In this document: in pieces, positions 1 through 64,000 of the stretch
Layout of the letters: every line of letters starts with the position of its first letter
Numbering within the stretch: the stretch's first letter is position 1
NCBI RefSeq assembly: GCF_016862175.1
Contig: NZ_BOML01000027.1
Coordinates: 62,001 to 126,000, forward strand
Length of the DNA stretch: 64,000 bases
DNA from: Paractinoplanes durhamensis
GTDB lineage: Bacteria; Actinomycetota; Actinomycetes; Mycobacteriales; Micromonosporaceae
Reading direction: 5' to 3'
Made by a program: the position numbers and the translations under genes
Notes under the pieces: model-generated
What the model was told of the DNA's origin: nothing
Database searches by the model: none
What the model saw: the letters and a program-made list of their open reading frames with translations, nothing else

Positions 1-71
1 CGGAGACCCGGCTCTGCAGACGGTTGGGCCCGGGTCATGCCGGCCCCCGCGCGGTAGGAGCCAACCCCCGG

Positions 72-160
72 CAGGATCGTCCTGTCGGCAAGACCCCACC
101 AAACAGGATGATCCTGCCGGCAAGGCCCCACGCTGGAACGACCCAGCCGGGCGGGGCCCA
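72..160. repeat. Cluster of three short hairpin-bearing direct repeats
   Basis: Two 28-base units lie at 72-99 and 104-131, separated by four bases. They differ at only a few positions and share the tail CGGCAAGrCCCCAC. Each begins with a small palindrome (CAGGA/TCCTG, or CAGGAT/ATCCTG in the second). A third, degenerate unit with CTGG/CCAG arms follows at about 133-160. The cluster sits just downstream of the monooxygenase stop and may continue beyond the left edge. It resembles intergenic repeat families of actinomycetes. Function unknown. Confidence 0.6.
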
Positions 161-215
161 CGCCCGGAAATACCGCCCGCCGGCGGGGTGGTGGTGGTTG
201 TGCCCGAGGGCCGGG

Positions 216-1517
216 CTACGCGGCGGCGTCCACGGTCGCCAGCAGCTCAGGGCGGGTTGGGCCCGGCAAGGGGTAGCGGATTCCCTTGTCGGGGACCTTC
301 ACCTCTGGGGTGAGGGTCAGCATGCTCGCCGTGGCTATCTGGGCGCGGGTCGCCTCCGCGTCGCCGGCGGCGGCCGCGGCGTAGAGGGCCCGGGCTCCGA
401 ACCAATCAGGGTCGTCCGGCTCGTAAGGGATGCCGTTCACGTCCGCGTCGACCTCAGCGATGCGGTGGCGGTCGAACCAGACGGTTGCTCGATACCACGG
501 TTCGATCTCGGCGGCGGTGTGGTCGGTGAAGGACGCGGGCAGGCCTGCTCGCAGCACGTCGCGCAGGAGTTGGGCGTGCAGCAGGCCCATCGTGGCGCCT
601 CGGCCCACTGACGGATTGGTGCAGCAGGCGGCGTCACCCACCGCTACCACGCCGGGCGTGGTCACCCTGCGCCACCGGTCGACCAGGCCGCCCATCACTT
701 CCACGCCGGTCAGCGGGGTCCCGGAGTCCCAGGGCGCGGCGATCGGGTACTGGGCCAGCACGGCCGACCAAACCGCCGGGTCGCGCAGGGCGCGCAAGGG
801 CTTGTCGCGGGTGCTGGTCACGAAGCCGACCGCCCACGTGTTGTTGTCGCCGGGCAGGGTGAGGATGGACAGCGAGTCGTGGTATTGCAGCAGCGGGCCG
901 CGGACTTCCGGCCGTTCGCCCTGGAAGTGCCGCATGTAGTAGACGAAGCCGGCGTCGTCGCGCTCCTCGGCCGGTGCGGGCAGACCGGCCGCCTCCAGCC
1001 ACGACGGGAGGGCCGAGCGCCGGCCGCCGCAGTCGACGACCAGGTCGGCGAGGAGTTTGTCGCCGTCACCCAGGCGTACCCCCGCAACTCGATCGCCCTG
1101 CGTGACCAGACCGGTGACCGTGACCCCTCGTCGCAGGGTGAGACCCGGTGTCTCGGCCGCCTCGGCGGCCAGCGCCGCCTCCAAGATCGGACGGCGCGCG
1201 GTGAGCGTCTCGAAACGCGAATCTGACGGTACGGGCGGGAGCGCCGCCGCGAAGTTGAACCGCACCCCGCCCGCGGCGGCCAGCCTGTCCAGCACGGACG
1301 GCAACTCGGCGGACATGACCGCGTGCCACCGCGGCAGCATGATGTGGGCCAGCCGGAACTGGGTGACACCGGGGCGCTCCCACTCCTCCCACTCCCGGCC
1401 GGGGGTGGCGCAGCCGTCGTCGCGGTCGAGGAGGGTGACCTGGTGGCCGTCGCGGGCCAGGAGCATGGCGCAGGAGAGGCCGGTGAGGCCGGCACCGAGA
1501 ACGAGAATGTCAGTCAT
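216..1517 (-). CDS. FAD-dependent monooxygenase/oxidoreductase
   Basis: A 433-residue protein starting MTDILVLGAGLTGLSCAM, a textbook N-terminal Rossmann ADP-binding motif (GxGxxG) of PHBH-type flavoproteins. An acidic residue follows about 20 residues later (LLDRDD). The second FAD motif GDAACCTNPSVGRGA is near residue 300. This supports a flavin monooxygenase or dehydrogenase; the substrate cannot be told. A start four codons upstream is possible, but the internal ATG fits the family. It follows the ATPase gene on the same strand after 27 bases, so the two may be co-transcribed. Confidence 0.85.
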   Translation of the reverse strand: MTDILVLGAGLTGLSCAMLLARDGHQVTLLDRDDGCATPGREWEEWERPGVTQFRLAHIMLPRWHAVMSAELPSVLDRLAAAGGVRFNFAAALPPVPSDSRFETLTARRPILEAALAAEAAETPGLTLRRGVTVTGLVTQGDRVAGVRLGDGDKLLADLVVDCGGRRSALPSWLEAAGLPAPAEERDDAGFVYYMRHFQGERPEVRGPLLQYHDSLSILTLPGDNNTWAVGFVTSTRDKPLRALRDPAVWSAVLAQYPIAAPWDSGTPLTGVEVMGGLVDRWRRVTTPGVVAVGDAACCTNPSVGRGATMGLLHAQLLRDVLRAGLPASFTDHTAAEIEPWYRATVWFDRHRIAEVDADVNGIPYEPDDPDWFGARALYAAAAAGDAEATRAQIATASMLTLTPEVKVPDKGIRYPLPGPTRPELLATVDAAA

Positions 1518-1544
1518 GCCGGTCAGCAAAGCCCGGGAGACTGC

Positions 1545-3623
1545 TCACTCTCCAGGTCGAACGGTGCTCACTTCCGGGTCGCATTCGTTCGCCCACAGCA
1601 CCTCGATCAGTCGGTCGATCGCCTTCGCGAGCCGCCGCCGGTAGGTGCTGAACGGCAGCCCGAGCACCTCGGCCGCCGCTTCCTGACTGGCGGCCGGGCG
1701 CAGATACGTGCGATTGAGTACGGCGTACAGGGCCGCGCCCTTGGGCTCGGCGGCGATCGCGGACATGGCCGCCTCGACCTCGGCGATGCTCAGCCCGCCG
1801 GGCCGGTCCGGGCGGCGCAGGTCGCGCAGGCCCTGCCGGACCGCCCGGTCGAATGCGGCCCGGGTCGGCGCCGGCGGTCGCAGCAGGTCGGCCGGGGGTG
1901 GGCCGTGGCCGCCGGAGTGTTCGCGCTCGTTCATCAACTCGAGCCACGCCTCGACCGGCAGCCGCCGCCAGTCCATCCCGAAGCCGACGTGCCGCCGCCC
2001 GTCCACCTCGACCTCGAAGCAGGCCGTGAACGCCAGGTAGTCGAACATCGGCCCCCAGAACTCGGGCTCGGACGTCAGCACGAACGACCAGACCGCCGAC
2101 CCGCCGACCCATTCGAGGATGGACGAGACCGCCCCGGCCAGCACGGCATAGGGTCCGCTCTCGCGGTCGGCCACCCCGGACAGGAAGCGGGCCATCTCGA
2201 TCCGCTCCCCCGACCGGAGCGGCCCGGCACGCTCGACGTAGCGAAGGGCCGCCCGGGTGGCCGGATCCAGCTCCGCCAAAGCGGTCCCACCCGCCGGCCC
2301 GATCTCGTCCGGCGGCTCGGCCCCGGCTGATGGTGGGGCGCCGCCCGTCAGCAGGAGGTGCATGACGAAGGCGTGCAGGCCCTCCTCACTGCGGATCACG
2401 CTCAGGCCCGCCGGCTGCTCGATGAGCCACCGCGCGGCGAAGTCGGCGAGCACCGGGCCCTGGAAGCGCTCCACGATGGCGAGCACCGCCGGGTGGTCGG
2501 CCGGGGTGCCGGGGAGCAGGGCGACCGTCCCGCGGGAGCGCAAGGCGAAGAACGTCGCCGACAGCGGGCTGCGGCGGTGCAGGTAGAGCAGGTGCTGGGC
2601 GTGCATCGGGCGGTCCGGAGCGGCGGCGGCCCGGACTCCGGCGACGACGTGGTCGTGAACTGTGCGGTGCAGCTCGCGGTAGCGGTCGGGGGTGCGGCGT
2701 TCGAACGACGCGTCCAGGACGTCGCGGGCCAGGTCGTGCGGGCGCAGTCCGCGGTCGCCGACCACGATGAACGGGCGGCGGCACAGCCAGGTCCACACCT
2801 CGGGGGCGGCCGGGCCGACCGTCTCGCGGAGCAGGTCCTCGGTGGTCAGCCACGCCTTCGCACAGGTGGCGAGGCCGGTCGCGTGTGCTTCGGTGGGTGG
2901 CTCGCGGACCAGGCATTCGAGCAGGGCGGTGATCAGATCGGGCACGTCGGACAGCGACCGCGGGGCGGTTCCGCTGGTGGTGGCGTCGGCGAGCAGTGCC
3001 ATGGCCAGCGGATGGCCGCGGCCGAGGGCGACCAGCCGGTCCCGCAGGCCCGGCGAGACACCGGCGCGGGCCAGCAGCTCGGCGCTGTCGATGGGGCCGA
3101 GCGGTTCCAGCGGCAGGATCGCGGCGAGCCGCCGCCAGCCCGGATCGGTCCGCCACTGCGGTTCCGGCGGTTCCCGCCCGGCGAGAACGACCAGGTCATC
3201 GTCGCCGAGCCCCGGCAGGAACGTCTGGCGCAGCCACCCGTCGAGGGCACCGAGATTCTCGTAGCCGTCGACCAGGAGAACCCGGCCGCCCGAGGCCACG
3301 ACGGTCGCGGGCGAGCCGAAGCCGGGGAGATCCGCATCAAAGGAGGCGGAGAGGGGCGCCGTGAGGGCCGCGAGGAACGCGTTGGGGGCGGCGTCTATCT
3401 CGCTGCCGTCGAGGGCTATGACCGTACGGCCGCAAGCTTTTGCTTTTAAGCGGAACTGGTGCAGCGTGCTTGATTTTCCGATGCCGCCGGGGCCGTGCAG
3501 GAAGAGGACCCGGTGGCCGGAACGGCCGCTCAGGGCGTCGCCGAAGGCGCGCAGTTCGGCGCCGCGCCCGGCGAACGACTCCGTGCGTGCGTGATCGAGC
3601 AGGTCAGCGACTCGAGCCGGCAT
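1545..3623 (-). CDS. STAND-like AAA ATPase regulator with C-terminal HTH
   Basis: A 692-residue cytoplasmic protein. A P-loop GPGGIGKSS lies near residues 44-52 and a Walker B-like strand VLLVDGYENL near 115-124. A helical, winged-helix-like middle follows. The C-terminal 50 residues (from about 635) read like a sigma-70 region-4/HTH segment with VLGLPFSTYRRRLAKAIDRL. The build is that of signal-transducing STAND ATPases that couple nucleotide switching to DNA binding. A globular stretch near 480-590 is not assigned. It lies between putA and the flavin monooxygenase on the same strand. The partner and signal are unknown. Confidence 0.7.
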   Translation of the reverse strand: MPARVADLLDHARTESFAGRGAELRAFGDALSGRSGHRVLFLHGPGGIGKSSTLHQFRLKAKACGRTVIALDGSEIDAAPNAFLAALTAPLSASFDADLPGFGSPATVVASGGRVLLVDGYENLGALDGWLRQTFLPGLGDDDLVVLAGREPPEPQWRTDPGWRRLAAILPLEPLGPIDSAELLARAGVSPGLRDRLVALGRGHPLAMALLADATTSGTAPRSLSDVPDLITALLECLVREPPTEAHATGLATCAKAWLTTEDLLRETVGPAAPEVWTWLCRRPFIVVGDRGLRPHDLARDVLDASFERRTPDRYRELHRTVHDHVVAGVRAAAAPDRPMHAQHLLYLHRRSPLSATFFALRSRGTVALLPGTPADHPAVLAIVERFQGPVLADFAARWLIEQPAGLSVIRSEEGLHAFVMHLLLTGGAPPSAGAEPPDEIGPAGGTALAELDPATRAALRYVERAGPLRSGERIEMARFLSGVADRESGPYAVLAGAVSSILEWVGGSAVWSFVLTSEPEFWGPMFDYLAFTACFEVEVDGRRHVGFGMDWRRLPVEAWLELMNEREHSGGHGPPPADLLRPPAPTRAAFDRAVRQGLRDLRRPDRPGGLSIAEVEAAMSAIAAEPKGAALYAVLNRTYLRPAASQEAAAEVLGLPFSTYRRRLAKAIDRLIEVLWANECDPEVSTVRPGE

Positions 3624-3631
3624 CTCCCTCT

Positions 3632-3659
3632 CCCCCGCCCGGAGCGTAGCGGGCGGGGG
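3632..3659 (-). terminator. Strong hairpin after putA
   Basis: A perfect 10-bp GC stem (CCCCCGCCCG / CGGGCGGGGG) closes an 8-base loop GAGCGTAG. It sits between the putA stop and the start of the downstream ATPase gene. There is no clear U tract, which is usual in high-GC actinomycetes. The loop sequence recurs in a repeat near 51.6 kb, so this may also be a REP-like element. Confidence 0.55.
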
Positions 3660-3671
3660 CGGAAGAAACTG

Positions 3672-6600
3672 TCAGAGAACTTCCTCTGCGAGGCGGTCGG
3701 GGTTGCCGAATCGGTGAGCGGTGATGCTGATCGCCTGCTCATGCAGGAACGGCAACAGCTCCACCCGGCCGGCCTCGGTGACCGGTCCGGCCCAGACGGC
3801 CAGGTCCGGAGTGGACGACAAGGACTTCGAAGAGCCGATGAGGCGTACGCGCCCGGAGGTCAACGCCGCACCCCACGTGGCGTCGTCCTCGACGCGCAGC
3901 TCGGCCGGGACGGTCAGCGTCTCCGGCAGGGCCGTGCCGACCGAGATCCGCATCGGTGCACCGGTCAGCAGACCGGCGGCGATGACCCGGATCAGCGCGG
4001 CGACCGGCTCCCCGGCGGCGAGCCGGATCTCGACCGGAACCGACCGGTAGCGCAGCACGTTGCGCTCGGCCCACAGGCCGGAGACGTCCGACTGCTGGAA
4101 GTGCGCCGACCAGGCGGCCGCGTCGCCGGCGGCGGACCGCTCGACGAAGGCCAGCTCCTCGGCGGACAGGACCAGCGCGGCCGCGGCGAGCAAAGAACGC
4201 ACCGCGACATCGGTGACCTTCCCGGCCGAAACAGCGGTGGAAGGCTGCCAGTCGGTGAGGCCGACCAGGTAGTTCGGGCCGCCCGCCTTGGTGCCGGGGC
4301 CGACCGCCGAGCGCTTCCAGCCACCGAACGGCTGCCGCCGGACGATCGCGCCGGTGATGCCGCGGTTGACGTAGAGGTTGCCGGCCTCGATCCGGTCCAG
4401 CCAGGTGCGCACCTCGTCCGGGTCGAGCGAGTGGATGCCCGAGGTCAGGCCGTAGTCGACCTCGTTGACCAGGTCGATCGCCTCGTCGAGAGTGTCGGCG
4501 GTCATCACGCCGAGGATCGGGCCGAAGTATTCGGTGCGGTGGTAGGCGGAGCCGCGCCGGACGCCGTCGCGGATGCCGGGCGACCACAGCCGGCCACTGT
4601 CGTCCAGGCGCTCCGGCTTGAGCAGCCACTTCTCGCCGGCGGCCAGCTCGGTGAGGCCGGCCAGGAGCTTGCCCTCGGCCGGTTCGATGACCGGGCCGAC
4701 CTGGGTGCGCGGGTCGGCGGGGTAGCCGACGGTCAGCGACGACGCGGCGTCGAGCAGCTGGGTGCGGAAGCGCTGCGACTCCGCGACCGAGCCGACCAGC
4801 ACGACCAGCGACGCGGCCGAGCACTTCTGGCCGGCGTGCCCGAAGGCCGAGGCCACCACGTCCTTGACGGCCAGGTCGAGGTCGGCGCTGGGGGTGACGA
4901 TGATGGCGTTCTTGCCGCTGGTCTCGGCGAGCAGCGGCAGGTCGGGGCGGAACGACCGGAACAGCTCGGCGGTCTCGTAGGCGCCGGTCAGCACGACCCG
5001 GTCGACGAGCGGGTGGGCGATCAGCTCGCGGCCCAGCTTCTGCTCGACGACCTGCACCAGGGTGAGCAGGTCGGCGTCGGGCAGCACCGACCGGACGATG
5101 TCGGCGAGCACGGCGCCGCTGCGCTCGGCCGGGCCGGCCGGCTTGATCGCGACGGCGGAGCCGGCGGCCAGGGCGGCGAGCAGGGAGCCGGCCGGGATGG
5201 CGACCGGGAAGTTCCACGGCGGGGTGACCAGGGTGAGCCGGACCGGCCGCGGCGTCGCGCCGTCGATCCGGTCCAGGTCGGCGGCGAGCTCGCCGTAGTA
5301 GTGGGCGAAGTCGGCGGCCTCGGACACCTCGGGGTCGGCCTGGTCGGCGGTCTTGCCGGTCTCGGCCGCCATCACCTCGATGAGCTCGGCCCGGCGGGCC
5401 TCGATCGCGTCGCCGATGCGGTGCAGGACCGCGCCGCGGGCCGCGCCGGTCATCGCCTGCCAGGCGTCGGCGGCGGCGACCGCCCGGCCGAGGACGCTGT
5501 CGAGCTGGGCCGGTTCGTCGAGCCGGGCCGCGTCGATGGTGGCCACGCCGAGCGCCGAGCGCGGGGCGCGGGCCAGCAGGTCGCGCACCCAGGCGCGGTT
5601 CGCGGCGACCGACGGGTCGGTGTCGGGGGTGTTCTCGAAGTGCCCGGGCACCGGGCGGGCGATGGCGGCGTAGCGCTCGGGGACGCGGCGGGACGTCGGG
5701 ACGTCGGTGGACAGGTCGGCCAGCGACGCCAGGAAGCGGTCCCGCTCGCGGGCGAACAGGCCGGCGTCCGAGTCGAGCTCGAACACCGCCGACATGAAGT
5801 TGTCCTGGCTGGCGCCCTCTTCGAGACGGCGGATCAGGTAGGCGATGGCGACGTCGAACTGCTCCGGGCGGACCACCGGCGTGTAGAGCAACAACCCGCC
5901 GACCTCGCGCCGGACCACCTCGGCCTGGCCCTCGGCCATGCCGAGCAGCATTTCGAACTCGATGCCGTCGCGCACGTCGCGGCGACCGGCGAGGAGCCAG
6001 GCGTACGCGATGTCGAACAGGTTGTGCCCGGCCACGCCGAGGCGAACGTTGCGGATGTGGTCGGGCCGCAGCGCGTACTCAAGAACGCGTTTGTAGTTGG
6101 TGTCGGTGGCCTGCTTGGACTCCCAGGTCGCGAGCGGCCAGCCGTGCACCGTCGACTCGACCCGCTCCATCGGCAGGTTGGCCCCCTTGACCAGGCGAAC
6201 CTTGATGCCGGCGCCGCCGCGGGCCCGGCGCGCGGCCGACCACTCCTGCAGCCGGATCATCGCGGCCAGGGCGTCCGGCAGGTAGGCCTGGAGCACGATG
6301 CCCGCTTCGAGATCCCGCAGCTCCGGCATGTCGAGGAGCCGGGTGAAGACCGCGATGGTGAGGTCGAGGTCCTTGTACTCCTCCATGTCGAGGTTGACGA
6401 ACTTCTTCTTCTCGAAGGACGCGGCCAGCCGGAACAGCGGGGTCAGCTTCTCGACGATGTCGTCGACGGCCTCGTCGAAGGCCCACGGGTTGTGCGGGGT
6501 CACCGTCGAGGACACCTTGATCGACACGTAGTCGACGTCCGGCCGGCCCAGCAGCCGCTCGGTCTCGCGCAGCCGGCGCGCCGCCTCGCCCCGGCCGAGC

Positions 6601-7055
6601 ACGGCCTCACCCAGCAGGTTCACGTTGAGGCGCACGTCGCGGCGGCGGATCCGGCTGATCGCCCGGCCCAGCTTCGCGTCGGTGGCGTCCACGATGAGGT
6701 GCCCGACCATGTGCCGCAGCACCCGCCGCGCCACCGGCACGACCACGCCCGGCAGGACCGGCGCCACCTTCCCGCCGAGCCGGACCGCCGCGCGCATCGG
6801 CAGCGGCAGGAAGCGTGGCACGTCCGGCGCGATGGTGGCCAGGGCGCGGGCGCTGACCCGCAGGTCCTCCGGCCGCACCACGCCGTCGACGAAGCCGACC
6901 GCGAATTCCAGGCCCTTGGGGTCGCGCAACAACCCGGCGAGTTGCGCGGCCGACCCACTCACCTTGACGGCGGAAGCCTCGTGCAGCCAGCGGCGGACGA
7001 GATCGACCGCCTCCGAGGCGAGGTCGGTGTCGGCGGGCATCGCAAGGTCAGTCAT
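3672..7055 (-). CDS. putA: Bifunctional proline dehydrogenase / glutamate-semialdehyde dehydrogenase (PutA)
   Basis: Oxidises proline to P5C (FAD) and then to glutamate (NAD+). The 1127 residues fit the long type-B PutA layout. A proline dehydrogenase barrel spans about 130-425, with YVSIKVSS, KVRLVKGANLPMER and LLLYTPVVRPEQ. An aldehyde dehydrogenase spans about 500-960, with TPPWNFPVAIP, catalytic Glu 711 in AETSGKN and catalytic Cys 745 in GHAGQKCSA. A C-terminal ALDH-like tail follows from about 970. There is no N-terminal ribbon-helix-helix, so it should not self-repress. It is divergent from a LysR gene, the likely regulator. Confidence 0.95.
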   Translation of the reverse strand: MTDLAMPADTDLASEAVDLVRRWLHEASAVKVSGSAAQLAGLLRDPKGLEFAVGFVDGVVRPEDLRVSARALATIAPDVPRFLPLPMRAAVRLGGKVAPVLPGVVVPVARRVLRHMVGHLIVDATDAKLGRAISRIRRRDVRLNVNLLGEAVLGRGEAARRLRETERLLGRPDVDYVSIKVSSTVTPHNPWAFDEAVDDIVEKLTPLFRLAASFEKKKFVNLDMEEYKDLDLTIAVFTRLLDMPELRDLEAGIVLQAYLPDALAAMIRLQEWSAARRARGGAGIKVRLVKGANLPMERVESTVHGWPLATWESKQATDTNYKRVLEYALRPDHIRNVRLGVAGHNLFDIAYAWLLAGRRDVRDGIEFEMLLGMAEGQAEVVRREVGGLLLYTPVVRPEQFDVAIAYLIRRLEEGASQDNFMSAVFELDSDAGLFARERDRFLASLADLSTDVPTSRRVPERYAAIARPVPGHFENTPDTDPSVAANRAWVRDLLARAPRSALGVATIDAARLDEPAQLDSVLGRAVAAADAWQAMTGAARGAVLHRIGDAIEARRAELIEVMAAETGKTADQADPEVSEAADFAHYYGELAADLDRIDGATPRPVRLTLVTPPWNFPVAIPAGSLLAALAAGSAVAIKPAGPAERSGAVLADIVRSVLPDADLLTLVQVVEQKLGRELIAHPLVDRVVLTGAYETAELFRSFRPDLPLLAETSGKNAIIVTPSADLDLAVKDVVASAFGHAGQKCSAASLVVLVGSVAESQRFRTQLLDAASSLTVGYPADPRTQVGPVIEPAEGKLLAGLTELAAGEKWLLKPERLDDSGRLWSPGIRDGVRRGSAYHRTEYFGPILGVMTADTLDEAIDLVNEVDYGLTSGIHSLDPDEVRTWLDRIEAGNLYVNRGITGAIVRRQPFGGWKRSAVGPGTKAGGPNYLVGLTDWQPSTAVSAGKVTDVAVRSLLAAAALVLSAEELAFVERSAAGDAAAWSAHFQQSDVSGLWAERNVLRYRSVPVEIRLAAGEPVAALIRVIAAGLLTGAPMRISVGTALPETLTVPAELRVEDDATWGAALTSGRVRLIGSSKSLSSTPDLAVWAGPVTEAGRVELLPFLHEQAISITAHRFGNPDRLAEEVL

Positions 7056-7153
7056 AGGCGCCAGTGTCGTTCGACCCTCAGTTCAGGAAAAGCGACTGTT
7101 TTTTACCGATACTCTTCAGCTGCCCTTACCTATTACCCACGGGATGGGAAAAC
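7056..7153. promoter_or_regulatory. putA / lysR divergent promoter region
   Basis: This 98-base gap is clearly richer in A and T than its surroundings, with a T6 run and TTACC tracts. It holds the two start sites back to back. A short inverted pair CAGT...ACTG (about 7079-7102) could be part of a LysR-type box. I cannot fix -35 and -10 elements with confidence. Confidence 0.4.
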
Positions 7154-8050
7154 ATGCTGGAGATCCGCCGCCTGGTGCTGCTCCGCGAGCTGGCCATCCG
7201 GGGCACCCTCGCGGCCGTCGCCGAGGCGCTCAACTTCTCCCCGTCAGCAGTGTCACAACAACTGAGCCTCCTGGAGAAGGAAACCGGGATGACGCTGCTG
7301 CGCAAAGCCGGCCGCCGGGTCCAGCTGACCCCGCAGGCCGAGGTGCTGGTGCAGTCGGCGGGCGACGTCCTGGACACCCTCGAACGCGCCGAGGCCGCCC
7401 TGCAGGCGTCGCTGACCAGGGTCAGCGGCAAGGTCCGGGTCGCCGTCTTCCAGTCGGCGGCTCTAGCTCTGATGCCGGCCACGCTGAGAGCGATGGCTTC
7501 GCAATTTCCTGATGTACGGGTGGAAATGGTGCAACGGGAACCGGAAGAGGCGCTCCGCGAGACGTGGGCCCGAGACTTCGACATGGTGATCGCCGAGCAG
7601 TACCCGGCGCACGCGGCGCCGCACCACCCCGGCCTCGACCGGCGCGCGCTGACCACCGACCCGATCCGCTTGGCGCTGCCCGCCGCGGAGGCCGCCCTGC
7701 ACCCGGTCGACTCGCTGTCCGAGGCCCGGGTGATGCCGTGGGTGATGGAGCCGCGCGGCGCCGCGTCCCGGCACTTCGCCGAGCAGTTGTGCCGCAGCAC
7801 CGGCTTCGAGCCGGACGTCCGCTACGAGACCGCCGACCTGCAGGCGCACATCCGCCTGGTCGAGTCGGGCAACGCGGTGGCGCTGATCCCGGATCTGGTG
7901 TGGGCCGGCCGCGACACCTCGTGCCGCCTGCTCGACCTGCCCGAACTCCCCCGCCGCACCATCTTCACCGCCCAGCGCCTGGCCGGCGCGGCGTCCCCGG
8001 CGGCCCGGGCCTTCCGGGAAACGCTCGAAGCGTTCTCCCGGGAGACATAA
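7154..8050 (+). CDS. LysR-family transcriptional regulator
   Basis: 298 residues. The N-terminal winged HTH is clear (LNFSPSAVSQQLSLLEKETG, residues about 25-45), followed by the LysR substrate-binding domain. The ATG in MLEIRRLVLLRELA was chosen because the family begins there; the 30 codons further upstream look non-coding. It is divergent from putA across a 98-base gap. By the usual LysR arrangement it probably controls putA in response to proline or a related amino acid, but that is inference. Confidence 0.9.
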   Translation: MLEIRRLVLLRELAIRGTLAAVAEALNFSPSAVSQQLSLLEKETGMTLLRKAGRRVQLTPQAEVLVQSAGDVLDTLERAEAALQASLTRVSGKVRVAVFQSAALALMPATLRAMASQFPDVRVEMVQREPEEALRETWARDFDMVIAEQYPAHAAPHHPGLDRRALTTDPIRLALPAAEAALHPVDSLSEARVMPWVMEPRGAASRHFAEQLCRSTGFEPDVRYETADLQAHIRLVESGNAVALIPDLVWAGRDTSCRLLDLPELPRRTIFTAQRLAGAASPAARAFRETLEAFSRET

Positions 8051-8103
8051 CCCACCATCAGGGCAGTTGCCGCAGGTCAGGGCATTTGCGATGCTTCCGG
8101 GGT

Positions 8104-8170
8104 GAGCCCCGCAGGGCTCCCGGACGAGCGGTGCCGTACCCGGTGTGCGAAAAGACGGCGCTATGGGAGA
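8104..8170 (+). promoter_or_regulatory. Guanidine-III riboswitch (ykkC-III) of sugE
   Basis: The aptamer core runs from CCGGACGAG (8120-8128) to ACGGCGC (8155-8161). CCGG at 8120-8123 pairs with CCGG at 8140-8143. GTGCCGT (8131-8137) pairs over seven positions (one G-U) with ACGGCGC (8155-8161), giving the interlocked pseudoknot of this class. The bases TACCCGG and AAAAGACGGCGC match my recollection of the ykkC-III consensus. A separate hairpin GAGCCC-CGCA-GGGCTC (8104-8119) lies just before it. GGGAGA at 8165-8170, the ribosome site, follows directly, so control of translation of the next gene is expected. Confidence 0.88.
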
Positions 8171-8175
8171 CAGCA

Positions 8176-8490
8176 ATGTCCTGGCTCGTACTTATCGCGT
8201 CCGGGGTCCTCGAGGCCGTCTGGGCCACTGCCCTGAGTAGGTCCGAGGGCTTCAGCCGCCCCGTCCCCAGCGTCGTCTTCGGCGTAGCGCTCCTGGCGAG
8301 CATGGGCGGCCTCGCCTACGCCATGCGCGACCTGCCGATCGGCACCGCCTACGCGGTCTGGGTGGGGGTCGGCGCGGTCCTGACCGTGGTCTACGCGATG
8401 GTGACCGGCGCCGAGGCCGCTTCCCCGGTGAAGATCCTGCTGCTGGCGGGCATCATCGGCTGCGTGGCCGGCCTCAAGTTCCTGCACTGA
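8176..8490 (+). CDS. sugE: SugE/Gdx-type small multidrug resistance exporter (guanidinium exporter)
   Basis: 104 residues with four membrane helices. It starts MSWLVLIASGVLEAVWATAL with the conserved SMR glutamate (Glu 13) in helix 1. The second half has the PIGTAYAVWVGVGA motif typical of SugE/Gdx rather than EmrE. Gdx proteins export guanidinium in exchange for protons. The guanidine-III riboswitch in its leader independently supports that substrate. GGGAGA lies five bases ahead of the ATG. Confidence 0.92.
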   Translation: MSWLVLIASGVLEAVWATALSRSEGFSRPVPSVVFGVALLASMGGLAYAMRDLPIGTAYAVWVGVGAVLTVVYAMVTGAEAASPVKILLLAGIIGCVAGLKFLH

Positions 8491-8532
8491 AATCGGGTGC
8501 GGCGGTGCTTCGGCGGCCGCTACCGTCGCCGG

Positions 8533-8660
8533 ATGTTCGAGCAACTGGTGGCCGAGGCCGCCGCGGTGCCGCTGACGGGCTGGGATTTCGGGTGGCCGGC
8601 CGGGCGGGCGTCGGGTTCGAACCCGAGATCAACGAGGTTCTGGGCGCTCCCCCGGCCTGA
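8533..8660 (+). pseudogene. Remnant of a SAM methyltransferase gene
   Basis: The first 25 codons (MFEQLVAEAAAVPLTGWDFG) look like the conserved N-terminus of a class I methyltransferase family (…GWDFSW..GRA…). After this the frame loses sense. A second frame then gives a tail-like GFEPEINEVLGAPPA before a stop at 8658-8660. The middle, including any SAM-binding motif, is absent. It reads as an internally deleted gene. Family assignment rests on about 25 residues and is tentative. Confidence 0.35.
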
Positions 8661-8688
8661 CCTCAGGCGGCCCACCGGCGCACCGGGT

Positions 8689-8712
8689 TCTCGCCCGTCC
8701 GGACGGGCGAGA
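8689..8712. terminator. Perfect 24-base palindrome between convergent genes
   Basis: TCTCGCCCGTCC is followed immediately by its exact complement, giving a stem of up to ten pairs with a tight loop. It lies between the plus-strand sugE/remnant region and the stop of the minus-strand DUF1801 gene, the right place for a bidirectional terminator. Confidence 0.6.
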
Positions 8713-8715
8713 TGA

Positions 8716-9126
8716 TCAGCCGGCGACTTCCCGCGCTTTTTTGATTTTGCGCCAGCCGCCGGCCTCGTTGTTGGCGGCGATCTCGCGCAGCATCGCGGTC
8801 AGCGCCTCGCGGGGGATCGCGTCCTGCTGCCGGAAGGCGACCGTGCGGGCGGTGGCGTTGGAGTGCCCGCCGGTGATGATGCTGTGCGGGTCGGGGACTA
8901 TCGCACCGTCGTACAGGAACAGGTTGAGGTGATCTTTTGCGGTCAGCAGGGCGCCGACGTTGCCGTGGTGGACGAAGTACGGCTGGACGGTGCGCTTGAT
9001 CGTCTCGGTGATGCCGGGGATCGCCGTGTGGATCAGGTCGCGGAGGTCCTGGCCGAGGCGTGCCTGCCACGCGGGGAGGCCGGCGAGGTAGGCGTCGACA
9101 CCGGGGTGCCGTGGATAGTCGGGCAT
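8716..9126 (-). CDS. DUF1801 / YdhG-like protein
   Basis: 136 residues starting MPDYPRHPGVDAYLAGLPAW. The segment LRDLIHTAIPGITETIKR, then QPYFVHHGNV, AKDHLNLFLYDGA and GGHSNATARTVAF, follows the DUF1801 (YdhG-like, frataxin-like fold) pattern. The ATG chosen matches the usual family start; upstream codons overlap the divergent gene's leader. Members are small cytoplasmic proteins of poorly known role. Confidence 0.8.
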   Translation of the reverse strand: MPDYPRHPGVDAYLAGLPAWQARLGQDLRDLIHTAIPGITETIKRTVQPYFVHHGNVGALLTAKDHLNLFLYDGAIVPDPHSIITGGHSNATARTVAFRQQDAIPREALTAMLREIAANNEAGGWRKIKKAREVAG

Positions 9127-9190
9127 GATTCCTGCATACACCGCCGCATCGCTCAGCGTGGGCACAGCAACCGGTTGCGACAATCGGCGC

Positions 9191-9661
9191 ATGCCGGATA
9201 AGCCGCGGGTTCCGCCGCGCTGGTTCATTCGCATCGCCTGGGCCGTGCACCGCGGCATCTATCGCGGCAGCGGCGGGCGACTCGGGCTGTGGGGCCCGAA
9301 GCCCGGCAAGTGGGGAGCGATGCGCCTCACCACCCGCGGGCGGCGTAGCGGCGTGCAGCGCAGCGTCATCGTCGCCTACTTCGAGGACGGCCCCGACCTG
9401 GTCACCATTGCCATGAACGGCTGGGGTGAGGGCGAGCCCGCCTGGTGGCTCAACCTGCAGGCGGATCCGGCCGCGACGGTGGAGCTCCCGGGCGGCGTGC
9501 GCCCGGTGCGGGCCCACGCCGCCGCGGGCGCCGAACGCGAACGGCTGTGGGCGCGCTGGCGCGAGTTGGACGCCGACCTGGACGGTTACGCAGCTCGGCG
9601 CACCACGCCGACCACGGTGGTGGTCCTCGCGCCTCGACCCGATCAGCAGGCGGCCACGTAG
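9191..9661 (+). CDS. F420-dependent nitroreductase-family (Ddn-like) protein
   Basis: 156 residues. RLTTRGRRSGVQRSVIVAYFEDGP, followed by AWWLNLQADPAATVELPGG, is the signature of the deazaflavin (F420)-dependent nitroreductase/quinone reductase family (split beta-barrel). The start MPDKPRVPPRW lies 65 bases from the divergent DUF1801 start. The 3' end overlaps the convergent kinase gene by 19 bases. Substrate unknown. Confidence 0.88.
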   Translation: MPDKPRVPPRWFIRIAWAVHRGIYRGSGGRLGLWGPKPGKWGAMRLTTRGRRSGVQRSVIVAYFEDGPDLVTIAMNGWGEGEPAWWLNLQADPAATVELPGGVRPVRAHAAAGAERERLWARWRELDADLDGYAARRTTPTTVVVLAPRPDQQAAT

Positions 9662-12600
9662 GACAGGTCCTTGACGAAGCGCGGCCATTCGGCCGCCGTG
9701 AGGCCACCGCCGAGGCGGCAGGCCTCCGGGAGCGGGTCACGCAGGGTGGCGAGGGTGCGCTCCAGACTCCACAGATTGGTGTACGACCCATCAGCCGCGG
9801 CCAGGATCGGATGGGTGGGGCTGAACCCGGACCCGTCGAAGTGCCCCCGAATCGTGCCGAGCAGCGATCCCGGGCCGGATAGGGGAACGCTCCACAGGTC
9901 GGTCCGCGCCCAGGTGCTCAGGGCGATCACCGAGCCGTCCGGGGAAAGCGCGCTGCCCTGGATCTCGTTCTCCTGGTCCGGGGTCGCGCTCGCGACCAGC
10001 GGAACGAGAAGGGCGTCGGTGCCGGTGCCGGGTCGCCAGACCCGGATGCCGTCGCTGCCGTAATAGGTGATGGTCCGCCCGTCGCCGCTGACCGCGAGGC
10101 CGGACGAGTAGTAAGCGAGCCGGTGGGACGCGATCCGGCGTGGGCGCGACGGATCGGTCAGGTCCCACAGCGCGATGGACACCTCCGGACCGGGCCGGGC
10201 GTCGATCAGGACCAGTTGCCGCCGGCCGCGGACGAAGATCATGCTCACCGGCTGGGTGGCCGGGATCGAGGAGATCTTGCGGGGGTCGTGACCGGAAGTC
10301 GTTGTGTAGAGGGCGAGTGGCGGGTCTTTGGGGTCGGCCGGGCTGACGATCGCGAGACCGACGGACGGATCGAAGTCCCGCACCTCGGCGCTGACGTCGT
10401 TGTTCGCCAGTGTCACCGGTGGGAGCCGCCGGGGGCGGTCCTTGCGGGCGACGTCCCAGAGCCCCGTGGCGGCCAGCACGAACGTCGGTTGCTCGGCACT
10501 CATCCGAACCGTGTTCTCGTCGACCTCGGTGTTTATCTCCACCGGGCCGGTGACGGATCGGGGATGCGCCGGATCAGCGATGGTCCAGGACGCCACTGTC
10601 GACCGGGCGATGCCGGTCGAGGCCTTGACCGCCAGGGTTTCGCTCGCCGAGACGTCCAGGGACTCGACCCGTCCGGCGTGTTCGAGCGACGTGATCATGG
10701 CCGGGCTGAGCGCGGTGCGGTCGCGCCACAACATCGCGGTGTGGGCGATGCCGAAGCTGGTGGTGAGCATGGTCTCGCCCCGCGGTGCGAAGGCGATCGA
10801 GGTCACCATCCCGCCGTGGCCGTCGCGGGTGCCGACCCGGGTCACCGCGTCCCGGTCCCGGACGTCCCAGAGATTCACCTGCTTGCGATTGTCCCCCGCA
10901 GCCATCAGATGGCCGTCCGGGGAGAACGCGACGGCGGTGGCGACGGGCGCACCGGGCGGATCCTCCAGCCGGCGCGGCCGGGAACGAGCGCTCAGGTCGT
11001 AGAGCCGCAGCCGATCGCCGGCGGTGACGATCGCGGCGAGCGTGCCGGCCGGATTGATCGAGATGGCCTGAGCCACGCCCATCTGCTTGATCCGCGCGAC
11101 TATTCCGGGTTTGGCCGTCCCGGTCGCCGACCAGATCGCGAGGTCGTCGCCGGTCACGGCGGCATAGAGCCCGTGCGCGCTGTTGACCGCCGCCGGGCCG
11201 ATCCAGTCGTTCGGCCCGGTCGTGCGCCAGATGTTCCGCGGATGAGTGGGATCCCGGACATCCCACATCGCGAGGTACTTGCCCCCGCTGAGGACGATCC
11301 GCCCGGGGCTGAATTCCAGCAGCTGTTCCGCCTCGGGGCCGACCGGCGTGAGGTCGAGCCGGTGCGGGGCGCTCAGATCGTGCACATCCCACAGCTGCAG
11401 TCGCCCGGCGAGTACCGCGAGAATCCGCCCGTCCGGGCTGAACGCCATGTCGCTGATGGACTTCGCGCCGGTCCGCAGGGTGCCGGCCACGGTCGTGCCC
11501 GCCCAGAACGTGAGGGTTCCGTCGCCGCCCAGCAGCACTGCGACCCGTCCGTCCGGCCGGTATCTGGCCCGCCAGACCGACTCGTCGACGGGAAGCTCCC
11601 CGGCATAGCCGGTGGCGATCGCGGCGGCCAGATTGTCCCGTGTAGTCGGCTCCGGCGTCAGCCCGACCGCCGTCGCCGCCAGGCGCAACGACAACCCGGG
11701 GTCGGTCCGCCGGGTCTCCTTGGACTTCGCGACCAGGTTGCCGGTCGCGGTCACCCGGGCGGCTTGGACGGCCGCGACGGCGCGCCCGCGGTCGGCCTCC
11801 CGCTCGCGCAGCATCAGGCCGCTCGGCACCCCGGCGGCCACGGTCAGCACCAACACCGCCGCGGTCAGCCGGAACATCCGTCGCGTGTTCCGGCGAGCTC
11901 GCACTCCGTCCCTGGCCGCGTGGGCCGCCCGCCGGACCTCCGGGTCGGCCGGCTCGACGGCCAGGAGCCGGTCGAGCAGTTCGGCTGCTGCCGGGCGCCG
12001 GGCCGGGTCCTTGTCGAGGGCCGACTCCACCAGGTCGCGCAGGCCGCCGGTCAAGCCGGTCAGGTTGGGTGGCTGGGTGAGGATCATGCCGGCGGTGGCC
12101 ATCGGGGAGTCGCCGGCGAACGGTAGGTGGCCGGTTGCCGCGTAGGTCACCACCACGCCCCAGGCGAAGACGTCGGCGGCCGGGGTCACCCGCCGGCCGG
12201 CCGGGTCGAAGCGTTCCGGGGCCATGTAGGCGATCGTGCCGACCAGCTGGTCCGGGCGGGTGTGTTCGCTGGTCGGGTCGGTGGCGCGGGCTATGCCGAA
12301 GTCGATCACCTTCGGCGTGCCCAGCTTGAACAGGACGTTCGCCGGCTTCAGGTCGCGGTGGATGATGCCGGCGCCGTGGATGGCGACCAGCGCCGTGGCC
12401 ACGCCGATCGCTACGCCGTGCACGTTGGCGGCGCTCAGCGAGCCCTGCTCGCGGACCACGTCGGCCAGGCTCGGGCCGTCGACGAACTCGACCACCAGGT
12501 ACGGCGTCTCGTGGTCGGGGTCGGCGTCGAGGACCTCGGCGGTGCAGAACGGGGGCACCCGGCGGGCCCGGTCGACCTCGCTGCGGAATCTCGCGCGGAA

Positions 12601-12765
12601 TTCGGGGTCGCGGGAATGCTCCGGCTTGATGACCTTGAGGGCGACCGGGCGGCCGTCGCGATCCTTGGCCAGGTAGACGGTGCCCATGCCGCCCTCGCCG
12701 AGAAGGGACGACAATTCGTAGTCACCGAGTTGCACTGGGTCACTTATGCGAAGGTCCACGACCAT
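9643..12765 (-). CDS. Membrane Ser/Thr protein kinase with extracellular WD40 propeller
   Basis: 1040 residues. The kinase domain spans about 14-268: glycine loop GEGGMGTV (23-30), Lys 44, HRDLKPAN with catalytic Asp 138, DFG (155-157) and GTIAYMAPER. A basic juxtamembrane stretch is followed by one membrane helix at about 300-316. Roughly 700 residues of WD40-like repeats (for example LWDVHDL, FSPDGHLMAAGD, NLWDVRDRD) follow. The topology gives a cytoplasmic kinase and an outside beta-propeller sensor, as in PknB-class receptors. I chose the ATG at MVVDLRISDP because the upstream codons look untranslated and AAAG precedes it. Confidence 0.92.
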   Translation of the reverse strand: MVVDLRISDPVQLGDYELSSLLGEGGMGTVYLAKDRDGRPVALKVIKPEHSRDPEFRARFRSEVDRARRVPPFCTAEVLDADPDHETPYLVVEFVDGPSLADVVREQGSLSAANVHGVAIGVATALVAIHGAGIIHRDLKPANVLFKLGTPKVIDFGIARATDPTSEHTRPDQLVGTIAYMAPERFDPAGRRVTPAADVFAWGVVVTYAATGHLPFAGDSPMATAGMILTQPPNLTGLTGGLRDLVESALDKDPARRPAAAELLDRLLAVEPADPEVRRAAHAARDGVRARRNTRRMFRLTAAVLVLTVAAGVPSGLMLREREADRGRAVAAVQAARVTATGNLVAKSKETRRTDPGLSLRLAATAVGLTPEPTTRDNLAAAIATGYAGELPVDESVWRARYRPDGRVAVLLGGDGTLTFWAGTTVAGTLRTGAKSISDMAFSPDGRILAVLAGRLQLWDVHDLSAPHRLDLTPVGPEAEQLLEFSPGRIVLSGGKYLAMWDVRDPTHPRNIWRTTGPNDWIGPAAVNSAHGLYAAVTGDDLAIWSATGTAKPGIVARIKQMGVAQAISINPAGTLAAIVTAGDRLRLYDLSARSRPRRLEDPPGAPVATAVAFSPDGHLMAAGDNRKQVNLWDVRDRDAVTRVGTRDGHGGMVTSIAFAPRGETMLTTSFGIAHTAMLWRDRTALSPAMITSLEHAGRVESLDVSASETLAVKASTGIARSTVASWTIADPAHPRSVTGPVEINTEVDENTVRMSAEQPTFVLAATGLWDVARKDRPRRLPPVTLANNDVSAEVRDFDPSVGLAIVSPADPKDPPLALYTTTSGHDPRKISSIPATQPVSMIFVRGRRQLVLIDARPGPEVSIALWDLTDPSRPRRIASHRLAYYSSGLAVSGDGRTITYYGSDGIRVWRPGTGTDALLVPLVASATPDQENEIQGSALSPDGSVIALSTWARTDLWSVPLSGPGSLLGTIRGHFDGSGFSPTHPILAAADGSYTNLWSLERTLATLRDPLPEACRLGGGLTAAEWPRFVKDLSYVAAC

Positions 12766-12790
12766 TGTCTTTCGTGAATTAAGATCAATT

Positions 12791-12865
12791 TGTGCTGCGC
12801 ATAAGCACATTACAAAAAGCGCGCACCTGCCGCATTGATCAAGAGGGGAAAGCGTGATGATCAAT
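12791..12865. promoter_or_regulatory. Candidate operators between kinase and MFS genes
   Basis: Two inverted pairs lie in the relatively A/T-rich divergent gap. TGTGCT (12791-12796) matches AGCACA (12804-12809). ATTGATCA (12834-12841) matches TGATCAAT (12858-12865) with a 16-base spacer. The second pair abuts the ribosome site of the MFS gene. No regulator gene is adjacent. Confidence 0.4.
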
Positions 12866-12884
12866 AAGGGGGCATGATGGCGGC

Positions 12885-14063
12885 ATGACGACGCGCCGCG
12901 CCTGGGCTGCCTTGATCGTGATCTCGGCGGCCGCGTTCGCGTTCGTCACCGCCGAGCTGCTGCCGATCGGGCTGCTCACCGTGATCGCGCCTGATCTCGA
13001 ACGGTCGCGGTCGCAAGTGGGCTGGCTGGTCAGCGGCTACGCCATCGTGGTCGTCCTCGCCTCGGTGCCGCTGACCCTGCTCACCCAGCGTGTCCCGCGC
13101 CGGCAACTGCTCACCGTCACGATGACGCTGTTCGCGGCCGCGAATCTGGCCGGTGCGCTGGCCCCGTCGTACGAGATCCTGGCCGGCAGTCGCCTGATCA
13201 CCGCGCTGACCCAGGCCCTGTTCTGGTCGGTGTGTGCGCCGGCCGTGACCGGGCTCTTCCCGGTGGGGAAACGCGGGCGGGTGGTCGCCCTGTTCGGGGT
13301 CGGGCCGGCGCTCGCGCCGGTGCTCGGCGTGCCGCTGTGCACCTGGCTCGGGCAGCAGGACGGCTGGCGCACCGCGTTCGGCCTGATGGCGGCGTTCGGG
13401 CTGGTCGCCGCGGCGGCCGTCGGTGCACTGCTGCCCTCCTCCGCCCCGGCCGACGGCGGGGCGGCCCGCGGCACCGCGCCGAGCCGGCCCCGGTTCCGGG
13501 TGATCGTGCTGGTCGCGGCGGTCAGCGTCACCGGCTTCCTGACCTTCGTGACCTACGAGACGCCGTTCCTGCTCGACGTCTCCGGCTTCGGCGCCGGCGC
13601 CCTCCCGTCGTTGCTGTTCGTGGCCGGGATCGCCGGCACGATCGGCGCCATCTCGGTGTCCCGCACGCTCGACACCTGGCCGGTCGGCTCGATGCTCGTC
13701 CCGCTCGCCGTCGGCGCGTTCTCGCTGCTGGGCCTCTACGCGCTCGGCGGATCCCGGGTGAGCACGATCGTGCTGCTGGGAGCGGGCGGGCTCGCGTACA
13801 CCGCCTTCGCCACCGCGTTGCAGAACCGCATGCTGCAGGTCGCCCCGGGCAGCACCGACCTCGCCTCGGCCATCCTGGGCTCGGCGTTCAACGCCGGGAT
13901 CGCCGGCGGATCGCTGATCGGCGGCACGCTGCTGCCGCCGTACGGGCCGCGCCCGCTCGCCCTGATCGGTGGCCTGCTGGTCGTCGCCGCCCTCGTGGTG
14001 CTGGCCGCCGATACCCGCCGCGCCGATCGGGAATGCAACAAACCTGCAAATCATATTCATTGA
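12885..14063 (+). CDS. MFS efflux transporter (DHA1/SotB-like)
   Basis: 392 residues with about 12 hydrophobic segments. The first helix carries AFVTAELLPIGLL, and DLERSRSQVGWLVSGYA follows, typical of the arabinose/chloramphenicol efflux branch (AraJ, SotB, Cml). The loop-2 basic motif is degenerate (TQRVPRRQLL). A probable ribosome site AAGGGGG lies 11 bases upstream. It exports an unknown small molecule, sugar or drug. Confidence 0.88.
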   Translation: MTTRRAWAALIVISAAAFAFVTAELLPIGLLTVIAPDLERSRSQVGWLVSGYAIVVVLASVPLTLLTQRVPRRQLLTVTMTLFAAANLAGALAPSYEILAGSRLITALTQALFWSVCAPAVTGLFPVGKRGRVVALFGVGPALAPVLGVPLCTWLGQQDGWRTAFGLMAAFGLVAAAAVGALLPSSAPADGGAARGTAPSRPRFRVIVLVAAVSVTGFLTFVTYETPFLLDVSGFGAGALPSLLFVAGIAGTIGAISVSRTLDTWPVGSMLVPLAVGAFSLLGLYALGGSRVSTIVLLGAGGLAYTAFATALQNRMLQVAPGSTDLASAILGSAFNAGIAGGSLIGGTLLPPYGPRPLALIGGLLVVAALVVLAADTRRADRECNKPANHIH

Positions 14064-14229
14064 CTGGCGTATATCGGCGGTGGGAGATTTCGATACGGAA
14101 TACCCGTCCCCCCGGGCACCGCCGGAACACGCTCCCAGAGGGCGCCCCACACGCTGCGGAAATGCCTTTCCATTGCAAATAGCTTCCGCGCGCGCACCTC
14201 TCCGGCGGTCCATTTGCGACAAGGAGAAA

Positions 14230-16068
14230 ATGCGCATGGCACCACACCCACGTGCCCGCCGGTTCCGCCGGCTGGCCGGTGTCGGCGGTCTGGCCACGCT
14301 GGTCGCAGCGGGCCTCTTCGTCACCGTCACGAACGCTGAGGCCGCCACCGTCTTCAGCGCCGACTTCGAGAGCGGCAGCACCAGCGGCTGGTCGAAGTCG
14401 GGCGGCACCTGGGCAATCGTCGCCGACGGTTCCCAGGTCTTCCAGCAGTCCGACACCGGCTCCGAGCGGGCCCGCGAGTTCGCCGGCACCACCAGCTGGA
14501 CGAACTACTCGGTGCAGGCCCGGGTGAAGGCCACCTCGTTCGCCTCGACCAGCGGCGTGGTGTCGCTGGCCGCCCGGGCCGCCGGCGCCACCAAGATGTA
14601 CCGGCTGTCGCTGACCGGCGGCAACAAGGTGCAGCTGGAGACCATGAACGGCAGCGCGATCACGGTGCTGGGCAGCCTCAGCCAGACGATCTCGACCAGC
14701 ACGTTCTACACGCTGAAGCTCACCGTCAGCGGCTCGACGATCAGCGGCACGGTCAACGGCACGAGCGTCGGCAGCGCCACCGACAGCACGATCAGCGCCG
14801 GGCGGATCGGCCTGCTGACCGAGTACGCGTCCGGGCGCTTCGACGACATCGTGGTGGACGACGGCGGCGGTTCGACGCCGACGACCTCGCCGACCACGAC
14901 CCCGACCACCGCGCCGACCACGACTCCGACCACGGCCCCCACGACGGCGCCGACCACCGCGCCCACGACTGCACCGCCGACCACCGGCGCGGTCTACGTC
15001 GCTCCCGGCGGCACCGACTCGGCGGCCGGCACCCAGGCGGCGCCGACCACGCTCGCCTCGGCGGTCACCCGGATCGCGGCCGGCGGGACGATCTACATGC
15101 GCGGCGGCACCTATTCCTACTCGGCGACCCAGACCATCGCGGCGGGTAACAACGGCACGTCGAGTGCGCTCAAGACGCTCACGGCGTACCCCGGCGAAAC
15201 TCCGGTCTTGAATTTCTCGGCGCAAGCCGAGGACACGGCGGCGCGCGGTCTTGCCCTCAACGGCAACTACTGGCACCTGTACGGGCTCGTCGTGGAGCGG
15301 GCCGGTGACAACGGCATCTTCGTGGGTGGCAGCAACAACGTCATCGAGCGCACGGTGACCCGCTTCAACCGCGACACCGGCCTGCAGCTGTCCCGGATCG
15401 CCTCGGACACGCCGAACAGCCAGTGGCCGGCGAACAACCTGGTGCTCTCGGCCGAATCGCACGACAACGCTGACTCCGACGGCGAGGACGCGGACGGCTT
15501 CGCCGCGAAACTCACCGTCGGCAGCGGCAACATTTTCCGGTACGCCGTTTCACACAACAACATCGACGACGGCTGGGACCTCTACACCAAGACCGACACC
15601 GGCGCGATCGGCGTCGTCACCATCGAGGACTCACTGTCCTACAACAACGGCACCCTGTCCGACGGCTCGCAGGCCGGCGCCGGTGACCGCAACGGCTTCA
15701 AGCTGGGCGGCGAGGACATCGCGGTGAACCACGTCGTGCGCCGCAGCTTCGCGGTGAACAACGGCCACCACGGCTTCACCTACAACAGCAACCCCGGCTC
15801 GATGACCATCGCGAACAACGTGGCCGTCAACAACGCGGAGCGCAACTTCAGCTTCGACGCCGGCACCTCGACGTTCACCAACAACACCTCGTGCCGTACG
15901 ACCGGCAGCACGAACGACCGGATCGTCGGCACCGCGGACAGCACCAACCAGTTCTGGTCCGGCACCAACGGATCCCGCTGCTCCGCCTACACCGGCGCGC
16001 TGACCTGGTCCTTCGACTCGGCCGGCAAGCTCGTCGTGAAGTTCGGCGGCGTGGTCGCCACCCCGTAA
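14230..16068 (+). CDS. Secreted pectate lyase-like parallel beta-helix protein (PL9-like)
   Basis: 612 residues. A signal peptide (positive MRMAPHPRARRFRR, hydrophobic core, cleavage near NAEA-AT) is followed by a laminin-G/concanavalin-like domain (about 40-215), a Thr-Pro linker and a right-handed beta-helix with YVAPGGTDSAAGT, GGTIYMRGGTYSY, ERAGDNGIFVGGSNN, DADGFAAKL and NNIDDGWDLYTK. This matches pectate lyases of the PelX/PL9 kind, which cleave pectin outside the cell. AAGGAG lies four bases before the ATG. It is followed by a strong terminator, so it is likely monocistronic. Confidence 0.88.
   Translation: MRMAPHPRARRFRRLAGVGGLATLVAAGLFVTVTNAEAATVFSADFESGSTSGWSKSGGTWAIVADGSQVFQQSDTGSERAREFAGTTSWTNYSVQARVKATSFASTSGVVSLAARAAGATKMYRLSLTGGNKVQLETMNGSAITVLGSLSQTISTSTFYTLKLTVSGSTISGTVNGTSVGSATDSTISAGRIGLLTEYASGRFDDIVVDDGGGSTPTTSPTTTPTTAPTTTPTTAPTTAPTTAPTTAPPTTGAVYVAPGGTDSAAGTQAAPTTLASAVTRIAAGGTIYMRGGTYSYSATQTIAAGNNGTSSALKTLTAYPGETPVLNFSAQAEDTAARGLALNGNYWHLYGLVVERAGDNGIFVGGSNNVIERTVTRFNRDTGLQLSRIASDTPNSQWPANNLVLSAESHDNADSDGEDADGFAAKLTVGSGNIFRYAVSHNNIDDGWDLYTKTDTGAIGVVTIEDSLSYNNGTLSDGSQAGAGDRNGFKLGGEDIAVNHVVRRSFAVNNGHHGFTYNSNPGSMTIANNVAVNNAERNFSFDAGTSTFTNNTSCRTTGSTNDRIVGTADSTNQFWSGTNGSRCSAYTGALTWSFDSAGKLVVKFGGVVATP
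14878..14985 (+). repeat. Coding tandem repeat: Thr-Pro linker of the pectate lyase
   Basis: About nine imperfect 12-base units encode PTTx repeats joining the N-terminal sugar-binding-like domain to the beta-helix domain. Such linkers are flexible and often glycosylated in secreted actinomycete enzymes. The copy number probably varies between strains. Confidence 0.8.
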
Positions 16069-16079
16069 CGCCCTTCAGT

Positions 16080-16113
16080 GGCCGGGACGGGGCATCGTGG
16101 CCCCGTCCCGGCC
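16080..16113 (+). terminator. Terminator of the pectate lyase gene
   Basis: A perfect 14-bp stem (GGCCGGGACGGGGC with its complement) closes a six-base loop, 12 bases after the stop codon. This is the strongest hairpin of this region. Confidence 0.85.
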
Positions 16114-16129
16114 ATCAGCTTGACGCTCC

Positions 16130-16261
16130 ATGACTGCCATCTCTCGCCGCCGGTCGCTGCTGCTGGGCGCCACCGGGCGCGGTCTCGCGGTGCACTGCAA
16201 CCCGGCGCCGCGATGGCTGCCACCCCGTCGGACGGGTCCGGCTTCGTCCTGGCGGCCCTAA
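16130..16261 (+). pseudogene. Truncated Tat-signal reading frame
   Basis: A 43-codon frame opens MTAISRRRSLLLGATGRG, a convincing twin-arginine signal start (SRRRSLLLGA). It turns into proline/arginine-rich nonsense and stops inside the convergent gene's 3' end. It looks like the leader of a lost secreted protein. There is no clear ribosome site. Chance cannot be excluded. Confidence 0.3.
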
Positions 16262-16623
16262 GGCTTGTCCTCGGACCGCTGCTCGTAGCCGACCACCTCG
16301 GCATCCTTCTCGACCTGGCCCAGCCGCTGGCGGACCCGGACGTCAGCGTCCTTCATACCGGTCCGGCGCACGCCGATCACCTTTCCGCTGAGGCGGCGGA
16401 CGCGCTGCACGATCGAGATCTGCTCGCGCCCGGTATCCTCCGCCGGGCGCATCGCCCGCCGGACCTCGATCGCCGCCATCAGCACGACGGCCGCACCGAG
16501 TGCCGCCGCGATCCAGACGTTCCGGTCGTCGGTGATCACGTTGGTCAGGAGCCCGACCACGGCACCCAGCACCACCGAGGCCGCAGCCGCGGAGCCGTGC
16601 GAGATCTTACGTTTCGTCGTCAT
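16258..16623 (-). CDS. Small two-helix membrane protein coupled to the NTPase-WD40 gene
   Basis: 121 residues. A short basic N-terminus (MTTKRKISHGS) is followed by two membrane helices at about 10-28 and 35-55, then a charged cytoplasmic tail with VRRLSGKVIGVRRTGM and VRQRLGQVEKDAEVV. No family recognised. Its start lies 17 bases inside the 3' end of the preceding NTPase gene, so the two are almost certainly co-translated. It could anchor, or be the membrane effector of, that protein. That role is inference. Confidence 0.6.
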   Translation of the reverse strand: MTTKRKISHGSAAAASVVLGAVVGLLTNVITDDRNVWIAAALGAAVVLMAAIEVRRAMRPAEDTGREQISIVQRVRRLSGKVIGVRRTGMKDADVRVRQRLGQVEKDAEVVGYEQRSEDKP

Positions 16624-19600
16624 ACACACCGCCGTCGTCGAAGAATCGGACGTCGAGAACCGCGACGCCGCGGTCCGTGCCGACCAAGAGCAACTCGCGC
16701 TCGGTGAACTGCATGGATGTCGCCTCGGTGCCGAGGTCGATCGACAGGGTCTGCAGCCCGTTCTCGAAGATCGAGATGGACCAGTCCTTCCCCTGGGCCG
16801 CCACGAGAATGCGGCCGGCGAAATCCCGGGCGGCCACCGACACCGCGCCGGCGAACGGGACCGCCGGTTGGGGCGGCGGCGGCAGGTCGTCGAACGGCGC
16901 GTGGAACTCGATCATCTCCCGGGTCGCGGTCACCAGGAGGGTGCGGCCGGAGAACGCGAAGAACTGCGCCGCTTCGACCCGGCCCAGCCCCGCGTTCGCG
17001 GCCCGCATCAGTGGCCGGCCCGACGCCGCGTCCCAGAGCCAGACCAGGCCGCCCTTGTCGATGCAGGCCACGATGGTGTGGCTGTCGTCGTCATCCCGGG
17101 AGTCCTGCTGGTAGAGGAAGCACATCGCGGCGAAATCGGTGAAGCCGGCCAGGGCGCGGCCGAACCGCAGCCCGGTCTCCAGGTCGAACATGACGATGAA
17201 GTTGTAGTCCGCTGCTGCCAGCACCGACCGGCCGAGAACCGTACCGACCCGGAGTTCGTCGACGTCGAAATAGGTTCCCCCGGCCATACCGAACGACCTG
17301 GTGATCATCATGTATCCGCCGGCGCGTCCGCCGATCGCGTCATCCGCGATCTTCGGGAACGGGTCGATGCCGTCGGTGCCGAGCGCATCGGTGAGCACGT
17401 GGGCGCCGTGCCCGTCGGCCAGCGACCGGACGACGATGTCGCCCGCCTCGGCGTGGATCAGGTACACGTCCGTCCCCGCGTGCCAGATGGTCACCGCGGA
17501 CGTCCCCACCACCCGGCTGAGCTGGTCGTCGTCCTCGCCGCCGACGTCGAGCCAGACCCGAACCGTCCGGTCGCGGCTGACCGATCCCACGACCGGACGG
17601 CCGGCGGCGAGCCCGGCGCAGACTCCGGTCACCGCGCTGCTGTGCCCCTCCAGATTGCGCAGCCGCCGGCCGGACGAGATCTCCCACACCCGGACCGCAT
17701 TGTCGAAGCCGCCGGTCACCAGAGTGCCGGGTTCGGGGCCGGCCACCATCGTGGTCAGGCCGCCGGGGTGGGCCCCGAGCGGCCCGAGAACCAGGGAACG
17801 CGTCGCGATGTCCCAGATCCCGAAGTGGCCGACGCCCGCGTCGTACGCGATGTGGGTGGAACCGGGACCGCCGATCGTCGCGACGCTCCACAGCGGCTCG
17901 TCGAGGTCGACATCGCGTTCGAGGTCGGCCCCCGTCCGCACGTCGTGGACCTTCATGCCGAAGGTCCCGGTGGAGACGGTGACCAGATTTCCGTCGAGCA
18001 GCGTGAGATCCACGCTGATGACGACGGTGCGTTGAGCGTGGAACGGCTCCGCCACCGGCCGCATCGTCGCGGCATCCAGAACCAGCAGATCGCCGTTGTG
18101 GCGTCCCGCGGCGATCAGCGTGGCGTCGCCGATCCGCACCGCCCGCAGCGCCGACACGCCGGCGTCCCCGTCGAGGCGGTGGATCGTGGCTTCGTCCGCG
18201 CCGACGTCCCAGACCTCGATCTCGTTCGTGTCGCCACCGGCGATGATCACACCGCTCGGCACGCCGGGCAAGCTGGTCATGCACCTGATCGGCGTGCACG
18301 CGGACTGGCGCGGCGGTGCGGCCGGCTCACCGGCGATCGGGTCCCACACCCGCTGCACGCCGGCCGCGTCGCCCGACACGATCAGGTCCCGGCCGTCGGA
18401 GGTGAGGAGCGTGACCGCGGTGATGTCGCTGCGGTGGCTGCCGAGAACGGCGTACCCACCCGGGGTGCGCCAATAGGTCCAGAGCTGCCGCCAGGCCAGG
18501 TCGATCGTTCGCGCCAGCACGTCGGCGAACCCGTTCTCGCCGAGCCGCTGCGCATGCATGGCGAGGTAGGCGCCGGCCACCTCGGCGGGCTGGTTCCGCA
18601 TCCAACTCACCGCGGTGCGATAGATCTTCGCGTACGGACGGACCGCCGGCTCGGCCGAGCGAGAAGTGGCCGCCAGCAGCCGGTCGGGCTGAGCGGCGAC
18701 GAGATAGAGCGGATCGCCGACCAGCGTGCCGAGGCGGCTCGACCGGACGGCGTGGGTGGCCATGAACTGCCGGACGTACGGCGGCGCCGCGAGCCACCGC
18801 CGGGCAAGCCCGTACGCCCGGACCGTACGGTCCACGAGTTCGCCGTTCAGCCGGTCGCTGTCGAGGTAGCAGTCCGGGTGGTCGCGCGCCGTCTCCGCCG
18901 ACACCACGAAGTCCCCGAGGCTGCCGTGATAGAGCCGGTAGCCGGACTCGGACCGTTCGAGGTACGGCGCCAGCCACTCCAGCGCCTGCTCCACCCAGTG
19001 CGGTTCGAACGGCAGGCCGGCGAGCGACCGGATGGTGGCCGCGGAGACGCTCGCCTGGGCGATCGCCAGCATCCCCAGCACCGGCCGGCAGAGCGCCGGC
19101 CAGGCCGGCGTGAAACCCGGGGGCACCGGCACCATGACGTCCTCCACCATCGCCCGGGTCCGGCCGATGAAGAAGGCGTAGAGGGGCCGCAGGCCGTTCG
19201 GAATGCTGTCGAGGGTGCGGGTCAGGTAGTCCTCGGCGCTCTCCGACCGCAGTAGATCCAGCTGGCGGAACAGCATGGCCAGATAAAGGATGTTGCCGTC
19301 CGCCTTGGCGACCAGACGGCGTTCGAGCGACGGCCGGCCCGGCAGCGCGGCCCTGGTGTACGCCAGCAGATCGTCCTGGACCCGGTCGGCGTTCACGCCG
19401 AAGGCGACTTCGGCCAGTTCCGCTGCCCGGGCCCGACGGAACTGCCGGACCGCGGGTCCCCCGGCCCGGCAGGTGATCACGAACTTGACGTTCGGCGGCA
19501 GGTCGGCCGCCGTGGACAACCAGCTGAGAATTGTGTTCTCCGGCTGGACCCCGGCGTTGGCGTCCCGGTCGTCGACCGCATCCACCAGAACGACGATGGG

Positions 19601-20182
19601 CTCCCCCGCGGCGGCCCGGCCCGGCTCCGACAACGCCATCTCGCACAGGGTGGCGAGGTCGAGCAGCCTGGGCTCGAGGTTCAGGGAGCGGATCCGGAGG
19701 CCGACGATCTCACCGGACGCCGTCCCGGCCTTCTGCTTGACCGAGAACGCCACCTTCCGAAACGGAGACACGGAGACCTCATCGATCGAGATCCCCACCA
19801 TCTGGCCGGACTCCGCCACCTCGTCGGCCTGCTGTTCCACCCGGATGTCAGGCCCCTGGCCCGCGAAGAGTTCCGGCCGGCGAACTGCCAGCTGATGCCC
19901 GGCGGCCAGCAACAGCGATCGGGCATCGCCACTCGCCAGGGGCGTGATGCTGTCCCAGCGGATGAAGTACCGGAGCCACGACGGGTTGGTGCGGGCCAGC
20001 CGGGCGACGATTCCGGTCTTGCCCGCGCCCGGTTCGCCGGTGAGCAGCACGAAACGGCAGTTCTCGTCGTGCAGCGGACCGGTGAGGGCCTCCGAGAGCC
20101 ACGGGCGTTCGACGAAGCGGGGGTCGTCCACATAGCGGGAGACCAATGACTCGAAGAACAGATCCTCAACCGGTCCGGTCAC
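16607..20182 (-). CDS. Novel STAND-type NTPase with C-terminal WD40 propellers
   Basis: 1191 residues, no signal peptide. The P-loop GEPGAGKT (residues 49-56) and Walker B PIVVLVDAVDD (about 195-205) define an NTPase module that runs to about 360. Helical repeats follow (about 360-560). At least ten WD40-like blades then reach the C-terminus, for example VRVWEISSGRRLRNLEGHS and DRTVRVWLDVGG. The order switch-ATPase then propeller is that of NLR/STAND proteins, whose propeller senses a ligand. No N-terminal effector domain is evident, so the effector may be the overlapping membrane protein downstream. It may be a stress, developmental or anti-phage sensor; none is proven. Confidence 0.85.
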   Translation of the reverse strand: MTGPVEDLFFESLVSRYVDDPRFVERPWLSEALTGPLHDENCRFVLLTGEPGAGKTGIVARLARTNPSWLRYFIRWDSITPLASGDARSLLLAAGHQLAVRRPELFAGQGPDIRVEQQADEVAESGQMVGISIDEVSVSPFRKVAFSVKQKAGTASGEIVGLRIRSLNLEPRLLDLATLCEMALSEPGRAAAGEPIVVLVDAVDDRDANAGVQPENTILSWLSTAADLPPNVKFVITCRAGGPAVRQFRRARAAELAEVAFGVNADRVQDDLLAYTRAALPGRPSLERRLVAKADGNILYLAMLFRQLDLLRSESAEDYLTRTLDSIPNGLRPLYAFFIGRTRAMVEDVMVPVPPGFTPAWPALCRPVLGMLAIAQASVSAATIRSLAGLPFEPHWVEQALEWLAPYLERSESGYRLYHGSLGDFVVSAETARDHPDCYLDSDRLNGELVDRTVRAYGLARRWLAAPPYVRQFMATHAVRSSRLGTLVGDPLYLVAAQPDRLLAATSRSAEPAVRPYAKIYRTAVSWMRNQPAEVAGAYLAMHAQRLGENGFADVLARTIDLAWRQLWTYWRTPGGYAVLGSHRSDITAVTLLTSDGRDLIVSGDAAGVQRVWDPIAGEPAAPPRQSACTPIRCMTSLPGVPSGVIIAGGDTNEIEVWDVGADEATIHRLDGDAGVSALRAVRIGDATLIAAGRHNGDLLVLDAATMRPVAEPFHAQRTVVISVDLTLLDGNLVTVSTGTFGMKVHDVRTGADLERDVDLDEPLWSVATIGGPGSTHIAYDAGVGHFGIWDIATRSLVLGPLGAHPGGLTTMVAGPEPGTLVTGGFDNAVRVWEISSGRRLRNLEGHSSAVTGVCAGLAAGRPVVGSVSRDRTVRVWLDVGGEDDDQLSRVVGTSAVTIWHAGTDVYLIHAEAGDIVVRSLADGHGAHVLTDALGTDGIDPFPKIADDAIGGRAGGYMMITRSFGMAGGTYFDVDELRVGTVLGRSVLAAADYNFIVMFDLETGLRFGRALAGFTDFAAMCFLYQQDSRDDDDSHTIVACIDKGGLVWLWDAASGRPLMRAANAGLGRVEAAQFFAFSGRTLLVTATREMIEFHAPFDDLPPPPQPAVPFAGAVSVAARDFAGRILVAAQGKDWSISIFENGLQTLSIDLGTEATSMQFTERELLLVGTDRGVAVLDVRFFDDGGVYDDET

Positions 20183-20291
20183 AGAACCCCCACGGTGACG
20201 CCACGGGACTGCCTCAACCGGGAGCGTTACACACTTTGATCAACTGAGCAACGGGAGGGTTCAACCAGGTAAATGTCCAGGTTGGACGGTG

Positions 20292-20672
20292 TCAGGCCGC
20301 CGGGCAGAGAGCCTTCCTGGTGGCGGCCACCACCTTGGCCGCGGTGCCCTTGTCGACGTCGAAGCGCGTGGCGGCGTTCTTGGCCAGCTCGGCGTCGGTC
20401 TTCTTCTGTTCGATGTCCAGGCAGATGGTCTTGCCGTTGTCGAGGGCGGCGGCCTGGTTCGTGCCCAGCTTCGGGTCGATCGCCTTCAGGGCCGCCACGT
20501 ACGAATCCGCGTCGCCGGCCGCTGCAGCCCGCTTCGCGGCCGCCTCCGACGCACCGGGGTCGACCACCGGGACCTGCGGCTGGGCGGCGGAGCCGGGATC
20601 GCCGGCACTGCTGCTGCAACCGGCCAGCGCGATCAGCGCGACCCCGACCACCATGAACTGCCGTGCGTTCAC
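20292..20672 (-). CDS. Small lipoprotein, DUF732-like
   Basis: 126 residues. The lipobox LIALAGC directs lipidation at the cysteine near residue 19. The mature part carries the DUF732 pattern with two cysteines (TICLDIEQKK … ATRKALCPAA), probably disulfide-linked. The GTG start is favoured because GGAGG lies five bases ahead. Such proteins are common in actinobacteria and lack a known role. Confidence 0.75.
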   Translation of the reverse strand: MNARQFMVVGVALIALAGCSSSAGDPGSAAQPQVPVVDPGASEAAAKRAAAAGDADSYVAALKAIDPKLGTNQAAALDNGKTICLDIEQKKTDAELAKNAATRFDVDKGTAAKVVAATRKALCPAA

Positions 20673-20744
20673 CACTGCCTCCAGACTTCGATGCGGGTGA
20701 ATGTACCAGCGGGTAGGGCCATCGGGTAGGGATCGCGTGGGCCA

Positions 20745-20763
20745 AACCTAAAGGGTTTAGGTT
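20745..20763. promoter_or_regulatory. TetR operator: AACCTAAA-GGG-TTTAGGTT
   Basis: A perfect palindrome with 8-base arms around GGG ends six bases before the ATG of the TetR gene. It would block the promoter or ribosome site, as expected for autoregulation of the TetR-hydrolase pair. Confidence 0.75.
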
Positions 20764-20769
20764 AGGGGC

Positions 20770-21342
20770 ATGGCGCGTGCGAACCTGAGTTCCGTGGTGG
20801 TGATCGAGGCGGCGGCGGACCTTGCCGACCGGGAGGGGTTTGCCGCGGTCACGCTGTCGGCGCTGGCCCGGCACTTCGGGGTGCGGACCGCCAGCCTCTA
20901 CACGCACGTCCGTGATCTGTCCGCGCTGCTCGACTCGGTGCATGAGCTGGCTCTCGGCGAGCTTGCCGACCGGATCGCGGTCGCGGTCGCCGGGCGCTCG
21001 GGGCGGGAAGCGCTCGTCGCGCTCGCCGACGCGCAGCGTGACTACGCCCGGCAGCGGCCCGGGCGGTGGGCCGCCCTCCAGCGGCCGGCCGCCACCGCGC
21101 CGGCCTCGGCCGCCCGGCTCGTCGCGCTCACCTGGGCGGTTCTCCGCGACTACCGGCTCCCCGACGCCGAGCTCGTGCACGCCACCCGGCTTCTCGGCGC
21201 GACCGTCAACGGCTTTCTGTCGCTCGAGGCGTCCGGCAACTTCGGGCACCGCGGGCCCACCACCGACGTCTCCTGGCGGCGCGCGATCGACGCGCTCGAC
21301 ACCGCCCTGCGCACCTGGCCCACCGAAGGGAACCCAGCATGA
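20770..21342 (+). CDS. TetR/AcrR-family regulator with WHG-type C-terminal domain
   Basis: 190 residues. The N-terminal HTH reads LSALARHFGVRTASLYTHVR (about 35-55). The C-terminal half, with RPGRWAALQRP and LGATVNGFLSLE, is of the TetR_C_33/WHG kind. Its TGA overlaps the start of the SGNH hydrolase gene (ATGA), so the two are translationally coupled. A palindromic operator immediately upstream suggests that it represses its own operon. Confidence 0.9.
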   Translation: MARANLSSVVVIEAAADLADREGFAAVTLSALARHFGVRTASLYTHVRDLSALLDSVHELALGELADRIAVAVAGRSGREALVALADAQRDYARQRPGRWAALQRPAATAPASAARLVALTWAVLRDYRLPDAELVHATRLLGATVNGFLSLEASGNFGHRGPTTDVSWRRAIDALDTALRTWPTEGNPA

Positions 21343-22475
21343 CCATCAACTCCGAGCTTCTGCGCGGCGCCGCCGACGTCGAGGTCACCGATCGCGGCGT
21401 ACGGCCGCACCGGCTGCCCGCCTGGGTGCGGCAGCAGTTCCCGGACGGCCAGCTGCTGTCGATGGAGAGCCAGCCCTCGGGCGTACGGGTGGTGTTCCGC
21501 ACCTCGGCCCGCCGGGTCGAACTGGTCACCCACGCGACCCGGATCGCCTACCTGGGCGCCGACCGGCCGCGCGGGCGCATCGACGTCTACGCGGACGGCG
21601 AGCTCGTCCTGCGCGACGTGCTCGACGGCGGCGACCGGATCACGGTCGACCTGACCACGGGGCAGACCGCGGTCGAGCCGGGTGAGCCGCACACGACGAC
21701 GGTGGCGCTGCCGGGCGAGCCGCGCCGGATCGAGATCTGGCTGCCGCACAACGAGGCGGTCGAGCTGATCGAGCTGCTGGCCGACGCGCCGATCGAGCCG
21801 GACGGCACCGCCCTGCCGCGGTGGGTGCATCACGGCAGTTCGATCAGTCACGGCTCGAACGCGGTCGCGCCCAGCGAGATCTGGCCGGCCGTCGCGGCCC
21901 GCCGGGCGGGCGTCGAGCTGCGCAATCTCGGCCTGGGTGGCAGCGCGCTGGTCGATCCGTTCCTGGCCCGGGTGATCCGGGACGCGCCGGCCGACTTCAT
22001 CAGCGTCAAGCTCGGCATCAACGTCGTCAACCACGACGCGATGCGGTTGCGGGCGTTCGTGCCGGCCGTGCACGGCTTCCTCGACACGATCCGGGACGGC
22101 CACCCGAACACCCCGCTCGTCCTCATCTCGCCGATCTTCTGCGGCATCCACGAGGACACCCCGGGCCCGGGCTCGATCGACCCGGCCTCGATCGGCACCG
22201 GCCAGGTGCGGTTCACCGCCACCGGGAATCCGGCCGACATCGCGCAGGGGCGCCTCACCCTCGAGGTCATCCGGCGCGAGCTGCGCTCGCTGGCCGAGCG
22301 GCGATCCGGCGACAAGCAGCTGCATTTTCTTGAGGGTCTCATGTTGTACGGGCCGGACGACGCGGCCGCGCTCCCGTTGCCGGACGACCTGCACCCGGGT
22401 CCGGAAGCGCACCGGCTCATCGGCGACCGGTTCGCCGACTACGCCTTCACCGGCTCCGGGCCGTTCGCCGGCTGA
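21339..22475 (+). CDS. SGNH/GDSL-family hydrolase
   Basis: 378 residues. An N-terminal jelly-roll-like domain (about 1-155) is followed by an SGNH hydrolase: catalytic Ser in HHGSSISHGS near residue 170, the glycine/asparagine blocks LRNLGLGGSA and SVKLGINVVN, and the terminal Asp-His in DDLHPG. The arrangement is that of SsfX3-like esterases. There is no signal peptide, so it acts inside the cell. Probably a carboxylesterase or acyltransferase on an unknown metabolite, under control of the coupled TetR. Confidence 0.88.
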   Translation: MTINSELLRGAADVEVTDRGVRPHRLPAWVRQQFPDGQLLSMESQPSGVRVVFRTSARRVELVTHATRIAYLGADRPRGRIDVYADGELVLRDVLDGGDRITVDLTTGQTAVEPGEPHTTTVALPGEPRRIEIWLPHNEAVELIELLADAPIEPDGTALPRWVHHGSSISHGSNAVAPSEIWPAVAARRAGVELRNLGLGGSALVDPFLARVIRDAPADFISVKLGINVVNHDAMRLRAFVPAVHGFLDTIRDGHPNTPLVLISPIFCGIHEDTPGPGSIDPASIGTGQVRFTATGNPADIAQGRLTLEVIRRELRSLAERRSGDKQLHFLEGLMLYGPDDAAALPLPDDLHPGPEAHRLIGDRFADYAFTGSGPFAG

Positions 22476-22993
22476 CGGCGCGCGCTGCCCAGCCGGACCG
22501 CCGAGATGAGGAAGAGGATGCCGCCGCCGATGGCGTAACCGGCCACGCCGCTCAGCGCGGCGCCGTCCTGGCCCGCCTGCAGGATGAACGTCGAGCCGAC
22601 CAGCGCGGAGACCGCCCCACTGATGATCATCGGCCACTGGCCGCCCAAGCGGCGGCGGGTGACCCCGACGAACAGCTGGATCAGGCCGGACAGGATCGCC
22701 CACGCGCCCCACACGCGCAGCACCGCGGGGATGCCGGAGGCGGCGGCCAGGCCCACGCCGACCGCGGCGAGCAGGCTGATCGCAATGTTGACGTAGAGGC
22801 CGGCCGCCCGTGACGACCGGGCGTCGACGACCGCGGCGGCCACGTCGACCAGCGGGTAGAGCACCAGCAGGGTGACCGCGAGCGGGCCGAGCTCGGTGGC
22901 GGTGGTGAACATCGCGAGGGCCCAGAGGATGGCGAAGCCGAAGCGGGCGAAATACAGCCGACGCAGGGCGGGGGCGATGCCGGAGGTGGTCAC
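22439..22993 (-). CDS. DUF308-like membrane protein
   Basis: 184 residues with about six membrane helices (RFGFAILWALAMFTTATEL, LVLYPLVDVAAAVVDA, WGAWAILSGLIQLFVGV). The spacing and the repeated W/G pattern recall HdeD/DUF308 proteins. The GTG start is chosen because GGAAGG lies seven bases upstream; longer frames run into the operator region. It is divergent from a TetR gene that probably represses it. The 3' end overlaps the hydrolase gene. Confidence 0.75.
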   Translation of the reverse strand: MTTSGIAPALRRLYFARFGFAILWALAMFTTATELGPLAVTLLVLYPLVDVAAAVVDARSSRAAGLYVNIAISLLAAVGVGLAAASGIPAVLRVWGAWAILSGLIQLFVGVTRRRLGGQWPMIISGAVSALVGSTFILQAGQDGAALSGVAGYAIGGGILFLISAVRLGSARRQPANGPEPVKA

Positions 22994-23023
22994 GGGTGAT
23001 CCTTCCGAGAGCCGAGAGAGAAC

Positions 23024-23083
23024 GAACGTTCTGTCTCGGCCAACGATGACAGGCGCCGCTCGACGAGTCAAGACCGAACGTTC
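23024..23083. promoter_or_regulatory. Two GAACGTTC operators for the divergent TetR pair
   Basis: The palindrome GAACGTTC occurs at 23024-23031 and 23076-23083, 52 bases apart. Each sits in a similar frame (AGAmCGAACGTTCTrTC). One copy lies near the membrane-protein start and the other near the TetR start, so a single regulator could repress both genes. Confidence 0.75.
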
Positions 23084-23102
23084 TATCCGCTAACATGGCG
23101 GC

Positions 23103-23657
23103 ATGACGAGCAGCGCGACCGAGCGGCGGCCGTCCGAGGCGCGGCTGCGGCTGCTCACCACGGCCGGCCAGATCTTCTACACCGAGGGCATCCACGCGGT
23201 CGGGGTCGACCGGATCATCGCCGAGGCCCAGGTCACCCGGGCCACGTTCTACCGGCACTTCCCCGGTAAGGAGGATCTCCTGCTCGCCTATCTGGCCGAG
23301 GCCGACCGGGGCATCCGCGAGCCGATCGAGGCACTGCTGGCCGGAGATCCGCCGGCGGCCGACGCCGTGCGCGCCATCGCGGCGGCGATCGCGGCCGGCA
23401 TCCAGTCCCCCGGGTTCCGCGGGTGCGCCTTCCTGAACGCGGTGGCCGAGTATCCGGATCCTGCCCACCCCGTACACAAAGCGGTTTTGGCTCATCGGCA
23501 GTGGTTCTTCGACACGGTGAGTGCCCTGCTGGCCGGGCCCGCCGCGCGGCAGTTCGTCATGTTGCGCGACGGCGCGATGGCGGCCGGCTGCATCTCCGAC
23601 GCGGCGCTGGTCTGCGAAACCTTCCTTAGTGGAGTCGACGGGCTGATCGGCGCGTAA
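23103..23657 (+). CDS. TetR-family regulator
   Basis: 184 residues. The HTH VDRIIAEAQVTRATFYRHFP lies at about 33-52. The ligand domain contains GFRGCAFLNAVAEYPDP, seen in the TetR branch that regulates small efflux or membrane proteins. Divergent from the DUF308-like gene; two operators lie between them. The next gene starts ten bases after the stop. Confidence 0.9.
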   Translation: MTSSATERRPSEARLRLLTTAGQIFYTEGIHAVGVDRIIAEAQVTRATFYRHFPGKEDLLLAYLAEADRGIREPIEALLAGDPPAADAVRAIAAAIAAGIQSPGFRGCAFLNAVAEYPDPAHPVHKAVLAHRQWFFDTVSALLAGPAARQFVMLRDGAMAAGCISDAALVCETFLSGVDGLIGA

Positions 23658-23667
23658 GGTCACCCGC

Positions 23668-24162
23668 ATGCTCGAGACGCAACGCGAGAGAGTGCCGCTG
23701 GACGACGGCGGCGAGCGGGACACGGCGCTGGCTTTCCTGACGTTCGCGCGGTCCTGCGTGCTGAAGAAGATCGATGGGCTGGACGACGAACAGCTGCGCC
23801 GGCGCCTGGTGGTGTCGGACACGACGCTGCTCGGGCTGGTGCAGCACCTGACCGACGCCGAGCGGTACTGGTTCGGGCACATCCTGGCCGGCAATCCGCG
23901 CTGGGCCGGCGTCGACTTCGACATGGTGGTCGCCCCGGAGCGGACCACGGCCGAGGTCATCGGCGCCTACCGGGTGTCGATCGCCGAGAGCGACGCCCAC
24001 ATCGCGGCGCTGAAAAGCCTCGACGCCCGCACCGCGACTCCGGTGCATGGCGAGGCGCGCACGCTCCGGTGGGTGGTGGCGCACCTGACCAGCGAGACCG
24101 TTCGGCATGCCGGGCACGCCGATATCCTGCGGGAACTCATCGACGGGGTGACCGGGCGCTGA
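23668..24162 (+). CDS. DinB-family protein (DUF664)
   Basis: 164 residues. The four-helix DinB fold is indicated by VVSDTTLLGLVQHLTDAERYW, carrying the first metal-ligand histidine, and by the terminal HLTSETVRHAGHADILRELI, carrying the other two. Actinobacterial members are thiol-dependent enzymes such as mycothiol transferases. It lies ten bases behind the TetR gene and may share its transcript. Confidence 0.85.
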   Translation: MLETQRERVPLDDGGERDTALAFLTFARSCVLKKIDGLDDEQLRRRLVVSDTTLLGLVQHLTDAERYWFGHILAGNPRWAGVDFDMVVAPERTTAEVIGAYRVSIAESDAHIAALKSLDARTATPVHGEARTLRWVVAHLTSETVRHAGHADILRELIDGVTGR

Positions 24163-24207
24163 TCGCCCACGTGGCGGAAACGCCGCTTTCGTAGCATCGT
24201 CGCAGTC

Positions 24208-25158
24208 ATGAGACGTTCTCGTGCTTGGCGGACCGTGATCGCCGCGGCGGCGCTCGCCACCCTGGCGGCGTGCAGTGGATCTTCTTCCGACGGCGCCGCG
24301 CCCTCGTCCAGCGGCGGAAGCTGGGCGGGCGGCCCGTCTTCGTCCGGCCCGGAAGCGTCCGCGAGCGCGCCCGCCGGGAAGCCGGTGCACGTGCGGCTGT
24401 TCCAGGCGGACGGGACCACCTGGGGTGTCGGCATGCCGATCATCGCCTACCTGTCGGCCAAGATCACCGATGCGCACGAGTTCGTGGCGGCCACCGCGGT
24501 CACCGTCAACGACGCACCGGCCGGCGGCGCCTGGTATTTCCAGAAGTCCGCGATCTACGCCGGCTACCCGATCGAGGCGCACTACCGGACCGAGAAGTAC
24601 TGGCCGGCGCACGCCAAGATCCATATGGACCTCGCGACCAAGGACCGGTCGGCCGGCACCGGGCTGGTCTTCGACAACAGCCTCACGCTCGACATGTCCA
24701 CCGGCGCCGCCAACATCAGCAAGATCGACGGGAAGTCCGAGCGGATGACCGTCACCTCCGACGGCAAGCAGGTGTTCAGCTTCCCGGTCTCGCTCGGCAA
24801 GGCCAGCACGCCCACATTCGGCGGCACCAAGATCGTGATGGAGAAGGCGAAGGTCCAGCGGATGACCGGCGCCGGCTACGACCTGAAGGTGCCGTGGTCG
24901 GTGCGGATCACCAACTCCGGCGAGTTCGTGCACGCGGCCAGCTGGAACGGCGGCAACATCGGCCAGCGCAGCACCTCGCACGGCTGCACCAACCTCACCG
25001 TCGCCGACGCCCAGCGCTTCTTCAACTTCGCGCAGGTCGGCGACGTGACCGTCTACACCGGCACCGGCGGGCCGACCATGCCGAGCTGGGACGGCTACGG
25101 CGACTGGAACCTCGCCTGGGGCACCTGGCAGGCCGGCGGCGTCCTGCGGACTACCTGA
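24208..25158 (+). CDS. Lipoprotein L,D-transpeptidase
   Basis: 316 residues. The signal with lipobox TLAAC predicts a membrane-anchored lipoprotein, followed by a Ser/Gly linker. An Ig-like domain (about 55-180) precedes the YkuD catalytic domain with the active-site motif STSHGCTNLT (Cys near 268). It makes 3-3 cross-links or attaches proteins in peptidoglycan and is usually insensitive to penicillins. The 3' end overlaps the convergent aminotransferase gene by eight bases. Confidence 0.93.
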   Translation: MRRSRAWRTVIAAAALATLAACSGSSSDGAAPSSSGGSWAGGPSSSGPEASASAPAGKPVHVRLFQADGTTWGVGMPIIAYLSAKITDAHEFVAATAVTVNDAPAGGAWYFQKSAIYAGYPIEAHYRTEKYWPAHAKIHMDLATKDRSAGTGLVFDNSLTLDMSTGAANISKIDGKSERMTVTSDGKQVFSFPVSLGKASTPTFGGTKIVMEKAKVQRMTGAGYDLKVPWSVRITNSGEFVHAASWNGGNIGQRSTSHGCTNLTVADAQRFFNFAQVGDVTVYTGTGGPTMPSWDGYGDWNLAWGTWQAGGVLRTT

Positions 25159-26254
25159 TCCGGCCCAGGATCTCGGCGAGCATCTCTGGCGCGGTGGCGA
25201 AGTTGATGCGGACGAATGAAGCCGTGTGCGAAGCGAAGTCGAGGCCGCGGCCGAGCCGTACACGTGCGTGCTCCTCCAGGAATGTCGCCGGGTCGGCGCC
25301 GAACGGGCCGCCGGCGCAGTCGAGCCAGGCCAGGTAGGTGCCCTCCGGGGCGCGGTAGCCGGTGTCCCACGGCAAGGTCGCCGCCCAGGCCGACACCCGG
25401 TCGCGGTTGGCGGTCAGGGTGGTGAGCAGGCCGTCGAGCCAGTCGTCGGCCTCGCGCCAGGCGGCGACCGTGGCGACCCGGCCGAGGATGCCGGGCTCGC
25501 CGAACCAGTCGAGCGGGAATCTCTCCAGGGCGGCACGGATGGCCGGTGGCCCGATGTGGGCGACCGCGCAGCGCAGCCCGGCGATGTTGAAGGCCTTGGT
25601 GGCCGAGGTGGCGGTGACGGTCCGCGCGGCGGCGTCGGGGCTCAGCGACGCGAACGGCACGTGCCGGTGGCCGGCGTAGACGAGGTCGGCGTGGATCTCG
25701 TCGGCCAGCACCGTCAGGTCGTGTTCCTCGGCCGCCGCGGCCAGCGCGGACAGCTCGGCCCGGGTGAGCACCCGGCCGGTCGGATTGTGCGGGTTGACCA
25801 GCACCAGCATGGTGCAGCCACGCAGATCGGGCAGCTCCTCGCCGACGGTCAGCGGAACGATCCGGCGCCCGGCGCGGGCGATGCTGGCCAGGAACGGCGG
25901 ATAGTTCGGCACGTGCACGGCGATGCCGTCGCCGGGGGCGGTGGCCGTCTCGATCATCACCTGCAGAATCTGGATGAGGTCGGTGAACAGCCGCGCCCGG
26001 CCCGGCTCCGGGGTCCAGCCGTGCCGGGCGGCCATCCGCTCCTCGAACGCGGCCAGCACCGGATCGCCGCCGGGGAAGTGCGGATAGCCGAAGTCGGTGA
26101 CCTCGTGCAGGCGGCGGCGGATCACCGGCGCGACCGGGAAGTCCATGTCGGCCACCCAGGCACCGAGCGTGCCGGCGGGCAGGGCGCCCCACTTCACGCC
26201 GTAGCCGGAGCGCAGCCGGGCGGTGTCGGCGGTCGGGTCGAAGGTGGCGGTCAC
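25151..26254 (-). CDS. MalY/PatB-type PLP aminotransferase (probable C-S lyase)
   Basis: 367 residues of fold type I. The N-terminal AWVADMDFPVAPVI is typical of MalY/PatB cystathionine beta-lyases. VLVNPHNPTGRVL and the PLP lysine in TSATKAFNIAG (about residue 220) follow. It likely cleaves cystathionine or related C-S substrates. The start is GTG, overlapping the preceding DinB gene's stop as GTGA, so the genes are coupled. Confidence 0.9.
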   Translation of the reverse strand: MTATFDPTADTARLRSGYGVKWGALPAGTLGAWVADMDFPVAPVIRRRLHEVTDFGYPHFPGGDPVLAAFEERMAARHGWTPEPGRARLFTDLIQILQVMIETATAPGDGIAVHVPNYPPFLASIARAGRRIVPLTVGEELPDLRGCTMLVLVNPHNPTGRVLTRAELSALAAAAEEHDLTVLADEIHADLVYAGHRHVPFASLSPDAAARTVTATSATKAFNIAGLRCAVAHIGPPAIRAALERFPLDWFGEPGILGRVATVAAWREADDWLDGLLTTLTANRDRVSAWAATLPWDTGYRAPEGTYLAWLDCAGGPFGADPATFLEEHARVRLGRGLDFASHTASFVRINFATAPEMLAEILGRIR

Positions 26255-26718
26255 GACCGCGCTCCGGCCCGGATCGCGTCGCGGAGGATCTCCATCTGCC
26301 CGTGGTGCTGGGCGAGCTCCTCGTAGACGTGGAACAGCGCACCACCGCGGGTCAGGCCGCGCGCCGGACCCTGGAACGAGCTGACCGGGACGGCGTGCAG
26401 TGGGGCATCCGGGTCGGCGGCCAGCACGTCGGCGGCGAGCTGCTCGCGGGCGGCCTCGACCCGCGCCAGCAGCGGGGCGACCGGGCCGGACGCAGTGAAC
26501 TCTGCGGCGCGGTCGCGGGTCACCTCCCGGCCGGAGACCAGCGCGCCGGCCCAGTAACCGACCACGCCCAGGCAGTGGGTGAGCAGTGCATACGCCGAGT
26601 TCGCGCCGGGCAGCGGCCGCACGTTGGCCAGGTCGTCGCCGAGCTCCGCGACGATCCCGGCCATGCCGTCGAGTGCCCGGCCGGCGAAATACAGATAGTC
26701 GTCCCTGGATATCACCAC
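26251..26718 (-). CDS. DinB-family protein (DUF664)
   Basis: 155 residues. ALLTHCLGVVGYWAG and the terminal LFHVYEELAQHHGQMEIL supply the histidines of the DinB metal site. The GTG start follows GAGGGG at good spacing; an upstream in-frame start would sit in the divergent promoter. Probably a small-thiol-dependent enzyme, coupled to the MalY-type lyase. This hints at a sulfur-compound context. Confidence 0.8.
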   Translation of the reverse strand: MVISRDDYLYFAGRALDGMAGIVAELGDDLANVRPLPGANSAYALLTHCLGVVGYWAGALVSGREVTRDRAAEFTASGPVAPLLARVEAAREQLAADVLAADPDAPLHAVPVSSFQGPARGLTRGGALFHVYEELAQHHGQMEILRDAIRAGARS

Positions 26719-26747
26719 TACCCCCCTCTTCGTCGTCACCGGCTTAG

Positions 26748-26787
26748 CAGGTGACGCAGCAACCTTGCCGGGCCGCCGTGTCACCTG
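26748..26787. promoter_or_regulatory. Inverted repeat CAGGTGAC…GTCACCTG in divergent promoter
   Basis: Two perfect 8-base arms 24 bases apart lie between the DinB/MalY operon and the CGNR regulator gene, 14 bases ahead of the latter's start. This could be the CGNR protein's own binding site. Confidence 0.45.
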
Positions 26788-26800
26788 TCAAGGTGGTGAC

Positions 26801-27334
26801 GTGGATTTCGTCTTCGTCAGCGGCAACCTCGCCCTCGACCTGGTCGGCACGCTGAAGTGGCGGCGCACCGAGCCCGAGGAGGGCCTGGCCACGCCGGCCG
26901 ACGCGGTCCGCTGGGCGGTCGCCGCCGGGCTGCTCACCACTCCCCCGGCGGCCGGCGCCGACGAGCTGGAGCGGCTGCGTTCACTGCGCGAGGCGCTGTA
27001 TCGGCTGGTGATGGGCGGTGCCGGCCCCGGCGACCTGACGACGGTCAACGCGGCCGCGGCCCGGGCCCGTACGTCAGTGGTCCTCACCGCCGCGGGAACA
27101 CAGCGCACCGGAACCCTCGACGCGGTCGCCGCCGAGGCGGCCCGCGCCGGCATCGACCTGCTCGACCTGATGTATGCGGGCGCCGACGTGCGGCTGCGCG
27201 AGTGCGAGCGCCCGGCCTGCACCCGGGTCTTCCTCGACCGGTCGCGGGCCGGCACCCGCTCCTGGTGCGGCATGGCCGAGTGCGGCAACCGGGTCAAGGC
27301 CCGGGAGTACCGCGCCCGCAAAGCTGCTCGCTGA
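26801..27334 (+). CDS. CGNR zinc-finger regulator (ABATE domain)
   Basis: 177 residues. The N-terminal ABATE domain opens with the family signature VSGNLALDLVGT. The C-terminal zinc finger has RECERPACTRVFLD … WCGMAECGNRVKAREYR. These are putative stress-linked DNA-binding regulators. The GTG start follows AAGGTGG. Divergent from the DinB/MalY pair, which it may control. Confidence 0.9.
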   Translation: MDFVFVSGNLALDLVGTLKWRRTEPEEGLATPADAVRWAVAAGLLTTPPAAGADELERLRSLREALYRLVMGGAGPGDLTTVNAAAARARTSVVLTAAGTQRTGTLDAVAAEAARAGIDLLDLMYAGADVRLRECERPACTRVFLDRSRAGTRSWCGMAECGNRVKAREYRARKAAR

Positions 27335-27337
27335 GTG

Positions 27338-27364
27338 TGCAACCTTTTGGCGTCGTCACTCGTC
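27338..27364 (+). promoter_or_regulatory. ECF-type promoter of the SigE-family sigma gene
   Basis: TGCAACC, a 16-base spacer and CGTC form a typical ECF -35/-10 pair 31 bases upstream of the sigma gene start. This fits autoregulation. It begins three bases beyond the CGNR stop. Confidence 0.6.
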
Positions 27365-27395
27365 TTGATGCACATGACATCGGGAGAGGCGGCTC

Positions 27396-27896
27396 ATGGC
27401 TCGCGGTGACGAGGAGTTCGTGGAGTTCGCCGAGGCGAGTTCGGCGCGGCTGCAGCGCGCCGCCTACCTGCTCACCGGCGATCCGCATCAGGCCGAGGAG
27501 GCCGCCCAGGCCACCCTGGTGCGGGTCTACGCGGCCTGGGGGCGAATAAGACACGGCGACCCCTATGCGTACGCCCGGACGGCGCTCGCCAATCTGGTCC
27601 ACGATCAGTGGCGGCGCCCGATGCGTGAATACGCGACCGAGGTCATGCCCGAGCAGCAGGCGCCGCGCGACGTGGCCGACGACGTGACCCGGCGCCGCTG
27701 GCTGATCAGCGCCCTGCGACGGCTATCTCCGCAGGAACGCACGGTGATCGTGCTGCGGCACCTGTTCGACGCGAGCGAGACCGACGTGGCCCGCGACCTC
27801 AATCTGCCGCTCGGCACGGTGAAAAGCCTGAATTCCCGGGCCCTGGCCAAATTGCGCACTTCCCACCTCGACATGGAATTAGGGGCACGGCGATGA
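27396..27896 (+). CDS. ECF sigma factor, SigE family
   Basis: 166 residues with region 2 (AAYLLTGDPHQAEEAAQATLVRVYAAW, quoted in part) and region 4 (LRRLSPQERTVIVLRHL … LPLGTVKSLNSRALAKL). The layout and EEFVEFAEASSARL start are those of the actinobacterial SigE family of short ECF factors. The stop overlaps the next gene (ATGA), which encodes a one-helix membrane protein, its probable anti-sigma factor. Confidence 0.92.
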   Translation: MARGDEEFVEFAEASSARLQRAAYLLTGDPHQAEEAAQATLVRVYAAWGRIRHGDPYAYARTALANLVHDQWRRPMREYATEVMPEQQAPRDVADDVTRRRWLISALRRLSPQERTVIVLRHLFDASETDVARDLNLPLGTVKSLNSRALAKLRTSHLDMELGARR

Positions 27897-28618
27897 CCGA
27901 CCTGGACGAGTTGAAGCACGCCATGGATGCGCCACCGGACTTCGAACCGGTCGTGCTCGACCTGCACCGCGTGATGGTGGCCGGCCGGCGGGTGCGCCGC
28001 CGGCGGAGGGCGGCCGGAGCGGCCGCGTCCGGGGTGGCGGTGGCCGCCCTGCTGGTGGTCGGCGGGCAGCTGATGAGCCCGGCCGGCACCGGCGCGATCG
28101 ACGCGGCCGGTTACTCGGCGCCGTCCGGTGCCGTGCCGTCGGCCATCAATTCCTCGGCGCCCGGCATCCTCGGCCGAGTGGTGGAAACGGGCCGGCAGAT
28201 CGACGGCAAGCAGTGGATCATCTATGCCGAGACGGTCGACCCCGACCAGCTCAACCTGAACCTCACGCTCGTCCTCGGGCGCACCAGGACCGGCTACATC
28301 AACGACTTCACCAAGGACATCATCAGCAGCGACCAGGGCGCGACACGGATGGCCGAGGGCTTCCACGCGGTCAAGGCCGGGACGGTGATCGACGGCCGGA
28401 CCACCCCCACGTTCGGCTACTACAAGGGCGAGCCGGCCCGGATCACCGCGCGGGTCACCGGCAGCGGAAAGACGGTGGAGGCGCACCTGACGGCGTGGAG
28501 CGGCTTCGCCCCGACCGAGAAGGCGCAGATCTTCTGGTTCGACTTCACCCAGGGCCAGGCGCCCGCGCAGTTGACCGACCTGACCGCCTACGACCGGGAC
28601 GGGAAAACGCTGGGATAG
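27893..28618 (+). CDS. Single-pass membrane protein, probable anti-sigma partner
   Basis: 241 residues. The N-terminal 45 residues are cytoplasmic and helical. An Arg-rich stop (RRVRRRRRAAG) precedes one membrane helix at about 45-62, and the outer domain of about 175 residues resembles no family I know. Coupled to the SigE-family gene, so a membrane anti-sigma or sensor is the best guess. The 3' end overlaps the convergent TolB-like gene by 31 bases. Confidence 0.75.
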   Translation: MTDLDELKHAMDAPPDFEPVVLDLHRVMVAGRRVRRRRRAAGAAASGVAVAALLVVGGQLMSPAGTGAIDAAGYSAPSGAVPSAINSSAPGILGRVVETGRQIDGKQWIIYAETVDPDQLNLNLTLVLGRTRTGYINDFTKDIISSDQGATRMAEGFHAVKAGTVIDGRTTPTFGYYKGEPARITARVTGSGKTVEAHLTAWSGFAPTEKAQIFWFDFTQGQAPAQLTDLTAYDRDGKTLG

Positions 28619-29457
28619 GTGACGAAGGCGAACTGCCGGGAGTCCGGCGACCAGCTGTTGACGTTGATGGTGCCCTGGCCGCCGGGCAGTTCGACGAGCG
28701 TCCGGGGCGCGGGTGCCAGCAGCCGCAACTCGACGGTCAGGTCGGCCGGATGGCCCTCGGTGCCGGGCGGGAAGCTCAGGTAGACGGTGTGCCGGCCGTC
28801 CGGGGCGAGGTGCGGGAACCAGTTGACCCGCTCGTCGAAGGTGAGCTGCTGCACCCCTGACCCGTCCGGGCGGATCCGGGCGATCTGGGCGTGGCCGTCG
28901 AAGCTCTCGGTGTTGAAGTGGATCCACTCACCGTCCGGCGAGTACTCGGGGCCGTCGTCCCGGCCGCCCGGCTCGGTCAGCCGGGTGTCGTGGGTGCCGT
29001 CGGTGCCGATCGTGCGGATGGTCCCGGAGGTCCAGTCCTGGTTCTCGATGCCGACGTAGGCGAGGGTCGTGCCGTCCGGGCTGACCCCGTGCAGGAAATG
29101 CATCCGGGTGTCGTCGGCGGTCACCCGGCGCACGGCGCCACCGCGGAGCGGCGCCTGGTAGAGGTGCCCGTCGTTGGCGGACACGAAGATGGTGGTGCCG
29201 TCCGGGGCCAGGACGTGGTCGTTGTTCAGCTCGGGGAGGCCGTCGAACGCGATCCGCTCCGGCGGCGACGACCCGTCGGCCGGCAGGCGCCACAGCAGCC
29301 CGTCGCCGTTGAGGATCAGGTCGCCGCCGGCGGTCCAGTTGGGCGCTTCGAGGAGCACGGTCTCGTCGGTGTGCACCAGCGCGGTCGCGCCGGTGGCGAC
29401 GTCGTACGTGTGCACCTCGCATCGCTGACCGTCGGCGAGTTTCCGGGCGTACGCCAT
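28588..29457 (-). CDS. TolB-like beta-propeller protein
   Basis: 289 residues without a signal peptide. Repeated blades carry WD40/PD40 motifs: LAPDGTTIFVSAND, VSPDGTTLAYVG, YSPDGEWIHF, LAPDGRHTVYLS, WSPDSRQFAFV. Members of this branch often fold as six-bladed propellers. The start ATG overlaps the stop of the oxidoreductase gene (TGATG), so the two act as one unit, possibly in sugar metabolism. Confidence 0.85.
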   Translation of the reverse strand: MAYARKLADGQRCEVHTYDVATGATALVHTDETVLLEAPNWTAGGDLILNGDGLLWRLPADGSSPPERIAFDGLPELNNDHVLAPDGTTIFVSANDGHLYQAPLRGGAVRRVTADDTRMHFLHGVSPDGTTLAYVGIENQDWTSGTIRTIGTDGTHDTRLTEPGGRDDGPEYSPDGEWIHFNTESFDGHAQIARIRPDGSGVQQLTFDERVNWFPHLAPDGRHTVYLSFPPGTEGHPADLTVELRLLAPAPRTLVELPGGQGTINVNSWSPDSRQFAFVTYPSVFPSRS

Positions 29458-30491
29458 CAGATCGCACCCAGCTGACGCCGGGCCTCGTCGATGGTGGCCA
29501 GAATGCTGATCATCTCGCCGTGCGGGTGCAGCGGCGACTCGGTGCGCTGCTCGCCGACGTAGCCCGCGAAGGCGGTCGCCTCCCAGGACAACCCGCCGAA
29601 GCCGGCGATCCCGGTCTCGTCCTGCCAGGTGGTGGTGTCGGTGCCGAAGTCGTTGCCGGCGAGGATGAACCCGGTCGGCGCGTGGAACGGCGCCGCGATC
29701 TCGATCCGCGCCCGCGACCCGCAGATCGCCGCGGCGGCCGGCGTCCGGGTGATCATCGAGGTGGTCAGCACCGACTGCTCCCCCGTGCGGTAACCGGTGA
29801 GGACGGTGGCGTAGGCGTCCACCCCGCTCTCGGCCAGGCCACCGGTCGCCACGATCGATGCCGGCGTGCCGCGGACCATCGAGTCGAGCTGGATCGGATA
29901 GATGCCCATGTCGAGCAGCGCGCCACCGCCGAGGTCGGGCCGGCTCAGCCGGTGCTCCGGGCCCGGGTTGATGGCCTGGCCGAGGTCGGCGCGCACCGAG
30001 CGGATCTCGCCCAGCACACCGTCCCGCAGCAGTTCCCGGATGATCAGCGACTGCGGCTGATAGCGGCTCCACATCGCCTCCATGACGAACACCCCGGCGT
30101 CGCGGGCCGCGTCGACCAGCTTGCGGGCGTCGGCGGCGGACGTCGCGAACGGCTTCTCGATCAGCACATGCTTGCCGGCCGCGATCGCCGCCAGCCCTTC
30201 CGCCAGGTGCTCGGCCGGCGGCGAGGCGACGTAGACGGCGTCGAGCTCCGGCGCGTCGAGGAACGCGGCCCGGGACGCATAGGCCCGCTCGACGCCGAAG
30301 CCCGCCGCGAACCGGTCGGCGCTCTCCTGGCTCCGCGACCCGACCGCGGTGACCAGCTGCCGGGTGTGCGCCCGCAGCGCCTGGGCGAACTCGCCGGCGA
30401 TCCAGCCGGTGCCGAGGATGCCCCAGCGCAGCACCGGCTCCCCGCGGCCGGCGTGGAAGAGAACGGGTTCGGGCAGCGTCGAGGGCATCAT
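29457..30491 (-). CDS. Gfo/Idh/MocA-family NAD(P) oxidoreductase
   Basis: 344 residues. Rossmann start WGILGTGWIAGEFAQAL and the EKPFA motif (HVLIEKPFATSAADA), with the second-domain signature FVMEAMWSRYQP, place it with the trans-dihydrodiol/glucose-fructose oxidoreductase group. It oxidises a sugar or cyclic polyol with NAD(P). The first of two adjacent ATGs was taken. Divergent from a TetR gene across a tetO-like operator. Confidence 0.9.
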   Translation of the reverse strand: MMPSTLPEPVLFHAGRGEPVLRWGILGTGWIAGEFAQALRAHTRQLVTAVGSRSQESADRFAAGFGVERAYASRAAFLDAPELDAVYVASPPAEHLAEGLAAIAAGKHVLIEKPFATSAADARKLVDAARDAGVFVMEAMWSRYQPQSLIIRELLRDGVLGEIRSVRADLGQAINPGPEHRLSRPDLGGGALLDMGIYPIQLDSMVRGTPASIVATGGLAESGVDAYATVLTGYRTGEQSVLTTSMITRTPAAAAICGSRARIEIAAPFHAPTGFILAGNDFGTDTTTWQDETGIAGFGGLSWEATAFAGYVGEQRTESPLHPHGEMISILATIDEARRQLGAI

Positions 30492-30500
30492 GACACCAAA

Positions 30501-30517
30501 ACCTATCACTGGTAAGT
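30501..30517. promoter_or_regulatory. tetO-like operator ACCTATCACTGGTAAGT
   Basis: A 17-base imperfect palindrome (ACyTAyCAsTGrTArGT read both ways) lies ten bases from the oxidoreductase start and runs into the first codons of the TetR frame. Its core CTATCACTGGTA closely resembles the CTATCAGTGATA of classical tet operators. It is well placed to silence both divergent genes. Confidence 0.65.
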
Positions 30518-30593
30518 TCCGTTCATCAGTACGCTACCTCGGAACCTCTCGCCCAAGGGAGCCCAGCGCCGCGAGGAGATCCTGGCCGCCGCC

Positions 30594-31088
30594 ATGGCCG
30601 AGATCCGCGAGCAGGGCTACCGCTCGACGTCGCTGCGCGGCATCGGCCGGGCCCTCGGCGTGCAGCCGGCCCAGATCCTGCACTACTTCGCCTCCCGCGA
30701 GGAGCTGCTGGAGACCGTGCTCCGCCGCTGGGACGACGAGAGCGAGCAGGTCCTGGCCGCGGCCGGCCGGCCGTTCCTCGACGTCTGGCCGGAGATCGTG
30801 CGGCAGAACACGACGGTGCCGGGCTTCGTCAACCTCTACACCTCGCTCGCCGCCGAGGCGACCGATCCGGCCCACCCCTCGCACGACTTCTTCCGGGCCC
30901 GGTTCCGGCGGGTGCGGGACCTCATCGCCGGCGACCTCGCCGCCCGGCAGGTCCGGGACCCCGAGCGGGCCGCGTTGCACCTGGTCGCCTTCTCCGACGG
31001 GCTGCAACTGCAGTGGCTGGTCGACCGGTCGATCGACCTGGCCGCGGAGCTGACTTACGAGATAGCCCGGCTCGACTCAACGACCTGA
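30594..31088 (+). CDS. TetR-family regulator with unclear start codon
   Basis: 164 residues from the only standard start. The HTH includes TSLRGIGRALGVQPAQILHYFAS. The open frame extends 26 codons upstream to a TAA and encodes STLPRNLSPKGAQRREEILA, exactly the helix-1 region expected in TetR proteins. That stretch holds no ATG, GTG or TTG. Either a rare codon is used (ATC at 30525 or CTG at 30579, say), or the N-terminus has been damaged. The overlapping operator suggests autoregulation. Confidence 0.75.
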   Translation: MAEIREQGYRSTSLRGIGRALGVQPAQILHYFASREELLETVLRRWDDESEQVLAAAGRPFLDVWPEIVRQNTTVPGFVNLYTSLAAEATDPAHPSHDFFRARFRRVRDLIAGDLAARQVRDPERAALHLVAFSDGLQLQWLVDRSIDLAAELTYEIARLDSTT

Positions 31089-31525
31089 CCGGCAGTGCCT
31101 ACCAGAAGCTCGGCGACCGCCACCAGCTGCGCGACGTTTTCCCAGCCGACTCAGCGTGACCGGCTGAACCCGCGGCCCTCCCGGCGGAGCTGGGACGGGG
31201 TCAGGCGGCGCAGCATGCTCCACGGCGGTTCGCTGAGACGCCGGCGGCGGTGACCGCGGTCCCATCCGGACGGCGGGCGGACCAGGCGGCGCGGTCCGGT
31301 GGTGTCGGCAAGACGCGGCATCTTCATATAGGTGATCCCCCGGTCTGATGTCTCGGGCGAGCCCGACGCTACGCGGAGAGGCCGCCGGCGTCGATCGGTT
31401 ATCGCCGCCCGTTTTGTCCGGCCGGACGGGCCAACCGATCAGGAAACGAGAAGTTTCCACGGAGGGGCGCAACTAGCGTTCTCGGCAGACAGAGCGAGAG
31501 CAGACACCGCGAAAGAGGAACACTC
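31089..31525. other. 437-base region with no well-supported large gene
   Basis: After the TetR stop, the plus strand has a short sense-like tail (LTGSAYQKLGDRHQLRDVF, to a stop at about 31159) that may be the end of a lost gene. The minus strand has one small Arg-rich reading frame, listed separately. The last 60 bases hold the leader of the VOC gene. Confidence 0.4.
31151..31327 (-). CDS. Small Arg-rich hypothetical protein
   Basis: 58 residues starting MKMPRLADTTGPRRLVRPPS, with 15 or more arginines and ending REGRGFSRSR. GGGGGAT lies about ten bases before the ATG. No homology recognised. Codon bias is weakly informative at this GC. It may be real or chance. Confidence 0.35.
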   Translation of the reverse strand: MKMPRLADTTGPRRLVRPPSGWDRGHRRRRLSEPPWSMLRRLTPSQLRREGRGFSRSR

Positions 31526-31870
31526 ATGAATCAGGGCATCAAGACCGTGCTGCACCCGGTTGCCGACCTGGCCAAGGCCAAGGCCGTCTACGCCGCGCTG
31601 CTGGAGACCGAGCCGTCGGCGGACAGCGAGTGGTACGTCGGCTTCGACGTCGCCGGCCAGCACATCGGCCTGGTGCCGGGCGGCGGCCCGCAGGGGCTCA
31701 CCTCCCCCGCCGCCTACTGGCACGTCGACGACATCGAGGCGAAGCTCGCCGAGGTCACCGCGGCCGGCGCGACCGTCAAGGACAAGCCGAACGACGTCGG
31801 AGGCGGCCGGCTCGTCGCCTCGTTCACCGACGCCGACGGCAACGTGCTGGGGCTGGTCCAGGACGCATGA
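31526..31870 (+). CDS. VOC-family (glyoxalase-like) protein
   Basis: 114 residues with the paired beta-alpha-beta-beta-beta units of the vicinal oxygen chelate fold: NQGIKTVLHPVADLAKAKAV, WYVGFDVAGQHIGLVP, YWHVDDIEAKLAEV and FTDADGNVLGLVQ. Function among dioxygenases, lyases or binding proteins cannot be set. Its stop overlaps the following PNPOx-like gene (ATGA). Confidence 0.88.
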   Translation: MNQGIKTVLHPVADLAKAKAVYAALLETEPSADSEWYVGFDVAGQHIGLVPGGGPQGLTSPAAYWHVDDIEAKLAEVTAAGATVKDKPNDVGGGRLVASFTDADGNVLGLVQDA

Positions 31871-32313
31871 CACCCGCCGCCCGCTCCCGCGCGCAACGCC
31901 GCCTCGACACCGAGCGGCGGCTGACCGAGGACGTCGACCTGTGGGTGGCCACCGCCTCCCCGGACGGCGAGCCCTGGCTGGTTCCGCTCTCTTTCGAGTG
32001 GGACGGCGAGACGCTGCTGCTGGCCACCTCGATCACCGGCCCGACCGGCCGTAACCTGGCCGCAGGGTCGTTCCGGCTCGGGCTGGGCGCGACCCGGGAC
32101 GTGGCTATGATCGATGGCGAGGTCGAGGTCCTCGAGATGGACGCGTTGCCGCGGGAGCGGGGCGACCGGTTCGCCGCACACACCGGCTTCGACCCGCGCG
32201 GGTTGCCGGCGTTCCGCTGGTTCCGGGTGACCCCGCGCCGCGTGCAGGCCTGGCGTGAAGAGAACGAACTGGCCGGCCGCGACCTGATGCGCGACGGCCG
32301 GTGGCTGACCTAG
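31867..32313 (+). CDS. Pyridoxamine 5'-phosphate oxidase-like (split-barrel) protein
   Basis: 148 residues. The flavin-binding split barrel is seen in DVDLWVATASPDGEPWLVPL, LLLATSITGPTGRNLAAG and DVAMIDGEVEVLE. In actinobacteria such proteins use FMN, F420 or haem. Translationally coupled to the VOC gene and 29 bases before the uvrA-like gene. Confidence 0.85.
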   Translation: MTPAARSRAQRRLDTERRLTEDVDLWVATASPDGEPWLVPLSFEWDGETLLLATSITGPTGRNLAAGSFRLGLGATRDVAMIDGEVEVLEMDALPRERGDRFAAHTGFDPRGLPAFRWFRVTPRRVQAWREENELAGRDLMRDGRWLT

Positions 32314-32342
32314 ACAAGCAGCAACCAGGGGGATAACGACCG

Positions 32343-34694
<2,352 letters not shown>

Positions 34695-34702
34695 ACCGCG
34701 GC

Positions 34703-34729
34703 GACCAGGCGGTCGTGAATTCTGTGACA
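34703..34729 (-). promoter_or_regulatory. ECF41-like promoter motif pointing into uvrA-like 3' end
   Basis: Read on the minus strand: TGTCACA, 16-base spacer, GGTC. It would drive antisense RNA into the uvrA-like gene. TGTCACA is near-palindromic, so the same box could instead serve the plus-strand sigma gene 40 bases away, although no good -10 lies in that direction. Confidence 0.35.
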
Positions 34730-34769
34730 CCCGGTGGGAATGGGCCCGCCAAGAGACCACGATGACGGG

Positions 34770-35660
34770 GTGACCGATCTCGAGGACGCTGCCGCTGTCT
34801 TCGCGGGCCTGCGGCCGCGGCTGTTCGGCATCGCCTACCGGATGCTCAGCAGCGCCACCGAGGCGGAGGACCTGGTGCAGGACGTGTGGCTGCGCTGGCA
34901 GACCACCGACCGCAGCCGGGTGGAAAATCCGGGCGCGTTCCTGGCCACGACCACCACCCGGCTCGCCATCAACGAGCTGCAGTCGGCCCGCAAGCGCCGC
35001 GAGACCTACATCGGCCCCTGGCTTCCCGAGCCGGTCGACACCAGCGCCGACCCCTACCTGGGCGCCGAGCGCGAAGAAGCCCTCGCCTTCGCTTCGCTCA
35101 TGCTCATGGAGAAGCTCAGCGCGAACGAACGAGCTGCGTACGTGCTCCGGGAGGCGTTCGATTATCCGTACGCCCAGATCGCCGACATCCTGCAGTCGAC
35201 CGAACCGGCGGTGCGGCAGCTGGTCAGCCGGGCGAAGAAACACATGACCGGCGAGCAACGTACGACGGTGGCCCCGGCCGCGCAGAAGGAGCTGCTCACC
35301 ACGTTCCTCGCGGCGGCGCGCACCGGCGACCTGGGCGAGCTGGAGCGGCTGCTCACGGCCGGGGTGTCCAGCATCTCCGACGGCAACGGGGCGATCCGGG
35401 TGGCCCGGCGGCCGGTGGCCGGTTCCGAGCGGGTGGCGAAGTTCTACTCGGCGCTCTCCAGTTGGTACTGGGAGGGGGTGGAGATCTCGTTCGTCACCAC
35501 CAACGGGCAGACATCGGCGGTGCTGCGGCGGGCCGGCAACCTCGAGGGCGTGATGACGGTGATCGCCTCCGCCGACGGCATCGAGCAGATCCTGTGGATG
35601 GCCAACCAGGACAAGATCGCCCCCTTGGTTTCCCTTCAAGGCGGTCACAAAGCTGGGTAG
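34770..35660 (+). CDS. ECF41-family sigma factor with SnoaL-like C-terminal domain
   Basis: 296 residues. Sigma region 2 (RLFGIAYRMLSSATEAEDLVQDVW) and region 4 (LSANERAAYVLREAFDYPYAQIADIL) are followed by a SnoaL-like extension of about 110 residues. The extension retains the two ECF41 marks in diverged form: SDGNG for DGGG, and ANQDKI for NPDKL. In ECF41 factors this domain controls activity in place of an anti-sigma factor. The GTG start fits the family beginning TDLEDAAAVFAGLRPRL. Confidence 0.92.
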   Translation: MTDLEDAAAVFAGLRPRLFGIAYRMLSSATEAEDLVQDVWLRWQTTDRSRVENPGAFLATTTTRLAINELQSARKRRETYIGPWLPEPVDTSADPYLGAEREEALAFASLMLMEKLSANERAAYVLREAFDYPYAQIADILQSTEPAVRQLVSRAKKHMTGEQRTTVAPAAQKELLTTFLAAARTGDLGELERLLTAGVSSISDGNGAIRVARRPVAGSERVAKFYSALSSWYWEGVEISFVTTNGQTSAVLRRAGNLEGVMTVIASADGIEQILWMANQDKIAPLVSLQGGHKAG

Positions 35661-35669
35661 TGCCCGGTC
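35643..35669 (+). promoter_or_regulatory. ECF41-type promoter of the solo regulatory-domain gene
   Basis: GGTCACA, a 16-base spacer and GGTC differ by one base each from the ECF41 consensus TGTCACA/CGTC. The -10 lies only ten bases before the next ATG, so the transcript would be nearly leaderless. The -35 lies within the last codons of the sigma gene. Confidence 0.5.
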
Positions 35670-35679
35670 AATTACGGGC

Positions 35680-36012
35680 ATGCACGGTTTCGTGCGCGAG
35701 TTCGTCGAAGCCTGCCGGTCGTCCGACCTGGCGGGAGTTCGGGCTGCCCTGGACGAGGACGTCTTCGCGGTGGTCGACGGCCGGGGCCCGGTCTACGGCG
35801 CCACCGCGGTCACCGCGCTGGTCGGCGCCCTGCTCTGCGGCCGGCCGGACACGTCGCTGACCGTGGAGTCGGTCAACGGCGCGGACGGGCTGGCCCTCTG
35901 GCGGGCCGGCCGGGCCCTGGTGGTGGTCGCCGTCGACGCCGAGGCGGCGCTGATCACCGCCCTCTGGATCGTGGTGAGCCCGGCCAAGCTGCGCGGCTGG
36001 CAACGGCCGTGA
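35680..36012 (+). CDS. Free-standing SnoaL-like domain resembling an ECF41 C-terminus
   Basis: 110 residues with an NTF2/SnoaL pattern: FVEACRSSDLAGVRAALDED, then VVDGRGPVYG in the place of the ECF41 DGGG motif, VESVNGADGLALWRAG, and the end ALWIVVSPAKLRGW, where SPAKL occupies the NPDKL position. There is no sigma region 2 or 4. It looks like a lone copy of the regulatory extension of the sigma factor encoded 20 bases upstream. It could compete with or titrate that domain, or bind its ligand. Function is inferred. Confidence 0.75.
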   Translation: MHGFVREFVEACRSSDLAGVRAALDEDVFAVVDGRGPVYGATAVTALVGALLCGRPDTSLTVESVNGADGLALWRAGRALVVVAVDAEAALITALWIVVSPAKLRGWQRP

Positions 36013-36101
36013 GCCTTGTATCGGGCGACCATGGCCGGCGGCCCGCCGCCGCGGCAGCGTGGTGGTCATCCACACCGGACGCGCGGGCAGCTTCCACTAC
36101 C

Positions 36102-36287
36102 GGTGGCGGGCCGGTGCGGCTCGAACATCCCGTCGTGGGGATGCTCGAGCCGCACTACCGGCGGCTCATCGACCCGGACCTGTCGCAGCAGTTGGTGATC
36201 TACGCGCCGGCCACGTCGTCGGCCGACCGGCTCCGGCTGCTGTCGGTCATCGGGCCAGCCACTCCCGATACGACGTCTTCACGATGA
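36102..36287 (+). pseudogene. 3' remnant of an XRE/MmyB-type regulator
   Basis: A frame reading VRLEHPVVGMLEPHYRRLID, then LSQQLVIYAPATSSADRLRLL, matches the C-terminal end of the MmyB-like ligand-binding domain of XRE regulators (compare RIRHPRVGDLELL in the intact gene near 41 kb). The HTH and the rest of the domain are missing upstream. The end is buried in the convergent epimerase gene. Confidence 0.5.
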
Positions 36288-36981
36288 CCGTGCCCTCCTT
36301 GGCGATCAGGGCGTCGCCCTTCGCGGCGGCGAACATGCCGGCCGTGTCGTCGGTGACCACGGTGCGCTTGTCGTCGTGCGCGGCCAGGGTGATCCGGCCC
36401 AGCTCGTCGAGCGGGAACACGTCCGGGCCCGCATAGTTGCGGGTGCCCAGCAGCGGGCTGCCCACGGTGACGTCGGCGACCGCCTGCGCCACCTCGGCCG
36501 ACGCCATCGGCTGCACAAGCGTCGCCGGCAGGCGCACCGTGTTCTCGTCGGCGGTCCAGGACAGCACCGCGTCGACGAACTCGAAGAACTGGGTGACCCG
36601 GACCACCGAGTACGGGATCGGGCCGGCCTTGAGGATGTCCTCCTGCAGCACCTTCGCCCGGTAGTAGACCAGGTCCGGCACCAGCTCGGCGCCGACGATC
36701 GACAGGATCACGGCGTGCCCGACCCCGGCGGTCTTCGCGGCCGCCAGCATGTTGTCCATGCTCGTCCGGAAGAACGCGGGCGAGGCGTCGTCGAACGTCG
36801 GCGAGTTGCTCAGATTGACCACCGCGTCCGCCCCGGCCAGGGCTTCGGCGAGCCCCGCGCCGCTGATCAGGTCGAGGCCGCTCGACGGCGAGTGCGGCAC
36901 CGCCTCGTGGCCGCCCGCGTTCAGAATCTTGACGACCTGCGAGCCGATGAGTCCGGTGCCACCGATGACAGCGATCTTCAT
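36247..36981 (-). CDS. NAD(P)-binding epimerase / NmrA-like SDR (ECF41-associated)
   Basis: 244 residues. Rossmann start MKIAVIGGTGLIGSQVVKIL and the atypical-SDR course DAVVNLSNSPTF, VILSIVGAE, YYRAKVLQEDIL. NAD-dependent epimerase-like proteins are one of the three classes regularly encoded next to ECF41 sigma genes and controlled by them. An ECF41-like promoter lies upstream, so this is the probable target gene. Substrate unknown. Confidence 0.9.
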   Translation of the reverse strand: MKIAVIGGTGLIGSQVVKILNAGGHEAVPHSPSSGLDLISGAGLAEALAGADAVVNLSNSPTFDDASPAFFRTSMDNMLAAAKTAGVGHAVILSIVGAELVPDLVYYRAKVLQEDILKAGPIPYSVVRVTQFFEFVDAVLSWTADENTVRLPATLVQPMASAEVAQAVADVTVGSPLLGTRNYAGPDVFPLDELGRITLAAHDDKRTVVTDDTAGMFAAAKGDALIAKEGTVIVKTSYREWLAR

Positions 36982-37013
36982 TGTCCTGCCCTCCTGTTGG
37001 GTTCGACAGCTCA

Positions 37014-37040
37014 GACAGGGCAGGCGCCGGATCTGTGACA
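37014..37040 (-). promoter_or_regulatory. ECF41-type promoter of the epimerase gene
   Basis: On the minus strand: a perfect TGTCACA (-35), 16-base spacer, then TGTC, one base from the consensus CGTC. It lies 33 bases upstream of the epimerase ATG. The spacer length equals that of the motif at 35643-35669. Confidence 0.65.
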
Positions 37041-37127
37041 GGCCGCCGCCGGCTGTCTGATTCCGACCTCGCCGTGCGTCATTGATGCAGGGCCGGCCCG
37101 AAGGGGGCCGGGAACGGGAGGCCGAAG

Positions 37128-38282
37128 GTGAACCAACGCTTGGCCGCGACCGCCGTGTTCTTCGTCAACGGGCTCACGATGTCGACCTATATCGTGCGCG
37201 CCCCGTCGATCAAGGCGGCTTACCACCTCAGCGACGGGCAGTTCGGGTCGGCCGGCCTCCTGTTCGCCCTCGCGGCGCTCGCCTGCATGCAGGCGGTGGG
37301 TCCGCTGGCGGCCCGGGTGGGTGTGCGCAGGGTGCTGTGCGTGACCCTCACGGTCATGCCGCTGCTGCTGGCCGGCCTCGCCGTCGCCGGCGATCCGCGA
37401 TGGTTCGTCGCCTGCACCACGATGCTGGGTGCGGTGCACGGCACCACCGATGCGGCGATGAACAGCCTTGCGGTCGCGGTCGAGCGGCGGGCCGGGCGGC
37501 CCGTCCTCAACGGCTGCCACGCGGCGTGGAGCATCAGCACGGTCGTGGCGGCATCGTCGACCGCCGCCCTGGCCCGTGTCGGCGTCGGTCTCGGCGTCCA
37601 TCTGGTCGCCTCGGGCGCGCTGCTGCTGGTGGCCGGGGTGGTGGTGGGCCGGTGTATGCCGCACGTCGAAGACGCGAACGTCCGCGGCACCTCCGCGGAC
37701 CGGGTCGGCGTGCGCCACGGATGGAGCCGCGCCCTGCTCACGCTCGGCCTGACCGCCACCGCGGTGATGATCTGCGAAGGTGGCGTGCTCGGATGGGGCG
37801 GCATCTTCCTGCACGACCATCGGCACGCCACCCTCACCGTTGCCGCCATCGCGATCACCGCCTACACCGGTGGACAGACCCTCGGCCGGCTCGGCGGCGA
37901 TGCGATCGCCGACCGTACCGGCGGCCGCGCGCTGTTCCGGCTGGGCGCCGCGGTCGCCACCGGCGGACTCGCGATCGCGCTGCTGGTGCCGGACCCCATC
38001 ACCGCGGTGGCCGGGTTCGCGGTGGCCGGGATCGGCTCGTCGGTGTTGATCCCGCTGACCTTCAGCGCCGTCGGCCGCCGGCCGGGCATACCCACGGCGA
38101 CACTGGTAGCGCGCATGACGACCTTCACCTACACCGGAATTCTGCTCGCCCCGGCCCTGATCGGCTGGACGGCCGAACGGATCGGTCTCGGCCTGACGAT
38201 GACCGCCCTGCTGCCTCTGATGGCCCTCGTGGCGGTGATCCCCCGGCCCTCGACCGACGACCCTGCCGAACGCCCGCAGTGA
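37128..38282 (+). CDS. MFS transporter
   Basis: 384 residues, about 12 membrane helices, beginning at GTG (MNQRLAATAVFFVNGLTMS when translated). The loop-2 motif GPLAARVGVRRVL and GCHAAWSIS in helix 5 are typical of the FucP/YbjJ-like branch. A broad-range exporter or sugar porter is likely. GGGAG lies upstream. No adjacent regulator is evident. Confidence 0.85.
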   Translation: MNQRLAATAVFFVNGLTMSTYIVRAPSIKAAYHLSDGQFGSAGLLFALAALACMQAVGPLAARVGVRRVLCVTLTVMPLLLAGLAVAGDPRWFVACTTMLGAVHGTTDAAMNSLAVAVERRAGRPVLNGCHAAWSISTVVAASSTAALARVGVGLGVHLVASGALLLVAGVVVGRCMPHVEDANVRGTSADRVGVRHGWSRALLTLGLTATAVMICEGGVLGWGGIFLHDHRHATLTVAAIAITAYTGGQTLGRLGGDAIADRTGGRALFRLGAAVATGGLAIALLVPDPITAVAGFAVAGIGSSVLIPLTFSAVGRRPGIPTATLVARMTTFTYTGILLAPALIGWTAERIGLGLTMTALLPLMALVAVIPRPSTDDPAERPQ

Positions 38283-38328
38283 CCGTCATGGATCATATGG
38301 CGGTCGCACGGGGTAGCTGGAGGTTTTG

Positions 38329-39114
38329 GTGGCGGTCGAGGTTCGGATTCCGGCTGGATTTGTGTCAACGGGTTGGGGCACGCCCACGGTGTGCGCCCGG
38401 CACGGCGAACCGGCCGTGGAGCACAAACGCGTGCAGTTCGTGTCGAGCGTTTCGCCGTTCGCCTATCTGCTGGTCTTGCTCGGTCTGATCGGACTGATCG
38501 TCCTGGCGATCATCATCAGCAGCAACCGGAAACAGGTCATGGCGACGGCCTGGCCGTTCTGTCCGCAGTGCCTGCAACGACGCGTGAAGTCGCTCTACGT
38601 CGGTGCCGGCGTGCTCTTCGCCGGCCTCGTCCTGTGCGTCGGGTCGGTGGCGATCTCCTCCTCGGAGGGCGCGATCGGCACCGGCCTGCTGCTCGGCATC
38701 GTGGTGCTCATCACCGGCGCGATCGCCCTGGTCCGGTCGAACTGGCCGATCGTCGCCGGCGGCCGGGTGATCGAGAGCGGACAGCGGGTCGAGTTCCGCC
38801 GCGCGCACGAGACGTTCGCCGCGCAGGCGCTGGCCGCGGAGCAGGCGGCGGCCCAGCACTACGCAGCCCAGCAGGCGGCCTACGCCGCCGCTTACGACGC
38901 ACAGCAGGCCGCCGCCTACGCCGGACCACCTCCGGGCGTCCAGCCATACGCCGCTCCCGACGCGGCGGCTCCCCCGTCACCGCCGCAGCCGTCGCCCGTC
39001 GCCGACGACCCGCAGCCGGCCCCGGCCACACCTGCGGATGCCCTGTCCACGCCCGCCGCGCCGCCGGACGCTCTGGCCCCGCCGGCCGACCCGCCGCGCG
39101 CCGACCAGCCCTGA
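38329..39114 (+). CDS. Membrane protein with three helices and Ala/Pro-rich tail
   Basis: 261 residues. The membrane segments are PFAYLLVLLGLIGLIVLAII, LYVGAGVLFAGLVLCVGSVA and IGTGLLLGIVVLITGAIALV. A CPQC pair between the first two could bind zinc. The last 110 residues are low-complexity Ala, Gln and Pro. The GTG start has GGAGG five bases ahead. No family recognised; the tail suggests a cytoplasmic or wall-spanning scaffold. Confidence 0.65.
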   Translation: MAVEVRIPAGFVSTGWGTPTVCARHGEPAVEHKRVQFVSSVSPFAYLLVLLGLIGLIVLAIIISSNRKQVMATAWPFCPQCLQRRVKSLYVGAGVLFAGLVLCVGSVAISSSEGAIGTGLLLGIVVLITGAIALVRSNWPIVAGGRVIESGQRVEFRRAHETFAAQALAAEQAAAQHYAAQQAAYAAAYDAQQAAAYAGPPPGVQPYAAPDAAAPPSPPQPSPVADDPQPAPATPADALSTPAAPPDALAPPADPPRADQP

Positions 39115-39156
39115 TCCTCGGACTCCCCTGGTTCGCGCCGGTCGGCGGCGCGCTGT

Positions 39157-40113
39157 CTAGCTCGCGCTCTCCCTGGTGAAGTAGGGCTCGGCTGCCTCCA
39201 GGCGCGGCACCGGGACGCCCCGCCTGTGCGCTTCGGCCAAGGTGTCGCGGCATACCGCGCGCAGTTCCTCGGGGTTGGCGTGCGCCTCCATCACCCGGCG
39301 CATCGGCGGGAAGTGGCCGAAGAGCCAGGCGAGTACCGGGGCCGCCAGCCGGACGGGCGCCCGGTAGAGCAGGGTCTCACCGCGATGCCGGCTCAGGTCG
39401 ACGTTGCGGGCCTCGACGAGTGGTAGCAGTTCGCGGGTGGCGAGCAGCGCCTCAAGGACGCTGCCCGGGTTCCCGGCCAGGCTGCCCAGCGAGCCCAGCT
39501 TCAGGCTCTGGGTGTGCAGGCCCGCGTTCTGCACGAAGTGGATCGCCAGCCAGCCGCGGAAGTCGTTGCTCTCCTGGACTCGGAAGCCGGCACCCCGGAA
39601 TGCCGCGCGGACGGCCCGGTCGCGCTCGGTCGGCGCCGATCCGTCGAGCGTGCCGAAGAAGACGATGGGCAGTAGCGATCCGTGGAGCACGCCGTCGTCG
39701 CCGAAGCCGCCGCCGGCGCCGGGGAAGCCCCAGACCACCTGGCCGGGCGGGAAGGGGCTGGTCGCCTCCGCCGGCTCGGTCCAGAGGTTGTTGAAGACGA
39801 GCACCGTGGCCCCGCCCACCAGCGGCCCCAGGAACGCCGCGACCTGCGGGAAGCTGTAGTGCTGCACGCTCACCACGATCAGGTCGAAGTCGTGGTCCGG
39901 CTCCAGCGACTCGCGGTAGCGCACCGGCCACTTGTCGGTGACCCGCTGACCCCAGAACCGGCGCCGCGCGTCGAGCAGGTCGAGGTCGATCGCTTCCCCG
40001 TACTGCGCCGCGCGACCCGGCCGCACGTAGAACTCGACCTCGTGCCCGGCCCGCTCCAGGGCCCACCCGTACATCGCGCCGATCACGCCACGGCCGAACA
40101 TCAGGATCTTCAC
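39157..40113 (-). CDS. Ketopantoate reductase-like (ApbA/PanE) oxidoreductase
   Basis: 318 residues. Starts MKILMFGRGVIGAMYGWALE with the Rossmann GxGxxG. FDLIVVSVQHYSFPQVAAFL and LVFNNLWTEPAEA follow the ApbA pattern. The C-terminal helical domain carries KLGSLGSLAGNPGSVLEAL. Divergence from biosynthetic PanE suggests a secondary role in reducing a 2-keto acid. It is divergent from a TetR gene with two operators between them. Confidence 0.85.
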   Translation of the reverse strand: MKILMFGRGVIGAMYGWALERAGHEVEFYVRPGRAAQYGEAIDLDLLDARRRFWGQRVTDKWPVRYRESLEPDHDFDLIVVSVQHYSFPQVAAFLGPLVGGATVLVFNNLWTEPAEATSPFPPGQVVWGFPGAGGGFGDDGVLHGSLLPIVFFGTLDGSAPTERDRAVRAAFRGAGFRVQESNDFRGWLAIHFVQNAGLHTQSLKLGSLGSLAGNPGSVLEALLATRELLPLVEARNVDLSRHRGETLLYRAPVRLAAPVLAWLFGHFPPMRRVMEAHANPEELRAVCRDTLAEAHRRGVPVPRLEAAEPYFTRESAS

Positions 40114-40136
40114 GCCGCCACCTTATGGCTAGAATC

Positions 40137-40175
40137 GGAGACAATCTCCACTTCCAAAATATGGAGACAGTTTCC
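40137..40175. promoter_or_regulatory. Two GGAGACArTyTCC operators
   Basis: GGAGACAATCTCC (40137-40149, perfect GGAGA/TCTCC arms) and GGAGACAGTTTCC (40163-40175, one mismatch) have centres 26 bases apart. They lie in the gap between the ketopantoate-reductase-like gene and the TetR gene, the classic layout for one repressor controlling both. Confidence 0.75.
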
Positions 40176-40197
40176 GTTTGTCAAAGTGAGGCCCGCC

Positions 40198-40761
40198 GTG
40201 ACCACCGCCAAGCCGCTCCGAGCCGACGCCCGGCGCAACCGCGACGCCCTGCTCACCAAGGCCCGCGAGCTCTTCGACGGCGGCTGCTTCAACCTGCGCT
40301 TCGACGACTTCGCCAAGCTGGCCGGCGTGGGCATCGGCACCCTGTACCGCCACTTCCCCACCCGCGAGGCCCTGGCCGAGGCGGTCTACCACGAAGAGAT
40401 CGTCGCGATGTGCGCCCGAGCCCAGGAGCTACAGGCCACGCTCCCCGCCGACGAGGCGCTGGCAGCCTTCCTCCGCGGTTTCGTCACCCACCTGGACACC
40501 CACCGCGGCTTGGCCCAGACCTTGAGCACGCTGACGGCCACCCGCTCCGAGGCATTGACCGAGGGCGGCCAGGCCTTGGGCGAGGCCGTGGCCGGACTGC
40601 TTAACGCCGCCGCCGAGGCCGGCGCCATCCGCAACGACGTGGGCGCCGGCGCCGTCATGATGGCCTTGCACGGTATCTGCGCCGCCTATGACCAACCCGA
40701 ATGCCTGACCGACGCGGACGGCGTCATCACTCTCGTCCTCGACGGCCTCCGCCGACGATGA
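40198..40761 (+). CDS. TetR-family regulator
   Basis: 187 residues. The HTH reads FDDFAKLAGVGIGTLYRHFP (about 36-55) after RADARRNRDALL. The C-terminal domain has TRSEALTEGGQALGEAVAGL, common in TetR repressors of reductase genes. The GTG following GTGAGG was chosen; the long open frame upstream is antisense to the neighbouring gene. Its stop lies in the loop of a terminator hairpin. Confidence 0.88.
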   Translation: MTTAKPLRADARRNRDALLTKARELFDGGCFNLRFDDFAKLAGVGIGTLYRHFPTREALAEAVYHEEIVAMCARAQELQATLPADEALAAFLRGFVTHLDTHRGLAQTLSTLTATRSEALTEGGQALGEAVAGLLNAAAEAGAIRNDVGAGAVMMALHGICAAYDQPECLTDADGVITLVLDGLRRR

Positions 40762-40781
40762 GCACGACGGCGGAGGCCGTC
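40741..40781. terminator. Bidirectional terminator between TetR and XRE genes
   Basis: A perfect 14-bp stem (GACGGCCTCCGCCG with its complement) closes a 13-base loop. The left arm forms the last TetR codons and the loop contains its TGA. The convergent XRE gene ends 12 bases beyond. Confidence 0.75.
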
Positions 40782-40792
40782 GAGGGCTGAGG

Positions 40793-41608
40793 TCAGGGAA
40801 CGATGGCGCCGGGGAGCAGCTCGGTCAGGGCGGTGGCGGAGCGGGAGCCGGGCTCGGCGTGCAGCAGCAGGGCCTCCAGGCCGGCGGTGCCGGCGACCTT
40901 GAACTTCTCGACCAGTAGTTCCAGGTCGCCTACCCGTGGGTGGCGGATTCGCAGGGGGCCGCTCTGGGCCGCTCGCACGTCGTGTCGCGCCCACAGCTGG
41001 CGGAAGCGGTCGCTCTTCATCGACAGCTCACCTATCAGGGCGTGCAGTCGCTCGTCGTCGGTTTCGGCGCCGATCTGGGCTCGCAAGTGGGCCACCACGG
41101 CTGCCGTCTGGTGCTCCCAGTCGGGCTGGTGGGCCCGGGTTGCCTTGTCCACGAACAGAGAGCGCAACCGGTTGACGCCGGGCGTCAGGTCCGGGGCCAG
41201 TGCGCGGGCCAGCGGGTTGGCGGCCAGCACGTCGCTGTATTTGTTGAAGACGATGGCGGGCACGTTGATGGTCTGTAGCAGGAGCTCCAAGCTTCGGGGC
41301 ACCTGCTCCTCGCGCCGGGGTGGGCGGCGGCGGGACTTCGGCTGGGCCAGGGCGCTCAGGTAGGCCGTACCCTCCGCATCGAGCTGTAGCACCGCGGCCA
41401 GTGAGTCGATCACCTGGGGTGATGGGCTTCGGTCTCGGCCCCGCTCCAGGCGCAGGTAATACTCCACGCTGATGCCGGCCAGCATGGCCACCTCCTCGCG
41501 GCGCAGACCGGGCACCCGCCGCAGGCCGTGGCCGGGTGGCAGGCCCGCCTCGGCCGGAGTGACCAGCTCCCGCCGGGCGCGCAGGAAATCCCCGAGGGCG
41601 TTGTCCAT
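40793..41608 (-). CDS. XRE-family regulator with MmyB-like domain
   Basis: 271 residues. The HTH covers about 20-80: RRVPGLRREEVAMLAGISVE followed by YYLRLERGRD. The MmyB-like ligand-binding domain then has VFNKYSDVLAANPLARAL and the end RIRHPRVGDLELLVEKF. The ATG in MDNALGDFLRARRE is the family start. Divergent from an SDR gene, a pairing seen very often, so it probably represses that gene. Confidence 0.92.
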   Translation of the reverse strand: MDNALGDFLRARRELVTPAEAGLPPGHGLRRVPGLRREEVAMLAGISVEYYLRLERGRDRSPSPQVIDSLAAVLQLDAEGTAYLSALAQPKSRRRPPRREEQVPRSLELLLQTINVPAIVFNKYSDVLAANPLARALAPDLTPGVNRLRSLFVDKATRAHQPDWEHQTAAVVAHLRAQIGAETDDERLHALIGELSMKSDRFRQLWARHDVRAAQSGPLRIRHPRVGDLELLVEKFKVAGTAGLEALLLHAEPGSRSATALTELLPGAIVP

Positions 41609-41711
41609 GAGGCCACGGTAGGTCGCGGCGCGAGGCGGTGGGGTGTCCCTGCTACTACCCGGAACAGCGGGGAACTCCCGCGGGTGGCGACAGCGGCCGA
41701 CGATCTTCGGC

Positions 41712-42539
41712 ATGACAACTCGCACCTGGTTCATCACCGGTATCAACAGTGGCTTCGGGCGGGAGCTGGCCGAACAGCTCCTCGATCGCGGGGATCGGGT
41801 CGCCGGCACCGTGCGGCGGGCCGGCTCGGTCGATGATCTGCGGCAGAAGCACGGCGATCAACTCTGGGTCGGCGATCTCGACGTCACCGACCTGGGCCGG
41901 GTCCGTGCGGTCGTCGACGCCGCCTTCGCCGCGCACGGGCGGATCGATGTGGTGGTCAGCAACGCCGGCTACGGGCTGTTCGGGGCGGCCGAAGAAGTCA
42001 CCGACGAGCAGGTCGAGCATCAGATCGCCACCAACCTGCTCGGGTCGATCCAGACCGCCCGGGCCGCGCTCCCCCATCTGCGGGCGCAGGGCGGTGGGCG
42101 GCTGATCCAGATCTCCTCGGTCGCCGGGCTGGCCGCGCACCCGGGCGCGTCGCTCTATCACGCGGCCAAGTGGGGTGTCGAAGGCTTCATGGAGGCGCTC
42201 GCCCAGGAGGTCGCGCCCCTCGGGATCGGGGTGACGCTCGTCGAGCCGGGCGGGGCGCGCACCCGGTTCGCCGGCGGCAGCGTGCGGATCGCCGAGCCGC
42301 TCGCCGCCTACGCCGGGACGCCGGCCGCGTTCGTGCAGACCTTCCGGGCGAACCCGCCGGCGCTGCTCGGCGATCCGGCCAGGATGATGGCCCGGGTGAT
42401 CGAGAGCGCCGACCGGGAACCCGCCCCGCTGCGGCTGGTCCTGGGCAGCGACTCCTATCAGGCCGTGACCGCGGCGCTGCGGGCCCGCCTGGCTCAGATC
42501 GAGCCACAGGCGACCAACGCGGCGTCGACCGACGCTTAG
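41712..42539 (+). CDS. Short-chain dehydrogenase/reductase
   Basis: 275 residues of classical SDR. Cofactor motif TGINSGFGRELAEQLL (TGxxxGxG), NAG in VVSNAGYGLFG, catalytic Ser in QISSVAGL and YHAAK (Tyr and Lys near 154 and 158). NADP is likely, given the RR after the second strand. Divergent from the XRE/MmyB gene. Confidence 0.92.
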   Translation: MTTRTWFITGINSGFGRELAEQLLDRGDRVAGTVRRAGSVDDLRQKHGDQLWVGDLDVTDLGRVRAVVDAAFAAHGRIDVVVSNAGYGLFGAAEEVTDEQVEHQIATNLLGSIQTARAALPHLRAQGGGRLIQISSVAGLAAHPGASLYHAAKWGVEGFMEALAQEVAPLGIGVTLVEPGGARTRFAGGSVRIAEPLAAYAGTPAAFVQTFRANPPALLGDPARMMARVIESADREPAPLRLVLGSDSYQAVTAALRARLAQIEPQATNAASTDA

Positions 42540-42685
42540 TGGCCGTCTCGCAACCCGTTTCCGCAGCGAGTAAGAGGAGCATCAGAGCGAACCATGAGAA
42601 AACCTATGTCGCGGTGATCAAGTGTGCCATTACCGTGCGAGCCGACACTGTGGAACGGCCGGGTCCTTGAAAGGGGAGTCCTCTG

Positions 42686-43219
42686 GTGGGCATTGACGTC
42701 ATCGTCGTGAACGGCGGGTCCAGTTCGGGTAAGTCCGGCATTGTCCGCTGCCTCAAGGCGATCCTTGCCCAGCCGTGGATCAATATGGGTGTGGACGACC
42801 TGGTCGACCGCCTGCCGCCCGCCCTCCTCGAGTCCGGCTCCGGTATCTCCTTCGGGCAGGGCGGCGAAGTGGTCCTCGGCGCGGACTGGCGAGCAATCGA
42901 GACTGCCTGGACAACGGGTGTCGCCGCCATGGCCCGAGCGGGCGCACGGATCATCATCGATGACGTCTTCCTCGACGGCAGGACCTCGCAGGAGCGCCTC
43001 CGCCGCCACCTCGACGGCCTGGAGGTGCTGTGGGTCGGTGTGCACTGCGCGCCAGCGGCCGCCACGGCGCGGGAGTTCGCCCGAGGCGACCGAGTATTCG
43101 GGATGGCCGCGCTACAGGCTGAAACCGTGCACAAGGGCGTCGTGTACGACGTCGAGGTCGACACCACACACGCCGAATCGCTGGACTGCGCCCGTACCAT
43201 CGCCCAGCACGTGCATTGA
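42686..43219 (+). CDS. cpt: Chloramphenicol 3-O-phosphotransferase-like protein
   Basis: 177 residues. P-loop GGSSSGKS (10-17), then GIVRCLKAIL and GVDDL with Asp 37, the position of the catalytic Asp of Streptomyces venezuelae CPT. ARAGARIIIDDVF, VLWVGVHC and YDVEVDTTHAES also match that enzyme closely. It would inactivate chloramphenicol by phosphorylation, though some homologues act on other substrates. The GTG start follows AAGGGGAG. A 7-codon frame (42594-42617) in the 146-base leader might be an attenuator, but this is weak. Confidence 0.88.
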   Translation: MGIDVIVVNGGSSSGKSGIVRCLKAILAQPWINMGVDDLVDRLPPALLESGSGISFGQGGEVVLGADWRAIETAWTTGVAAMARAGARIIIDDVFLDGRTSQERLRRHLDGLEVLWVGVHCAPAAATAREFARGDRVFGMAALQAETVHKGVVYDVEVDTTHAESLDCARTIAQHVH

Positions 43220-43384
43220 CGTCGATCGTGGCCTTAGCGGAGAGGCCGGGCCCACCAACCCGCTCCTGATTCATAAGGAGCTGCGGGACCAGCGACAGCC
43301 AGCCCCGAGCACCGCGCTTCGCACCGCTCATCCCGCGAGCGTAGAACCGGCCCCAACCCGATCTTGGAGCAGCAAGACAGGCAC

Positions 43385-43816
43385 TTAGCCGAGCGCCTTC
43401 GCCAGGGCCTCGGCGTTCTTCTTGTCCACCCGGGGGAACGTCAGTGAGATGCCGTCGCCCTCGGTGCCGAACGCCAGGCGCAGCAGGCTCACGACGCCCC
43501 ACTTGGTCTCGGCGAGGGTGACCGTCTCGCGCGGCACCTCGCCGAGGATCTTGTCGCCGGGGCCGCCCATGAAGGTCTGCGGCAGGAAGATGAGCCGGCG
43601 GTCGGTGACCACGACGAACTGCTTCTTGGCCTTGGTGAGGTCGTGCGACAGCAGCGCGCCGCCGGCGCCGGTGAGCAGGCCCTGCTGGGCGACCACACTG
43701 AACCGGCCGGACGAGAACTTCCCGACCATCGCCCTGGTCGCGACGATCGGCGTCTCGCCCTGCTGGAGGATCGGACCGGCCTTCTCGAACGCGCGTGTCT
43801 GCAGCTTCTCTTGCAT
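43385..43816 (-). CDS. Bacterial PH-domain-like protein
   Basis: 143 residues without membrane segments. EKAGPILQQGETPIVATRAM, KKQFVVVTDRRLIFLPQTF and GEVPRETVTLAETKWG give the beta-strand order of the bPH/YokE-like fold. These are small cytoplasmic proteins of unknown role. The 165 bases to the CPT stop hold only a weak hairpin (GCTCCT/AGGAGC). Confidence 0.7.
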   Translation of the reverse strand: MQEKLQTRAFEKAGPILQQGETPIVATRAMVGKFSSGRFSVVAQQGLLTGAGGALLSHDLTKAKKQFVVVTDRRLIFLPQTFMGGPGDKILGEVPRETVTLAETKWGVVSLLRLAFGTEGDGISLTFPRVDKKNAEALAKALG

Positions 43817-43886
43817 GATTTCCCCGTTTTCTCGATGACGAACGCGGAGATGCTACGACCCGCCGATCCCCGTCGGCGACCCCGTT

Positions 43887-43926
43887 CCGGCTGAGAAATG
43901 AGTAGGCCGGCTGAGAAATGAGTAGG
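43887..43926 (+). repeat. Perfect 20-base tandem duplication
   Basis: CCGGCTGAGAAATGAGTAGG occurs twice with no gap, just before the PfkB-like gene. Each copy carries an ATG; the second is in frame with the kinase and could act as an alternative start. It looks like a recent slippage event. Confidence 0.9.
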
Positions 43927-43935
43927 GTCGAGGTG

Positions 43936-44607
43936 ATGCGGGTCGTGGTGGTCGGGCAGCTGGCGCGGGACATCGTGCTGACGGTCGACGAGTTGCCGGC
44001 GGCGGGCACGGCCGTGGGCGTCTCGGAGCGGGTGGAGATGCTCGGCGGCAAGGGTGCCAATCAGGCGGTCGCGGTGGCGAAGCTGGGCGTTCCGGTGAGT
44101 CTGATCGCGGTGACCGGCGACGACCACTACGGCGATCAGATGCTGGCGCTGGCGATCAGCGAAGGCGTCGATGTCCGGCCGGTGGTGCGGCGGCGCGGCA
44201 CGCCGACCGGGTTGAGCGTGGCGGCGGTCGACGCCGACGGCGACCGGCGCTACCTGGAGCATCTGCCCGATGCCACCAGACTGACCGCGGACGACGTGGA
44301 CGCTTCCGCCGATCTTCTGCGCCACGCGGACGCCGTGATGGTGCAGCTGGAGCAGCCCGCCGCGGCCGTGGAGGCCGCGATCCGCTATGCCCGGGAAGGC
44401 GGCGCCATACTCGTCATGGACGGCGAGGGGGACGCTGGGCCGGGCCTCATCGTGCGAAAGAACGAGATCGCCTGGCGGGATCCGCGATGGGGCGAGGGCC
44501 GGCTGGATCTGACCGAAAAGACCGACGAATTCACCGCGGCCCTGACCGTCAAGCTGCTGCGCGGGGCCGCGCCGGCGGAAGCGGCGCGCCGGTCAACGTC
44601 ACCGTGA
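43936..44607 (+). pseudogene. Decaying PfkB/ribokinase-family gene
   Basis: The 223 codons open like a healthy sugar kinase: MRVVVVGQLARDIVLTVDEL, then MLGGKGANQAVAVAKLGVP and RRYLEHLPDATRL. The middle is shortened by roughly 60 residues, near GEGDAGPGLIVRKNEI. The universal DTTGAGDAF active-site motif has been cut to EKTDEF, followed by intact FTAALTVKLLRG. Both losses are in frame. The anion hole is gone, so activity is unlikely. The 3' end overlaps the convergent CDF gene by 59 bases. Confidence 0.7.
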
Positions 44608-45496
44608 CCTGCGCGATCGACGGATCCTCAAGCAAGGAGGAGCGCAGCCGGTCCACCTTTTCGACAAGCTCGCCGGCCGGCGTCGACGGGTGCCGTGGGC
44701 TCAGGCTGATGTTGACCAGCAGGTTGGACGGGCCCATGTAGACGGCGTGCACCGAAGCCGGCGACGCGGCCCACTCCTCATCGGAGATCCGCTGCCGGAT
44801 CGGTTCCACCACGTCGTCGGGGGCGGCCTCCTCCAGCAGCAGCGCCTTGGAGCGCCGGGCCAGCAGGAACGCCACCGCGATGAGCAGGAGGCCGATCAGG
44901 ATGCTGCCGATCGCATCCCAGGTCGCCCAGCCGGTCCACGCGTGCAGCAGCAGGGCGGCGAGCGCCACGACCAGGCCGATCAGGGCCGCGGTGTCCTCCA
45001 TGAAGACGGTGGTGGCGCTCGGGTCGGAGGCCCGGGCGAGGTGCTCGCGCATCGAGCGCTGCTGCTCCTGGGCATCCTGTTTGAGCTGCTGGCGGGCGGT
45101 GTGCCAGGAGTACGCCTCGAAGCCGAACGCGACCACCAGCACGGCCACGCCGACCCACAGCGACTCGACCGGCTCGGGCAGCAGCAGGCTGCGGATACCC
45201 TCGCCGATCGACAGGGTGCCGCCGACCAGGAAGATGCCGAGCGCGGCCAGGAACGCCCAGAAGTAGCGCTCCTGGCCGTAGCCGAACGGCCGGTCCGCGT
45301 CCGGCCCGCGGGTCGATTTGCGCAGGCCGACGAAGAGCAGCACCTCGTTGCCGGTGTCGGCGACCGAGTGCGCCGCCTCCGCCCACATCGACGCCGAGCC
45401 GGTCAGGAGGGCGGCCACGATCTTCGCGATCGCGATGCCCAGGTTGGCGATGACCGCGACGAGCACGGTCTTGGAGCTGCTGCTGTCGTCGGCCAC
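44549..45496 (-). CDS. Cation diffusion facilitator (metal exporter)
   Basis: 315 residues with about six helices. Helix 2 has WAEAAHSVADTGNEVLL with the HxxxD metal site; FGYGQERYFWAF follows. Helix 5 region: FMEDTAALIGLVVAL with ED(x)3 ligands. A short cytoplasmic MTP-like domain ends the protein. It exports Zn, Co, Fe or Mn by proton exchange. Start is GTG. Confidence 0.92.
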   Translation of the reverse strand: MADDSSSSKTVLVAVIANLGIAIAKIVAALLTGSASMWAEAAHSVADTGNEVLLFVGLRKSTRGPDADRPFGYGQERYFWAFLAALGIFLVGGTLSIGEGIRSLLLPEPVESLWVGVAVLVVAFGFEAYSWHTARQQLKQDAQEQQRSMREHLARASDPSATTVFMEDTAALIGLVVALAALLLHAWTGWATWDAIGSILIGLLLIAVAFLLARRSKALLLEEAAPDDVVEPIRQRISDEEWAASPASVHAVYMGPSNLLVNISLSPRHPSTPAGELVEKVDRLRSSLLEDPSIAQVTVTLTGAPLPPARPRAAA

Positions 45497-45533
45497 GCCC
45501 GGGGGCTACCCATCGCGGGGCGGGTGCAATCAG

Positions 45534-45624
45534 TGAACCTTTTTCAACGTGGCCAGGGCTGCAGCGCCCGGCGCCGGTCATCGCGCCGGAACATCAGGCC
45601 CGATGCCAGGTTGAAAAAGGTTCA
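45534..45624. repeat. 91-base element with 15-base perfect inverted ends
   Basis: TGAACCTTTTTCAAC (45534-45548) and its exact complement (45610-45624) flank 61 bases. The pairing continues inward after one mismatch (TGGC/GCCA). The right arm contains the stop codon of the carbonic anhydrase gene. It may be a MITE-like remnant or an unusual long hairpin terminator. I see no target duplication. Confidence 0.7.
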
Positions 45625-46113
45625 TCGGACCTCGCGGAGTTTGCCGGTTTCCACCTCGTACACAAAGCCTCGGATTGATGTTTTGATCGGGATGAACGGG
45701 TCCTCGGTGATGCGGCGGATCGACTGGCGGACGTCGGCGTCGAGGTCGGTGAAGGCCTCGGGGGCCCATGGCGGACGGATGCCGGTCTCGCGCTCGATGG
45801 CGCTCTTGAACTCGTCGTCGGTGAAGGTCAGCATGCCGCAGTCGGTGTGGTGGATCAGGATGATCTCGGTGGTGCCGAGCAGTCGCTGGCTGATCGCGAG
45901 GCTGCGCAGCTCGTCGGCGGTGATCACCCCGCCGGCGTTGCGGATGACATGGGCGTCACCTTCGGAAAGACCGAGGATTCCGTACGGGCTGAGCCGCGCA
46001 TCCATGCAGGCGACGACCGCGACGTGCTTGGCGGGCGGCAGCGGCAGCGAGCCCTTGTCGAAACTGGCCGCGTAGCGCTCGGCGTTGGCGAGGAGTTCGT
46101 CGGTGACGGTCAT
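45622..46113 (-). CDS. Beta-carbonic anhydrase
   Basis: 163 residues. Zinc ligands and dyad: VVACMDARLSP (Cys, Asp, Arg) and IHHTDCGML (His, Cys). HVIRNAGGVI is the family's central block. It interconverts CO2 and bicarbonate in the cytoplasm. GGAGG lies nine bases ahead of the chosen ATG. Its stop falls within the inverted-repeat element downstream. Confidence 0.93.
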   Translation of the reverse strand: MTVTDELLANAERYAASFDKGSLPLPPAKHVAVVACMDARLSPYGILGLSEGDAHVIRNAGGVITADELRSLAISQRLLGTTEIILIHHTDCGMLTFTDDEFKSAIERETGIRPPWAPEAFTDLDADVRQSIRRITEDPFIPIKTSIRGFVYEVETGKLREVR

Positions 46114-46185
46114 GGTGGGGCCTCCGGGGTCGAGTCGGTGCCGGTCTCGGCCCCACCATAGCCACATCTCCTATCGGTCAACTAG

Positions 46186-48912
46186 TTAGTGCTGGTTGAA
46201 GGTGTCGTGCGTGATGTATTGCCCGGTCGGCGGGGTGACCGTCGAGCGGTTCGAGGTCGACTCCCAGGCCCAGCTGCTGTCCGCGTTCTTGATCAGATAC
46301 TTGAACTCGATCGCCGTGTTCGGCGGCAGGGTGAGGCTCGCCGACCAGATCGGGTAGGTCGCCGCGGACAGCGGCACCGCCCGCGCCGGATCCCACTGGC
46401 CGAGCTCGGGGATGCTGCCGACGACGTACAGGTTCTGGCCCCAGACGGTGGTCATGGTGACGTTGAAGGTGGCGGCGATGCGGTTGGCCGGCGGGTGCAG
46501 GGTCACCCCACTGCCGTCACGGACGGCGTTTTTGAGGTACGCGTACGCCAGCCCGTCGGTTCCGCCGATGTTCTCGATCCCGATCGTCGCGCTCGTCCCG
46601 GTGGCCCGCTCCCCCACCGGCCCCCGGTAGCGGTAGGTGACGGTGCCGTCGGCGTGCAGGATCGCGCTGACCGACACCCGCTGCGTGGCGTCACCGAAGA
46701 ACATCACGTTGCGCCACTCGACCACGAACGTGTCCGCGGTCGACGCGGTGTAGACGGCCGCCGCCGCGTCGACGTAGAGGTCGTCCCAGAAGGGGTAGAG
46801 CGCGTCGTTGGGTTCGGTGTTCAGCGGCAGGTCGGTGTTCGCGAACGAGGTGGACGCGCCGTCGAACGCGATCAGCCCGTTGGTGCCCACCCACGCCTGG
46901 GTGTGGGCAACGCCGTAGAGCGGGAACGAGAACGGCAGCGTCACCGATGCCGCACTGTCGTCACCGGTGAGCGCCAGCAGCTGATCGCCCTCGCGGTAGC
47001 CCTCGGTGGCGGCCGCACAGGTGTAGCCGTAGTGGTCCGAGGTGAGCGGCAACTCCAGGTCAAGTGTCTGGTCACCACTGAGGGTGAGCTGGCGGGTGAC
47101 GCCCGACGCGCAGCCACCGGCCGGGTGCACGACGACCTCGTAGCTGCCGAACGGCGCGGCGAGCCGATAGTGACCGCCCGAGTCGCTGGTGACGGACACC
47201 GGCGTACCCGTCAACGCGACCGACACCCCCGGGACAGGACTGCCGCCGCTGGTCAGCAGCCCGCTGAGCACGGCCGAGGCGCTGGTGGTGAGGGCCGCGT
47301 CGAGCCGCGCCGAGCCGCCCGCGGTGATCGACACGTCCCCCTCGAACGTGTCGTAGCCGAAGGCGCTGATCCGCACGTGGTGATTGCCGGCGACAAGCCG
47401 CGCAAACCGGAAGCCGCCGTCCGCCGCCGTGGTGAGCGACCGCCCGCCGATCGTCACGGCCGCCCCGGAGATCGGGAAGCCTTCGCCGGTGACCGTGCCG
47501 GCCAGGCTCCCGCTCGGGCTGACCGCGAGGGTCACCGCCGCGTACGCGTCGAGCCGCCCCTGCCCCCACACGTTGTTGTCGGCGGCCGTCCCGCCGCAGC
47601 TGGTGTCGTCGGTGTCGATCGCCGTCTCGTCGAGGATCTCCCGGGTCGCGGCGATGTCGTGCCGCAGCGCCGGGGCCGCCGCCCAGATCAGCGCGACCGT
47701 GGCCGCGGTGTGCGGCGACGCCATCGAGGTGCCGCTGTAGACGCCGTACCCGCCGGGCACGCTGGACCGCACGTCCACGCCGGGCGCCGCGATGTCCGGC
47801 TTGACCGCACCGTCCTGGCCGAACCCGCGGCTGGAGAACGAGGCGATCGCGTTGTTCACATCAAAAGCTCCTGATGCGTACGTCGCCGCGTAGCTCCCCG
47901 GCGTGCTTGCCGAGCCGCAGATCGGGCCGTTGTTGCCGTTGGAGAACGCCGGGAAGATGCCCGCGCCCACCCAGTTGCTGACGATCTCCGAATACCAGGG
48001 GTCGAAGCCGGAGCCACCGCCCCACGAGTTGTTCACGACGTCCGGCGCCAGGTCCGGCCGCGGGTTGTTGCCGGCCCGGTCGGTCGGCGCGACGATCCAC
48101 TGCCCGGCCGCCAGCAGCGACCCGACCGAGCAGGAGTTGCTCTCGCAGCCCTTGGCCGCGATCCACTTCACGCCGGGCGCGACGCCGAGACCGTCCGCTC
48201 CCGCCATCGTGCCCATGGTGTGCGTGCCGTGGCCGGAGTTGTCGCAGGGCAGGTTGTCCGCGCAGGTGTGCGACGGGTCGTACCAGTTGTAGTCGTGGCT
48301 GACGCTGCCGTCGGCGTTGCGGCCGCGGTAACTCGCGGCCAGCGCCGGGTGGTCGAACTGGACGCCGGTGTCGACGTTGGCGACCACGATGCCGGCGCCG
48401 GTGTCGCCGCGCTCGCTCCAGACCCGCGGCGCGTTGATCCGGTCGACGTTCCATTCGACGCTCGACACCTCGGCCTGGGCGGTGCCGGCCTGCACGGCCG
48501 GGAGCTTGACCGGCTCGTCCGGCAGCACCGCCTTGACCTCGGGCCGGGCGGCGACCGCGGCGAGCAGGGCGGCGTTGCCGGTGACCCGCATGGTGTCGGC
48601 GATCCAGTACGCCTGATACGGCGCCTTGCGCTTGCCGAGGAGCGTACGCAGCCCGGCCTGATCGCGGTTCGCGCCGGCCCGGACGTCCCGGTAGACGGCG
48701 CCGGCCTTCGCCTTTCCGGTGGCTTTGCGGGTCGCCGCGAGGTCGTCGCCGCCGCGCAGCATCACCCAGAAGGTCGTCGTTCCCCCATCGGCGACCTGTG
48801 CGCTGACCTTGGCCGAGATCTTGTTGTCGGCCGCGGCGGCGGGTGCCGCCGCGGCCACTCCGGTCATGACGGCGGCCGCACCGAACGCGGCCACCCAAGA
48901 TCGGAATCTCAT
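46186..48912 (-). CDS. Secreted subtilisin-like protease with C-terminal CBM20 starch-binding domain
   Basis: 908 residues. Signal peptide (MRFRSWVAAFGAAAVMTGVA) and I9-like propeptide to about 135. S8 catalytic domain about 155-465, with Asp 181 (VANVDTGVQFDHP), His 228 (NSGHGTHTMG) and Ser 396 (YSGTSMASPH). Two carboxypeptidase-regulatory-like repeats (about 470-620) and an assigned-by-context beta domain follow. The last 100 residues (ATFNVTMTTVWGQNLYVVGS, LGQWDPARAVPL, EFKYLIKNADSSWAWE) are a CBM20 starch-binding module. The enzyme would work on or near starch granules. A maltose-regulon-like operator precedes it. Confidence 0.92.
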   Translation of the reverse strand: MRFRSWVAAFGAAAVMTGVAAAAPAAAADNKISAKVSAQVADGGTTTFWVMLRGGDDLAATRKATGKAKAGAVYRDVRAGANRDQAGLRTLLGKRKAPYQAYWIADTMRVTGNAALLAAVAARPEVKAVLPDEPVKLPAVQAGTAQAEVSSVEWNVDRINAPRVWSERGDTGAGIVVANVDTGVQFDHPALAASYRGRNADGSVSHDYNWYDPSHTCADNLPCDNSGHGTHTMGTMAGADGLGVAPGVKWIAAKGCESNSCSVGSLLAAGQWIVAPTDRAGNNPRPDLAPDVVNNSWGGGSGFDPWYSEIVSNWVGAGIFPAFSNGNNGPICGSASTPGSYAATYASGAFDVNNAIASFSSRGFGQDGAVKPDIAAPGVDVRSSVPGGYGVYSGTSMASPHTAATVALIWAAAPALRHDIAATREILDETAIDTDDTSCGGTAADNNVWGQGRLDAYAAVTLAVSPSGSLAGTVTGEGFPISGAAVTIGGRSLTTAADGGFRFARLVAGNHHVRISAFGYDTFEGDVSITAGGSARLDAALTTSASAVLSGLLTSGGSPVPGVSVALTGTPVSVTSDSGGHYRLAAPFGSYEVVVHPAGGCASGVTRQLTLSGDQTLDLELPLTSDHYGYTCAAATEGYREGDQLLALTGDDSAASVTLPFSFPLYGVAHTQAWVGTNGLIAFDGASTSFANTDLPLNTEPNDALYPFWDDLYVDAAAAVYTASTADTFVVEWRNVMFFGDATQRVSVSAILHADGTVTYRYRGPVGERATGTSATIGIENIGGTDGLAYAYLKNAVRDGSGVTLHPPANRIAATFNVTMTTVWGQNLYVVGSIPELGQWDPARAVPLSAATYPIWSASLTLPPNTAIEFKYLIKNADSSWAWESTSNRSTVTPPTGQYITHDTFNQH

Positions 48913-48961
48913 CCGAATGTCCCCCCTGCCGCGGGGAACGGACGCCCCCGCGAACGGACGG

Positions 48962-49010
48962 AAGGTATCGACGGGTGTTCCGATCCTGCAAGTTCTTGCA
49001 GTTCTTGCAA
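48962..49010 (-). promoter_or_regulatory. MalR/Reg1-like operator and promoter of the CBM20 subtilase
   Basis: CTGCAAG-TT-CTTGCAG (48986-49001) is a perfect 16-base palindrome, followed at the same spacing by a third half-site CTTGCAA (49004-49010). The TGCAAG family of half-sites is that of maltose-regulon repressors on Streptomyces amylase promoters. On the minus strand TTGCAG, inside the operator, could be the -35, with TACCTT (48962-48967) as -10 at 18 bases. Repression would thus be direct. Confidence 0.7.
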
Positions 49011-49135
49011 TCCCGTTTCGGAAATATGTCAGCGCGGAGACACTGGCAGGTGGGCCGCGTTGATCCAGCTCCCGAATTTGTTGTAGGCGGCCACAATTAA
49101 ACGCGCATGGCGAACAAACACCCTTGCAAGGAGTT

Positions 49136-49615
49136 TCAGAACTCCAGATACATCAGGTGCAGGCCGACGCGGCCGCGCGCCGGGTGCTCGAACGCGCGCG
49201 GGACGGTGCCGAGGATCCGAAAGCCCAGGCGCTCGTAGAGGGTGACGGCATGGATGTTGGTCTCGACCACCGCGTTGAACTGCACGCCGGCGTACCCCTG
49301 CTCCTCGGCCCACTTGATCGTCTCGCGGCACAGCGCCGAGCCGACGCCGCGCCCGCGTTCGGCCTCGGCCACCATGAAGCTGGCGGTGGCGATGTGCGCG
49401 CCCGGGCCGCCGCGGTTGGCGCCCATCTTGGCCGTGCCCAGGACCCGGTCGCCGTCCACCGCGACCACGGTGCGGCCCGGCGGCCGCTCGATCCAGATGG
49501 CCCGCGCCTGTTCCTCGGTCATGTCCGGGTCGAACGGGAAGGTGTCGGCGGCCCGCACGACGTCGCGGATGATCGCCCACACCTGCGGCCAGTCGGCCTC
49601 CTGGAAATCTCTCAT
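49136..49615 (-). CDS. GNAT-family N-acetyltransferase
   Basis: 159 residues. Acetyl-CoA motif VAEAERGRGVGSALCRETIK (motif A) and NIHAVTLYERLGFRILGTVP (motif B) are clear. FPFDPDMTEEQARAIW is common in acetyltransferases of the YncA/phosphinothricin type. Its start overlaps the response regulator stop (ATGA), making it the last gene of the five-gene operon. Confidence 0.9.
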   Translation of the reverse strand: MRDFQEADWPQVWAIIRDVVRAADTFPFDPDMTEEQARAIWIERPPGRTVVAVDGDRVLGTAKMGANRGGPGAHIATASFMVAEAERGRGVGSALCRETIKWAEEQGYAGVQFNAVVETNIHAVTLYERLGFRILGTVPRAFEHPARGRVGLHLMYLEF

Positions 49616-50262
49616 GTGCTCAAGTAACGCAGAACCGCCAGGACGCGGCGATTGTGGGCCTCGTCCGGGGGCAGGCCCAGTTTGTCGAGGATGCTCGCGA
49701 CGTGCTTCTCGACGGTGCCGCCGCTCACCACGAGCGCGTCGGCGATGCCGGCGTTCGAGCGGCCCTCGGCCATCAGCACGAGCACGTCGCGCTCGCGGCC
49801 GGTGAGCGCGGCCAGGCCGTCGGCGCGGCGGCCGGCCCGCAGCAGCTGCCCGACCACTTCCGGGTCGAGGGCGGTGCCGCCGGCCGCGACCCGTTCCAGG
49901 GTGTCGACGAACTCGGCCACGTCGGCCACCCGCTCCTTCAGGAGATAGCCGGCGCCGGCCGCGTTGCCCTCCAGCAGCCGGGACGTGTACTTGGTCTCGA
50001 TGTACTGCGACAGCACCAGCACCCCGGTGCCCGGATGCCGGCGGCGGATCTCCAGCGCGGCGCGCAGGCCCTCGTCGGTGTGCGTGGGCGGCATCCGGAT
50101 GTCGGCCACCACCACGTCCGGCCGGTGCTCGGCCACCGCGGCCAGCAGCGCGTCGCCGTCGCCGACCGCCGCGTCGACCTGGTGGCCGTGGTCCTCGATC
50201 AGCCGGGCCAGCCCGGCGCGGAAAAGTACGGCGTCCTCGGCGATCACCACCCGGAGGCTCAT
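49612..50262 (-). CDS. NarL/LuxR-family response regulator
   Basis: 216 residues. Receiver domain with acidic pocket (VVIAEDAVLFRAG), phospho-acceptor Asp 54 (VVADIRMPP) and Lys in YLLKERV; LuxR HTH at about 150-210 (LTGRERDVLVLMAEGRSNAG). Coupled to the histidine kinase by a four-base overlap. It probably controls the ABC transporter genes of the same operon. Confidence 0.93.
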   Translation of the reverse strand: MSLRVVIAEDAVLFRAGLARLIEDHGHQVDAAVGDGDALLAAVAEHRPDVVVADIRMPPTHTDEGLRAALEIRRRHPGTGVLVLSQYIETKYTSRLLEGNAAGAGYLLKERVADVAEFVDTLERVAAGGTALDPEVVGQLLRAGRRADGLAALTGRERDVLVLMAEGRSNAGIADALVVSGGTVEKHVASILDKLGLPPDEAHNRRVLAVLRYLST

Positions 50263-51506
50263 GCGCGCAAAGGTAACTCGACGGTGATCTTGGTGGGGCC
50301 GCCGGGCGGGCTCGCGATCGTCAGCCGGCCGTCGACCACCGCGACCCGCTGGGCGAGCCCGGACAGGCCGGTGCCGCGGGCCGGGTCGGCGCCGCCCAGG
50401 CCGTCGTCGTCGACGCTGAGCAGCAGCACGTCCCGATGGCCGGCCGCGCGGACCGCCACGGTGTTCGCGAAGCTGTGCTTGGCCGCGTTGGCCAGCAGTT
50501 CGGCGGCGCAGAAGTAGGCGATGGTCTCGATCGCCGGGGTCGGCCGGACCGGGATGCCGACGGTCAGCTCGACCGGGATCGCCCGGTCGGCGACCAGCGA
50601 GGCGAGCGCGTCGGCCAGCCCGTTGTCGAGCACCGGCGGGTGGATGCCGCGGACCAGGCCGCGCAGCTCGCCGAGCGCCTCCTTGGCGCCGCGCAGCGCG
50701 GCGTCGACCAGCTCGCGAGCCGCCACCACGTCGCTGTTGTCGAGCTTCTCGCGGGCCATCCCGAGGTTCATGGCCAGGGTGGCCAGCCGGATCTGCGCGC
50801 CGTCGTGCAGGTCCCGCTCCAGGCGCCGCAGCAGGGCGGCGGAGTCGTCGACCGCGGCCGCCCGGCTCAGCTCCAGGTCGTGGACCCGCTGGGCGAGCCG
50901 GCCGGGGCCGAGCAGGGCCCGGATCAGCCAGGCGTCGGCGGACGTCACGGCCCGGGTGACCCAGGGGGCGGCCAGCAGCATCGCCGCGCCGGCCGCGGCG
51001 GCGGCGAACGTGCCGGCCAGGGTCGCGACCTGGAACGTGCCCTCGCCGAACATGCCGAACGGCGTGTAGACCGGCATCGGGCTCATCGCGGCCCCGGGCG
51101 GGTGGTTGCGGAACGCTCCCCACACCAGCGGGTAGCTCAGGTTGACCACGCCGCCGACCCAGAAGTAGACGGCGTACAGCTCGAACAGGCCGAGCGGCAG
51201 CTTGACCACCTGGTAGGCGATCACCCGCCACCCGGCCCGGTGGCCCGGCTCGGCGACGCGAACCCGGAGCAGCCGGGCCGCCAGCCGGCGCTGCACCGCG
51301 CCGAGCCACCGGGCCGCCCCGGTCCACACCAGCAACACGACCAGGAGCCCCGCGCAGCCGGCGGCCGCGACGATGTGGACCGCGGACGGGTCGCCCCGCC
51401 CGCCCACGGCCGCCGCGACGACGACGAAAACCACCGGGTTGACCAGCGCGAACGGCAGTCCGGCCAGGCAGAACGCCAGCTCGCGACCCGGTCCCCGGAA
51501 GTCCAT
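50259..51506 (-). CDS. NarL-type sensor histidine kinase (HisKA_3)
   Basis: 415 residues. Five or so membrane helices fill the first 190 residues. The dimerisation motif RRLERDLHDGAQIRLATLAM carries phospho-acceptor His 234. The ATPase domain has LANAAKHSFA (N box) and DDDGLGGADPARGTGLSGL (G boxes). The ATG at MDFRGPGREL was preferred. An in-frame ATG 33 codons upstream overlaps the permease stop (ATGA), but those codons come from a repeat. It overlaps the response regulator gene by four bases. Confidence 0.9.
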   Translation of the reverse strand: MDFRGPGRELAFCLAGLPFALVNPVVFVVVAAAVGGRGDPSAVHIVAAAGCAGLLVVLLVWTGAARWLGAVQRRLAARLLRVRVAEPGHRAGWRVIAYQVVKLPLGLFELYAVYFWVGGVVNLSYPLVWGAFRNHPPGAAMSPMPVYTPFGMFGEGTFQVATLAGTFAAAAAGAAMLLAAPWVTRAVTSADAWLIRALLGPGRLAQRVHDLELSRAAAVDDSAALLRRLERDLHDGAQIRLATLAMNLGMAREKLDNSDVVAARELVDAALRGAKEALGELRGLVRGIHPPVLDNGLADALASLVADRAIPVELTVGIPVRPTPAIETIAYFCAAELLANAAKHSFANTVAVRAAGHRDVLLLSVDDDGLGGADPARGTGLSGLAQRVAVVDGRLTIASPPGGPTKITVELPLRA

Positions 51507-51512
51507 GCCGCT

Positions 51513-51605
51513 ATCTTCCGCTATTGCCAGCTCCTCGCTGCGCTCCGAGCTGCCAACAGCAAATTCCGCACTGAGCTTGCCGATTCGCTCGCTACGCTCG
51601 TTCAT
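51513..51605 (-). repeat. REP-like repeat inserted in frame before the histidine kinase
   Basis: On the minus strand it contains GAGCGTAGCGAGCGAATC and GAGCGCAGCGAGGAGCTGGC, the type of ERSE-coding palindromic repeat found in actinomycete gaps. It reads NERSERIGKL … SSERSEELAIAEDSG without a stop and joins the kinase frame. The core GAGCGTAG also forms the loop of the hairpin at 3632-3659. Confidence 0.6.
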
Positions 51606-52375
51606 GTGTCCCGGCGGGCCAGCAGCCACCCGCCGAGGGTCAGGGCGATCACCGCGTACAGCGAGAGCACGCCGAGGCCGGCCCACGCGGAGAGGAAGTC
51701 CGGGCAGGACGCCGCGTCGGTGCCGCAGGTGACCGGCATGGTCGTGCTGAGCGAGTTCGCCACGATCAGGATCGGCATGTACGACGCCACGCCGTGCGCC
51801 ATGATGCCGATGAACTGCGCGGCCACGTAGACGCCGGCGACCAGCACCCCGACCGCGGCCGCGCTGTGCCGGACGATCGCGCCCAGGCCCAGGCCGAGCA
51901 GCCCGATCAGGCAGAAACCGGCCCCGGTCACCGCGACCGCCCGCAGCACGCCGGGCTGGCCGAGGGTGGGCGCCGTGACGCCGGCCCGCAGGGTGGCGCC
52001 GACCGCGAAGAACGCGATGAACGCCGCCGCCTCCCCGACGACCAGGGTCACCGCCCCGAACACCGCCGCCTTCGCGACCAGCACGAGCGGGCGGCGCGGG
52101 GCCGTGGCCAGGGTGGCCCGGATGGTGCCCGAGGAGTATTCGCCGGTCATCGTGAGCACCCCGAGCACCCCGGTCAGCAGCAGGCCCGGGACCACGCCGG
52201 CCAGGGCGTTGTTGGTGATGTCGCCGCCGCTGTTGGGGGTGTTCAGTCCGACCGCGACGCCGATCCCGACCGTCCCGGCGGCGGTGAGGATCAGCGTCCA
52301 CCAGGTCGAGCGCAGGCTGCGCAGCTTGATCCATTCCATCCGGGCCACCTGGGCCAACCCGTAGCGCGCGGTCAT
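51602..52375 (-). CDS. ABC-2 type transporter permease
   Basis: 257 residues, six membrane segments. WIKLRSLRSTWWTLILTA at the start and GEYSSGTIRATLATAPRR are signatures of ABC-2 permeases that export antibiotics or peptides. Paired with the ATPase gene by a four-base overlap. The outer loop near residue 215 has two cysteines (VTCGTDAASCP). Confidence 0.9.
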   Translation of the reverse strand: MTARYGLAQVARMEWIKLRSLRSTWWTLILTAAGTVGIGVAVGLNTPNSGGDITNNALAGVVPGLLLTGVLGVLTMTGEYSSGTIRATLATAPRRPLVLVAKAAVFGAVTLVVGEAAAFIAFFAVGATLRAGVTAPTLGQPGVLRAVAVTGAGFCLIGLLGLGLGAIVRHSAAAVGVLVAGVYVAAQFIGIMAHGVASYMPILIVANSLSTTMPVTCGTDAASCPDFLSAWAGLGVLSLYAVIALTLGGWLLARRDT

Positions 52376-53094
52376 GACGGTGCCCCCCGGTATTCGATCT
52401 CGTCGCTGGTGAGCCGGAAGAACGCGTCCTCCAGCGATTCCGCCCCCGCCGACAGCTCGGCGACGGTGGTGTCGGCGAGCAGCCGGCCCCGGCCGATCAC
52501 CACGAGCCGCTCGGCGGTCAGCGCCATCTCGCTGATCAGGTGGCTGGACACGAACACCGTGCGGCCCTGCGCGGCGAGGGATTTCAGCAGGTTGCGGATC
52601 CAGCGGACGCCCTCGGGGTCGAGCCCGTTGACCGGTTCGTCGAACATCAGCACCGCCGGGTCGCCGAGCAGCGCCGCGGCCATCCCGAGGCGCTGCCCCA
52701 TGCCGAGCGAGAACTTCCCGGCCCGCCGCCCGGCCGCGCCGGTCAGGCCGACCATGTCGAGCACCTCGTCGACCCGGGCCCGCGGGATCGCGTTGCCGGC
52801 GGCCAGCGCGGCCAGGTGGGCGCGGGCGCTGCGGCCCGGGTGGAACGCCTTGGCCTCGAGGAGGGCGCCGACCTCGCGCAGCGGCCAGGCCAGGTCGCGG
52901 TAGCGGCGGCCGCCGATCCGGGCCTGGCCGGCGTCGGGCCGGTCCAGCCCGAGGATCAGCCGCATGGTGGTCGACTTGCCCGACCCGTTGGGGCCGAGGA
53001 AACCGGTGACCACGCCCGGCCGCACGTCGAAGCTGAGCGCGTCGACCGCGACCGTCGGTCCATATCGTCTGGTGAGGTTCCGGACGTCGATCAC
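52372..53094 (-). CDS. ABC transporter ATP-binding protein
   Basis: 240 residues: Walker A GPNGSGKST (about 34-42), signature FSLGMGQRLGMA (degenerate, as in BcrA/DrrA), Walker B VLMFDEPVNGLDP and switch His in VSSHLISEM. Belongs to the drug-resistance branch that works with ABC-2 permeases. First gene of the operon ABC-permease-kinase-regulator-GNAT, a layout typical of cell-envelope or lantibiotic stress modules. Confidence 0.95.
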   Translation of the reverse strand: MIDVRNLTRRYGPTVAVDALSFDVRPGVVTGFLGPNGSGKSTTMRLILGLDRPDAGQARIGGRRYRDLAWPLREVGALLEAKAFHPGRSARAHLAALAAGNAIPRARVDEVLDMVGLTGAAGRRAGKFSLGMGQRLGMAAALLGDPAVLMFDEPVNGLDPEGVRWIRNLLKSLAAQGRTVFVSSHLISEMALTAERLVVIGRGRLLADTTVAELSAGAESLEDAFFRLTSDEIEYRGAPS

Positions 53095-53148
53095 CGGAGC
53101 TCCTTCCGTCGTCGTTGATGACGGAAGAAACGCTAGGGAAATGGCTGG

Positions 53149-53817
53149 TCAGGCGGGATCCGGCGGACACCCGTCTTCGTCTGGGGGAAATCCCCCAGCG
53201 AGCCTCGCCAGCAGGTCCTCGAAGACGCGCACCGCGCCGGGCAGGTTCGCGGCACGGTGGTAATCGATGGCCCGGTGCCAGCGGGCGGTCAGCGCCGCCA
53301 CCGCCTCGGGCGGGGTGATGCCGCCGTAGACGTCGCACATCAGCCTCATCCGGCGGGCCTGCTCGGCGACCGGGACGACCGGGTCGGCCAGCTCGGCGAA
53401 ACCCCACACCGCCTGGTCGAAGTCGTCGACGCGGCGGCCGGGGCGGACGTCGTCCTCGAAGTCGATGATGGCGACCGCCCGATCGCCGTCGAACACCGTG
53501 TTGTGCGGCCCGAGATCCCCGTGGCAGACGACCTCCTGGTCCTCGTTCAGCCCGATGGCGGCGGTCGCGTCGTGGAACGCCCGGATCAGCCCGGTGGCGC
53601 TGCGGATCTGCGCATCGTCGAGGCCGTGCGGCCCGTCGCAGACCGGGACCCACCCCTCGACGAACGTCAAGATCTGCCGGCCCTGGTCGTCGTAGCCCAG
53701 CGGGCGCGGCGTGCCCATGAAGCCTGCGTCGGCCATGCGCTGCAGGAGAGCGTCCACATAGTCGGACCGGTCGTGCCGGGGGCGGCGCACGGTGTTGCCG
53801 ACGCGGACGATTCCCAT
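53149..53817 (-). CDS. APH/choline kinase-like phosphotransferase
   Basis: 222 residues. Catalytic loop VVCHGDLGPHNTVFD (Brenner motif) and AIIDFEDD metal motif are intact. The N-terminal lobe is short (starts GIVRVGNTVRRP), so it is a compact member. Could phosphorylate an aminoglycoside, a sugar or another alcohol. Four bases separate its start from the stop of the DHA2 pump gene on the same strand, so they are probably co-transcribed. Confidence 0.85.
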   Translation of the reverse strand: MGIVRVGNTVRRPRHDRSDYVDALLQRMADAGFMGTPRPLGYDDQGRQILTFVEGWVPVCDGPHGLDDAQIRSATGLIRAFHDATAAIGLNEDQEVVCHGDLGPHNTVFDGDRAVAIIDFEDDVRPGRRVDDFDQAVWGFAELADPVVPVAEQARRMRLMCDVYGGITPPEAVAALTARWHRAIDYHRAANLPGAVRVFEDLLARLAGGFPPDEDGCPPDPA

Positions 53818-53821
53818 CCCG

Positions 53822-55195
53822 TCAGACTCGCACCGGCTCGCGGACGACAGCCACCCGGCCCGGGAGGACGAACGACAGCAGCACGGCCACCCCGGTGAAG
53901 CCGACCGTCCACCAGAACGCAGTGCCGAACCCGGCGGTGGCCAGGATGACCGCCAGCAGGGCGACCCCGACCGAGCCGCCGACCTGCTGGGCGATCCGAG
54001 TGACGATGCTGGCGTGCGGGACCGCCTCCCGGTCGAGGCCGACGAACGCGACCGTCATGATCGGGATCATCACCATGCCGAGGCCGAGGCCGCGCACGAA
54101 CAGGGTCACCAGCAGCGGCCAGATCGTGGTGTCCGGGCCGGCCAGCGCGAACGGGACGGTCGCCGCCCCGACCAGGACGAAGCCGATGATCGAGACGGTG
54201 CGGGCACTGACCCGGTCGAGCATCCGCGCGGCGACCGTGCGGCTCAGCATCGAGCCGGCGCCCTGCGGGATCAGCAGCAGTCCGGCCGCGAGAGCGTCCA
54301 TCCCGCGCAGCTGCTGCCAGTAGAGCGGGAGCAGCAGCATCGCGCCGTAGAGCGAGGCGCCCGACAGGAACAGCAGGGCGGTCGCCGCCCAGGTCGGCCG
54401 CGAGCGCAGCACTTCCAGGTCGACCAGGGCGTCGCCCTTGCGGCGCAGCGCCCGGACCACGAACGCGGCCAGGAGCAGGGCGCCGCCGAACGTCGGGACG
54501 AGCACGTCGGCCTGGGCGAAGCCGCCGTGGGTCACGTTGGACAGGCCCCACAGCAGGGCGACCAGGGCCGGGGACAGCAGCAGCAGGCCGAGCACGTCGA
54601 GGCGGACCCGGCGGCCGGGGACGTCGGCCGGGATCAGCCGCCACGCCAGGACCAGGCCGGTCAGGCAGAGCGGCACGTTCACCAGGAACAGCCAGCGCCA
54701 GTCGCCGGCGCCGAGGATCAGGCCGCCGATCACCGGGCCGAGGATCGGGCCGAGCGCGGCCGGCAGCGCGACGGTCGACATCAGGCGGGCCCGGTCGGAG
54801 TCCTTCGCGGCCTGCATGATCATCGTGGTCATCAGCGGCATCATCGCGCCGCCGCCGATGCCCTGCACCACCCGGAACGCGATGAGGCTGGGGGCGTCCC
54901 AGGCGAACGAGCAGAGCACCGAGCCGAGCAGGAAGACGGTCAGGGCGGCCATCCAGAGGCGCTTGGCGCCCAGGTGGCTCTGCAGCCAGCCGACGGTCGG
55001 GATGACCACGCCCAGCGCCAGAAGGTAGCCGGTGCTGACCCACTGGATGGTGCCGACGCCGGTGTGCAGGTCAGCGGCGAGCTCGTGCAGCGCGACGCTG
55101 ACGATCGTCGAGTCGAGGATGACCGCGACGCCGCCGACCAGCACCGCAATGGCGATGCGCAGCGCAAGGGGATCGATTCGGACCTTGGAAGACAT
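53822..55195 (-). CDS. DHA2-family (EmrB/QacA-like) MFS drug exporter
   Basis: 457 residues, about 14 membrane helices. LDSTIVSVALHELAADL (motif D1), GWLQSHLGAKRLW (motif A) and ALPAALGPILGPVIGGLI (motif C, antiporter) are all present. Divergent from a TetR gene whose operators cover both starts. It probably confers drug resistance together with the adjacent phosphotransferase. Confidence 0.93.
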   Translation of the reverse strand: MSSKVRIDPLALRIAIAVLVGGVAVILDSTIVSVALHELAADLHTGVGTIQWVSTGYLLALGVVIPTVGWLQSHLGAKRLWMAALTVFLLGSVLCSFAWDAPSLIAFRVVQGIGGGAMMPLMTTMIMQAAKDSDRARLMSTVALPAALGPILGPVIGGLILGAGDWRWLFLVNVPLCLTGLVLAWRLIPADVPGRRVRLDVLGLLLLSPALVALLWGLSNVTHGGFAQADVLVPTFGGALLLAAFVVRALRRKGDALVDLEVLRSRPTWAATALLFLSGASLYGAMLLLPLYWQQLRGMDALAAGLLLIPQGAGSMLSRTVAARMLDRVSARTVSIIGFVLVGAATVPFALAGPDTTIWPLLVTLFVRGLGLGMVMIPIMTVAFVGLDREAVPHASIVTRIAQQVGGSVGVALLAVILATAGFGTAFWWTVGFTGVAVLLSFVLPGRVAVVREPVRV

Positions 55196-55208
55196 CGGAG
55201 GGCCGCCT

Positions 55209-55277
55209 TAAGGTACGCAGCTGTATCTAACGATTGACACGCTACGTCGCCGCGATAAGATACGCAAGTGAGTCTTA
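55209..55277. promoter_or_regulatory. Two operators for the TetR / DHA2 pump pair
   Basis: Site 1 (55209-55229) has arms AGGTAC/GTATCT; site 2 (55256-55277) has TAAGA/TCTTA and overlaps the TetR GTG start. They share TAAGrTACGCA in the left half. The 47-base separation covers both divergent promoters. Confidence 0.65.
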
Positions 55278-55855
55278 AAGAGGGATCGCGGCGGCGCGGC
55301 CAGGAGTTGGAGGACGCGATCCTCGACGCCGCGTGGGCGGTGCTGGATGAGCACGGTTACTCCGGGTTCACCTTCGAGGCGATCGCCGCCCGGGCCGGCA
55401 CCAGCCGGCCGGTGCTCTACCGGCGCTGGCCGCAGCGCACCGACCTGCTGCTGGCCACCCTCACCAAATTCTGGGCGGGGCAGCCGATCCCGCTGCCCGA
55501 CACCGGCAACCTGCGCGAGGACGCGATCACCCTGTTACGCCGGGCCGGCGTCGGCCGGGCCCGCATGATCACCCTGCTCGGCACCCAGCTGATGGACTAC
55601 TTCCGGGAGACCGGCACCAGCTTCAGCGACCTGCGCGAGCAACTCCTGCCGGCCGACCGGCGGCGGGGCGGCTTCGAGACGATCCTGGCCCGCGCGGTCG
55701 AGCGTGGCGAGGTGCCCGACGTGCCCCGCTCGGCCCGCGTGGTCAACCTGCCGTTCGACCTGGTCCGGCACGACATGCTGATGACCCTGCGCCCGGTCCC
55801 GGACGAGTCGATCATCGAGATCGTCGACGAGGTGTGGCTGCCGCTCATCCGCTGA
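55268..55855 (+). CDS. TetR-family regulator of the DHA2 pump
   Basis: 195 residues from a GTG. HTH FEAIAARAGTSRPVLYRRWP (about 38-57), followed by a TetR C-terminal domain with GTQLMDYFRETGTSF. Its own start lies inside an operator-like palindrome. The 3' end overlaps the convergent GH3 gene by 11 bases. Confidence 0.92.
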   Translation: MSLKEGSRRRGQELEDAILDAAWAVLDEHGYSGFTFEAIAARAGTSRPVLYRRWPQRTDLLLATLTKFWAGQPIPLPDTGNLREDAITLLRRAGVGRARMITLLGTQLMDYFRETGTSFSDLREQLLPADRRRGGFETILARAVERGEVPDVPRSARVVNLPFDLVRHDMLMTLRPVPDESIIEIVDEVWLPLIR

Positions 55856-58415
55856 CGACGAGCACGAACGTCCCGCGGGCCGCCCCGACCGTCGCGGTGA
55901 CGGTGGCGACGCCGGGGCGGACGGCCCGCAGGGTTTTGCCCTCCACCCGGACCACGGACGGCCGGTTGCTCTCGTAGCGGACCTCGGCGGGATGCACCAG
56001 GCTCTGGTCGGTCAGCGCGACCGTGAGCTGCGGGTCGATCCGGCTGCCCACCGGGAACCGCAGCCGCTGGGTGATGCCCTTCGCGGCGTCGCCGACCACG
56101 ATCGGCTTGGCGGTCACCACCGACGGGGTCGGCTCCGGGATGTCGGTCACCTCCACGGTCGCGCGGCGCCGGACGTCCTGACTGGAGGCCGCCAGCTCCA
56201 GGCCGTAGCGGCCGGGATCGACCCGGAACTTTTCGCCGGCGAAGAACGCCAGCGCCTCGATCGGGGCGCTGAGGGTCACCGATGCGGACTCGTGCGGGCC
56301 AAGTTCGATCTTGCGGAAAGCGACCAGGCGCTTGCGGGGGCGCTCGTCGGCCGGGCGGGCGTCCGGGGTCGTCGCGTAGAGCTGGACCACCTCGGCGCCG
56401 GCCCGGCGGCCGGTGTTGGTGACCGTGGCCGTCGCGGTGAGCGTGCCGCCGTCGTTCGTCACCCGCAGCGCGTCGTAGCGGAAGGCGGTATAGCTCAGCC
56501 CGTACCCAAAGGGGAAGGTTGGGGTGCCGGTGAAGTATTGGTAGGTGCGGCCGGGCGTGGTCGCCGTCGGGCGAATGCCGTAATCCTCCATCGGCGGCAG
56601 CTGGGATTCGCTCGCATACCAGGTGAAGGGCAGTTTGCCGCTCGGATTCGCCGCCCCCAGCAGGACGTCGGCGAGCGCGGCGCCCTGCTGCTGGCCGTTG
56701 AACGAGCTCCACAGGATCGCGGCGGTGAAGTCGGCGAACGGCGCCACGTCGACCTGGCCGACGGTCTGCAGGTAGGCGACGGTGTGCGGATTGGCCTTCG
56801 CCACCCGGCGGATCAGATCGGCCTGGGCGCCCGGCAGCGCGAGGGTCGTCCGGTCATGGTCCTCACTCGCGGTGCTGCGATCGGTGCCGGCCACGACGAT
56901 CGCCACGTCGTACCCCGCGGCCGCTTTTACCGCCGCCGGATCGACCGTGTCCAGGTCGCCGGGCAGCGTGCCGGCCAGAAAGTCGACAGTCGCACCTGGA
57001 TTCGCCTTCTTGACCGCCGCTTCGATCCCTTGGAACGGGGTCACCGAATTCGCCACGCCAGCCTCGGTCTGCACGCTCGAATAGCCGCCCAGATAGAGCT
57101 CCGGCGGGTCGGCAAACGCACCGATCACCGCGACCCGATAACGGCCGGTAGCCGGGACCTGCAGCGGCAGAATCCGGTTCTTCAGCAGCACCAGGCTTTC
57201 GGTGGCCGCCTCGCGCGCCATGGCCAGGCGTTCCGGGGTTTCGGTGACACCCCCATTCGCGGCCAATCGCTCCCGGGCCGCCGCCACCCACGGCACCCGC
57301 GACTCCGCGTCGAACTCCCCCAACGCCATCCGCGCGGTGAACAACCGGGCCACCGAGACGTCAACGTCAAATTCATTGAAAACCCCGGCTTGTGTACGGA
57401 TGGATCGCGCCACCGCCCCCGGGACCGTGTTCGCGTAATTCCAGTCGTCGTGATAGCCCTGCGTGCAGTTGAGATCCTCACCCGCCGACAATGCGTAGGC
57501 GGTCCGCGAATATTGGTCGAGCAGCCCCGACCCGTTCGGTTGCCAGTTCTGCCCGGCCATCATCTCGAAGACGGCATCGCAGTCGGACGTGAAGTAACCG
57601 TCGAACCCGTACGTCTGCCGGGCCAGCGTCCCGATGAGGTGCGTGTTCGCCGCCGCCGGAACGCCGTTGACGCTGTTGTAGGAACTCATGACGGACCCCG
57701 GACGCGCCCAGCGGATGATGTCCCGGAACTGGGCCGTGTAGTACTCCCGCAGCGTCCGCTCATCCATGTCGGAGGACCCGTTGAGCCGGTTGGACTCGCT
57801 GTTGTTGGCGGCGTAGTGCTTGAGGGTCGCAACCGCCTTCAGATAGCCGTCCCGCGCGGGCCCCTGCAGCCCGTCGACGAATTGCGCGCCCAGCACCGCG
57901 GTGAGAAACGGATCCTCCCCGAACGTCTCGTCATTGCGCCCCCACCGCGGATCCCGCGCGAGGTTGACGGTCGGCGAGTAGAAGTCGAGGTCGAGCCGGT
58001 TGTCCCGGACGACTTCGCGCGCTTCGTCGGAGATCATCGAGGCCTCGCGGCGGACCAGCTCCGGATCCCAGCTGGAGGCCAGCGAGAGCGAAACAGGGTA
58101 CGAGGTGGTGTTGGTGAGATTGGGCGGCTGATCCCCGTCGTTGGTCTGCTCGCGGGCAACCCCGTGGGCAGCTTCGTTCCACCAGCCATAGGCGGCCACG
58201 CCAAGCCGCGGAACAGCCGCCGACTGACTGCTGACCAGCTGCGAGGCCTTCTCGTCCAGCGTCATCCGTTCGACAAGATCAGCGGCCCGCTCACCCGGCG
58301 AATACCCCCGGTCGAGATAGATCGGAGTGCCGGCGACCGCGGCCGTGTCCGCAGCGGTAACGACAAGCGGAAGCAACACGGCAACCGCACCCACCACAGC
58401 CATCGACCGACGCAT
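55845..58415 (-). CDS. Secreted glycoside hydrolase family 3 (beta-xylosidase/glucosidase type)
   Basis: 856 residues. Signal peptide MRRSMAVVGAVAVLLPLVVT. (beta/alpha)8 domain about 30-380 with LKHYAANN and the nucleophile Asp near 278 in GYFTSDCDAVFEM. Alpha/beta sandwich domain about 400-640, then a fibronectin-III-like domain and a Big_2-like end (SVVRVEGKTLRAVRPGVATV). The SDCDA motif and NYANTVPGAV region favour the xylosidase/arabinosidase branch. It acts on plant polysaccharide fragments. GGAGGG lies three bases ahead of the ATG. Confidence 0.9.
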   Translation of the reverse strand: MRRSMAVVGAVAVLLPLVVTAADTAAVAGTPIYLDRGYSPGERAADLVERMTLDEKASQLVSSQSAAVPRLGVAAYGWWNEAAHGVAREQTNDGDQPPNLTNTTSYPVSLSLASSWDPELVRREASMISDEAREVVRDNRLDLDFYSPTVNLARDPRWGRNDETFGEDPFLTAVLGAQFVDGLQGPARDGYLKAVATLKHYAANNSESNRLNGSSDMDERTLREYYTAQFRDIIRWARPGSVMSSYNSVNGVPAAANTHLIGTLARQTYGFDGYFTSDCDAVFEMMAGQNWQPNGSGLLDQYSRTAYALSAGEDLNCTQGYHDDWNYANTVPGAVARSIRTQAGVFNEFDVDVSVARLFTARMALGEFDAESRVPWVAAARERLAANGGVTETPERLAMAREAATESLVLLKNRILPLQVPATGRYRVAVIGAFADPPELYLGGYSSVQTEAGVANSVTPFQGIEAAVKKANPGATVDFLAGTLPGDLDTVDPAAVKAAAGYDVAIVVAGTDRSTASEDHDRTTLALPGAQADLIRRVAKANPHTVAYLQTVGQVDVAPFADFTAAILWSSFNGQQQGAALADVLLGAANPSGKLPFTWYASESQLPPMEDYGIRPTATTPGRTYQYFTGTPTFPFGYGLSYTAFRYDALRVTNDGGTLTATATVTNTGRRAGAEVVQLYATTPDARPADERPRKRLVAFRKIELGPHESASVTLSAPIEALAFFAGEKFRVDPGRYGLELAASSQDVRRRATVEVTDIPEPTPSVVTAKPIVVGDAAKGITQRLRFPVGSRIDPQLTVALTDQSLVHPAEVRYESNRPSVVRVEGKTLRAVRPGVATVTATVGAARGTFVLVVSG

Positions 58416-58752
58416 GCGCCCTCCCCCGACCGGCACCGCCATCCTCCCGCGCCGCGGACGTGACGCGCAGCCCCGCCGTCAGACGACGGACGACCGCAGC
58501 GGATGGACTCCCCGAGCGGTTCGCTGACCGCTCGGCTGCAGAGGCCATCCGGGAACCGGGAACTGATCGAGCCGTCGCACAAGGTTCGGTGGGTGCCGAT
58601 TCCGAGGGGCGGTTGCTGAGCGGAATTTCGGCCTTCGGCGCTGCTGTCCTCGATCGGACAGCGGGACCACCGCTCTAGGCGATGGGCAGATCTCGATGGT
58701 GGGCGCATCGTTTGCCGGTCCCGGCGGTGCGCACACGAACGAGGTCGTGGAA
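58416..58752. other. 337-base intergenic region with hairpin
   Basis: No convincing gene. It holds a 9-bp perfect hairpin CCGAGCGGT-TCGCTG-ACCGCTCGG (58512-58535) and one copy of a 20-base repeat found again at 59895. The divergent promoters of the GH3 and membrane-protein genes must lie here, but I cannot place them. Confidence 0.5.
58459..58478 (+). repeat. Left copy of a 20-base direct repeat flanking the orphan gene
   Basis: CGTGACGCGCAGCCCCGCCG matches 19 of 20 bases of 59895-59914. The two copies bracket the orphan membrane-protein gene and its palindromic element. Confidence 0.55.
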
Positions 58753-59745
58753 ATGACGAAGAGTCAGAGCGGCGATACGCGTTGGATCGTGAGCTGGGGC
58801 GTAATTCTGACTCTGGTAGCGGTGGTGATCCCGCTCGGCGCCGGGTCGCTGTTCGGCTACTCAGACAAAATGCTGGTTTACGCGGGCGCGGTGGTCACCG
58901 CGCTCGTCGCGCTGATCGCCCACACGCTGACCCGCCAGTCCAACCGTCGGCTCGCGGTCGAGCAGAAGCAGAGCTTCGGCCAGTTGAAGCTGGAAGCGGC
59001 GATGCGAGCCGGGCAGCTCGTCAGCTCCAAGGACGGCCTGGGCGTCGACCGGGCCGCGGCCGCCTCCAGCCTGCTGGCGCTGACCCGCCTCGACCAGGCC
59101 GGGCTCGCCGTCGCCATGCTGGTCGACCTCTGGGACGGGGGCAAAGACAAGGTTTCGACCGAGACCGCCATCCTGGTCATCGATGGGGCGCTGCGGTCGG
59201 ATCAGCGCAACGCCCAGCTGATGGCGGCCGAGCTGCTCTGTCGCAACGCCCGCAGCCTCGACGCGTGCCAGTCGCTGCACTGGCCGAGCGTGATCGACGG
59301 GGGCTGGGATCCCCGCTTCGGCGACAAGACCAAGCTTCTGCTGTTCGAGGCGCTGCTCGACATGACGTTGACAAAGGCGCCGAACGAAAACGCGCTCCGC
59401 TCGGTCGCTGTCCGTCTCTACGGCGTGTGGGCGGCCGAGGCCGCGGAACGCCGTCGGTCAGGGCGGATCCCTGTCACTGGTGGTCGACCGGTCAGACGTT
59501 CAGCGGCCACGATGACGTCGAAGGCGCATCTCACGGCCGCGACCGAGATCGCCGAGGCAGGTAGGCGCAGATCCAGTGCCGGCTGCCCCGGGCGACGGTG
59601 CGGACCGACCGCATCGCCGTCAACGGGCCCGGTGCAGGCAGGCCGGACTTCGTACAGCGCGCACGGCTGCCGCACTCGGCACGCTGGTTTCTGCGGCCTA
59701 GATCAACACAATTTCCAGGATGTCGGGGCCTTCCAGCCCCGTTGA
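58753..59745 (+). CDS. Two-helix membrane protein with disrupted C-terminus
   Basis: 330 residues. Two membrane helices (about 13-34 and 40-60) precede a basic loop and a long helical domain resembling TPR/HEAT-like packing (AAAASSLLALTRLDQAGLAVA, quoted in part, and AQLMAAELLCRNARSLDA). From about residue 235 the sequence turns into Arg/Pro/Ser-rich low-quality text. The last 15 residues come from a palindromic repeat. The original 3' end has probably been lost. No known family. Confidence 0.55.
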   Translation: MTKSQSGDTRWIVSWGVILTLVAVVIPLGAGSLFGYSDKMLVYAGAVVTALVALIAHTLTRQSNRRLAVEQKQSFGQLKLEAAMRAGQLVSSKDGLGVDRAAAASSLLALTRLDQAGLAVAMLVDLWDGGKDKVSTETAILVIDGALRSDQRNAQLMAAELLCRNARSLDACQSLHWPSVIDGGWDPRFGDKTKLLLFEALLDMTLTKAPNENALRSVAVRLYGVWAAEAAERRRSGRIPVTGGRPVRRSAATMTSKAHLTAATEIAEAGRRRSSAGCPGRRCGPTASPSTGPVQAGRTSYSAHGCRTRHAGFCGLDQHNFQDVGAFQPR

Positions 59746-59775
59746 GGCCCCAACATCCTGAAAGCTGTGTTGATC
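59701..59775. repeat. 75-base palindromic element
   Basis: The ends GATCAACACA / TGTGTTGATC pair perfectly. The inner arms continue with CCAGGATGT / ACATCCTG and GGGGCCT / AGGCCCC around a short loop, with one or two bulges. It could be a strong terminator or a REP/MITE-type element. It supplies the final codons and stop of the upstream reading frame. Confidence 0.75.
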
Positions 59776-59782
59776 ATGAATG

Positions 59783-59802
59783 CTTCCGCACATCGGCGGA
59801 AG
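59783..59802. terminator. Small hairpin before glgE
   Basis: CTTCCGC-ACATCG-GCGGAAG: seven pairs and a six-base loop, eight bases after the palindromic element. No U tract. It may be a second terminator isolating glgE. Confidence 0.4.
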
Positions 59803-59894
59803 AAGGCGTCGGATTGCGGCTTGGCCTGGCCGGGTGGCCGGAGGATCGAGGACGTCGTGGTCGATGAGGCGGCGCGCGGGCATGGTGGCAGTGC

Positions 59895-59914
59895 CGTGAC
59901 GCGCAGCCCTGCCG
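59895..59914 (+). repeat. Right copy of the 20-base direct repeat
   Basis: CGTGACGCGCAGCCCTGCCG, one base different from the left copy at 58459-58478, lies 42 bases before the glgE start. Confidence 0.55.
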
Positions 59915-59956
59915 CTTGGAGAGCGTGTGGGCGGAGAAGTCGATAGCGTCGGGGGC

Positions 59957-61948
59957 ATGAGCGCTCTTGCGAAAGCTCGCCGGATCGGCCGGATTCCGGT
60001 GGTTGACGTTGCGCCGGTGGTGGACGGCGGTAACCGGCCCGCGAAATCGGTGGTGGGCGAAGAGTTCGAAGTGACGGCCACGGTGTTCCGGGAGGGACAC
60101 GACGCGGTCAACGCCACCGTCGTCCTCGTCGACCCGGCCGGACACGAGCGTTCGCTGTCCATGACCAGGGTCAACGCCGGGCTGGACGCGTGGGCGGTGA
60201 CCGTGTCGGGAGATTCTGCCGGGCGCTGGGCGTTCCGGGTGGAGGGCTGGTCCGATCCGTACGGGACCTGGAACCACGACGCCGTCATCAAGATCGGTGC
60301 CGGGGTGGACGTGGAACTGATGCTGGAGGAAGGTGCCCGTGTCCTGGACCGGGCAGTCGCCGAGGTAGAGCGCACCAACGGGCAGGCGAGGGTTCTTCAG
60401 GCCGCTGCGGCGATGTTGCGCGATGCCGAGAGCTCGCCGGAGGTGCGGCTCAACGCGGGCCTCTCGTCGGCCGTGGTCCGGGAGCTTCGGGAGCGTCCGC
60501 TCCGCGAGCACGTCTCGGCCGGCGCGAACCTGCCCTGGCTGGTCGAAAGGGAACGCGCCCTCTACGGCGCCTGGTATGAATTCTTCCCCCGCTCCGAAGG
60601 CGCCCATTTCGACGAGTCCGCCGGCGGCTGGGTCAGCGGTACGTTCGCCACCGCCGCGAAGCGTCTGGCGGCCGTGGCCGGCATGGGGTTCGACGTGATC
60701 TACCTGACGCCGATCCATCCGATCGGCCGGGTCAACCGCAAAGGCCCCAACAACAGCCTGAACGGCGACGAGCAAGACCCGGGTTCGCCGTACGCGGTGG
60801 GCTCCTCCGACGGTGGGCACGACGCTCTTCATCCGGACCTGGGGTCGTTCGACGACTTCGACCTGTTCGTCGGCGAAGCCGGGCGGCTCGGCCTTGAGGT
60901 CGCGCTGGATCTGGCGTTTCACTGCGCGCCGGATCACCCGTGGATCGAGCAGCACCCGAAGTGGTTCACCACGCGAGCGGACGGCTCCATCGCGTATGCG
61001 GAGAACCCGCCGAAGAAGTACCAGGACATCTACCCGCTGAACTTCGACAACGACCCGGAGGGCCTCTACGCCGAGCTACGCCGGGTCGTGCAGGTCTGGA
61101 TCGATCACGGCGTGCGGATCTTCCGGGTGGACAACCCGCACACCAAGCCGGTCGAGTTCTGGGAATGGCTGATCGCGGACGTCGCGGTAAGCCACCCGGA
61201 GGTCATCTGGCTGGCCGAGGCGTTCACCCGGCCGCCGATGATGCGCACCCTGGCGCAGGCGGGGTTCCAGCAGTCGTACACCTACTACGCGTGGCGGCAC
61301 ACCAAGACCGAGATCGAGGAGTACCTGCGGGAGCTGTCCGGGCCCGCGGCGGCGTACATGCGGCCCAGCTTCTGGCCGACCACGCATGACATCCTCACGC
61401 CGTTCATGCAGCGCAGCGGCCCGGCCGGTTGGGTGTTGCGGGCCGCGCTGGCCGCGACGCTGGTCCCCACCTACGGCATCTACACCGGGTACGAGCTGGT
61501 GGAGAACGTCGCGCGGCCGGGGGCCGAGGAGCAGATCGACAACGAGAAGTACCAGTACAAGGACCGGCAGTGGGCCACGCACGGCGAGCAGACGCTGGCG
61601 CCGTTCCTGCGCCGGCTCAACGAGATCCGGCGCGCCCATCCCGCCCTGCACTGGCTGCGCAACCTGCGCTTCCACCGGGCCGACGACGAGAACGTGCTGG
61701 TCTTCTCGAAGTCCCGCCGCGTCTACGACCGTGACGACGTGATCCTGGTGGTGGCCAACCTGGAACCGGCGGTGACCCGCGAGACGACGATCCACCTGAC
61801 CATGCCGGAGCTGGGCCTGGCCCCCTCGGACACGTTCGTGGCGCACGACCTGATCACCGGCCAGCACTGGAACTGGGGCGAGCACGCGTTCGTCCGGCTG
61901 GGCGCGGCGACCGAACCGGTGCACATCATCCACGTCACGCCGTACTGA
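59957..61948 (+). CDS. glgE: Alpha-1,4-glucan:maltose-1-phosphate maltosyltransferase (GlgE)
   Basis: 663 residues, the usual GlgE length. It lengthens alpha-1,4-glucan from maltose 1-phosphate. N-terminal Ig-like domain (about 12-115), a long helical insert (about 120-200), and the GH13_3 barrel with YLTPIHPIGRVNRKGPNN, nucleophile Asp 392 in RIFRVDNPHTKP and acid/base Glu 421 in WLAEAFTRPP. A C-terminal beta domain ends at VHIIHVTPY. No pep2, treS or glgB gene is visible alongside. Followed by a strong hairpin. Confidence 0.95.
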   Translation: MSALAKARRIGRIPVVDVAPVVDGGNRPAKSVVGEEFEVTATVFREGHDAVNATVVLVDPAGHERSLSMTRVNAGLDAWAVTVSGDSAGRWAFRVEGWSDPYGTWNHDAVIKIGAGVDVELMLEEGARVLDRAVAEVERTNGQARVLQAAAAMLRDAESSPEVRLNAGLSSAVVRELRERPLREHVSAGANLPWLVERERALYGAWYEFFPRSEGAHFDESAGGWVSGTFATAAKRLAAVAGMGFDVIYLTPIHPIGRVNRKGPNNSLNGDEQDPGSPYAVGSSDGGHDALHPDLGSFDDFDLFVGEAGRLGLEVALDLAFHCAPDHPWIEQHPKWFTTRADGSIAYAENPPKKYQDIYPLNFDNDPEGLYAELRRVVQVWIDHGVRIFRVDNPHTKPVEFWEWLIADVAVSHPEVIWLAEAFTRPPMMRTLAQAGFQQSYTYYAWRHTKTEIEEYLRELSGPAAAYMRPSFWPTTHDILTPFMQRSGPAGWVLRAALAATLVPTYGIYTGYELVENVARPGAEEQIDNEKYQYKDRQWATHGEQTLAPFLRRLNEIRRAHPALHWLRNLRFHRADDENVLVFSKSRRVYDRDDVILVVANLEPAVTRETTIHLTMPELGLAPSDTFVAHDLITGQHWNWGEHAFVRLGAATEPVHIIHVTPY

Positions 61949-62066
61949 CCGATGAGGCTGCGGCTTCGGCCTGACCGCACTGCGACTGACATCCCGGCGC
62001 CGGCCGATCGGGTGACGGCCTGGGCGGGGTGAGCGCAACCACCGGGGCCGGGCCGGAAGCGGGGGA

Positions 62067-62101
62067 CGGCCCGGACCACCGACCAGGTGGTCCGTGGGCC
62101 G
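62067..62101 (+). terminator. Terminator after glgE
   Basis: CGGCCC plus GGACCACC pair with GGTGGTCC plus GGGCCG: 14 pairs, a two-base bulge and a five-base loop (GACCA). It lies 118 bases beyond the glgE stop and separates glgE from the cyclase gene. Confidence 0.75.
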
Positions 62102-62188
62102 GGACTTGGCTTACCCGTACCTATATGGGGTTGATCACGCTGGGGTGTTCCGCTTGAATCGCTCCGGGCGGGACCGATCGAAGACCCC

Positions 62189-63610
62189 GTGACGAGGACC
62201 CGGGACAGGCTACTTCCGCCCTTCTTGGCGCGGGCGTTCGAGCCGCTCATCGCCATCGTGGTGATCGCGCTGCTCGATCTGCGTGGCTGGGCCGGGCCCT
62301 CGCCGCTGTGGTTCACGCTGGCGCCGCTGCTTCTGATCATCATCTTCGCTGAGCCGAAGGTCCTGATCTTGCTGAGACGTGGCCCCTGGCGCTCCACCTC
62401 GGCGGTCGTCAATGTGGTCCTGTGCGGATGGATCATCTACGCGCTCGGCTGGGGGCCGGTGCTGCCACTTGTCTTCGCCCTGGTCGTCACGTATCAGATA
62501 CGCAACATCGGCGCCTTCGTGTGGCGGCCGGTCGCGGCCTGGACGATCCTGGTCATCCTGGCGGGGCAGGCCTGCATCGCGCTCGGCTGGATCAACTGTT
62601 ACCTGCCCGGCGGTCTGGCCCAGGCGGCCGGGTTCCTCGGGCTGGTGCTCACCGCGATGTTCATCCGGGCGATCGGGCAGAGCGCCGAGGAACGCGAGGC
62701 CGCCGAGGCGCGGCTGCGCGACCGGGAGGAACGCTTCCGGGTGCTCGTGCAGGACTCGGCCGACGTGCTCAGCGTGCTCGGGCCGGACGGCACCCCGACC
62801 TATCTCAGTCCGGCCGTCGAGCGGCTGACCGGCTATCCGGCCGACCACTACGACCAGGACGGCGGCTATCCGCTGCACGTCCACCCGGACGACATCCCGA
62901 CCGTGGTCGACGCGTTGCAGCGGATCTCGGACGAGCCCGGCGGGATCAGCTATCACGTGCGGGTCAAGCACCGGGACGGCGGCTGGCGGTGGACCGAGAT
63001 CACGCTGCGCGACTTCCGCGACAAGCCGGCCGTCGGCGGGCTGGTCGCCACCATCCGGGACATCACCGAGCGGCGCGAGATCCAGGACCGGCTCGCCTAC
63101 GAGGCCCGGCACGACCACCTCACCGGGCTGATGAACCGGTCCGCGTTCCTCGGCGAGGTCGAGCAGATGGCGCAGCCGCCGGCGGTGCTCTTCATCGATC
63201 TCGACGGCTTCAAACCGATCAACGACACCCACGGCCACCGGTACGGCGATGCCGTGCTGATCGCCGTGGCCCGGTTGCTGGAAGGTGGCATCTCGGGAGC
63301 GGATCTCGCGGGCCGGCTCGGTGGCGACGAGTTCGCCGTCGCGCTCGCCATGCCGGCCACCGCCGACCGCGCCATGTGGGTCGCGGACCGCCTGCTGGCC
63401 GCCATGTCGGAACCGATATACGTGGATGGCAGAGTGCTTCGGGTGCAAGCCAGTATCGGAGTCGCGGTTCCTAAACCGGGCACCGGCGTGACCGATCTGT
63501 TGCACCAGGCGGACCTGGCGATGTACAGCGCGAAGCGGCGTGGCACGCATGATGCCCAGCTCTACGACCCTGCGGTCGTCGAGGAATCTCTTCAACCGGC
63601 ACGCAACTGA
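62189..63610 (+). CDS. Membrane PAS-GGDEF diguanylate cyclase
   Basis: 473 residues. About five membrane helices fill the first 165 residues. A PAS domain with its PAC motif follows (about 185-305: LVQDSADVLSVLGPDGTPTY, LRDFRDKPAVGGLVATIRDI). The GGDEF domain (about 310-465) has an intact active site LGGDEFAVAL, LFIDLDGFKPINDTHGH and no inhibitory RxxD just before it that I can see. It makes cyclic di-GMP in response to a PAS or membrane signal. Start GTG. Confidence 0.92.
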   Translation: MTRTRDRLLPPFLARAFEPLIAIVVIALLDLRGWAGPSPLWFTLAPLLLIIIFAEPKVLILLRRGPWRSTSAVVNVVLCGWIIYALGWGPVLPLVFALVVTYQIRNIGAFVWRPVAAWTILVILAGQACIALGWINCYLPGGLAQAAGFLGLVLTAMFIRAIGQSAEEREAAEARLRDREERFRVLVQDSADVLSVLGPDGTPTYLSPAVERLTGYPADHYDQDGGYPLHVHPDDIPTVVDALQRISDEPGGISYHVRVKHRDGGWRWTEITLRDFRDKPAVGGLVATIRDITERREIQDRLAYEARHDHLTGLMNRSAFLGEVEQMAQPPAVLFIDLDGFKPINDTHGHRYGDAVLIAVARLLEGGISGADLAGRLGGDEFAVALAMPATADRAMWVADRLLAAMSEPIYVDGRVLRVQASIGVAVPKPGTGVTDLLHQADLAMYSAKRRGTHDAQLYDPAVVEESLQPARN

Positions 63611-63646
63611 CAGCTGCTGGCAATATTTCTGGGGAAGGGTGCGGAC

Positions 63647-64000
63647 ATGGACGTACGCAACGGGATGGGCCTGCGGCCACTTGGCACCTCGGCTGCCGAG
63701 TTCGAGCAGGACCTGCTGAGCAACCTCTACTACCGCCGCGGCACCACTGTGGAGTCGGCGAGCACCCAGGACGCGTACGAGACGCTCGCGCTCACCGTTC
63801 GTGACCGCCTCGCCGAGCGCCGGGTCCGCACCGCCGCCGCCCACTACGCGGCCAATCCCCGCTGGGTCTACTACCTGTCCGCGGAATACCTGCTGGGCAA
63901 GCAGCTCGAACAGAACATGCTCTACTCCGGCACCGACCGGATCGCCCGGGTCGCCATGAAGCAGCTCGGCCTGGACCCGGACGAGGTCGAGGGCCTGGAC
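63647..64000 (+). CDS. glgP: Glycogen/alpha-glucan phosphorylase, N-terminal part
   Basis: 118 codons are present before the window ends. RRGTTVESASTQDAYETLAL and WVYYLSAEYLLGKQLEQNML are the conserved N-terminal region of GT35 phosphorylases; the second is the motif near the dimer interface. It releases glucose 1-phosphate from glycogen or maltodextrin; the PLP site lies beyond the edge. GGGGAAGGG precedes the ATG, 36 bases after the cyclase stop, so the two may be co-transcribed. Confidence 0.93.
   Translation, partial: MDVRNGMGLRPLGTSAAEFEQDLLSNLYYRRGTTVESASTQDAYETLALTVRDRLAERRVRTAAAHYAANPRWVYYLSAEYLLGKQLEQNMLYSGTDRIARVAMKQLGLDPDEVEGLD

Follow-up and report, generated by a model that had tools for sequence, protein, structure and literature searches.

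A free-standing ECF41-type SnoaL domain encoded beside an ECF41 sigma factor gene, a candidate trans-acting regulator in Actinobacteria

It is known that ECF41 sigma factors, for example Ecf41Bli, Ecf41Rsp and SigJ, carry a SnoaL-like domain fused to their C-terminus (Wecke et al. 2012, PMC3426412). In the same paper, partial removal of this extension raised the activity approximately 20-fold and 120-fold and full removal abolished it. The mode of control by the fused domain and the signal sensed were left open in 2012 (PMC3426412), and the relevant part of a 2022 review still infers a ligand for the ECF41 domain, naming none (PMC8999054). In the window, that is, the whole analysed stretch of 64,000 nucleotides from the 10.5-Mb genome of Paractinoplanes durhamensis, a domain of this type is encoded by a gene of its own, directly behind the gene of an ECF41 sigma factor. 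Hence the question whether this protein, hereafter the solo, serves its neighbour as a regulator, or is an enzyme, a helper or a relic. The features of the locus are as follows.

34703-34729, minus strand: ECF41 promoter motif TGTCACA-n16-GGTC, directed away from the sigma gene, towards the end of the gene 32343-34694
34770-35660, plus strand: ECF41 sigma factor, 296 aa, with region 2, YIGPWLPEP linker, region 4 and its own SnoaL extension (DGNG, NQDKI)
35643-35669, plus strand: ECF41-like promoter motif GGTCACA-n16-GGTC, overlapping the 3' end of the sigma gene, 10 nt before the solo ATG
35680-36012, plus strand: solo ECF41-type SnoaL domain protein, 110 aa, ATG start; DGRG at residues 33-36, SPAKL at 100-104, W107
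36009-36287, plus strand: remnant of an MmyB-like XRE regulator, matching positions 105-168 of 168 in the Pfam profile MLTR_LBD (E 9.9e-7)
36247-36981, minus strand: NAD(P)-binding epimerase/NmrA-like gene (by Pfam), convergent, present in relatives as well
37014-37040, minus strand: ECF41 promoter motif TGTCACA-n16-TGTC, in front of the epimerase gene

The sigma factor has region 2, the WLPEP linker, region 4, the extension and a COE neighbour, all of them traits by which ECF41 factors are recognized. It matches TIGR02957 at E 2.9e-95 with 318.7 bits, slightly below NCBI's cut-off of 323.25, and the SigJ model with 266.9 bits, below the cut-off of 271; its match to the SigJ structure 5xe7 has an E-value of 2.8e-46. 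The neighbour in question, the epimerase, is the "E" of the COE genes, known targets of ECF41 factors (PMC3426412). Only the end of the ligand-binding domain is left of the XRE regulator, for which relatives have longer genes, and the cluster of the window is a shortened form of the gene order seen in relatives.

The solo ATG lies 19 nt past the end of the sigma gene at 35660, and the frame is also predicted by a codon-usage gene caller trained on the window. Compared with its two closest relatives, the solo has dN/dS of 0.39 and 0.40, two to three times that of the sigma factor. The gene caller, the relatives and dN/dS together rule out a chance ORF. Pfam detects no sigma region in the solo and, up to E 10, matches it only with SnoaL_2 (PF12680; E 7.8e-5, 23.7 bits at a gathering cut-off of 27 bits) and SnoaL (E 0.088); for the solos of loci L069 and L080 no Pfam match is seen at E 0.1. 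The NCBIfam matches are confined to the C-terminal extension of ECF41-type models, namely positions 169-278 of 281 in TIGR02957 (E 4.2e-14), 176-289 of 293 in the SigJ model (E 1.1e-9) and 180-280 of 290 in the SigI model (E 6.7e-8). A generic SnoaL or cyclase protein is ruled out by this combination of Pfam scores below the cut-off and strong ECF41 matches. As the sigma regions 2 and 4 are absent by both Pfam and NCBIfam, the protein is a detached domain rather than an ECF41 sigma factor. The earlier note, made from the letters alone, had described a 110-residue SnoaL-like protein without sigma regions behind an ECF41 gene, and this description holds; so does its pairing of motifs, since in the alignment DGRG and SPAKL fall on DGGG and NPxKL. 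An unrelated SnoaL group, which would have spoken against that reading, is not where the profiles place the solo: they put it nearest to the ECF41 extensions. Used as a PDB query, the single solo sequence gave no useful match, and the first match of a solo-only profile was SigJ 178-298 (E 3e-12). Thus, the solo of the window is a free-standing ECF41 regulatory (SnoaL-like) domain, albeit a divergent one, with a 7-residue deletion common to the solos of L088 and L092, its closest relatives, and with C32 lost.

AlphaFold models of the window solo (pLDDT 94.9) and of the canonical-length solo of L080 (pLDDT 94.7) are both NTF2-like, and by TM-score their best structural matches are SnoaL-bearing sigma factors, among those listed. 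For the L080 model the best TM-scores over the query, among the 50 matches listed, belong to SigG1 (0.68, 0.70) and SigJ (0.67, 0.66). For the window solo the highest ones are those of SigG1 (0.73 and 0.74), again among 50 matches listed, SigJ not being one of these 50; the lowest E-value is that of an epoxide hydrolase of M. tuberculosis.

A first scan of genome contigs with the single solo protein confirmed no relatives. In the genus group 43 of 67 genomes match the window solo at E 1e-3, some of the matches being short ORFs (21 listed, plus L013) and the others fused ECF41 domains. A profile of 22 solos, searched against 300 genomes of the taxonomic family, found at least 37 solo-like places besides the window at 110.9-168.4 bits and one further place at 104.1 bits; as the latter sits amid the best fused domains (104.7 bits and below), the gap between solo and fused scores is clear but imperfect. 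Two of these 38 examined places (L103, L104) turned out to be hybrids, described below. The earlier note had also asked about linkage in relatives, and it is conserved: 31 of the 38 places (32 of 39 with the window, among the matches listed) have an orthologous ECF41 gene upstream and in the same orientation, orthology being taken as regions 2-4 that are at least 70% identical. Such linkage is also seen in other orders. The linked gene is either adjacent or separated by one oxidoreductase gene, and the distance from sigma to solo ranges from -4 to 1531 nt in 29 places, to which L093 and L097, with solos missed by the gene caller, are added. In the remaining seven of 39 (L070, L071, L081, which has a run of N, L091, L101, L103 and L105) no orthologous sigma was found near the solo. 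The complete order sigma - NDH - solo - SDR - MmyB-like regulator - epimerase is present in seven of the 38 places, among the matches listed (L072, L079, L080, L082, L086, L087, L098), while the rest are shortened. At the level of the 300 genomes, a sigma orthologue (at least 255.2 bits) occurs in 35 of 37 genomes with a solo versus 32 of 263 others. Since 32 of the 67 genomes with a sigma orthologue have no solo, the solo is dispensable.

A scan of named genomes yielded 17 loci, eight of which repeat genomes of the family search. The nine new ones come from Frankia canadensis (L163), Saccharothrix (L164, L169, L172, L177), Amycolatopsis bullii (L166), Kibdelosporangium banguiense (L167, with an intact sigma), Catenulispora rubra (L173) and Micromonospora sp. 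U21 (L176). The sigma gene is upstream of the solo in all of them except L176, where the sigma core is missing, a sigma remnant is spread over two frames and the solo match is cut short; in L177 a frame change breaks the solo. Taken together, the solo is a member of a conserved actinobacterial family.

Several loci have a structure of their own. In Frankia canadensis (L163, 4076-5339) the oxidoreductase has no N-terminal part, and its remnant, in two frames, runs in frame into the kept solo. In L101 (504-8630, genome G033) two divergent solos on opposite strands flank an oxidoreductase gene, and the region also has three ECF41-like sigma genes. In L139 (2927-4150, minus strand) the gene that directly follows an orthologous ECF41 gene encodes a Methyltransf_19 protein with a SnoaL domain joined to its N-terminus.

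The motif GTCACA-n16-KGTC has three matches in the 64-kb window, all of them inside 34703-37040, at 0.32 expected; three matches were reached in one of 100 shuffles. With the full -35 element TGTCACA and one mismatch allowed there are three matches versus 1.16 expected, five shuffles reach three, and the mismatch falls in the solo's copy. The earlier note had proposed an ECF41-like promoter for the solo, and a motif of this kind is present as GGTCACA-n16-GGTC; in the closest relatives, L088 and L092, the motif is likewise 10 nt from the ATG. At the place of the motif 34703-34729 the relative L088 has an alpha/beta-hydrolase gene divergent from the sigma gene, which gives this part of the window the look of a deletion scar.

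Across the loci, the relaxed motif NGTCAC-n16-18-NGTC precedes 27 of 27 oxidoreductase genes (Pfam Pyr_redox_2; called NDH here), 45 of 52 epimerase genes, 14 of 45 called solos, 36 of 549 other genes and two of 71 sigma genes, two solos being counted twice due to the overlap of L101 and L105. Between the sigma gene and the next gene, which in loci with a solo places it between sigma and a close solo on the same strand, directly or across the NDH gene, the motif is present in 31 of 40 loci with a solo versus six of 33 orthologous sigmas without one (Fisher p 4e-7, kinship ignored; in the controls the 160 nt that follow the sigma were used throughout, in the test loci 68-246 nt). By type, all 18 sigma-NDH-solo loci have it, as do 13 of 22 sigma-solo loci, hence it is absent between the genes in nine of these 22; exact TGTCAC occurs in 14 of 18, five of 22 and, without a solo, four of 33. 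Both counts omit repeats of earlier loci (L161, L162, L165, L168, L170, L171, L174, L175), L141-L160, and L176 for its missing sigma core and shortened solo match. The between-gene count further omits L105 and those loci where both genes were not called (L070, L071, L081, L091, L101, L103), takes in L177 despite its broken solo, uses coordinates set by hand for L093, L097 and L167, and treats L163 as sigma-solo despite the oxidoreductase remnant. Thus, judging by the placement of the motif, the sigma factor's own regulon seems to include the solo in most loci, either directly or by way of the NDH gene in front of it, and the sigma gene itself does not look like a member.

The origin of the solo was considered in two trees of SnoaL domains, both built on 115 columns, with many open forks and with identical domains dropped. 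In the tree of 150 domains the 44 solos group in a single starred clade (SH-aLRT 95) and the domains carried by the partner sigmas themselves in a separate one (starred, 99), while two hybrids, L103 and L104, are sister to the solos at 89 (not starred). A recent duplication of the neighbour's own domain is ruled out by the separation of the two starred clades, and the solo is therefore not a recent copy of it. A class-wide search gave matches in 13 of 394 genomes at E 1e-27, and these relatives were added to the second tree of 136 rows, in which the cis domains, that is, those fused to a sigma factor, were thinned to 22 rows. Here the 44 solos (99) and five hybrids together form one starred clade of 49 (96); L155_1 and L167_2, which are not solos, were left out of this tree and of the motif count below. 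The five hybrids (L103, L104, L179, L180, L181) combine region 2 with a SnoaL domain, and neither the linker motif nor Pfam region 4 is seen in them. Region 2 passes the Pfam cut-off in L104 and L181; L179 and L180 score under it, and L103 shows no such match. All but L103, i.e. four of five, stand directly behind an ECF41 gene. A further hybrid, encoded by the first gene of L191, has no placement in the tree. We read these forms as a graded series leading from a paralogue through region 2 plus SnoaL to SnoaL alone.

A second lineage, from another taxonomic family (f21), is also a starred clade (99) and includes degenerate full-length paralogues, shorter forms and one free-standing SnoaL protein (L183, identical with L224). 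The latter (L224, 4980-5396, minus strand) has 138 aa and its own TGTCACA-n16-GGTC motif; the nearest ECF41-type match is a piece of a C-terminal domain approximately 4.8 kb away, at the edge of the stretch. In this taxonomic family, 31 of 150 genomes match the L182 paralogue at E 1e-45, and 12 of 30 loci were examined for neighbours. In seven of the 12, a readable ECF41 core lies beside a SnoaL-bearing ECF41 paralogue without the linker; the stretch examined for L200 stops within the sigma, and in L196, L201, L204 and L206 none was seen. Six of the seven sigma factors (L193/L223, L194, L195, L197/L225, L198, L199) have lost most or all of their own SnoaL domain, while L202 retains both this domain and the SnoaL-bearing paralogue. 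Five of the six match only the first 25-38 positions of the cis profile. The sixth, L225, stops right after region 4, and 7 nt further the epimerase gene begins; L225 is the weakest split case, at 49% identity and with region 4 slightly below the Pfam cut-off. Behind the split sigmas, every frame of 25 or more codons in the stretches examined was searched with the profile, unfiltered, and at E 1 no remnant of a SnoaL domain appeared. The strongest evidence for a SnoaL domain serving a neighbouring ECF41 factor in trans comes from these loci, but they lie outside the window's family: the protein involved is a different, full-length paralogue and not the solo lineage.

In the 44 solos D33, K103, L104 and W107 are conserved in 100%, P101 in 97% and G34 in 68%, and the partner sigmas' own domains have DGNG (N in 92%), variants of NPxK[I/L] and no terminal W. 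The cis NPxKL is intact in seven of 39 sigmas with a solo versus 19 of 32 without (Fisher p 0.0005), but with kinship respected the difference is not significant, there being only four starred independent pairs. Of the four well-filled bins of equal core identity, two show a lower identity of the C-terminal domain, one shows no difference and one shows a higher identity. The evidence for relaxed evolution of the cis domain in the presence of a solo is hence mixed, NPxKL erosion being inseparable from kinship. As a separate observation, C12 (88%) and C32 (93%) are common in the 44 solos and not in fused ECF41 domains, the window keeping only C12; given the oxidoreductase neighbour, a thiol switch formed by these cysteines is possible.

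Since relatives keep both genes together and show steps of the separation, the solo probably controls the sigma factor as a separate protein. The scenario we favour, with somewhat more confidence than doubt, is that the detached domain acts in trans on the neighbouring sigma factor, probably as a sigma-induced negative feedback. The solo would descend from an ECF41 paralogue beside this sigma that lost region 4 and region 2. In the window the sigma would transcribe the solo gene from the ECF41-type promoter between the two genes, and in other species the solo would be transcribed along with the oxidoreductase gene. As a contact between NPDKL and the linker is summarised in the part of PMC7730460 used here, we infer that the solo would bind with its NPxKL face to the WLPEP linker of the sigma, where the cis domain would sit. 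Once docked, it would lower the activity of the sigma, and this damping might respond to a ligand or to the redox state. The feedback in trans that the earlier note suggested, with a decoy as its other option, fits the promoter motifs and the split loci of family f21; the solo is, however, no copy of the neighbour's own domain and represents a separate ECF41 lineage. Against the favoured scenario speak the sigma orthologues without a solo, the seven places without an orthologous sigma and the nine sigma-solo loci without a motif between the genes. Moreover, Ecf41Bli was active in B. subtilis, a host without ECF41 (PMC3426412), so that some ECF41 factors manage without a partner.

The solo could instead be merely one more protein made under ECF41 control. 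It would then be a small NTF2-like protein, an enzyme or a binder of ligands, that acts alongside the oxidoreductase, SDR and epimerase and leaves the sigma untouched. It is encoded in the same cluster as these enzymes, the start of its gene reaches into the end of the oxidoreductase gene in several loci, and its fold is shared with epoxide hydrolases and ketosteroid isomerase; moreover, in L091 it persists behind the oxidoreductase with no orthologous sigma in the vicinity, and in L139 a SnoaL domain is fused to a methyltransferase. However, the solo is nested among sigma-bearing proteins in the tree, the residues it conserves best are mostly shared with fused ECF41 domains, and no invariant catalytic set of epoxide hydrolase or ketosteroid isomerase is apparent in it. 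It has also stayed beside the sigma in 21 loci (22 less L163) that have no intervening oxidoreductase gene, and a role restricted to metabolism leaves unexplained the sigmas that lack their own domain beside a SnoaL-bearing paralogue. We therefore consider this explanation unlikely, though it is the strongest of the competitors.

Somewhat less probable still is a positive partner, a co-sigma that completes the sigma or stabilises it on RNA polymerase. Such a role would agree with the loss of activity of Ecf41Bli and Ecf41Rsp upon full removal of the extension (PMC3426412) and with the L225 sigma, which ends right after region 4 beside a SnoaL-bearing paralogue. The other five of the six split sigmas, however, keep the first 25-38 positions of the domain, and the remainder, which they lost, is mainly inhibitory according to Wecke et al. 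(PMC3426412); in addition, orthologous sigmas are conserved in 32 genomes without a solo. That the solo is a decaying duplicate without function seems to us very improbable, as it is under purifying selection: its scattered occurrence, which takes at least 18 changes on the best sigma-core tree, the broken or shortened solos of L177 (frame change) and L176, and a dN/dS above that of the sigma are in line with decay, but dN/dS is still about 0.4, the motif set is conserved in 44 solos and the linkage is conserved across orders.

Beyond the window, the two families raise the more general idea that ECF41 regulation can be unplugged, in that actinobacterial paralogues became trans-acting SnoaL regulators and some sigmas lost their own domain; here we see the balance as even. 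If the trans-acting role is true, the solo would be the first cognate protein partner of ECF41 sigma factors, and anti-sigma-like proteins could arise by reduction of a sigma factor. A natural separate copy, together with sigmas without their own domain, would allow the domain to be added, removed and titrated without engineered truncations. The open-access literature searched contained no description of a free-standing SnoaL regulator of an ECF41 factor.

Among known systems, the fused ECF41 factors (PMC3426412) are alike in the domain family, the positions of the motifs, the promoter type (TGTCACA-n16-CGTC) and the COE gene neighbours. They differ in that the domain is fused and, in the parts of that paper relied upon, no anti-sigma gene is nearby, whereas here a separate gene stands beside an ECF41 factor that retains its own domain. 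As is expected of an anti-sigma gene, the solo gene has a sigma gene as close neighbour in 32 of 39 places in the family. The SigG1-RsfG pair of Streptomyces tsukubaensis (ECF56; PMC7730460) likewise consists of a SnoaL-bearing ECF factor and a co-transcribed neighbour, RsfG, which binds it as an anti-sigma factor. As far as the cited part of PMC7730460 goes, however, RsfG has no conserved Pfam domain and is not described as a SnoaL protein, so it is set apart by description, and SigG1 is an ECF56 factor without NPDKL. In SigO-RsoA of Bacillus subtilis, as summarised in the portion of PMC8103513 used, sigma functions are also divided over two neighbouring proteins; there the split runs between regions 4 and 2, while L194, L195, L198, L199 and L223 keep the core together and have the regulatory domain separate. 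Finally, PhyR mimics a sigma factor in order to titrate an anti-sigma (PMC8103513, same portion), whereas the solos retain no sigma part at all; what its sigma-like domain has in common with the lineage proposed here is a degenerate ECF-like protein in the role of a regulator.
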